From a virus: DNA of 27,516 bases. Within the stretch, counting starts at the first letter, position 1. Each line of letters starts with the position of its first letter. The translations under genes and the position numbers were made by a program. Shown piece by piece: positions 1 through 27,516 of the stretch. A model generated the notes under the pieces. It was not told where the DNA came from, searched no databases, and worked only from the letters and a program-made list of their open reading frames with translations. The stretch spans positions 1 to 27,516 of IMG/VR virus record IMGVR_UViG_3300045922_000557. The stretch is one strand, 5' to 3'.

Positions 1-73
1 CCAATTTTAATCTTTTCTTTGTCATTACATTTACAGGCCCAAAACCAAATACATAACTTCTTAAAACCTAAAA

Positions 74-241
74 AACCTTTAAAAAGCCTAATTTTACAGG
101 TGAATGCGATGATTTGCAGGTGTGATGTGTGATAAAACGAAATTATAAAGCAGGCTAATTTTGCTTTAATTAAAACAGCCTTACGGGGCCTTGATAGCAA
201 ATAAACCTTTAACAAGCCTGAATAGCCCTTTAATAAAGCCT
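74..241 (+). repeat. Three imperfect direct repeats CCTTTAA-n-AAGCC
   Basis: Copies start at 74 (AACCTTTAAAAAGCCT), 204 (AACCTTTAACAAGCCT) and 225 (GCCCTTTAATAAAGCCT, one extra A). The shared core could be a binding site for the MuA-like transposase at the prophage left end. That is inference from position only. AT-rich chance similarity is the alternative. Confidence 0.35.
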
Positions 242-290
242 TTGGAATAGGACATTGCATACATTGCAGACAATGCACGATTGTATGCCC

Positions 291-336
291 AAACAGCCTT
301 TAAACCGCGATGCAACGCCGTTTAAAGGCTGTTTTT
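291..336 (+). terminator. Terminator-like hairpin with 15-bp perfect stem
   Basis: The left arm AAACAGCCTTTAAAC (291-305) is perfectly complementary to GTTTAAAGGCTGTTT (320-334), with a 14-nt loop and a short T-run directly after on the plus strand. It could end a rightward host or phage transcript entering from the left, or be a protein-binding inverted repeat. No gene ends just before it in this window. Confidence 0.5.
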
Positions 337-389
337 GTTTGCGAAAACATTTTAGCTACCGATTTTAAACTTTGAAACCGAAATTAATG

Positions 390-425
390 AGTTGGACGCA
401 CAGTTGGACGCACAGTTGGACGCAC
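390..425 (+). repeat. Three tandem copies of AGTTGGACGCAC
   Basis: Three exact, gap-free 12-bp copies occupy 390-401, 402-413 and 414-425. The unit is more GC-rich than its surroundings. The spacing is near one helical turn, as expected for iterated protein sites such as repressor or transposase sites. In one frame it reads LDAQ repeated three times, but that frame has a stop close upstream and no start. Confidence 0.8.
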
Positions 426-613
426 AAAACAGGCTTTAGAATAATACAAATTACAAATTATGCAGGCGAAAACAGGCAAAATGAGCCGATACAAGGGGGC
501 ATAATACCGATTTAAAGCAAGTTGAAAAACAGCGAAAAGCCCGTATTTATTGGCCTTTAGACCTTAAACACATTGAAAATCGTGGGAAAAAGCTAAAATT
601 TGGAATTGCAACC

Positions 614-1270
614 CTAATCTAAACGGACAAAACCAACAATCAGGGCGATGCCGGTGATGTCATCGTGGTGAATGAGGAAGGGCGAAAAGTCCGGGTTGTC
701 TGACACACATATATAAGTATTGTCCGTTTGGCCCGGATTGAGCCTTTTGATGATGATGCCCTGCTCTCTGGTGGCGATCAGGTGTGCCTTGCCCCATTGG
801 ATGAAGCTCGGATTGCGGATGATGCGGCAGGCCACAATGTCGCCGCTCATGTAAGCAGGAGCCATGCTGTTGCCCTTCACGCGGAGCATGAAATGGATGT
901 CGCTGAAGTCGGGCACTATATAGGTCTGCACGATGTCGCTCTCGGCGATCTTAAAGTCTGCGCTGCCTATGCCGCCGATGGCTTCCACCGCCACCAAGGG
1001 GATGCCGCCCTGAGCAGGCTTGGCCGGTTTATGCTCCTTTTCTGTTATGAGCATTTCGCCTTGACCTGTTAATAACCATTCAGTATTTACATCTGAATAC
1101 ATGGTTACAATAGTTGCCAATGTTTCGGAGCTTAATGCTTTATCCTTTGCCTTTCCCTTGAAATTGCCGTAGGTTGAGCCAATTTGTTCAAAAAACCTTT
1201 CCTTAGAAATGCCTTTTTTTGAAGCAATCTCAAGCACACGTTCCTTTATGTTAGTAACTTTAGTTTCCAT
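614..1270 (-). CDS. S24/LexA-like phage repressor
   Basis: This 218-residue protein is the likely lysogeny repressor. The N-terminal 70 or so residues form a helical DNA-binding region. A linker rich in Lys and Pro follows, then a C-terminal S24 (LexA-type) serine peptidase fold. The catalytic Ser is S135 in VKGNSMAP and the likely catalytic Lys is K175 in GIIIKRLNP. Family knowledge says such repressors dimerise and may self-cleave when RecA is activated. The usual Ala-Gly cleavage site is not obvious; the nearest candidate is AIGGIG at 97-102. The gene faces away from the small HTH gene at 1319, the standard Mu-type repressor/Ner arrangement, with under 50 bp between starts. The protein probably represses the rightward early promoter at 1274-1306. 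Confidence 0.9.
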   Translation of the reverse strand: METKVTNIKERVLEIASKKGISKERFFEQIGSTYGNFKGKAKDKALSSETLATIVTMYSDVNTEWLLTGQGEMLITEKEHKPAKPAQGGIPLVAVEAIGGIGSADFKIAESDIVQTYIVPDFSDIHFMLRVKGNSMAPAYMSGDIVACRIIRNPSFIQWGKAHLIATREQGIIIKRLNPGQTDNTYICVSDNPDFSPFLIHHDDITGIALIVGFVRLD

Positions 1271-1273
1271 TTA

Positions 1274-1306
1274 TTTTGATGTTAGCAAAAATAGTTTCTA
1301 TGTTTG
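1274..1306 (+). promoter_or_regulatory. Early rightward promoter (Bacteroidota type)
   Basis: TTTTG at 1274-1278 and TATGTTTG at 1299-1306 are separated by 20 nt, matching the Bacteroidota -33/-7 form TTTG...TAnnTTTG. Transcription should start near 1311-1313, only about 6-8 nt before the ATG at 1319, so the mRNA would be nearly leaderless. It overlaps the leftward -7 element for the repressor, so repressor and early transcription probably compete. Confidence 0.7.
1286..1293 (-). promoter_or_regulatory. Leftward -7 element for the repressor gene
   Basis: On the minus strand 1293-1286 reads TATTTTTG, a match to TAnnTTTG, 15 nt before the repressor ATG. No good -33 element is visible at the right distance, so this promoter may be weak or need activation. 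It lies between the two boxes of the rightward promoter. Confidence 0.5.
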
Positions 1307-1318
1307 CAGAAATAAATC

Positions 1319-1561
1319 ATGGCAAATATGAAAAAAATAACAAAGCAATTACCGGAAGATTTGGATTTGCTGCGCGAGCAGCTCTATCGCGGGGCTTACC
1401 GCGATCTGGCAGAGATCACCGGCTACTCCTTCGGCTATGTGGTGGATGTGATGGATGGCCGCCGCCGCAATGCCGCCATCGTGCAGGCCGCCCGCGACCT
1501 GATCAAAGCCCACCGCAACCTGATCCACTCCGTTCGTCAAATGCAAAAACAAGAATCATGA
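1319..1561 (+). CDS. Small HTH regulator, Ner/Cro position
   Basis: An 80-residue basic protein with a helix-turn-helix-like centre (about residues 27-48, AYRDLAEITGYSFGYVVDVM). It starts at the first ATG after the early promoter and diverges from the S24 repressor, the place taken by ner in Mu and cro in lambdoid phages. By analogy it would turn down early and repressor transcription after induction. The Ner role rests on position and size; I do not recognise the exact family. Its stop overlaps the ATG of the next gene (ATGA), so the two are translationally linked. Confidence 0.65.
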   Translation: MANMKKITKQLPEDLDLLREQLYRGAYRDLAEITGYSFGYVVDVMDGRRRNAAIVQAARDLIKAHRNLIHSVRQMQKQES

Positions 1562-1893
1562 TATTACATAACAACAAAATCACCAATAAAATTGAAATAA
1601 ATGAAACGGTAGAAGATGGCAGAAGACACTACCAAGTAATCGTCAACGGAACCATCGCCCATGAAGAATCTGGGTTAACCACTACATATAATAGATACCC
1701 AACAACGCTATATGAGTTTATCGATTATGTGTGTCATTTGGTTGGTTGGTCAAGAGGCAATATAAAGACGTGTAATCGTCACATCAAAGGCTGCACTTGC
1801 AAAAACACATCTAGAGCAATGATGTGTGAGAAATGTATCAGCGATCAAGTAATAGAAAGTATAGCAAAAGCAGTTCGTGATCAAACATTATAA
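1558..1893 (+). CDS. Small protein with C-terminal Cys cluster
   Basis: I start this gene at the ATG at 1558, which overlaps the stop of the HTH gene. The same frame is open upstream but only shadows that gene. The product is 111 residues. Residues 8-60 look like a small beta-rich fold. A Cys cluster spans about residues 72-92 (C-x6-C-x-C-x10-C-x2-C), which could bind zinc. I do not recognise the family. It is codirectional with the switch gene and converges on the membrane protein gene at 1897. A role in regulation or host takeover is only a guess. Confidence 0.65.
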   Translation: MILHNNKITNKIEINETVEDGRRHYQVIVNGTIAHEESGLTTTYNRYPTTLYEFIDYVCHLVGWSRGNIKTCNRHIKGCTCKNTSRAMMCEKCISDQVIESIAKAVRDQTL

Positions 1894-1896
1894 GTG

Positions 1897-2346
1897 TCAA
1901 CTAAGCGCATACACCACCAAAGCAATCAAAGCCAAAAAATATGATAGGTAGCAAAATTTTTCAGCGTTTACGAAAATGGTATCGGAATTTACGGAATCAG
2001 CAAATAGCCAATCGGCGGGCAAATTACCTTTTGCTTGCACATATTCCACCTGTCTGCGGTACAGCCGGAAGGTTGACTGGACTGAAGCATATAAGGCGGC
2101 TGTGGCGCAAAGGATTCCACCCGATAGTAGCACTATTCCACACATCCACGATAAACTGTGAAGCCAATGGAGTGGACTTGAATGAATGCTGGTGTAGAAA
2201 GGTGCTGCGTGATGATCAGGGCGAAATGAAACCAGTATCCCCAGAAGTCCTGAAGAGGCAATTATTAGGGAAGAGAGCAGGTGGTTTTTCGTTTTATCTC
2301 TCAATACAGCATACCTGTGCAAATTGTCAAAATCAAACTGATTCAT
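1897..2346 (-). CDS. Three-helix membrane protein, antisense moron
   Basis: A 149-residue protein with three predicted membrane segments: about 24-42 (LLSSLIIASSGLLGILVSF), 68-87 (around MCGIVLLSGGILCATAALYA) and 131-149 (around YLSYFLALIALVVYALS). The middle, soluble part holds several aromatic and basic residues. It is the only leftward gene between the repressor and the late region. It has its own promoter candidate (2371-2403), so it could be expressed in the lysogen like a moron. Membrane proteins in this spot often act in superinfection exclusion or defence, but no domain here proves that. The overlapping plus-strand frames look like shadows. Confidence 0.7.
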   Translation of the reverse strand: MNQFDFDNLHRYAVLRDKTKNHLLSSLIIASSGLLGILVSFRPDHHAAPFYTSIHSSPLHWLHSLSWMCGIVLLSGGILCATAALYASVQSTFRLYRRQVEYVQAKGNLPADWLFADSVNSDTIFVNAEKFCYLSYFLALIALVVYALS

Positions 2347-2370
2347 AAGCTATATGTTTTTTGGTCAAAA

Positions 2371-2403
2371 CAAATGTAGCTGGTTTTCCCGGATGGTCGC
2401 AAA
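2371..2403 (-). promoter_or_regulatory. Promoter for the antisense membrane gene
   Basis: Read leftward, TTTG (2403-2400) is followed after 21 nt by TACATTTG (2378-2371), a full match to the Bacteroidota -7 form. The start would fall near 2364, about 18 nt before the ATG at 2346. This supports independent transcription of the membrane protein. Confidence 0.6.
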
Positions 2404-2427
2404 GGGTGTTCGACTCACCCTTCGGGA
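2387..2427 (+). other. tRNA acceptor/T-arm-like hairpin before transposase
   Basis: TCCCGGA (2387-2393) can pair with TTCGGGA (2421-2427), with a G-T wobble at one of the inner pairs. Inside is a T-arm-like hairpin: GGGTG, loop TTCGACT, CACCC (2404-2420). Ten nucleotides replace the D and anticodon arms. A simpler reading is the 7-bp hairpin AAGGGTG/CACCCTT. It ends about 25 nt before the transposase ATG and overlaps the leftward promoter, so it may be a regulatory structure or a tRNA fragment. Confidence 0.4.
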
Positions 2428-2451
2428 GCAGATTCAATACCTATTAGCCCA

Positions 2452-4413
2452 ATGATTATCCACAACGGCATATTGTGCATCTCCATAGCTCCGCTCGCAG
2501 CGGCAGGCATTCTCAAGCCTACCGTGAGAAAGGATGGTAAGGTGACTTATGAGTTATGGAAGAAATGGGCCAAAAGAGCCAAGACATTGGGCTATTATTA
2601 TCAGCCGGGCGGCAATGGCCGCGAGAGCCTGATAGAGTATGCTGCCGTGCCAGAAAGGTATCAGCGCAGCATCGAAGAGCGCATCGGCAATCCACACAAG
2701 CAGGGCAAGCTCAAAGCCTTCACCGATTACATAGAGCGCGACAAAGCCGCCGAAGATTATTACCGAGATTATCGCTATGGCGAGAATGATGAACTCTCGC
2801 TGCCGCTGCGATTGATCAAGACCTATACGGCCAATGCCGAAGTGCTCAATGCCATCCGCACCATATACAACAATCGCCTGGCATCGCGCAAAAAGATGGG
2901 CGGCTCTATGCGTTCCTTCTGGCAGGATGTGATCGACCCGGTAAATCAATGCAAAGCAACCATCGGGCACAAGCTCCCTGGCACACACCTGCGATTGAAA
3001 GTGGTGTACGAAGAGTACATCTCCGGCAGCTATGCATCACTCATCAGCGGCAAGCTGGGCAATAAGAACACCGAGAAGATCACACCGGAGATCGAAGCCT
3101 GGATCGTGAGCGAAATGGCAAGCACCCGCCAGTCGATTGAAATGGTGTATTTAAAGTATCTTCAAGAGGCTTTTAAACGCTCTTGGAGAACCGATATTGA
3201 AGCTGCTGCCTTCCGCCATCGGGTATCACAACCGCGTGTGCAGCAACTCATAGACCTTGCCCGACATGGCCGCAAGGGATTGCGCAAGCTCCACGGCCAC
3301 AGCTTCAAGCTGCGCAAGGCCAAATATGCCAACGATATATGGGTGAGCGATGGCACTACCTTAGACCTTTACTTCCGCCGCGATGATGGCACAGTGGGCC
3401 TGGCTTCGATGTATGCCGTGATGGACTCCATGAGTTGCAAGATGCTCGGCTGGGCCACCACACCATACATGAATAAGGAAAACAACGAAGTGCAGCTCAG
3501 CGCCTACCGCATGGCGCTGCGCAATGCCAATGCCTTGCCTTATCAGTTGAAATACGACAATCAGAAGGGCCATAAGACCCAAGTGTCGCAGGACTTCTAC
3601 AAGCGATTGGCCACCGTTCATTTCCCATCAAAGCCTTACCGCCCATCTGCCAAGCGCATAGAGTTTGCCTTTGGCAAGTTCCAAAGCCTGAAGCTGTCTG
3701 AATTTCCTTTCTGGGCTGGCTTTGGCCGCACCACCTGGAGCGATGTGAACCATGCTCCTAACATGGACTGGATCAATGCCCATAAGGATGAACTGCCAAG
3801 CTACAAGGAACTGGTGCAACTCTTCGAGATCATCATAGCCGAGTGGAACGACCTGGACTTCTCCGGCAAAGGCAGCCCTAATAAGCTCTATGCCGAAAAC
3901 CGCAATCCCGAAGAGCAGCCCTTGGATGTGCAGGACTTGATGGACTTGTTTTGGAACATCAAAGGCCCGGTGAAGTACCACGCCCACGGCATCACCCTGC
4001 ATCATAACAATGAGCAGTTTCTTTATGAAGTGTATGATCACTTAGGCAATGTGGACTATAACTTCCGCCGCAAGTATCTGCACCAGGGCCTATTTATCAA
4101 GTATGACCCTGACATGGAATATACCGAAATAGAGCTGTATGTGAAAGATGCCGGAACCGATCTGCGCCATGTGGCCACCGCCAAGCCTAAGCGCGATGTG
4201 TCGGAGTCGGTGAAATATCTCAACGACGATGACCGCGCCTGGATCGAAAAGCAGATGAAGCTCGAAGAGCAGATGATGGACACAATGGAAGCCGAACTGG
4301 TGAGCATTGGTTATGACGAACATGCCAAGGCTACCCGCTGGCGCGAAAGATTAAAACAGCCTGCTGCGGTGTCGCACGATGATGACGACAGCGACTGGCG
4401 CAAAAAAATATAG
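2452..4413 (+). CDS. MuA-like DDE transposase
   Basis: This 653-residue protein is the phage transposase, which would cut and join the prophage ends during integration and replicative transposition. The N-terminal ~290 residues carry helical DNA-binding regions. The rve/RNase H-like core follows, with D300 (VSDGTT), D369 (LKYDNQKGH) and E404 (SAKRIEFAF) as the DDE triad; the spacing fits MuA-type enzymes. A beta-rich domain (about 500-580) and a charged, acidic C-terminus follow; in MuA the C-terminal region contacts MuB and ClpX. The length is close to MuA (663). The start at 2452 is the first ATG after a hairpin at 2387-2427. The MuB-like ATPase lies 56 bp downstream. Confidence 0.93.
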   Translation: MIIHNGILCISIAPLAAAGILKPTVRKDGKVTYELWKKWAKRAKTLGYYYQPGGNGRESLIEYAAVPERYQRSIEERIGNPHKQGKLKAFTDYIERDKAAEDYYRDYRYGENDELSLPLRLIKTYTANAEVLNAIRTIYNNRLASRKKMGGSMRSFWQDVIDPVNQCKATIGHKLPGTHLRLKVVYEEYISGSYASLISGKLGNKNTEKITPEIEAWIVSEMASTRQSIEMVYLKYLQEAFKRSWRTDIEAAAFRHRVSQPRVQQLIDLARHGRKGLRKLHGHSFKLRKAKYANDIWVSDGTTLDLYFRRDDGTVGLASMYAVMDSMSCKMLGWATTPYMNKENNEVQLSAYRMALRNANALPYQLKYDNQKGHKTQVSQDFYKRLATVHFPSKPYRPSAKRIEFAFGKFQSLKLSEFPFWAGFGRTTWSDVNHAPNMDWINAHKDELPSYKELVQLFEIIIAEWNDLDFSGKGSPNKLYAENRNPEEQPLDVQDLMDLFWNIKGPVKYHAHGITLHHNNEQFLYEVYDHLGNVDYNFRRKYLHQGLFIKYDPDMEYTEIELYVKDAGTDLRHVATAKPKRDVSESVKYLNDDDRAWIEKQMKLEEQMMDTMEAELVSIGYDEHAKATRWRERLKQPAAVSHDDDDSDWRKKI

Positions 4414-4432
4414 CCCGCCGGAGCGAGCTATA
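4409..4432 (+). other. Hairpin over the transposase stop codon
   Basis: TATAGCCCGC (4409-4418) pairs with GCGAGCTATA (4423-4432) with one mismatch and a CGGA loop. The transposase stop TAG (4411-4413) lies inside the stem. No T-run follows, so it is not a classical terminator. It could stabilise mRNA or tune the ratio of transposase to the MuB-like protein. Confidence 0.55.
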
Positions 4433-4469
4433 CTTTACTGTTAGTGAAATTTAAAAGGAGGACAAATAT

Positions 4470-5321
4470 ATGACAATCGAACAGAAACAACAAATCGAAA
4501 TTCAGTTCAAGGCCAAGGCCGAAAGATTAGGTCTTAGCATGGAAAAGGCTGCCATCAATGCAGGCACTAAAGGCTCTACCATCTCACAAGTGTTCAGTGG
4601 AAAATACGGAGCCAATGACGAAGGCATCTACAAGCTCCTGAGCCTGTGGGTAGGCAATAACGATAACTGGAACATTGCCCACACACGCAATTTCAAGCTC
4701 ATCACCGGACTGCTCGAAGATGCCCACATGAACAGCAATTCTTATCTCATCATCGGCTCCGAAGGCCGCGGCAAAACCGGCACATTCAAGTATTATGCCG
4801 ACAATTACCGCAATGCCATCCTGCTGCGCTGCGATGAGTTCTGGAACCGAAAAAAGTTCCTTGCAGAACTGCTCACCCGATTGGGCAAGACCAGTGGCGG
4901 CATGTCATTGGCCGATATGATTGACTCAGCCATCTCGCACATCATCAGCTTAGAGTCCACCATCATCATCATGGACGAAGCCGACAAGCTCTCCGATCAG
5001 GTGCTGTGCATGTTCATCTCGCTTTACAACAGGTTAGAAGATAGCGATGTGGGTTTGGTGATGGCAGGCACACAATACCTTGAGAATCGCATCCGCAAGG
5101 GCGTGAACAATCAGAAGCGCGGTTATCGTGAAGTGTGGTCGCGCTTGGGCCGCAAGTCGGTGGAGCTTGTTGAGACCGGACACAAGGATGTGGAAGCCAT
5201 CTGCCGTGCCAATGGCATTGACGATGCCGACACCATCGCATCCATATTCAAAAACTGCGAAGGCGACCTGCGCCGCGTGAAGAAATTGGTTCACAAATTC
5301 AAACTCATGCAGACCGTATGA
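4470..5321 (+). CDS. MuB-like AAA+ transposition ATPase
   Basis: A 283-residue target-selection ATPase. Residues 1-65 form the N-terminal HTH region also found in MuB (about 17-45, with GSTISQVFSGKYG). The AAA core follows, with Walker A GSEGRGKT (96-103) and Walker B TIIIMDEAD (164-172). The C-terminal helical part (235-283) fits the MuB C-terminal domain. MuB forms ATP-bound filaments on DNA and delivers target DNA to MuA, so this protein should partner with the transposase just upstream. A strong Shine-Dalgarno (AAAAGGAGG) lies 8 nt before the ATG, unusual for a Bacteroidota host. Its last codons overlap the start of the next ATPase gene. Confidence 0.92.
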   Translation: MTIEQKQQIEIQFKAKAERLGLSMEKAAINAGTKGSTISQVFSGKYGANDEGIYKLLSLWVGNNDNWNIAHTRNFKLITGLLEDAHMNSNSYLIIGSEGRGKTGTFKYYADNYRNAILLRCDEFWNRKKFLAELLTRLGKTSGGMSLADMIDSAISHIISLESTIIIMDEADKLSDQVLCMFISLYNRLEDSDVGLVMAGTQYLENRIRKGVNNQKRGYREVWSRLGRKSVELVETGHKDVEAICRANGIDDADTIASIFKNCEGDLRRVKKLVHKFKLMQTV

Positions 5322-5950
5322 AGCGAGCCTTATCCATAGCAGACCTTTACCGGAGCAAGCACCGCTTGTTAGACTTCGATGGCATGTGGTTGGAATCATT
5401 CGGCAAGCCAGAGTTCACCGCCCGCTGGTTCATCATGGCTCCGCCCGGAAGTGGTAAGACCACCTTTGCCGCCATGCTCTGCAAGCACCTGAGTCAATAT
5501 GAGAAGGTAGCTTACAACAGCATCGAAGAAGGCAACAGCGAATCATTGAAAGAAGCCTTTCGCCGAGTGAAGATGCACGAAGTGGCCCGCCGCGTGATTG
5601 TGCTCGACAAGGAACCGATTGCGGAGATGATCGAAAGGTTATCCAAGCCAAAGGCTCCGCGCATCGCCGTGATCGACACCATTCAGCACGCAGAGCTTAC
5701 CAAGTCGCAATACCTGAACATGCTCAAGCAATTGCCCAACACCATGTTTATCCTGATCTCGCACATGGATGGCCGACAGCCCGAAGGCAATCTCGCCAGA
5801 TTCATCCGTCAGGATGCCGGAGTGAAGATCACCATCGAAGGCTATGTGGCATTCACCATCTCGCGCTATGGTGGGGGAGAGCCATTTGTCATCTGGCGAA
5901 AAGGTGCAGAGCAATACTATTCATTTATCAATCAAAAGGAGGCAATATGA
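5318..5950 (+). CDS. RecA/RadA-like P-loop ATPase
   Basis: A 210-residue single-domain ATPase. Walker A is PPGSGKTT (42-49), the likely catalytic glutamates are E70/E71 (SIEEGN), and Walker B ends at D120 (IAVIDTIQH). ISHMDG (147-152) followed by a segment on repressing or sensing residues resembles RadA/DnaB-type RecA folds rather than AAA+. The gene overlaps the MuB-like gene by 4 nt (ATGA), so the two are probably made in a fixed ratio. Mu itself has no such second ATPase beside MuB. It might help in replication restart or target choice during transposition; that is inference. No zinc finger or Lon-like domain of full RadA is present. Confidence 0.8.
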   Translation: MKRALSIADLYRSKHRLLDFDGMWLESFGKPEFTARWFIMAPPGSGKTTFAAMLCKHLSQYEKVAYNSIEEGNSESLKEAFRRVKMHEVARRVIVLDKEPIAEMIERLSKPKAPRIAVIDTIQHAELTKSQYLNMLKQLPNTMFILISHMDGRQPEGNLARFIRQDAGVKITIEGYVAFTISRYGGGEPFVIWRKGAEQYYSFINQKEAI

Positions 5951-6387
5951 ACACCACAACAGCAATACAGAAGCATGTACCGCATGCTGAAGCCAATCGT
6001 ATCAAGTACATGTACTGCCGCGAGCTGATCACCGACGTGCTCGGCTGGACCATCGACATGATGGAACTGCTCAAACTCGAATGCGGATGTGAACTCATTG
6101 AGACCAGGCTTCAGGACTATCCCGGCATTATTGAAGATGTGAAATATACCAAAGGCTTCTTTTGGCCCTGGTTTATGAATCAGTGGGCTTTGCGCGATGA
6201 AGAGTTTGTGCTCTGCTATGGTCTTGAGTCGTTCACCGAGCGCATGGATCAGATCGCATTGGCCACCCGCCATGAACTGATGAAGATGTACTGCGAATGG
6301 CATCAGGAAGCCATGACGATGGCTCCGATGGTCAACGGATTTGAAGATGTTTTAAACAGATTGATAAAAAGACTTCGCTATGCATAA
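5947..6387 (+). CDS. Hypothetical early protein, 146 aa
   Basis: I do not recognise this 146-residue, mostly helical protein. It contains clustered aromatic residues (YTKGFFWPWFMNQW, about 59-72) and several Cys. The start at 5947 overlaps the end of the RecA-like gene and sits just after a strong AAAAGGAGG ribosome site inside that gene. No signal peptide or membrane segment is clear. It belongs to the tightly packed early operon, so a role in transposition or host takeover is possible but unsupported. Confidence 0.75.
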   Translation: MNTTTAIQKHVPHAEANRIKYMYCRELITDVLGWTIDMMELLKLECGCELIETRLQDYPGIIEDVKYTKGFFWPWFMNQWALRDEEFVLCYGLESFTERMDQIALATRHELMKMYCEWHQEAMTMAPMVNGFEDVLNRLIKRLRYA

Positions 6388-6652
6388 GATATACAAAAAA
6401 AGCCATGTGGACAGGCTGCGCTATCTTAAAGCCAAGCTCAATAATATAGAAGCAAGGCTCAAAGAAATGGATGATGTCTATCAGCATTGCCTTGCCTGCA
6501 ACAATACCACAGATGCCCTGCACATCAGGCTGCAAATGGCCCCGCTCCTGGTCAAGAAAAGAGCCATCAGAGAGCGAATCGAAAACACTACCCATCCAAA
6601 GGAAGGCCCTATGGAGCACAATTATTACATCAATAACAATTTACAATCATGA
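6380..6652 (+). CDS. Small coiled-coil protein, 90 aa
   Basis: A 90-residue, charged protein. Residues 10-75 are helical with heptad-like spacing (RLRYLKAKLNNIEARLKEMD), so a coiled coil is likely. It overlaps the gene before it by 8 nt and the DUF3164 gene after it by 4 nt (ATGA). The family is unknown to me. The frame at 6471-6668 overlaps most of it and is a shadow. Confidence 0.7.
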   Translation: MHKIYKKSHVDRLRYLKAKLNNIEARLKEMDDVYQHCLACNNTTDALHIRLQMAPLLVKKRAIRERIENTTHPKEGPMEHNYYINNNLQS

Positions 6653-7287
6653 ACAAAATCAACAATAACCAACAGACCACCGGTGACAAGCACTGGAAAG
6701 ACGAAAACGGAATGATGATTCCAATCGCGAGAGTAACCAAGCTGGAGCAGTATAAAGAGCGACAAGCTTATAAACTGCTCAAAGAAGCCACCAAAGTAAG
6801 CGAATCGCTCATCGCACTCAAGGAACTGGTGCGCGATGTGTGCCAGGAAGTGTATGAACGCCACATGGCCGAAGCCGGAATTAAAGAAGAGCAGCGCGGA
6901 AAAGGCAACTTTATGTGGTACAACTTCGACCGAAGCATTCGCATAGAAGTGAAGATTGCTGAGCGCATCGAGTTCGATGACCTTACCATCAAAGCTGCCA
7001 AAGCCAAGTTTGATGAGTTTCTCGATGCCAACATTGAAGGCAAGGTGGACTTCGCTAAGGAGCTTGTATTAGATGCCTTCACCACGCGCAATGGCAAGCT
7101 CGATGTCAAGAGAGTGCTTTCGCTGCTAAAGTATAAAAGCAAGGTGAAGGATGCCATCTTTCAGGAAGCCATGACTCACTTGGAAGCATCCATCCGCCGC
7201 CCTGATTCTAAGACTTACTTCCGAATTAGCGTGAAGGACGACAATGGCGAGTATCAATATATCAATCTTGATTTTGCTGCTATATGA
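6649..7287 (+). CDS. DUF3164 family protein
   Basis: The 212 residues match what I know of DUF3164 proteins of Mu-like phages: an N-terminal GxxxP-like motif (KDENGMMIPIARV, 17-29), a long helical region, the KGNFMWYNFDRSIRIEV strand segment (about 84-100), and a C-terminal strand region ending in YQYINLDF. The molecular function is not established. It lies in the early operon between the transposition and GemA-like genes, the usual place in Mu-like genomes. Its stop overlaps the ATG of a 27-codon gene. Confidence 0.8.
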   Translation: MNKINNNQQTTGDKHWKDENGMMIPIARVTKLEQYKERQAYKLLKEATKVSESLIALKELVRDVCQEVYERHMAEAGIKEEQRGKGNFMWYNFDRSIRIEVKIAERIEFDDLTIKAAKAKFDEFLDANIEGKVDFAKELVLDAFTTRNGKLDVKRVLSLLKYKSKVKDAIFQEAMTHLEASIRRPDSKTYFRISVKDDNGEYQYINLDFAAI

Positions 7288-7367
7288 TCAGGATAGTCAT
7301 CATCACATTATACATCGGCATGTGGCTGGTAGCTGCCATCAGTGGCGACCGCCGCATGCCGCACTAA
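7284..7367 (+). CDS. Tiny membrane protein, 27 aa
   Basis: An ATG overlapping the DUF3164 stop (ATGA) opens a 27-residue frame. Nearly the whole N-terminal half is a membrane helix (IRIVIITLYIGMWLVAAI) with a basic tail (GDRRMPH). The overlap and the clean hydrophobic profile favour a real gene. No homologue can be named from sequence alone. Confidence 0.5.
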   Translation: MIRIVIITLYIGMWLVAAISGDRRMPH

Positions 7368-7387
7368 TAAAGAAAGGGGTTTAAAAA

Positions 7388-7816
7388 ATGTCAACCAAAA
7401 CACACCAACAACTAAAGTTCATCTTCGCCATGCTGCGCAAGCTGCGCCTGAGCGATGAAGACCGCAAGGCAATGGTAAGTAGTGTTACCAAAGGCCGAAC
7501 CGATTCCTGCGCCGATCTCAGCTTTGTAGAAGCGCGTGAGCTTTGCAAGATGCTCAACATTGCCGCCACCAATAAGCAAGACCGCGAGCGCATGGATATT
7601 ATGCGCAAGAAAATTATCAGCTGTTTTCACCAGATGAACTATCGCCTGCCGGGCGGAAAGATAGACATGGAGCGTGTGGAAGAGTGGATTCTCAAATATG
7701 GATACCTGCACAAGCCACTGAACAGATACACCTACGCGGAGCTTCCTAAATTGGTTTCGCAGGTTCAGATCATGTTGGATAAACACCTAAATCAGCTATT
7801 CAGTCATGGAAGTTAA
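7388..7816 (+). CDS. GemA-like (Mu gp16, DUF1018) regulator
   Basis: A 142-residue helical protein. The N-terminal pattern (QQLKFIFAMLRKLRLSDEDR, with VTKGRTDSCADLSFVEARELC after it) fits the DUF1018/GemA family of Mu-like phages, whose Mu member affects host gene expression and DNA topology. It starts at the ATG 8 nt after a purine-rich AAAGGGG. It overlaps the next gene by 11 nt. Position after DUF3164 also fits. The exact role in this phage is not known. Confidence 0.7.
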   Translation: MSTKTHQQLKFIFAMLRKLRLSDEDRKAMVSSVTKGRTDSCADLSFVEARELCKMLNIAATNKQDRERMDIMRKKIISCFHQMNYRLPGGKIDMERVEEWILKYGYLHKPLNRYTYAELPKLVSQVQIMLDKHLNQLFSHGS

Positions 7817-8228
7817 GCGCTACTCATTCACCCACCCGGAGATACAAGGTCAGGTATTGTTTGAATTTACCGGAGGCTTACTTACCTTCTATAAGCTCGA
7901 TGGCGATGTGAAAGCTGCTGTGTTGTGGCTCATGCTCACTAAGCTGCCTATCCGCGAAGACATGCTGTCGAAGATCAGCACCAATGCGCTGGCACGATTC
8001 ACCGAGATAGAGCCTGATCTGAGCTTCGACCGATTCATGAAGGTGTATAACCACAGGCCCGCAGGCTATAGCCGAGCCGCTGCCGAGCGCAAGTGGAACA
8101 AACTCAGCGCCTCCGATAAGCAACAAGCTATCTTGTATATCAAAACCTACGATGCAGAGCTTACCCGATCAGGCGTGGCTAAGAAGTACCCGGAGACTTA
8201 CATCAATCAGAAACCCTGGATCAAATAA
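7806..8228 (+). CDS. Hypothetical early protein, 140 aa
   Basis: A 140-residue protein, unrecognised. The N-terminal 45 residues look beta-rich, then helices follow. The C-terminal part (about 75-135, with YNHRPAGYSRAAAERKWNKL) is basic and resembles proteins that contact nucleic acid. It overlaps the GemA-like gene and ends 2 nt before the next small HTH gene, so it belongs to the same operon. Confidence 0.7.
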   Translation: MEVKRYSFTHPEIQGQVLFEFTGGLLTFYKLDGDVKAAVLWLMLTKLPIREDMLSKISTNALARFTEIEPDLSFDRFMKVYNHRPAGYSRAAAERKWNKLSASDKQQAILYIKTYDAELTRSGVAKKYPETYINQKPWIK

Positions 8229-8230
8229 AT

Positions 8231-8401
8231 ATGCCCCGCAACAACGATTTACTCTCCGAGCGCAACGAGCGCATCCGCAACCGCTACAAAGAGCTGTGCC
8301 AGAAGCATCCGCAATGGCGCTACGATGCCATCATTGACAGGCTTGTTGCGGAATTTTTTCTCACCACATCCACCATCACTAAAATCATCAACAATGAGTA
8401 A
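8231..8401 (+). CDS. Mini HTH protein, possible late activator
   Basis: A 56-residue protein starting 2 nt after the previous stop. It is basic, with ERNERIRNRYKELC at the front and a HTH-like end (LVAEFFLTTSTITKIINN, 39-56). This layout recalls the C-terminal HTH of Mor/C activators, which turn on middle and late Mu genes. A stand-alone domain of this size would be shorter than Mor or C. It is the best visible candidate for an activator of the divergent late promoters at 18398-18531, but the link is inference. Its TAA overlaps the ATG of the next gene. Confidence 0.65.
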   Translation: MPRNNDLLSERNERIRNRYKELCQKHPQWRYDAIIDRLVAEFFLTTSTITKIINNE

Positions 8402-8783
8402 ACTCAAACAAATCAGCCATAAGATACGGCTCAGCTATCCGCAAGTGGAAGCAATCAATAACCTGATCCAATCGGTGGTGCACCTTCCAATGAACAATAA
8501 GAAGCAAATGAACTTCGATCTCACAGAGCTGCACAGAGCTGCCGCCGCTGAGCTGATGGTAAGATTAGTTAACCGGCCCTATCGTGATGCTAAGGATAAG
8601 CCTGTGAATCAAATGGTGCTCACCGTGCGCGAGATGCGCACCATCATAGCCTGTTCGCACCTGGTGAATGTGCCAGATAAATACAAGCAGGAATTGGAGC
8701 GCATCAATGAAGTGATTGCCCATCTGCGCCAACTCTTAGGCGAAGAGCCGATAAAAGAATCTAACATTATACTCATCAATTAG
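8394..8783 (+). CDS. Hypothetical early protein, 129 aa
   Basis: I choose the ATG at 8394, inside the end of the mini HTH gene (ATGAGTAA), over an upstream in-frame ATG at 8325 that would fully overlap that gene. The 129-residue product is helical and unrecognised. It contains a conserved-looking centre (LTVREMRTIIACSHLVNVPD, about 75-94). There is no membrane segment. Confidence 0.7.
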   Translation: MSKLKQISHKIRLSYPQVEAINNLIQSVVHLPMNNKKQMNFDLTELHRAAAAELMVRLVNRPYRDAKDKPVNQMVLTVREMRTIIACSHLVNVPDKYKQELERINEVIAHLRQLLGEEPIKESNIILIN

Positions 8784-8786
8784 CCT

Positions 8787-9104
8787 ATGAAAACGATTTA
8801 CATAGCCGGAAAAGTATCGGGTGAGCCGATTGCCGAATGCACCCTAAAGTTTGGTGCAGCGCAAAAAGAAATAGAAGCCCAGGGCTGCCGAGCCATCAAC
8901 CCGTTGGCGGTGGTCAACGATTGGCACATGCCGTGGCGGCAAGCCATGCGCCTTTGCATAAAAGCCATGCTCGAAGCCGATGCAGTGCTGCTCTTAGACG
9001 ATTACCAAGAGAGTCGTGGCGCAATGATAGAGTATAAACTCGCACAGGACTTAGGCTTGCGCGTGTTGATAGGGACCAAAGATTTGAAAGGGAGGCTGAA
9101 ATGA
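8787..9104 (+). CDS. DUF4406 / nucleoside deoxyribosyltransferase-like
   Basis: A 105-residue protein of the DUF4406 type, related to nucleoside 2-deoxyribosyltransferases. The start MKTIYIAGKVSGE is the family's nucleotide-binding beginning. NPLAVV (38-43), the AMLEADAVLLLDDYQESRGA segment (61-80) and the acid at E83 (MIEYKLA) fit the expected active-site region. Phage members are thought to act on nucleotides or nucleotide-like signals, but the substrate is unknown. It overlaps the next 40-residue gene by 4 nt. Confidence 0.85.
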   Translation: MKTIYIAGKVSGEPIAECTLKFGAAQKEIEAQGCRAINPLAVVNDWHMPWRQAMRLCIKAMLEADAVLLLDDYQESRGAMIEYKLAQDLGLRVLIGTKDLKGRLK

Positions 9105-9223
9105 CTAAACTGCTACTCTCACTCGCAGCGGCTGCAATGGTGGCTTGCTTCTTAGTAGTGCTGTATGTACTGAAAGATGTTTTTAAGCAAAATGACCAAG
9201 ACGAAAGGAGACCTTATGAGTGA
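9101..9223 (+). CDS. Small single-helix membrane protein, 40 aa
   Basis: The ATG at 9101 overlaps the DUF4406 stop and follows a GGGAGG ribosome site. Residues 3-24 form one membrane helix (LLLSLAAAAMVACFLVVLYV) and the tail is charged (KDVFKQNDQDERRPYE). A Cys lies in the helix, not in a convincing lipobox. Function unknown. Confidence 0.6.
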   Translation: MTKLLLSLAAAAMVACFLVVLYVLKDVFKQNDQDERRPYE

Positions 9224-9269
9224 TGGGTATAACGCCAAAATTTGCGCCTTTTTCAATTGCGCAAATTGA
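9216..9269 (+). CDS. Possible 17-codon leader peptide
   Basis: An ATG 5 nt after a good AAAGGAGA ribosome site opens a 17-residue frame (MSDGYNAKICAFFNCAN). Its second half lies on a 9-bp perfect inverted repeat, AATTTGCGC (9239-9247) and GCGCAAATT (9259-9267). A short translated frame overlapping a hairpin suggests a leader peptide or attenuator for the gene at 9360. It may equally be the remnant of a longer gene. Confidence 0.35.
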   Translation: MSDGYNAKICAFFNCAN

Positions 9270-9359
9270 CCAAGTTGCTCGCAGAGAACTGTGGCATTGC
9301 CGAAAGGTGCGTGGGAAGCGAAAAATTATATATTAAAAAAACCCTTTAATAACAAAAAA

Positions 9360-9599
9360 ATGAAAAACAAATTAGCAGACCCTTTACGGTATAACACACT
9401 GACCGAACAAGAAAAGCAAGAGATTGATGCTATAAACTATTCCCAAATGCTAAAGATGTGGCGACACGCTCCATCAGAAGCACGAGTATCGCTTTTCTCT
9501 GGTGATTGTGGAAAGTACTTCGCCAAAGTGATGTCAGAAAAGAAAGCCAAACTCGCACCCAGTGAAGCTGTGAGCATTAGTAAGATGGTGGGGTGGTGA
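9360..9599 (+). CDS. Small hypothetical protein, 79 aa
   Basis: I prefer the ATG at 9360 over an upstream GTG at 9291 because the upstream part is Lys/Asn-rich and lacks a ribosome site. The 79-residue protein is basic and helical, unrecognised, with a SEARVSLFSGDCGKYFAKVM centre. Codon use is more AT-rich than in the early operon. It is the last gene before the antirepressor module. Confidence 0.55.
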   Translation: MKNKLADPLRYNTLTEQEKQEIDAINYSQMLKMWRHAPSEARVSLFSGDCGKYFAKVMSEKKAKLAPSEAVSISKMVGW

Positions 9600-9635
9600 T
9601 GAACCAACACCTGTTAATAACTCACCCAACTACCC

Positions 9636-9669
9636 TTTGTTCTTTAAATAAAAATTATATGTATGTTTG
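9636..9669 (+). promoter_or_regulatory. Promoter of the antirepressor leader RNA
   Basis: TTTG at 9636-9639 and TATGTTTG at 9662-9669 are 22 nt apart and match the Bacteroidota promoter form. The start would fall near 9673-9676, exactly at the 5' arm of the structured leader described next. This supports a separate transcript for the antirepressor module. Confidence 0.65.
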
Positions 9670-9672
9670 TCG

Positions 9673-9810
9673 TGCTAGAAATACTCGGATAATATCCGAA
9701 ACATTTTATTAACGATAGTCGCTGCCCATGGGTAGCAGAACCGAAAGGCTGCCAGTCTTATTCTCTGAGTAATTCTAGCAACCCTAAAGGCAGCGGCGCA
9801 TACATCTTTT
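9673..9810 (+). ncRNA. C4-like structured leader / antisense RNA
   Basis: The 5' arm TGCTAGAAATACTC (9673-9686) pairs with GAGTAATTCTAGCA (9767-9780) except for one mismatch, closing an RNA of about 108 nt. Inside are a CGGAT/ATCCG hairpin (9686-9698), a GCTGCC/GGTAGC hairpin (9721-9736) and a CC-GAAA-GG tetraloop hairpin (9735-9752). GCTGCC and GGCAGC blocks at 9721, 9748 and 9789 allow alternative pairing. The 3' arm TTCTAGCA (9773-9780) is equally complementary to TGCTAGAA at 9817-9824, which includes the antirepressor start codon. P1/P7 C4 RNA blocks ant translation in a similar way. I see no sequence identity to C4, so C4-like is a structural and positional call. Confidence 0.6.
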
Positions 9811-9815
9811 CGACA

Positions 9816-10535
9816 ATGCTAGAAAAAAAGAATGTAAGCACCAGAGTGAACAATAGTAACTCTAATGCAATGAGTGGCTCACAAAACGAGCTAATTCCAA
9901 TTTCTCAAAAGGATGACCAATTACTTGTTAATGCAAGAGATTTGCATAGAAGATTGAAAATTGGTAAAGATTTTTCAACATGGATTAAAGACCGTATTAA
10001 AGAATATGGTTTTCATCCAGATTTAGACTTTAGTATTGTTTCCCCAAATTTGGGGAGCAAGTTTCCAAAACATGGTGGTCAAAACAAAAAGGAATACTTT
10101 CTCACTCTGGACACCGCCAAGGAACTTGCCATGTTGGAGCGCAACGAAATGGGTAGGCTCATTCGCCGCTATTTCATAGAAGCGGAAAAACAGCTGCGCA
10201 GCAAAAGGCTCTATGCACAGGTGGCAAACATCACCGACATAAGTAAAAGAGTGGGGCATCAGCGGCTCAATGGGCGCAAGATGTATGTGCTCCGTGAGCT
10301 TAGAGCATACCTTGGTTATAGCACTAAATCTAGCACAAGCAATGTGCATCGCAACTACCCTGGTCAGATTGTTACCTTCAATGGTTTGGCTTATGTGAGC
10401 GAAGAGTATGTGAAAGTGCTGATGAGTTCAGCAACTACCAGGGCTTTGAAAGTGGAAGCACAAGCAGCTCCACCATTGCTGCCTGTTGGTTTTGGTCAAC
10501 CTTTGAGTTTATTCCCAGAAGGAGGTATTTCATGA
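9816..10535 (+). CDS. AntA/AntB-type antirepressor
   Basis: A 239-residue protein. Residues 25-125 form an AntA/AntB domain: LLVNARDLHRRLKIGKDFST, then WIKDRI, the YFLTLDTAKELAML motif and LIRRYFIEAEKQLR. The C-terminal half (about 130-210) looks like a second, DNA- or protein-binding module. AntA-type proteins antagonise the prophage repressor, so the target here is presumably the S24 repressor at 614-1270. The start codon can be masked by the leader RNA just upstream. No clear ribosome site precedes it. The end overlaps the ATG of the next gene, and a perfect AAGGAGGT lies inside its last codons. Confidence 0.88.
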   Translation: MLEKKNVSTRVNNSNSNAMSGSQNELIPISQKDDQLLVNARDLHRRLKIGKDFSTWIKDRIKEYGFHPDLDFSIVSPNLGSKFPKHGGQNKKEYFLTLDTAKELAMLERNEMGRLIRRYFIEAEKQLRSKRLYAQVANITDISKRVGHQRLNGRKMYVLRELRAYLGYSTKSSTSNVHRNYPGQIVTFNGLAYVSEEYVKVLMSSATTRALKVEAQAAPPLLPVGFGQPLSLFPEGGIS

Positions 10536-10758
10536 GCCATACTGCAATTGAAAAAAACTGGATGCTTACTTCAAGCAAGATATGCCGCCACGCGATGTAG
10601 CTTGCAGGCTTCGCTCGGCATTTGTGCAATTGAGCCTAATGATGGCTAAGTTTTCACCAGAGAGTGGCAAAATAACTTATGTGGGCGATATAGAAGAAAC
10701 ACTCTACACCCTGCATGAACTTGCCGAACTCATAGACCCGCCCGATGAGAAATGTTAA
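10532..10758 (+). CDS. Small gene read through slippery A AAA AAC
   Basis: The start ATG at 10532 follows a perfect AAGGAGGT ribosome site and overlaps the antirepressor stop. The direct frame stops after 22 codons (TAG at 10598). At 10552-10558 the frame reads A AAA AAC, a canonical -1 slippery heptamer. After a -1 slip the frame stays open to TAA at 10756-10758. It would give about 75 residues, with LDAYFKQDMPPRDVACRLRS after the slip and a helical acidic end. Either this is programmed frameshifting, or an inactivating or assembly indel in the A-run. Family unknown. Confidence 0.6.
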
Positions 10759-10763
10759 ACTAA

Positions 10764-10791
10764 AAAAAAGCCCCTTAATCGGGGCTTTTTT
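10764..10791 (+). terminator. Intrinsic terminator after the antirepressor module
   Basis: AAAAAAGCCCC, loop TTAATC, GGGGCTTTTTT. The flanking A- and T-runs make it work on both strands. It insulates the following cassette from upstream transcription. The stem is nearly identical to the terminator at 11464-11491. Confidence 0.85.
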
Positions 10792-10807
10792 GTTAAATAT
10801 TGCATCA

Positions 10808-10841
10808 TTTTTGTACGGCAATCATAACTTGCATAACTTTG
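10808..10841 (+). promoter_or_regulatory. Promoter of the HicB-like cassette
   Basis: TTTTTG (808-813 of this kilobase region, 10808-10813) and TAACTTTG (10834-10841) are 20 nt apart, an excellent Bacteroidota promoter match. Transcription should begin near 10848, 24 nt before the ATG at 10872. It lies directly after a terminator, so the cassette is an independent unit. Confidence 0.75.
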
Positions 10842-10871
10842 CTCCGTATAACCACATAAAAAATTGCCGCC

Positions 10872-11231
10872 ATGAAAACTCAAGAAGCATACATCAAAAT
10901 CAAAGAAACCGACGATGGCAAAATCATAGGCGTGGAAGCCAACATTCCGCTCATTGAGCAGGAGCGCAACGGGGGCTACATCGTGCGCTGTCCTGTGCTT
11001 AAAACATTTGGCTACTCCGAAGTGAGCTTCGATGAAGCCCAAAAAGACCACGAACAGGACATCAATGCATTCTTCTCGGTACACATCAAGCGCAGCTCGC
11101 TCAAGTCGGCGCTGCGCTCGCTGGGCTGGCTTGCCGACCACAGGCAATACGAAAAACCCAACATACCTGCTTATCTGCTGCACCGCGCAAGATTTCAGAA
11201 GAAAAACTATAAAGCCGGAGCCGTATGCTGA
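10872..11231 (+). CDS. HicB-like protein of a possible TA cassette
   Basis: A 119-residue protein. Residues 25-70 resemble the HicB N-terminal fold, with GGYIVRCPVLKTFGYSEVSF followed by DEAQKDHEQDINAFF, comparable to the GYxxxxPxLxGxxxxGxTxEEA pattern. The C-terminal half (LKSALRSLGWLADHRQY, about 77-93) is basic and could be a toxin- or DNA-contacting part. HicB proteins neutralise HicA toxins. The partner at 11225 overlaps by 7 nt but does not look like HicA. The call is therefore HicB-like with modest certainty. The gene pair has its own promoter and terminator. Confidence 0.55.
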   Translation: MKTQEAYIKIKETDDGKIIGVEANIPLIEQERNGGYIVRCPVLKTFGYSEVSFDEAQKDHEQDINAFFSVHIKRSSLKSALRSLGWLADHRQYEKPNIPAYLLHRARFQKKNYKAGAVC

Positions 11232-11458
11232 AGGAGAGCTTCTCGCGCAAAGCAGTGGAGCAACTCATTCATCAATATGGCAGGGTGGAAGCCATAGAGC
11301 AGTTTGATGGCTGCAAAGTATATGTGCTCGACAATGGAGCCACCATTCGCCTGAAAGATGGCTTCGACCGCATAGCAGAGAATGTAGTTTACATGATCGC
11401 CATCGAAAAATTAGGCATAGACGACCTTGAATATGATTATTGGCATGGCCGTAATTGA
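11225..11458 (+). CDS. Partner gene of the HicB-like cassette, 77 aa
   Basis: A 77-residue protein starting 7 nt inside the HicB-like gene. Residues 1-20 are helical and basic, then a small beta segment (CKVYVLDNGATIRLKDGF) and a C-terminal helix with an acidic, aromatic tail (DDLEYDYWHGRN). It lacks the HicA motif GSHxxF and is not a recognised toxin. The translational overlap implies that it acts with the gene before it. Confidence 0.6.
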   Translation: MLKESFSRKAVEQLIHQYGRVEAIEQFDGCKVYVLDNGATIRLKDGFDRIAENVVYMIAIEKLGIDDLEYDYWHGRN

Positions 11459-11463
11459 CACTT

Positions 11464-11491
11464 AAAAAAGCCCCGTTGAAGGGGCTTTTTT
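11464..11491. terminator. Bidirectional terminator between cassette and late block
   Basis: AAAAAAGCCCC, loop GTTGAA, GGGGCTTTTTT. It ends the rightward cassette and, on the other strand, the leftward late operon whose last stop codon is at 11492-11494. The stem copies the one at 10764-10791. Confidence 0.85.
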
Positions 11492-12082
11492 TTATGGTAA
11501 AATAATTGCTGTCACTTCCGGCTCTGCCATCACTTGGATGTAGTCGTAGTAATCTGTTGCAGAGTAATCAAACAGGTTCATGCTGTAGGTGAGCTTTTCC
11601 ACACGCATGTGGTCGGCATCAGTATCTGGTTCCTGGTTGCTCCGCTGCCAGTCGGTGCTGAGCCACACTTGCTGCGGCAATGGAGCTGCGCTTCCTTGCG
11701 GCGCATCATCAGGAAGCTGCGCTGGTGCAGGGGCTACATACATCGCCTGCGCTGAGTAATTGTTGAAAGCCTTATGCACCTTCTCAATTAAGGCTATCCA
11801 CTTCATGGCCGGGCTTGCTGCTATGTCGGCACTGTCGGCTTGCCACACATCTTCATAATCTTCGGCCACAATGTGCAGGGTGATGGTAGCTTCAGGAGCT
11901 TCCTGTGTGCCATCGCCTTGGTTCACCCAAGGCAAGGCAGAAAATTCCACAAACACAGCCGGAGTAAGAAACGGATTTTCGCTGTCCATTTTTTGATATT
12001 GGCCATTATACAAGTCTATGGTCTTGATCTCAGGCACTCTGGCTCTGATGCGGTTTACGATAGCGAGATAGTGTAGTTTCAT
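11492..12082 (-). CDS. gp37-like neck or tail-completion protein
   Basis: A 196-residue protein, last in the leftward late operon. The first half has strands and helices typical of gp37-like (DUF1834-type) proteins of Mu-like phages (NGQYQKMDSENPFLTPAVFV, then VTITLHIVAED-like strands at about 64-76). It contains a Pro/Ala/Gln-rich loop (116-140) and an aromatic C-terminus (YSATDYYDYIQV). Such proteins sit at the head-tail joint. The assignment rests on context and fold pattern more than on motifs. The start is 4 nt after the stop of the gene before it. Confidence 0.55.
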   Translation of the reverse strand: MKLHYLAIVNRIRARVPEIKTIDLYNGQYQKMDSENPFLTPAVFVEFSALPWVNQGDGTQEAPEATITLHIVAEDYEDVWQADSADIAASPAMKWIALIEKVHKAFNNYSAQAMYVAPAPAQLPDDAPQGSAAPLPQQVWLSTDWQRSNQEPDTDADHMRVEKLTYSMNLFDYSATDYYDYIQVMAEPEVTAIILP

Positions 12083-12085
12083 AGT

Positions 12086-12658
12086 TTAATTGCCGTTTAA
12101 AGCTTGTTTAAGTTGGTCTTTTATCATCTGTCCGATAGCTCTGTTGAGCTTGGCTGACTTTCCAATAAATTGTCGCTTGGGCAGGTTCACCTTACGAGAA
12201 AATCCTTTCACATTATGCCGCCTGCCCATTATCTCAATGGTTTTAGCCCTTCTTTTTTTTGCAGTTCCCTGAAAGCTGCCTTGCACTTTGCGCTTCATAA
12301 TGGCTTGCCGCTTATGTGGTTTCACATATTGCACCCCGCGAAAGCCAAAATTATGCACATCGGCATAAGCCGCTCCTGGTCCTATCACATGCACTTTCAC
12401 ATTCGCGCCGCTTACTTGCTTCACAATGCCTTTCTTTAATGCTCCTGTGTCCACCAAAATGGCTCTGCCTTTGTTGCGCTTTGCGCCGGGTTTGCGTTCT
12501 TTCCATTTGTCAATGCTTTCATCTTCAAAGCCACCCTGCACAAAGCTGCGCTTAAAGTGCGCCACAGCAAGCTGACTCACCTTCACAGGGATAGCCTTCT
12601 GCGCTCGCTTCACGCGCTCTATGGCTTTTTTGATGGACGATGAATGTTTTATTGGCAT
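12086..12658 (-). CDS. Virion morphogenesis protein (Mu gpG-like)
   Basis: I start at the ATG at 12658 (MPIKHSS) rather than at 12694, because the extra residues come from an AT-rich spacer. The 190-residue protein is very basic. It has the family layout: N-terminal helix (KKAIERVKRAQKAIPVKVSQ), FKRSF, DKWKERK, the VDTGALKKGI motif (about 71-80) typical of gpG/HK97 gp10-type proteins, then a GPGAAYADVHNFG segment. These proteins complete the tail or neck and the Mu one, gpG, is needed for tail assembly. It follows the MuF gene after a 75-bp gap with a possible small RNA. Confidence 0.8.
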   Translation of the reverse strand: MPIKHSSSIKKAIERVKRAQKAIPVKVSQLAVAHFKRSFVQGGFEDESIDKWKERKPGAKRNKGRAILVDTGALKKGIVKQVSGANVKVHVIGPGAAYADVHNFGFRGVQYVKPHKRQAIMKRKVQGSFQGTAKKRRAKTIEIMGRRHNVKGFSRKVNLPKRQFIGKSAKLNRAIGQMIKDQLKQALNGN

Positions 12659-12680
12659 ATTATAAAAATTTGTATATTTG
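12652..12680 (+). promoter_or_regulatory. Rightward promoter candidate facing into the gap
   Basis: ATTG at 12651-12654 (TTTTATTG with its upstream Ts) and TATATTTG at 12673-12680 are 18 nt apart. The -7 box is a full match, the -33 box partial. The direction is opposite to the genes on both sides, so transcription would run antisense from the gpG start into the gap. Confidence 0.45.
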
Positions 12681-12686
12681 CATTGT

Positions 12687-12757
12687 CCATTCATTCAGGT
12701 TGCGACCTGGATGCCGGACAAAGAGCAAATGACTTAGAGTTGTTTGCTCTTTTTTAT
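12687..12757 (+). ncRNA. Candidate small antisense RNA
   Basis: A transcript from the promoter at 12652-12680 would begin near 12687 and end at the terminator at 12720-12757, giving about 70 nt. It contains the hairpin CAGGT-TGCG-ACCTG (12696-12709). It carries only an 8-codon frame. It is complementary to the mRNA between the MuF-toxin and gpG-like genes. It might regulate or shield that joint; this is inference. Confidence 0.35.
12720..12757 (+). terminator. Intrinsic terminator between MuF and gpG genes
   Basis: AAAGAGCAAA (12720-12729) pairs perfectly with TTTGCTCTTT (12743-12752), followed on the plus strand by further Ts. On the minus strand the stem is followed by only three Ts, so leftward late transcription could partly read through. 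The better T-run on the plus strand suggests a rightward transcript ends here. Confidence 0.7.
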
Positions 12758-13996
12758 TTTGTAAAATATCAAATCGTGTTTAATGTCTTTATTTTTTGAT
12801 TTTTTATTAAGATTTTTTATTGTCATTTCATCCGGTAAGGTATCAATAAATGAATAGATTACTTTATCTGATTGCTTAAAAGCATTTCTTATTTTTCGCC
12901 ATAATTTGTCTTCATTTAAAACTGCTGTTGTTTTAAACTCCCATAATTTACTATTTATACTGAAGTCAGGATTGCTGCTATAATTTGCATCAGGCATTAT
13001 TAGCTTTCTTGCTTCTTTGTCTTCTACATTTATATCAGGCATAAAATCTACTAATGCCTTGTTTTTTTTAGCATACTCAAGAGCAAAATCCAACTTATAA
13101 TCATGGTCATTGGCATTATATTCATAGGCTTTATGAATTCTCACTTTACCACCATTTTTAAACTCCTTAAAAGTGTGGTATTGCTCTTCTAAAGGAAGCT
13201 TGTATATAAGCTCGCGGTCTTTTCGAGTAAGTTTTATATTCCAGTTTCCTTTTATTCGCTCATTCACCCTTATCTTCATCCTTTGCTCATTTGCAAGCGA
13301 AGCGGCATAAGGCATTTTATCGACATCAAAAATGCTTTGCTCCTGTCCGGGGTTTCGGTCAAACATTTCGCCGAGCTTGGGCAATTTGTCCGGCACTGCA
13401 TTGGCAGGCTCATCCGTTTGGATGGCTTCGCAGCGACAGTTCCATCCATTGGGTGGGAAGTAGGTTTGCCAAAAGGGATCTTCAATGGGCCTTATTGTGC
13501 CATTCAGGTTGCGATGGCTGTCGCGTGTGCGGGCATCCATAATGGCTTCGTAGCGAAGATTCGGGGTGATGTCTTTCTCTTCCTGAAATTGCTGCCATCG
13601 GCTTATCATCATGGAGCTGTTTACGGCATGATTGTACTCGGCCCGGTAATAATGCACATTGTAAGTAGTATCTATGGCTTTTGCCTTTTTCAGCCAATCG
13701 TCGAAGCTTCTGAGATTGCCATCATCATCAATCAAGGCTGCATGCAAATCAATGATTTCGGCATGGTTCTTAAAGGCATTGAACACAGTGAGATTGCTTT
13801 GTAAGGCTTCCAGCATTCGTTGGTCAGATTGCGAAAGATTCGGTGCGCCGATTTTCTTGCCGGTGCCCTGCTCCACAGCGCCCATCATTTTATTTGCCCA
13901 ATGCGAAATTGCCGCATCGTCCACCTGTCCGGGCTTGAGCTCGCCCGACTCGATGGCAGAAATCATGGAGCTGAATATGTCGTCCCATTCTTCCAT
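12734..13996 (-). CDS. MuF head protein fused to nuclease-like toxin domain
   Basis: A 420-residue minor head protein. Residues 1-200 are the MuF/gpF (SPP1 gp7-like) region, with TRDSHRNLNGTIRPIEDPFW (157-176) and NGWNCRCEA (183-191) as the family signature. After a linker, residues 251-420 resemble CdiA-type tRNase toxins with a PD-(D/E)xK core: NPDF (D344), then WEFK (E353, K355). MuF-toxin fusions are known from polymorphic toxin studies. The toxin part is clearly more AT-rich than the MuF part, which suggests separate acquisition. No immunity gene is evident next to it. The start overlaps the portal stop. Confidence 0.8.
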   Translation of the reverse strand: MEEWDDIFSSMISAIESGELKPGQVDDAAISHWANKMMGAVEQGTGKKIGAPNLSQSDQRMLEALQSNLTVFNAFKNHAEIIDLHAALIDDDGNLRSFDDWLKKAKAIDTTYNVHYYRAEYNHAVNSSMMISRWQQFQEEKDITPNLRYEAIMDARTRDSHRNLNGTIRPIEDPFWQTYFPPNGWNCRCEAIQTDEPANAVPDKLPKLGEMFDRNPGQEQSIFDVDKMPYAASLANEQRMKIRVNERIKGNWNIKLTRKDRELIYKLPLEEQYHTFKEFKNGGKVRIHKAYEYNANDHDYKLDFALEYAKKNKALVDFMPDINVEDKEARKLIMPDANYSSNPDFSINSKLWEFKTTAVLNEDKLWRKIRNAFKQSDKVIYSFIDTLPDEMTIKNLNKKSKNKDIKHDLIFYKIKKSKQL

Positions 13997-15321
13997 CAGC
14001 AGCAGCCTGAGCCTTCAATGTGGTTATGATCCTTTCCGGTGTATAGCTTAGCAATGTCTTCGTGCATCTTCATCAGCACATTGTTTACACGCTGACGGGG
14101 TTCCTGTTGCGCAGGTGGCAAAGTGACGGGTGAAGGTGTTTGCGCTTCTTTCTCTTCCACCGGAATGCCGAAGGTGTCAGTAATCCACTCCGGCGAAATT
14201 TTGTAATGGTCTAAGGACTTGGCTGTCCACTCCCAGAGCTTATTCAGGTCTTTGGCTTCTTCCCAGGCAAAGAGTTTACCATCCAGTCCGGTGATACCTT
14301 GCCCTTTAAGCAGTGGAATGAGCTTGTCATTGATCAGGTAGCGCAGCCTCAACTTGTCGGCATCAATCACATCATCGGCGGCAGTCTCATGCACTTCTGC
14401 CTGAGCGCGACTTCCAGACTTGCCCACATCGACAGTCATGGTAGAGCCAAGGATCAGCTTCGATAACTCGGAGTTAATGCGCTCCATCATCCGGTCATAC
14501 ACCATCTCTCCGGCTGTACGGTGACTCTCCACAAATTGAATTTCTTCACCCATTCCAAATACTGCATAAGCAGCCTTACCCATGTCTGCCAATGCATTCT
14601 CCATCCGGTCAAGGTCTTCCTTGCGATTCGTATTCGTCTTACCTATACGCACAGGCATCCCGAAGATGTCGGCATATTCAGACCAGGCTTGCATGGCATT
14701 TCGCTTGAATAGCACCAAGGGCGCAGCCTTATTGAGCAGTCCAAGGTCTAAGGGCTTACCGGCTTCAATGAGTACATCGTCCCACACGCCGCGATATTCC
14801 GGGCCTTTAAAATCAAATGGATATTTTAGCAGATAACCACGCTGTGGCTCTACGTGGCGGCGCGGGATCAGCTCCACCACAGGGCGGCCATTGTTGACAT
14901 GAATCTGCACTAAGCTGTGCCCATAATAGTCGGCATCCAAAACATGGTTGCAGAAGTCACGAAACCATGACTGCTGAAAGTAATCAGTGAGCGCATCATC
15001 GGTATTGCCTTCTTTATCCACTATGCGAAAGTCAAATGCCAGGACACGGAGCTTGCGTTGGTTCTCGATCACCCCATACAGGTGGGCATCCAATATTACT
15101 TCATCATATAGGTTGTAAAGATTGGTGCGCCGTGGCATGTCCCAATTCTCAGCCATCTGCAAGGCCATACGCCAGCGCTCTATGTCTTGCTTCGATCGGT
15201 AATTGGTCATCTGAATGATCTTCTCCAGCAGGTCATTCTTTTTGCGCTGATTGCGCACAGCCATTTCTATCAGTTTGTTATTGTCCGGCCCTTTCGGGAA
15301 AATGCGATCGAATAAGCCCAT
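13996..15321 (-). CDS. DUF935 portal protein (Mu gp29-like)
   Basis: A 441-residue portal protein of the DUF935 family. The dodecamer forms the DNA gate of the head. Features include the N-terminal helical region, the LYDEVILDAHLYGVIENQRK segment (about 69-88), the DADYYGHSLVQIH wing (138-150) and the helical stem LGSTMTVDVGKSGSRAQAEV (about 302-321), typical of Mu gp29-type proteins. The C-terminus ends in HIEGSGCC. It lies between the DUF1320 and MuF genes, the standard Mu order of portal then MuF. The stop overlaps the MuF start. Confidence 0.88.
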   Translation of the reverse strand: MGLFDRIFPKGPDNNKLIEMAVRNQRKKNDLLEKIIQMTNYRSKQDIERWRMALQMAENWDMPRRTNLYNLYDEVILDAHLYGVIENQRKLRVLAFDFRIVDKEGNTDDALTDYFQQSWFRDFCNHVLDADYYGHSLVQIHVNNGRPVVELIPRRHVEPQRGYLLKYPFDFKGPEYRGVWDDVLIEAGKPLDLGLLNKAAPLVLFKRNAMQAWSEYADIFGMPVRIGKTNTNRKEDLDRMENALADMGKAAYAVFGMGEEIQFVESHRTAGEMVYDRMMERINSELSKLILGSTMTVDVGKSGSRAQAEVHETAADDVIDADKLRLRYLINDKLIPLLKGQGITGLDGKLFAWEEAKDLNKLWEWTAKSLDHYKISPEWITDTFGIPVEEKEAQTPSPVTLPPAQQEPRQRVNNVLMKMHEDIAKLYTGKDHNHIEGSGCC

Positions 15322-15322
15322 A

Positions 15323-16009
15323 TTAATAATCGGATTTAAAGCGTGGGTTGCTACCCATGCGGAAGTTCATAATGTCTTTGTCTTCATCATCCTTGCGGAT
15401 AGGCACATTGGGTGTCACTACCCCATCTGCCACATCCTTCAGATAGTCAATAGCAGCCTGATAGCGGCTCACCCTGATCTCCGGCACTTGGCGCGGATTG
15501 AGTCGGCAATGCAGATGATACAGCACAATGTCAATCACATACATCAGAATAGTTGGATTCCTGGTGTCGCCTGCCTGATACTCATTCGTGTCAGTAGGCA
15601 GCACTCCGGCGGTTGATGTTTCTGCGATTACATGGAAGAGTGCATCTTCAGCACACAGCTCATCCCATTCATCTTCATCCCAGGGAGAAGGTGTAAGGAT
15701 GTTGGTATTGGATTGCCAAATCTTACCATCCTTAGCCACTACAGCTCCTGTGGCATAAGTCAATGCCGGATCAAACTCTTCGGATAGAAATTCAATCCGC
15801 GTGCCTTTCGGATAGCTCATGAGCGGATCATAAGGCAGGATGTCGGCAAAGATCTCCGCAGTGTTGTATCGGTTATTATAATAGCTCGAAGCTTCTTCCA
15901 CTGCCTGACGCTCGATTACATTGAGCAGGTCATCGTCCTGTTCAATGATTTGCATAAGCATCTCAGGTCTGAGATTGCGTGCATAGTCTTTAATTCTTAG
16001 AAATCCCAT
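15323..16009 (-). CDS. DUF1320 (Mu gp36-like) with inserted binding module
   Basis: A 228-residue head-tail adaptor-like protein. Residues 1-60 and about 145-205 fit the split helical DUF1320/gp36 domain (EEASSYYNNRYNTAEIF; then RNPTILMYVIDIVLYHLHCR). Between them, residues 79-117 look like a carbohydrate-binding module of the CBM5/12 type: FDPALTYATGAVVAKDGKIW followed by a Pro/Trp end (PSPWDEDEWDEL). That part is absent from Mu gp36. In Mu gp36 lies beside the head-completion genes. Here it sits between the amidase and the portal. The role of the insert is unknown. Confidence 0.7.
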   Translation of the reverse strand: MGFLRIKDYARNLRPEMLMQIIEQDDDLLNVIERQAVEEASSYYNNRYNTAEIFADILPYDPLMSYPKGTRIEFLSEEFDPALTYATGAVVAKDGKIWQSNTNILTPSPWDEDEWDELCAEDALFHVIAETSTAGVLPTDTNEYQAGDTRNPTILMYVIDIVLYHLHCRLNPRQVPEIRVSRYQAAIDYLKDVADGVVTPNVPIRKDDEDKDIMNFRMGSNPRFKSDY

Positions 16010-16419
16010 TATAAGCGGCTATATTCGTTACGTGCATTGAATGATGGACAATCCTTTCGCACATTCGGGAAGTCTCTATGGCCTTGAATGATGGCTTGCG
16101 GGAATCTTGCCTTCAACTGCTTGAGCAGCGTTAGTAGTGTGATACGCTGTGCAGGAGTGCGGTTGTCAATCGCCATTCCATTGGCATCTACCCCGCCGAT
16201 GTAGGCAATGTGGATGCTATTGGCATTGTGTCCGGCCACGCCATTGGCAGGTTTGGCAATGTCCTGCAAGGCGCGATACTCGCCATTGGCCATGATGATG
16301 TAATGATAGCCGGGGTTGCGCCACTTCAAGGTATCGCGCCAGTAGCGCTGAATGCTCTCTATGGTGGTGGTCTGTGGAGTGGCAGTGCAGTGCACCACCA
16401 GATGGGTGATTGTTCTCAT
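16009..16419 (-). CDS. N-acetylmuramoyl-L-alanine amidase endolysin
   Basis: I start at the ATG at 16419, 4 nt after the terminase stop, rather than at 16518, because the longer version overlaps the terminase end. The 136-residue protein is an Amidase_2/T7-lysozyme-type zinc amidase that cuts the bond between MurNAc and the peptide. Zinc ligands are probably H11 in HLVVHC, H of GHRDFP (about 116) and C of KDCPSF (about 124). The GYHYIIMANG segment is typical. It has no signal peptide, so it needs the holin for export. Having the endolysin in the terminase operon, away from the holin and spanin-like genes, is unusual. Confidence 0.9.
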   Translation of the reverse strand: MRTITHLVVHCTATPQTTTIESIQRYWRDTLKWRNPGYHYIIMANGEYRALQDIAKPANGVAGHNANSIHIAYIGGVDANGMAIDNRTPAQRITLLTLLKQLKARFPQAIIQGHRDFPNVRKDCPSFNARNEYSRL

Positions 16420-16423
16420 GGTT

Positions 16424-17956
16424 CTAAAAAGGTCTTTGCGGCCTGCGGCCAATGCGTCTGTTATTAGATTGTATAGCGATTTGTGATCGTAGGTAATACC
16501 AAGCCCCTTCATCGGCATCGGGGCTGTCGAATGCGGTGTTGGCTCCCTGTTCTATGGCGGTGAGATGCTCCACTGCCGTTTTAAAATCAATCTTATCCTG
16601 CTGCTCCTTATTGTAGATCACCCACCCGCGCTCATAGTAGGGCTGCATGGAGATGATACGGCTGATCTTATCGGGCTTCTGCCGGAAGTCTCCGGTGATG
16701 GGTAGCTGATAGCCCCGTTTATTGCCTTCGGCATAATAGTCATCCAGAAGCTGTTCCTGAATGAAATTGGCTTCAACCATATACTGCACCGGAACATTAG
16801 GCCCCAGGCGTTCATACAGGTCATAAGTCCATTGCACCATTGCGGTAACGGATGTCTGCCGCACGAAGCAGTCAATCAGGTAGAAATAAGTGCCTTTGAG
16901 TCCCCACAACTTCACGGCCTTGAAGTCGGATGTGGCAGTGGCCTTAAATGAAGGGTCGGTGTAGCAAATAATGCGCGTAAACTCCGAGAGCTTAGGCATC
17001 TTTTCCCATCTGATCCATTCGTTTTTAAACACCTTACCTTCGATGATCGGATTGTGGAAGTATTCGCGTTGCGAAATGGCATAGCCCATCACATCCATCT
17101 TGGCCTTCAATTGCTCAAGGGTATATTTCGCAGGCCATGCCGGACGGTTGCGTTCAATGGCATACACCTTAGAATGATATACGCCTTTACGCTTTACTTT
17201 CGGATTCTCATGGTCGCCAACAATGTGCGCCAGAATAGACTTGCGGTGAATACGGTTTCCCGCGAATACCAATCGGGACTTCTTAATGTCCAAGGCTCCG
17301 TATAATGCACCGAGCAGCCAGTCCACCACCTTGCCCACGCGATGCTGATTGAGTACGATTTCATCGTCATCAATATCGTCCACCACGCAATACTTGGGGC
17401 GGCGCTGTCTCTCACGGATACCACGCGGCGACTGTCCACGGCCCAGTGCAATAAAGGCAATACCTTCCTTGGTTTTAAATTCACCATCGGCCCAGTTGCC
17501 CAATCCTTTCTGAATGCCCAGGTCTGCAATCAATCGCTGATTGCCTTCAAGCTCTGCCTGAATGTCGCCCAGCAATCTCTTCGCAGCATCGCCTGATTTA
17601 CCAACGAGCACCATGCCGTCTAAGTCGCCATGCAGCATCAGCCATATAGGGATGAAAATATTGCAATGCACCGACTTGGCATGTTCACGCGGCCATTCTG
17701 CCACGGCCACCGTGCTGCGGTGGTTGAGTACATGATTGGCAAATTTGATGTGGAAGTCTGCGGAAGCAATGTGCGCACCCGTGATCGGGTCTTGGCAATA
17801 ATGCGGGAAGTAATGCTCGACAAAGAAGTCATAGTCCTTTTTGGCGCGAGCCAGACGTGCAGCCTTGCGCTGCGGATTCTCATCCACCGTAATCGGTGTG
17901 GCGGCCTTAACCGATTCCACCCACAATTCAAATGCCTGTAACTGCTGCCGTGTCAT
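16424..17956 (-). CDS. Terminase large subunit (Mu gp28-like)
   Basis: A 510-residue packaging motor. The ATPase domain has a variant Walker A, WPREHAKS (88-95), in which Gly is replaced by Ala, and Walker B CVVDDIDDDE (190-199). The nuclease domain starts with D334 in ICYTDPSF (329-337) and a second acidic cluster lies further on. The family is the Mu gp28/Terminase_6 type; it pumps DNA into proheads and cuts host-flanked DNA in headful fashion. It overlaps the small subunit by 4 nt. Its C-terminal end overlaps an in-frame extension of the amidase frame, not the amidase start I chose. Confidence 0.9.
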   Translation of the reverse strand: MTRQQLQAFELWVESVKAATPITVDENPQRKAARLARAKKDYDFFVEHYFPHYCQDPITGAHIASADFHIKFANHVLNHRSTVAVAEWPREHAKSVHCNIFIPIWLMLHGDLDGMVLVGKSGDAAKRLLGDIQAELEGNQRLIADLGIQKGLGNWADGEFKTKEGIAFIALGRGQSPRGIRERQRRPKYCVVDDIDDDEIVLNQHRVGKVVDWLLGALYGALDIKKSRLVFAGNRIHRKSILAHIVGDHENPKVKRKGVYHSKVYAIERNRPAWPAKYTLEQLKAKMDVMGYAISQREYFHNPIIEGKVFKNEWIRWEKMPKLSEFTRIICYTDPSFKATATSDFKAVKLWGLKGTYFYLIDCFVRQTSVTAMVQWTYDLYERLGPNVPVQYMVEANFIQEQLLDDYYAEGNKRGYQLPITGDFRQKPDKISRIISMQPYYERGWVIYNKEQQDKIDFKTAVEHLTAIEQGANTAFDSPDADEGAWYYLRSQIAIQSNNRRIGRRPQRPF

Positions 17957-18390
17957 TGCGAGATAATGCTTCTTAAATAATCTTTCTGGTGGTCAACCAC
18001 CTGTTTAGCTAATTCCAAATTTTCGTTCATGAGCCAGTGTGTAAAGCCCTTCAGCACACTCATCACCGTGGCAGGGTCATTGCCCCGCTTGAGTCGGTTA
18101 ATGGTGTTGGCAAGTTTTACCAATACATCAGCTTCTTTATTGGTAATGCTGCGATTCTCGTCCTTGGCCTGCTTTCTGATCTTATCACATTCCAGCATCA
18201 GGTCAATCACGAGCTTATCGGTGGTGATGCTGTTAGCAGCCTTGGCCTTATCCCACTCAAATTTTTCCTTCCACTTGCAGATGGTAGGCTCAGACACCTG
18301 CACATAAGTGGCAATGTCTTTTTGCGAAAGGCCATGCATTACATACAGATTGTAGGCTAATTCGCGGGATTTATCGTGTTTTCGGCTCAT
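17953..18390 (-). CDS. Terminase small subunit (Mu gp27-like)
   Basis: A 145-residue protein, first gene of the leftward late operon. Residues 20-45 form an HTH (GLSQKDIATYVQVSEPTICK), the rest is helical with a possible coiled coil. Small terminase subunits recognise phage DNA and hand it to the motor; here the DNA end is presumably near the left end of the phage. The ATG is only 7 nt after the -7 box of the leftward late promoter, so the mRNA is likely nearly leaderless. The stop overlaps the large subunit start. Confidence 0.85.
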   Translation of the reverse strand: MSRKHDKSRELAYNLYVMHGLSQKDIATYVQVSEPTICKWKEKFEWDKAKAANSITTDKLVIDLMLECDKIRKQAKDENRSITNKEADVLVKLANTINRLKRGNDPATVMSVLKGFTHWLMNENLELAKQVVDHQKDYLRSIISQ

Positions 18391-18397
18391 AACGGTA

Positions 18398-18440
18398 CAA
18401 AGTTCCGATTTAAGGCACGTTAAGCCTAAATCAATTTTCC
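18398..18440 (-). promoter_or_regulatory. Leftward late promoter
   Basis: Read leftward, GGAAAATTG (18440-18432) is followed after 22 nt by ATCGGAACTTTG (18409-18398), 7 nt before the terminase ATG. The TA of the usual TAnnTTTG box is replaced by GG, which suggests weak basal activity and need for an activator. It mirrors the rightward promoter at 18488-18531. Confidence 0.7.
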
Positions 18441-18447
18441 ACCATTG

Positions 18448-18488
18448 CGAGAAAACTCGTCATGATGAAATAAAAACTTGCCATCATG
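18448..18488. promoter_or_regulatory. Inverted repeats between the late promoters
   Basis: CGAG-AAAA-CTCG (18448-18459) is a small palindrome. CATGATG (18461-18467) and CATCATG (18482-18488) form a 7-bp inverted repeat. They lie between the two late promoters, where a shared activator would bind. They may be its operators. Confidence 0.5.
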
Positions 18489-18531
18489 GAAAATTGAATT
18501 TGTCAATTGCCATAATTACATCGGAACTTTG
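18488..18531 (+). promoter_or_regulatory. Rightward late promoter
   Basis: GGAAAATTG (18488-18496) is followed after 23 nt by ATCGGAACTTTG (18520-18531), 7 nt before the protease ATG at 18539. Both words match the leftward promoter exactly. The same start distance on both sides points to nearly leaderless transcripts. Confidence 0.7.
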
Positions 18532-18538
18532 CCAGCAG

Positions 18539-19660
18539 ATGAACCGGATAGTCCAAATACACCGCGTAGAAATGGCTGACAAAATGCCGCTTATTATCAT
18601 TGATGGCTACATCGGTGATGATGAGAAGGTAGATGCCGGAGCAATGGTGGCCGCCATCAGTGATTTAAAAGCCAAAGGCACTAAAAAGGCCATGATGCGA
18701 ATTAACAGCGGTGGTGGTGACATGATTTCAGGATTCGCCATATATGATGCCATGATGGAATCAGGCATCGAGTTCACCGGCCATGTAATTGGCATGTGTG
18801 GTTCAATGGCCACGGTGATTATGATGGGATGCAAAACCATCAAAATGAGTTCCAACGCCATGCTGATGTTTCACCAGGCGCAAGCCGGAATGTATGGCAC
18901 AGCCGATCAGCTTCGCAACATGGCTGACCTTACGGATAAGCTTCAATTGAAAGCTCTGGAAGTGTATAAAAGCAGAACCGGACTTGAAGAAGAAGTGATC
19001 AAGTCATGGCTTGTGGCAGGTAAAGACACCTGGATGACTGCTCAGGAAGCATTGGCCAATAAAGTGATTGATGAGATTGTAGAGCCGGTAAAGGGATTGA
19101 AGCCTGCTCAGATGTCAAGCCAGCAAGATGCTTGGAACCGCGTATATTCCCAATTGAATTTTAACCCCCCAAATAAAATGAACAAAGAAATGCTCAAGCT
19201 TGTGGGCTTACCAGAAGATGCCACACAGGAACAATACGATGCGAAAGTAACTGAATTGGCACAGGCTAAAGCCGCAGCCGATGCAGCCCGTCAGGCAGCT
19301 GAACAGCAGCTTGCACAGGAACGTGAAGCCAAAGCCAATGCCTTGGTGGAAAATGCCGTGAAAGCAGGCAAAATCAAAGTGGAAGCGAAAGCCGACATGT
19401 TGGTATTGGCCAAGGCTAACTACGAATCTGCCGAGAAAGTGATCAATCAGATCAATGTGCGCCAGTTGCCAAGCAATTATGTAGCGCCGGGTGGAAATGG
19501 CTCAGGAAGCAATCCTGAAGACCGAACCACTTGGAAGTTTACCGACTGGACTAAGAAAGACCCTGCCGGACTCCTGAAAATGAAAGCAGAGCAGCCTGAA
19601 GAGTATCAGCGACTGTTTGCTGAAACAGGTGTGAAAATCACTGAAAACCAAAACAAGTAA
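18539..19660 (+). CDS. ClpP-type prohead protease with scaffold
   Basis: I start at the ATG at 18539 directly after the late promoter; an upstream TTG at 18494 would lie inside the promoter. The 373-residue protein has an S14/ClpP-like N-terminus: SGGG (57-60), nucleophile S89 in IGMCGSMAT, and H112 in MLMFHQAQAG. Residues from about 210 are a coiled, Ala/Gln/Glu-rich scaffold-like region (QEREAKANALVENAVKAGKI), then a short tail. Such fusions cleave scaffold and capsid during head maturation, as in Mu gpI/gpZ. It is the first gene of the rightward late operon. Confidence 0.87.
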   Translation: MNRIVQIHRVEMADKMPLIIIDGYIGDDEKVDAGAMVAAISDLKAKGTKKAMMRINSGGGDMISGFAIYDAMMESGIEFTGHVIGMCGSMATVIMMGCKTIKMSSNAMLMFHQAQAGMYGTADQLRNMADLTDKLQLKALEVYKSRTGLEEEVIKSWLVAGKDTWMTAQEALANKVIDEIVEPVKGLKPAQMSSQQDAWNRVYSQLNFNPPNKMNKEMLKLVGLPEDATQEQYDAKVTELAQAKAAADAARQAAEQQLAQEREAKANALVENAVKAGKIKVEAKADMLVLAKANYESAEKVINQINVRQLPSNYVAPGGNGSGSNPEDRTTWKFTDWTKKDPAGLLKMKAEQPEEYQRLFAETGVKITENQNK

Positions 19661-19723
19661 ATCCAAACCCCCGAATAGCGTTTAAACCCCTTTTAAAGAC
19701 AAATTAAATTTCAAAAAAACATC

Positions 19724-20797
19724 ATGAAAACCTTAGTAATCATTGCCAGCTTTCTGTTCAGCGTAGCAATCTCTGCATTGTTTGGCCAGACAGTATCCAT
19801 AGTAGCCGCCGAGATGGGCGCAAACCTTTCTCCGGTGATTCCGGGTATAACCTTCTTTATCGGCAAGGTGATTGTAAACCTTGCAGGCTTTAGCGGCGCA
19901 TTGTCCGTAGGCATCAATAAAGAAATCTGGTTATCCGAAATCGCCGAGAACTTTTACCCCGCCGGATCATGGCTGAGCAGGTCGAGAGATTTTAGCCCCT
20001 TTGTGGATAATGACCGTATCAACTGGGCAGCCATCGGAGCATCACCAGCCGTTTATGTGAACAGAGATACCATCGCCAACCCTGTGCCTATTGTACCAAG
20101 AACAGATCCCCATCGCTTTGTTGACCTGGATGTTTTCGACAGCGAAAATACTCCGGTTACGAATGTAGAAAGCTATGAGTTGGCTTACGATAAGCGCCAG
20201 TCAGTGCTGACCGATCACCGTGGACAGATTTGGAAGACATTGCAGCGTTATGCCGCACATGCCTTTGCGCCATCGGGCGATGCATCGCTCACTCCGGTGA
20301 TTGGCACAACCGGAGCTACTGCATCGGGTCATAAGCGTTTCAGCGCACTGGACATTGCCGCCATGAAAAAAAGATTTGACGACAATGACTTTCCTGAAGC
20401 CGGGAGAGTGTTGCTGCTCAACACCGATCATTTGCTTGATCTTCAGTTCCAGGACTTGGAGCTGTATAAAGCATTGATTAACCTGCGCACAGGCGAAGCG
20501 CTGAACTTTGCAGGTTTTGACATCTACACCAATGGCTCTGTGATGCCGGTGTTCAATAAGAGCACATTGGCTAAGGTAGCCATCGGAGCTGCCGCTGCAC
20601 CATCTACGGACTCTCCTTCAGTTTCTGTAGCTTGGGTAGATAGCCAAGTGTTCCGCGCTGATGGTTCATGGGATTTGTTTCTGAAAGAAAAAGACCCTGA
20701 ATTGCGTGCCGATTACATGGGCTTCCAGAAGCGATTCAAAGCAGGTACGATCAATAACAACCGCTGCACAGGCGCGATTGTGAAGGTAGCTGCCTAA
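19724..20797 (+). CDS. Major capsid protein with hydrophobic N-terminus
   Basis: A 357-residue protein. From about residue 65 it reads like a Mu-like/HK97-fold major capsid protein (NKEIWLSEIAENFYPAGSWL, then NWAAIGASPAVYVN, later WKTLQRYAAHAF and KEKDPELRADYMGF). The first 64 residues are different: a signal-peptide-like segment (MKTLVIIASFLFSVAISALF) and a second hydrophobic stretch (IPGITFFIGKVIVNLAGFSG). A capsid protein with two membrane-like stretches is odd. They may be removed by the protease upstream, or the true start may be the ATG at residue 31. It follows the protease by 63 bp. Confidence 0.82.
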   Translation: MKTLVIIASFLFSVAISALFGQTVSIVAAEMGANLSPVIPGITFFIGKVIVNLAGFSGALSVGINKEIWLSEIAENFYPAGSWLSRSRDFSPFVDNDRINWAAIGASPAVYVNRDTIANPVPIVPRTDPHRFVDLDVFDSENTPVTNVESYELAYDKRQSVLTDHRGQIWKTLQRYAAHAFAPSGDASLTPVIGTTGATASGHKRFSALDIAAMKKRFDDNDFPEAGRVLLLNTDHLLDLQFQDLELYKALINLRTGEALNFAGFDIYTNGSVMPVFNKSTLAKVAIGAAAAPSTDSPSVSVAWVDSQVFRADGSWDLFLKEKDPELRADYMGFQKRFKAGTINNNRCTGAIVKVAA

Positions 20798-20806
20798 GCA
20801 TAATCT

Positions 20807-20891
20807 TGCGTGGTGGAGTCCCGATAGCTATCGGGATGAGCTCGTCAGGTTCATACCCTGAAGGCCGCAGGTTCGAGTCCTGCCATCGCTA
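20807..20891 (+). tRNA. tRNA-Met(CAT)-like gene with palindromic D-loop
   Basis: The layout aligns with initiator-type tRNA: acceptor 5' TGCGTGG (20807-20813), TG, D-stem GAG.../GCTC, anticodon stem TCAGG/CCTGA with loop TTCATAC (anticodon CAT, 20852-20854), variable AGGCC, T-arm GCAGG-TTCGAGT-CCTGC (20867-20883), and 3' acceptor CATCGCT. The acceptor stem has only four good pairs of seven. The D-loop contains the 18-bp palindrome TCCCGATAGCTATCGGGA (20819-20836) instead of the usual about 8 nt. No CCA is encoded. It is probably a degenerate or chimeric tRNA; function is uncertain. Confidence 0.5.
20819..20836. repeat. 18-bp perfect palindrome
   Basis: TCCCGATAGCTATCGGGA equals its own reverse complement. 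I recall this word as frequent in Bacteroidota genomes, but could not check it here. It occurs once in this window, inside the tRNA-like element. Confidence 0.85.
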
Positions 20892-20908
20892 CAAAAACCC
20901 CAAAAGCA

Positions 20909-20943
20909 GGCTGCCGCCTGACCTTCAAAAGACGGCGGCAGCC
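20909..20943 (+). other. Strong GC hairpin after the tRNA-like element
   Basis: GGCTGCCGCC (20909-20918) pairs perfectly with GGCGGCAGCC (20934-20943). No T-run follows, so a standard intrinsic terminator is unlikely; it may protect the 3' end of the capsid mRNA or separate the head part from the lysis genes. It lies 16 nt before the holin-like ATG. Confidence 0.6.
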
Positions 20944-20959
20944 ATTATAAAGCAAAAAG

Positions 20960-21226
20960 ATGTTTGATTTCACCGATATAGTTACTTACATCATAGCCCC
21001 AATATTAACGGCTATAGTTGGATACATGTCAGGACGCAGAAAATTTAAAGCAGAAGCACAGGGGCAGGAGCTGAACAATGTGCAGGAAGCCATCAGGCTG
21101 TATCGGATGATGATTCAAGATTTGGAAAAACAAATCATTCATCAGAATGATAACATCAGGCAATTAGAAGAGCGTATCAAGTCGTTGGAGCTTGAAAATA
21201 TTGACTTAAAAAAGAAATTAGCGTGA
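20960..21226 (+). CDS. Holin-like: one membrane helix plus coiled coil
   Basis: An 88-residue protein. Residues 6-24 form one membrane helix (DIVTYIIAPILTAIVGYMSG), followed by a basic GRRKFK and a long coiled coil to the end (EKQIIHQNDNIRQLEERIKS). One-helix holin-like proteins of this shape exist, but a role in head or tail assembly cannot be excluded. It lies just before a spanin-like gene, which favours lysis. It overlaps the next gene by 4 nt (GTGA). Confidence 0.55.
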   Translation: MFDFTDIVTYIIAPILTAIVGYMSGRRKFKAEAQGQELNNVQEAIRLYRMMIQDLEKQIIHQNDNIRQLEERIKSLELENIDLKKKLA

Positions 21227-21744
21227 GAGCTATCATTATCATATCAATCCTTGCCCTGTTTACTACAGGTTGCGCCCGCAAGATCAAGCAGGTGGAGCGG
21301 CATAAGCTGCACACAGCAGTGAGCGATTGCACGGTGGTGAAGACTAAGCTAATTGATGTGCCTGTGAGTATTCCGGCAGATAGTGTGGAATTAGGCTTCA
21401 CAATAGTTACCGTGAAGGATGAACAGACTGGCCGAATCACTGTAGTGCCAATGAAGCAGACCAGCCAAAGCGGCAGAGCCAAAGCCACCACTACCATAGA
21501 TGCTATGGGTAACATTATGACCAAAGCCAACTGCGATGCCGTGGAAAAAGACCTGCAAGTTGCGATTACAGAGAAGGAGCATTGGCGCAAACTTTACGAA
21601 AGTGAACTTTCATATACGAATCACCAAAAAGTAATTGTCCGCAATCCTTGGTGGATCATTCCTTTGGTGGCTCTATGCATGATTACGACACTCACCTTAC
21701 TCATTCACAAGTTTATTAAACCCTTTAAATTTCTACCGTTATGA
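21223..21744 (+). CDS. Lipoprotein with C-terminal TM, unimolecular spanin-like
   Basis: A 173-residue protein starting at GTG overlapping the previous stop. The N-terminus is a lipoprotein signal peptide with lipobox TTGC, the lipidated Cys at about residue 17. The middle is a soluble region. The C-terminus carries a membrane helix (WWIIPLVALCMITTLTLLIH, about 144-163) and a basic end. A lipid anchor in the outer membrane plus a C-terminal inner-membrane helix is the layout of u-spanins such as T1 gp11, which fuse the two membranes at the end of lysis. It follows a holin-like gene. The endolysin is in the other late operon. Confidence 0.6.
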   Translation: MRAIIIISILALFTTGCARKIKQVERHKLHTAVSDCTVVKTKLIDVPVSIPADSVELGFTIVTVKDEQTGRITVVPMKQTSQSGRAKATTTIDAMGNIMTKANCDAVEKDLQVAITEKEHWRKLYESELSYTNHQKVIVRNPWWIIPLVALCMITTLTLLIHKFIKPFKFLPL

Positions 21745-22136
21745 CACCGGAGACCAAAAAAGTAATTGACGATATTTTTGCAGCTCATCCAGAGTTGGAT
21801 CATGTACATGCCACAGCAGATGGCAATGTGTTTCTCCCTAAAGCCATCGATCATGCCCGCTACCATGCGCAGCAGACCGGGCAGGAGATTGAGACCGTGT
21901 ACCGCGATGGCGCTGCAAAAGCACCCATAACTCCCCCCGAAGCAGAAGAGGACGAAGCGGCTGCCGAACAGGCAGCCGCAACTTCCGCAACTGATGAAGA
22001 CAATGCCGCCAATGGCGAAGGCTCGGAAGGTGAAAGCTCCGAAGCCCCAGAAGGTGATGAAGCAGGAGCAGAAGCCGCTCCCGCTTCAGAGCCTGCTCCA
22101 AAGACTAACAAAGCGCCATCAACTCGTAAAAAGTAA
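21741..22136 (+). CDS. Small protein with acidic low-complexity tail
   Basis: A 131-residue protein. Residues 1-58 look like a compact domain (TPETKKVIDDIFAAHPELDH) similar in layout to small Mu-like proteins placed before the sheath gene. The rest is a low-complexity Glu/Ala/Pro tail ending in basic residues (TNKAPSTRKK). The tail may bind basic partners such as a virion assembly factor. It overlaps the previous gene by 4 nt and ends 3 nt before the sheath gene. Confidence 0.65.
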   Translation: MTPETKKVIDDIFAAHPELDHVHATADGNVFLPKAIDHARYHAQQTGQEIETVYRDGAAKAPITPPEAEEDEAAAEQAAATSATDEDNAANGEGSEGESSEAPEGDEAGAEAAPASEPAPKTNKAPSTRKK

Positions 22137-22139
22137 GCA

Positions 22140-23381
22140 ATGCTTCCGAATATCAATTTCACATTCAATGACGGGGCATTAAGTCTTGCTCCGGCTAACA
22201 TAGACGGCACATCGGGGCTTATCACCACAGGTGTGCCAGTTTCAGGTGGCTTGCAATTAGACACGCCTTATCTGCTTACTTCACTTCAAGCACTTGAAGA
22301 CCTTGGCGTGGACGAAGCTTATGATATTGCTAATCTCACACTTTTGTGGCATCACTGCCGTGAGTTTTTCCGAATTAAAGAAGCCAAGAACCAAACGGCA
22401 GAGCTGTACATCATGGTAAAAGACCCATCTGTGCCAATGAGCGATTTGGTGGACAAAGACCTTGCCGCTGGAGTAAGTGATCTGTTGAACTTTGCCAATG
22501 GAAAAATCAATCTTTTGGCCGTAGCGCAAATTGCCACAAGCCCTTCCATATCCGCAGGCATTGAAGATGAAGTTCCATTAGCAATTGCAAAAGCGCAATT
22601 GCTCGCTGATGAACGAATAGCAGAGAAATCTCCACTATTTGTTTTCGTGGAAGGTAGAAATCTCGATGCATTGGCCAACATTGGAAATTATCCTGACTTA
22701 AAGGCAGGAACTGATAAGAATGTGGCTGTGATTATTGCTCAGGATAAAGCAGTGGCAAATAAAGATGCTGCTTTTGCAGGTTATGCTGCTGTGGGCACTG
22801 CCTTGGGTGTTGCAGCCGCAGGACAGGTGAACCATTCTATTGCATGGGTTGGCCAGTTCAATATTCAGTCTGTTGGATTAGGAGCTTTCCTGGCTCCTGC
22901 ATTGAGCAATGGAGAATTGATTCAAAACATAGGAACTGGAGCTTTGACTACAATCTCAGATTTAGGTTTCATATTTGCTCGCACCTTTCCAAATGTGCAA
23001 GGCTGCTATTTCAGCGACTCTCCTACAGCCACAGCATCTACATCTGATTATTCGACAATAGAAAATGTGAGAGTAGTAAATAAGGTAGTGCGCAGAGTGT
23101 ATGCCGCATTACTGCCAAGGCTCAACGGCCCTGTGCTGCTCGATCCTGCCAGCGGCAGAATAGCTGCGGATGTTGCGGCAAGTTTTGAAGCCAATTGCGC
23201 AGCTTCGACCGCTGACATGCTTACCAATGAAGAGGCATCAAGGTTGACCTATGTAGTTGATCCCAATCAAAATATTTTATCCACCCAAAAGTTAAACATA
23301 CAAGCACGCATTTTGCCCACCGGCAAGGCTCGTGAGATTGTAGTTAACATTGGATTTGAAAACCCTTTAGCTAATCAGTAA
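22140..23381 (+). CDS. Contractile tail sheath protein (DUF2586-like)
   Basis: A 413-residue sheath protein. The N-terminus (NFTFNDGALSLAPANIDGTS) and the centre (AWVGQFNIQSVGLGAFLAPA) fit the DUF2586/gp39-like sheath family. The C-terminal part has the typical region KVVRRVYAALLPRLNGPVLL followed by the RILPTGKAREIVVNIGFENP end strand that links neighbouring subunits. It makes this a myovirus-like contractile tail. The tube gene follows after 2 nt. Confidence 0.85.
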   Translation: MLPNINFTFNDGALSLAPANIDGTSGLITTGVPVSGGLQLDTPYLLTSLQALEDLGVDEAYDIANLTLLWHHCREFFRIKEAKNQTAELYIMVKDPSVPMSDLVDKDLAAGVSDLLNFANGKINLLAVAQIATSPSISAGIEDEVPLAIAKAQLLADERIAEKSPLFVFVEGRNLDALANIGNYPDLKAGTDKNVAVIIAQDKAVANKDAAFAGYAAVGTALGVAAAGQVNHSIAWVGQFNIQSVGLGAFLAPALSNGELIQNIGTGALTTISDLGFIFARTFPNVQGCYFSDSPTATASTSDYSTIENVRVVNKVVRRVYAALLPRLNGPVLLDPASGRIAADVAASFEANCAASTADMLTNEEASRLTYVVDPNQNILSTQKLNIQARILPTGKAREIVVNIGFENPLANQ

Positions 23382-23383
23382 TC

Positions 23384-23824
23384 ATGGCAGTTAACGTTCC
23401 ATTAATCAACGGTAAGAGACACTCTTGGGCGAGTATCAGATTAAACATATTGGGCATCACCATAATTGGGGTGTCCGAAATCAATTATGGTCAGGAAGAC
23501 ATGAAAGAGAATCACTACGGCGCAGGTCGCTTTGTGGTGGATCGTGGCGATGGCAATGTGATGCCAGAGCCTGTTAACTTCATTCTTCGTGGCTATGAAT
23601 TTGATCGCATCATGGCAGCATTGCCACCCGGCGCTTCGCCCGGTGATATTCCACCCTTTGATGTACCTGTACTATACATCCCTACCGGGTCAGATGCACA
23701 AGTGAAGCATGTGATTCGCGGATTCCAGATTACCAGAACCAGCCACAATAACACACAAGGCAACACGAAAGTGGATGTGAATGTGGGTGGAATATGTGCA
23801 GTAGTTGATTACAATCCAATATAA
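23384..23824 (+). CDS. Tail tube protein
   Basis: A 146-residue protein placed right after the sheath, the standard position of the tube. It is beta-rich with the layout of small tube proteins: N-terminal NGKRHSWASIRLNILGITII, then GVSEINYGQED, a loop with PPGASPGDIPPFDVPV (about 79-94), and a C-terminal strand GNTKVDVNVGGICAVVD. The subunits should stack as hexameric rings inside the sheath. Confidence 0.8.
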   Translation: MAVNVPLINGKRHSWASIRLNILGITIIGVSEINYGQEDMKENHYGAGRFVVDRGDGNVMPEPVNFILRGYEFDRIMAALPPGASPGDIPPFDVPVLYIPTGSDAQVKHVIRGFQITRTSHNNTQGNTKVDVNVGGICAVVDYNPI

Positions 23825-23827
23825 ACC

Positions 23828-24205
23828 ATGAAAGAGGCAAAAAAAGAAACCCCGGAACTAAAATTTATCGGCAAGGCCACAAAGGAGCAGATTGAAGGAT
23901 GGAAGCTTCAATATGGCCTTGAAGACGGCGACATCACTGAGATAGAAGTGGAAGCAGGTGAGAATGAAATTGCCTGCTGCTACTTAAAACCTGCCAACCG
24001 CGATCAGCTGTCTGTGATTCTGAGTCGTTACGACCAAAGCATGAGCCTTGAAGCGGGCGAGTTTGCGCTTGAAAATTGCTGGCTTGGCGGGGATGAAAGA
24101 CTTCGTAAACCCATCGGATTAAAACAAGAGCGTATGGCCGTGAGAGCTTCTCAATTGGCTTATGCCGTGGTCAGCCTTCCGGCAGGTAACGTAAAAAAAA
24201 AATAA
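23828..24205 (+). CDS. Tail assembly chaperone, short (G-like) form
   Basis: A 125-residue protein following the tube gene, in the position of the tail assembly chaperone. The C-terminus ends in NVKKK on an A10 run (24193-24202) that is the slippery site. In lambda and Mu-like phages the short form is the more abundant chaperone that wraps the tape measure protein during tail assembly. I read no domain beyond that; the N-terminus (PELKFIGKATKEQIEGWKLQ) is acidic and helical-beta. Confidence 0.8.
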   Translation: MKEAKKETPELKFIGKATKEQIEGWKLQYGLEDGDITEIEVEAGENEIACCYLKPANRDQLSVILSRYDQSMSLEAGEFALENCWLGGDERLRKPIGLKQERMAVRASQLAYAVVSLPAGNVKKK

Positions 24206-24372
24206 GACCACTTCCGATTTCGCTTGAGAGCGACAAAGATACCACACGAAAAGCCAATGCACTGATAAGGCACTTTCTGCACATTCCGCACCCCGAAAGG
24301 CTTGACGATTATGAGTATCAGGAAGCTTTTGAGCAGTTGATCTGGTTAATGAACAAAGGATTTGCAAAATGA
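23828..24372 (+). CDS. Tail chaperone, -1 frameshift (GT-like) form
   Basis: A -1 slip on the A-run (for example A AAA AAA, 24196-24202) joins the short form to a 56-codon frame with no start of its own (24202-24369, stop 24370-24372). The product is about 181 residues; the extension begins IRPLPISLESDKDTTRKANA and ends YEYQEAFEQLIWLMNKGFAK. The stop overlaps the ATG of the next gene. This is the classical chaperone pair of long-tailed phages. Confidence 0.8.
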
Positions 24373-24965
24373 GTGTAATAGGCGTAAATATCAATTTGTT
24401 GCAGCAATTGCAGGAAACCTACGGCGTAAGAGTCGAAAGTCCTAATGTGCTGCTTAATCAGCAGATATTTGGCGACCGCAAAAGACCGGATGTTCCTGCT
24501 CTTAAGGAGTCAGAATTTATTGAATTTAAGTCGCGGAGATTCAGCACTCCGGTGTACGAATTGATGACCATATACACGCCTGACCAGAGCCGTGTGTTTC
24601 AGTTTCCCGAAGCGGTAATTGTGGATATGCTCGATTCTCCTAAGATAGTTTTGCGCACCAATATTCAAGGCAGAGACGGATCGGTGAAGGAGATTATCAA
24701 TAATGATGATGACAAAATTGTGATCATGGGTGTGCTGATTTCGGATACTTATGATTTCCCGGACAGAATGCTCAAGGAGCTTAAAAACTTAGTTAAATAC
24801 AATGGTCATGTGATAGTTGATGATTTGTATCTTAATAGCAATGGCATAGACCAATTGGTACTTACCGACCTTCAATATCAACGCAAAAAGGGTATGCCGA
24901 ACACATTGTTTTTCAAATTAGAAGCCTTTTCAGATGAACCTGTTGAACTACTTATTGAAGATTAA
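24369..24965 (+). CDS. Possible DUF6046-type tail or baseplate protein
   Basis: A 198-residue protein starting inside the chaperone stop. It is beta-rich, with PVYELMTIYTPDQSRVFQFP (about 57-76) and KIVIMGVLISDTYDFPDRML (116-135). The layout recalls the DUF6046 family seen in Bacteroidota phages; I am not sure. It lies between the chaperone and the hub-like gene, so a baseplate or tape-linked part is likely. Confidence 0.55.
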   Translation: MSVIGVNINLLQQLQETYGVRVESPNVLLNQQIFGDRKRPDVPALKESEFIEFKSRRFSTPVYELMTIYTPDQSRVFQFPEAVIVDMLDSPKIVLRTNIQGRDGSVKEIINNDDDKIVIMGVLISDTYDFPDRMLKELKNLVKYNGHVIVDDLYLNSNGIDQLVLTDLQYQRKKGMPNTLFFKLEAFSDEPVELLIED

Positions 24966-24966
24966 A

Positions 24967-25968
24967 ATGGCACTTTTGGTAAGCACATTGGTGGTGATTA
25001 ACAGTCAGAAACTGGGGGGGAAAGATATTCGATTTAACTTTATCCATCGTGGTGAAATTCATAGCTCTTGGAAAAACATGACTCAGGATGCTACGCTTCA
25101 ATTCGGGAAAAACATTAGAGTGGTAAGCAACAGTGAGAAATTTCTGCTGCAAAATGTACTAAAAAAAGGCGACCGAGTAAGTATTTCTATTGGTTATGAC
25201 GGAAATCTGAATCAAGAGTTCAGTGGCTTTGTTACCAGATTCGATGCCCGCATTCCATTGAGCATTTATTGTGAAGATAACATGTGGCTGCTCAAGAAAG
25301 ATGAGCTTAAAAAGTCCTGGCAAAAGGCAAATTTAAAGGACGTTGCTAAGTTTATTATAGACCATTACAATAAGAAGTATAACTATAATTTGAAAGTGGA
25401 AGCCGATGATGCCGAGCTTGGACAGTTCGCAATAGATAAGCTCACTGGGGCGCAAACCTTAGACTTTATTCGGAGCACGTATGGCCTGATCAGCTATTTC
25501 CGTGGTGATACTCTTTATTGTCAGTTAGCTAATGGCATACGTAGTGGCAGACAAGCCACCATGCGCTATGATTTTCGTCGAAATATAATCTCTAACTCTT
25601 TGGAATATGTAGAAGCTGATGATTTAAAAATTAGAGTAAAGGCCATCAGCTTTCAGTCCAATAATAAGAAGATTGCCGCCGAAGCCGGAGACCCTGAAGG
25701 AGAGCTCCATACCTATCATGCTCCCAAAGGGCTTAATCAGGTTGACTTAAACAAATACGCGCAGCAAGAATTAGATCGCGTAAAATACACAGGCTACCGT
25801 GGTAGCTTTCTCAGCTTTGGCATACCTTACCCTAAGCACGGCGATATAGCCGACATCCGAGATCAGGAATTTCCCGACCGTGAAGGTCGATTCATTATTT
25901 ATAGCGTAACCACGCAGTTTGGTGTGGTAGGTATTAGACGAACCATTGAAATAGGGAGGAAGGCATAA
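24967..25968 (+). CDS. Tail hub / late control D-like protein
   Basis: I choose the ATG at 24967 right after the previous stop, not the frame start at 24934. The 333-residue protein is beta-rich. The middle (LKDVAKFIIDHYNKKYNYNL, then the domain TGAQTLDFIRSTYGLISYFR) is a D-type hub pattern as in Mu gp45/P2 gpD (gp27-like fold). The end (YPKHGDIADIRDQEFPDREG) is the typical C-terminal OB-like part. It would sit at the centre of the baseplate. The stop overlaps the tape measure start. Confidence 0.75.
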   Translation: MALLVSTLVVINSQKLGGKDIRFNFIHRGEIHSSWKNMTQDATLQFGKNIRVVSNSEKFLLQNVLKKGDRVSISIGYDGNLNQEFSGFVTRFDARIPLSIYCEDNMWLLKKDELKKSWQKANLKDVAKFIIDHYNKKYNYNLKVEADDAELGQFAIDKLTGAQTLDFIRSTYGLISYFRGDTLYCQLANGIRSGRQATMRYDFRRNIISNSLEYVEADDLKIRVKAISFQSNNKKIAAEAGDPEGELHTYHAPKGLNQVDLNKYAQQELDRVKYTGYRGSFLSFGIPYPKHGDIADIRDQEFPDREGRFIIYSVTTQFGVVGIRRTIEIGRKA

Positions 25969-27516
25969 TGGCAGAGACCAATAAGACGGTATGGGAATGG
26001 CAGGGCAAGGATGAGCTTACCAAGATTCTGAAAGGAATTGATGAGCAAATCGTAAAAATCGACAAGGACACTGTCCGCATGGAGCGCGATATGGATAAAG
26101 CCATGAAAGGCTCAGGCCGAAGTGTGGACTATCTCCGCGACCGAATTAAGCGACTCCAGGAAGCCAGCGATAGAAGTTTTGACAAAAGAAAAGTTGCTGA
26201 ATATAACCGCGAGATTGATCGCCTGAGCAGGCAGATAGAAAGTCGTCAGCGATTGGGTCGTGGTGGTTTGTCCGGTGCAATGCAAGCCATTCCTTTTGGC
26301 AATACCATTATGGCAGGCATGGCTAATCCATTTGTATTGGGTGGAATGGCTGCTGCCGGAATGGGCAAAATGGTGAGCGATTCAGTGCGTTATTCGCGCA
26401 ACTTTAATGAAGAAATGGCCAAAATTAATGCCACTGCGCAAATCACTCCTGAAGCATTAATTGGCCTGCGCCAGTCCTTTTTTGGAACAGCAAACAGATA
26501 TAGTTTGGATGTGGACACCCTTCCGGCAGCTTATGAAGCGATTTTATCCGCCACAGGCGATAAGCGCATGGCCGATCGGGTGTTTGACCCTGCATTGCGC
26601 TTGGGTAAAGCAGGCTTTACAGACGCAAAGACTACCGGAATGGCCATAGCGCAGTTGATGATGACACCAGGCGTAAACATGGGAGAGAATGCCATAGCCG
26701 ATCTTTTAATGGCGGCAAAGAATTATGGTAAAGGGGAATTGGGAGATTTTGCTCGTTATCTCCCTGGTCTTATTGGAATGGGAAAGGCAGGTGGCTTTAC
26801 AGAGCAGGAAGTTACAGGCACTTATGCCTATTTAACACGAAGTAACTCATCAGAGCAGGCTGACACTCTTCTCAAAAACTTTCTCAAAGTTATTGGACGA
26901 CCTGAAGTAACTTCAGCTCTTAAGCAAAGAACCGGATTCGATGTTTACGATGCTAATAAGCAAGTAAAGCCACTTACAGAGATTGTAAAAGGTATTGAGC
27001 AATCTATGAAAGGATTGAGTGATTCGGCTAAAAGAGAATTTATGACTGCCATTAAGGTGGTTGACCTTGAAGCCGCTTTGGCATTTTCTAATTTAACATC
27101 TGGCGCAGATGAATTGCGCACTGCCATAGAGACCATGAACGGCTCCGCAGGAACACTCAATCAGACTTTAAAGTTTGTCGAGACAGGAAATGAAGCCTTG
27201 GTTGAGTTTAGCAATAATTGGAAGCTTTTAAAGAATAACATGGGCAATGCAGTTGCTCCCACAGCCAATGCGCTTGTGATGTCAGCGAATAATTTGATTA
27301 CCGGTAAACTTTCATTTTGGGATTTATTTGATCCCCGAATAGGATCGACTATAATAAATCCTATGGAAAGAGAAATGGAAGCGAATGCGCCAAGAAATCG
27401 CTACAATAAATTCAAGCAAGATGAAATAGTGCCAATGTTTGCGGAAGGTGATGTAGTCGAAAATGCTGGAAGGGCAATTGCCAAATATAGAGATCGTTAT
27501 GGAAAACACATCTCTG
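25968..27516 (+). CDS. Tape measure protein (cut by window end)
   Basis: The frame is open from the ATG at 25968 to the last base, 516 codons with no stop, so the gene continues beyond the window. Residues 15-105 form a coiled coil with a run of charged residues (ELTKILKGIDEQIVKIDKDT). Then comes the hydrophobic PhageMin_Tail-like region with Gly/Ala-rich helices (GNTIMAGMANPFVLGGMAAA, about 121-140). The family TMP-core pattern ANRYSLDVDTLPAAYEAILS (about 182-201) is also visible. The protein sets tail length. Confidence 0.88.
   Translation, partial: MAETNKTVWEWQGKDELTKILKGIDEQIVKIDKDTVRMERDMDKAMKGSGRSVDYLRDRIKRLQEASDRSFDKRKVAEYNREIDRLSRQIESRQRLGRGGLSGAMQAIPFGNTIMAGMANPFVLGGMAAAGMGKMVSDSVRYSRNFNEEMAKINATAQITPEALIGLRQSFFGTANRYSLDVDTLPAAYEAILSATGDKRMADRVFDPALRLGKAGFTDAKTTGMAIAQLMMTPGVNMGENAIADLLMAAKNYGKGELGDFARYLPGLIGMGKAGGFTEQEVTGTYAYLTRSNSSEQADTLLKNFLKVIGRPEVTSALKQRTGFDVYDANKQVKPLTEIVKGIEQSMKGLSDSAKREFMTAIKVVDLEAALAFSNLTSGADELRTAIETMNGSAGTLNQTLKFVETGNEALVEFSNNWKLLKNNMGNAVAPTANALVMSANNLITGKLSFWDLFDPRIGSTIINPMEREMEANAPRNRYNKFKQDEIVPMFAEGDVVENAGRAIAKYRDRYGKHIS

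Follow-up and report, generated by a model that had tools for sequence, protein, structure and literature searches.

A C4-type antisense leader probably controls the AntA antirepressor of a Mu-like phage

The window, by which we mean the whole 27.5-kb stretch of viral DNA analysed here (one virus record), carries a leader at 9673-9838 that is probably a C4-type antisense control unit for an AntA antirepressor in a Mu-like phage. Judged by its sequence, the leader RNA is related, though distantly, to C4, the antisense RNA of phages P1 and P7. An earlier, sequence-only reading of this DNA had recognised a C4-like logic, and this stands: it agrees with the antirepressor context, with a pairing that would mask where AntA starts and with the co-variation, among relatives, of the two alternative pairings. 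The same reading had seen no sequence relation to C4, which proved wrong, as the c4-2 model of the C4 clan matches 9717-9800 from end to end.

Results

The window is a transposable phage with an AntA antirepressor

The window encodes a Mu-type transposase (2452-4413) and a transposition protein as well as portal, terminase and tail-sheath genes; together with a repressor gene, these identify it as a transposable (Mu-like) phage. Its host most likely belongs to the Bacteroidota, to judge from the promoter type and the relatives of the leader. We infer that the S24-type repressor (614-1270) is the likely interaction partner of the AntA antirepressor. The features discussed below are as follows.

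614-1270, minus strand: S24-type repressor gene (Pfam Peptidase_S24, E 9e-11)
9662-9669, plus strand: Bacteroidota -7 box TATGTTTG, fitting TAnnTTTG and identical to the box of relative L347
9673-9694, plus strand: target copy 1 (a1 9673-9680, b1 from 9682), expected at the extreme 5' end of the transcript
9717-9800, plus strand: c4-2-like RNA (Rfam RF02944, 39.9 bits, full length)
Helices of the c4-2-like RNA: P1 9718-9726/9789-9797; P1b 9730-9733/9781-9784; P2 with a GAAA loop 9735-9752; P3 about 9755-9771
9758-9780, plus strand: antisense segment, with b' in P3 (9758-9770) and a' TTCTAGCA (9773-9780), complementary to both target copies
9817-9838, plus strand: target copy 2 (a2 9817-9824, b2 about 9829-9838), overlapping the AntA start codon at 9816-9818
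9816-10535, plus strand: AntA antirepressor gene, 239 aa (Pfam AntA PF08346, E 1e-24; PHROG anti-repressor Ant, E 9e-43)
10532-10758, plus strand: small gene whose start overlaps the antA stop (ATGA, 10532-10535)

Later in-frame starts of antA at 9846 and 9870 are possible; the closest relative, L347, has a sole ATG near the start, which favours 9816. The reading frame of the small gene behind antA switches at A AAA AAC (10552-10558), a heptamer shaped like a -1 slippery site; this may reflect a programmed -1 shift, a mutation, or an assembly or sequencing error. A profile of the 77-aa proteins encoded at chromosomal c4-2 loci, searched against 5470 frames and shuffles, found frame 10552-10755 as its sole match in the window (E 2.4e-4; next 0.61). 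No such small ORF was found after antA in other AntA loci.

Searches with the window transposase recovered no relatives, and c4-2 was absent among the terminase relatives, where one search was weak because its prefilter missed the window too. The sole contig with an identical terminase (L027) appears to stop before the leader. A tRNA model match of 32.1 bits lies between structural genes at 20832-20891; its 60 bases are short for a tRNA.

The leader contains a divergent c4-2 RNA

Within 9500-10000 (501 bases, searched with sensitive settings) the c4-2 family RF02944, a member of the C4 clan CL00128, matches over model positions 1-79 of 79 with E 3.9e-7. Its 39.9 bits fall 1.1 short of the curated gathering cut-off of 41, at which a scan misses the window RNA. 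The C4 model itself (RF01695) is not the best-scoring one; c4-2 tops the clan, for which only the best member is reported. There was no match to c4-a1b1 (RF03163) in 9500-10000 up to E 10, despite the complementary target copies present there. An independent covariance model built from 27 Bacteroidota c4-2 sequences, with the window left out, scored the window RNA at 27.8 bits, its sole match in 534 kb of mostly related phage sequence.

Co-variation supports the family fold well, with 90% of cells paired, double changes in 24 of 25 pairs and none of 500 shuffles its equal. Compared with the commonest c4-2 pair, the window RNA carries a double change in 14 of its 20 standard pairs, so that compensatory changes are present in the helices it has in common with c4-2; nine of ten P1 positions are paired. 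No U-run follows the RNA in the window. The repeated GCTGCC, GGTAGC and GGCAGC blocks pointed out in the sequence-only reading do exist, but instead of offering further switch pairings they are the P1 and P1b/P2 strands of this fold.

Two copies of the target flank the RNA

The promoter that had been placed as ending at 9669 agrees with the -7 box, which is promoter-like by sequence; TTTG at 9638-9641 could be an upstream element. From there the order is promoter box, target copy 1, c4-2-like RNA, target copy 2 over the AUG, and antA. The long stem proposed between 9673-9686 and 9767-9780 pairs at 13 of 14 positions, with a single A-A mismatch (9681/9772), and the helix continues to 9689. Equally, the claimed second pairing of the 3' arm was found: a' can pair at every position with 9817-9824, where the AntA start codon lies. 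The element TGCTAGAA occurs exactly twice in the whole window (9673 and 9817) and its complement TTCTAGCA just once (9773); such an arrangement of an 8-mer, its reverse complement and the 8-mer again arose in 18 of 20,000 dinucleotide shuffles of 9670-9830. By sequence, the 5' arm is a second copy of the c4-2 target, like a1b1 of P1.

Target copy 1 forms a duplex of -24.2 kcal/mol with 9758-9781, a value reached by none of 52 mismatched upstream regions and none of 200 shuffles. The duplex with target copy 2 (-16.9 kcal/mol) likewise beats 52 of 52 mismatched downstream regions, with 14 of 200 shuffles as good. The RNA fold of the leader outdoes 200 of 200 shuffles (z -4.0). Among nested structures, for which pseudoknots lie outside the model, the 5' stem reaches -44.3 kcal/mol, the c4-2 fold -48.6 and the minimum free energy structure -49.6, which puts the 5' stem behind both others; pairing of the start region by itself yields far less in cis (-29.5). 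Target copy 1 could also pair with the c4-2 loop as a pseudoknot. Owing to the stability of the c4-2 fold, full-length co-folding brought hardly any gain.

Related AntA leaders co-vary and share the layout

The check that the sequence-only reading had proposed, covariation of both pairings in relatives, came out positive: the antisense co-varies with both targets. The closest relative, L347, has an AntA 47% identical to the window's and shares with the window the box TATGTTTG, the linker TTAACGATAG and the ACCGAAAGGC hairpin. Its antisense reads GTCTGACA, and a' differs from that of the window at three positions; each of the three is matched by a compensating change in a1 and by another in a2 (one a G-U pair). 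In L347 the frame opens at 1056, and the sole ATG close to its start is at 1068, which locates the target at the start codon. Two further relatives (L349 and L350) have c4-2-like RNAs ahead of antA; a model built with the window among its sequences gives them 37.9 and 39.2 bits, and with Rfam the L350 RNA scores 35.8 bits.

Other AntA leaders follow the same logic with different RNAs, namely L346 (1291-1464), L414 (1346-1518), L436 (128-300), L440 (1334-1515) and L359 (1295-1470). In all five a box and a target are followed by a complementary, structured RNA resembling a hairpin with a terminal U-run and by a target near or over the ATG; in the first four this second target lies over the ATG. 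The leaders of L346 and L414 had no relevant Rfam match. A recurrent leader RNA with AACCCCGT and TATAATG motifs, again with two-copy target logic, was seen in L433 (about 134-310), L434 (about 1296-1460) and L411 (about 1306-1480). In L389, sRNA-Xcc1 (RF02221, 65.7 bits, 1366-1455) lies directly upstream of the AntA gene and has a 9-nt pattern of X, its reverse complement and X; it may be another C4-type antisense RNA. In L367 (1280-1478), C4, c4-a1b1 and isrK matches occur together upstream of an AntA gene. This cluster, with the isrK-like match that overlaps a1b1 in P1, suggests that IsrK and a1b1 are related.

We assembled an unselected set of 12 AntA leaders, comprising the window, the single AntA found in sampled Bacteroidota genomes and ten phage AntA proteins that match over most of their length. 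With fixed windows, their own pairings beat 100,000 of 100,000 permutations at both start and upstream regions; the effect is collective, and single loci, the window included, do not always rank first. By eye the pattern is present in nine of the ten phage relatives, some with sequence-unrelated RNAs; L348 is without it, and L434 is the least clear. A fixed-threshold scan for triple complementarity across all AntA leaders gave no separation from control genes because of GC content, and was replaced by the fixed windows and permutations; an earlier permutation test was discarded, its windows having taken in the P1 stem. A duplex matrix that includes L347 used hand-chosen segments from partly selected loci and is illustrative.

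Chromosomal c4-2 loci have the same architecture

A genome pattern scan and two family searches yielded 54 c4-2 matches for analysis. All pairing tests used 53 loci, 22 of them non-redundant, with L219 omitted as below the cut-off. The matches fall in Bacteroidota, mostly Flavobacteria, with up to eight copies per genome. Most of the loci consist of a TAnnTTTG box, a few bases, a target (TCCTAAA and a variable stretch), about 30 nt, c4-2 and the same target once more, immediately ahead of a small gene's ATG (about 74-105 aa), and about 50 Bacteroidota loci share the window's order of target, c4-2, target. The box stands a few bases before the first target in 37 of the 53 loci, against 14 of 5500 shuffles.

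The antisense part of c4-2 fits the two targets of its own locus over those of others, with none of 20,000 permutations reaching the observed energies. This locus-specific fit is strong evidence from sequence comparison that c4-2 is an antisense RNA directed at the beginning of the gene that follows.

Several Flavobacterium loci, L115 and L081 among them, are stand-alone cassettes of promoter, target, c4-2, target and 77-aa gene amid ordinary chromosomal genes, several per genome. The c4-2 of L063 lies near a filamentous-phage-type replication gene (PF05144). In viral contigs the canonical c4-2 pattern had one true case (L291); a pattern scan of viral contigs with the window's motifs returned coding chance matches only. 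In some Flavobacterium loci an ORF of the leader spans c4-2; it was not conserved and was dropped.

Discussion

We can now propose how this leader might work. Transcription from one promoter would yield a transcript with target copy 1 first, then the c4-2-like RNA, then target copy 2 at the AntA start. In P1 and P7, C4 is processed by RNase P to about 77 nt and acts in trans; by homology, the main activity of the c4-2 domain would be that of an antisense RNA set free from the transcript. Freed by processing, it would pair through b' and a' with target 2 and cover the AUG (9816-9818), so that no antirepressor would be made and the S24 repressor would keep the prophage silent. Genes of Bacteroidota phages often have no Shine-Dalgarno sequence, and a block at the AUG itself, suggested by the position of the target, is reasonable where the host does not rely on one. 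More speculatively, target 1 may pair with the antisense segment in cis as a decoy, leaving the uncut transcript inactive until its 5' part is removed; as copy 1 pairs better than copy 2 (-24.2 against -16.9 kcal/mol), it may keep the antisense strand of the nascent transcript occupied up to the cut. Counting against a C4-type unit are the score under the cut-off, the modest duplex at the start region, the negligible gain in full-length co-folding, the lack of a terminal U-run, the possible later starts of antA and the fact that the P1 target is not the ant AUG.

The sequence-only reading had pictured a single leader that either folds on itself or masks the start. Its two alternative pairings hold up; the single-leader picture is probably incomplete, c4-2 being a separately folded antisense domain. 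In its strict form, an uncut leader would toggle in cis between the c4-2 fold, the 5' stem and start masking, and no separate antisense RNA would be released. The three segments do lie on one transcript, and the 5' stem and c4-2 fold are only about 4 kcal/mol apart. We nevertheless consider a purely cis-acting switch unlikely: c4-2 keeps its separate fold across the family, the start region pairs only weakly in cis, and the nearest homologues with data, the C4 RNAs of P1 and P7, are processed and act in trans (PMC5320573; review PMC12197685).

Pairing with copy 1 or copy 2 might instead stop transcription before antA, as proposed for the CI RNA of P4, which pairs with sites on both its sides (PMC4825925). 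A weak terminator-like hairpin at 9685-9699 and a U-run just after P1 in several relatives would suit such a mechanism. The missing U-run behind c4-2 in the window does not, and target 2 sits on the start codon; the position of the targets at start codons in nearly all relatives points to translation, and we regard early termination as quite improbable. That the resemblance arose by chance, without function, is hardly credible, given the family match, the independent model, the concerted changes in L347 and the common layout, set against a match slightly under the Rfam cut-off and the few shuffled leaders that reproduce the triple 8-mer.

With C4-type antisense control as the preferred reading, lysogeny control of this kind extends from the enterobacterial phages P1 and P7 to a Mu-like phage, whose host is probably a member of the Bacteroidota, and to another antirepressor family. 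The findings also suggest a function for c4-2, classed in Rfam simply as an sRNA. Because the loop co-varies, locus by locus, with the targets on either side, the antisense model can be put to the test in Flavobacterium strains that grow in culture, and whether the upstream a1b1 copy is a decoy, a timer or an activator is a question that simple mutants can address. Tentatively, C4-type control might be a general solution for AntA antirepressors, reached through several sequence-unrelated RNAs (c4-2-like RNAs, unclassified U-run hairpins, an AACCCCG class and perhaps sRNA-Xcc1), with an antisense that covers the AUG and a decoy at the transcript start in Bacteroidota phages.

C4 with a1b1 and a2b2 is already known as a kind: in the P1 record C4 is annotated with putative a1 and b1 sites on its upstream side and a2 and b2 sites on its downstream side, and, as a control, Rfam found C4 and c4-a1b1 in P1 with the settings used for the window. 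The two-copy architecture is thus known, and the window adds one case. As far as could be checked, what is new is the phage type and probable host phylum, an AntA gene whose AUG falls within the pairing, the co-variation support for c4-2 as an antisense RNA, and the use of several different RNAs alike by AntA genes; we claim no priority on c4-2 itself.

The RNA of the window resembles c4-2 (RF02944) in its full-length model match, three-stem fold, GAAA loop and AG.A..CCCUAAA segment, and in the promoter box and two target copies, a feature of the family recognised here. It differs in a', usually GTAGGA and here TTCTAGCA, and in scoring below the curated cut-off; at chromosomal c4-2 loci the target immediately precedes the AUG of a small gene, whereas the window target overlaps the AUG of an antirepressor. 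The sar RNA of P22 has its own promoter opposite the ant leader and no known flanking target copies, so that its origin and layout differ from those of the window RNA. Like the window RNA in its proposed role, it works by antisense and keeps translation of the antirepressor from starting (PMC12197685). IsrK of Gifsy-1 (orf45-anrP) and the CI RNA of P4 (seqA/seqC) also lie between upstream and downstream complementary sequences and control an antirepressor or replication operon (PMC4825925); IsrK differs in activating in trans and P4 CI in acting through termination, and the window had no Rfam match to either family.

The closest parallel in organisation is P1/P7 C4 (RF01695, with c4-a1b1 RF03163). 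There, too, a1 b1, the RNA, a2 b2 and an antirepressor operon follow one another, the RNA is encoded ahead of the antirepressor on the same strand, its antisense segments are complementary to the leader, and the antisense occupies P3 and the joining strand before CAACCC. P1 differs in its target, which is the leader and ribosome-binding site of icd, the gene preceding ant, and not the ant AUG, and in its sigma-70 promoters and host phylum. Moreover, P1 Ant1, with its ANT/KilAC domain, shows no detectable similarity to the AntA of the window, so that C4-type RNAs would control unrelated antirepressors in the two phages.
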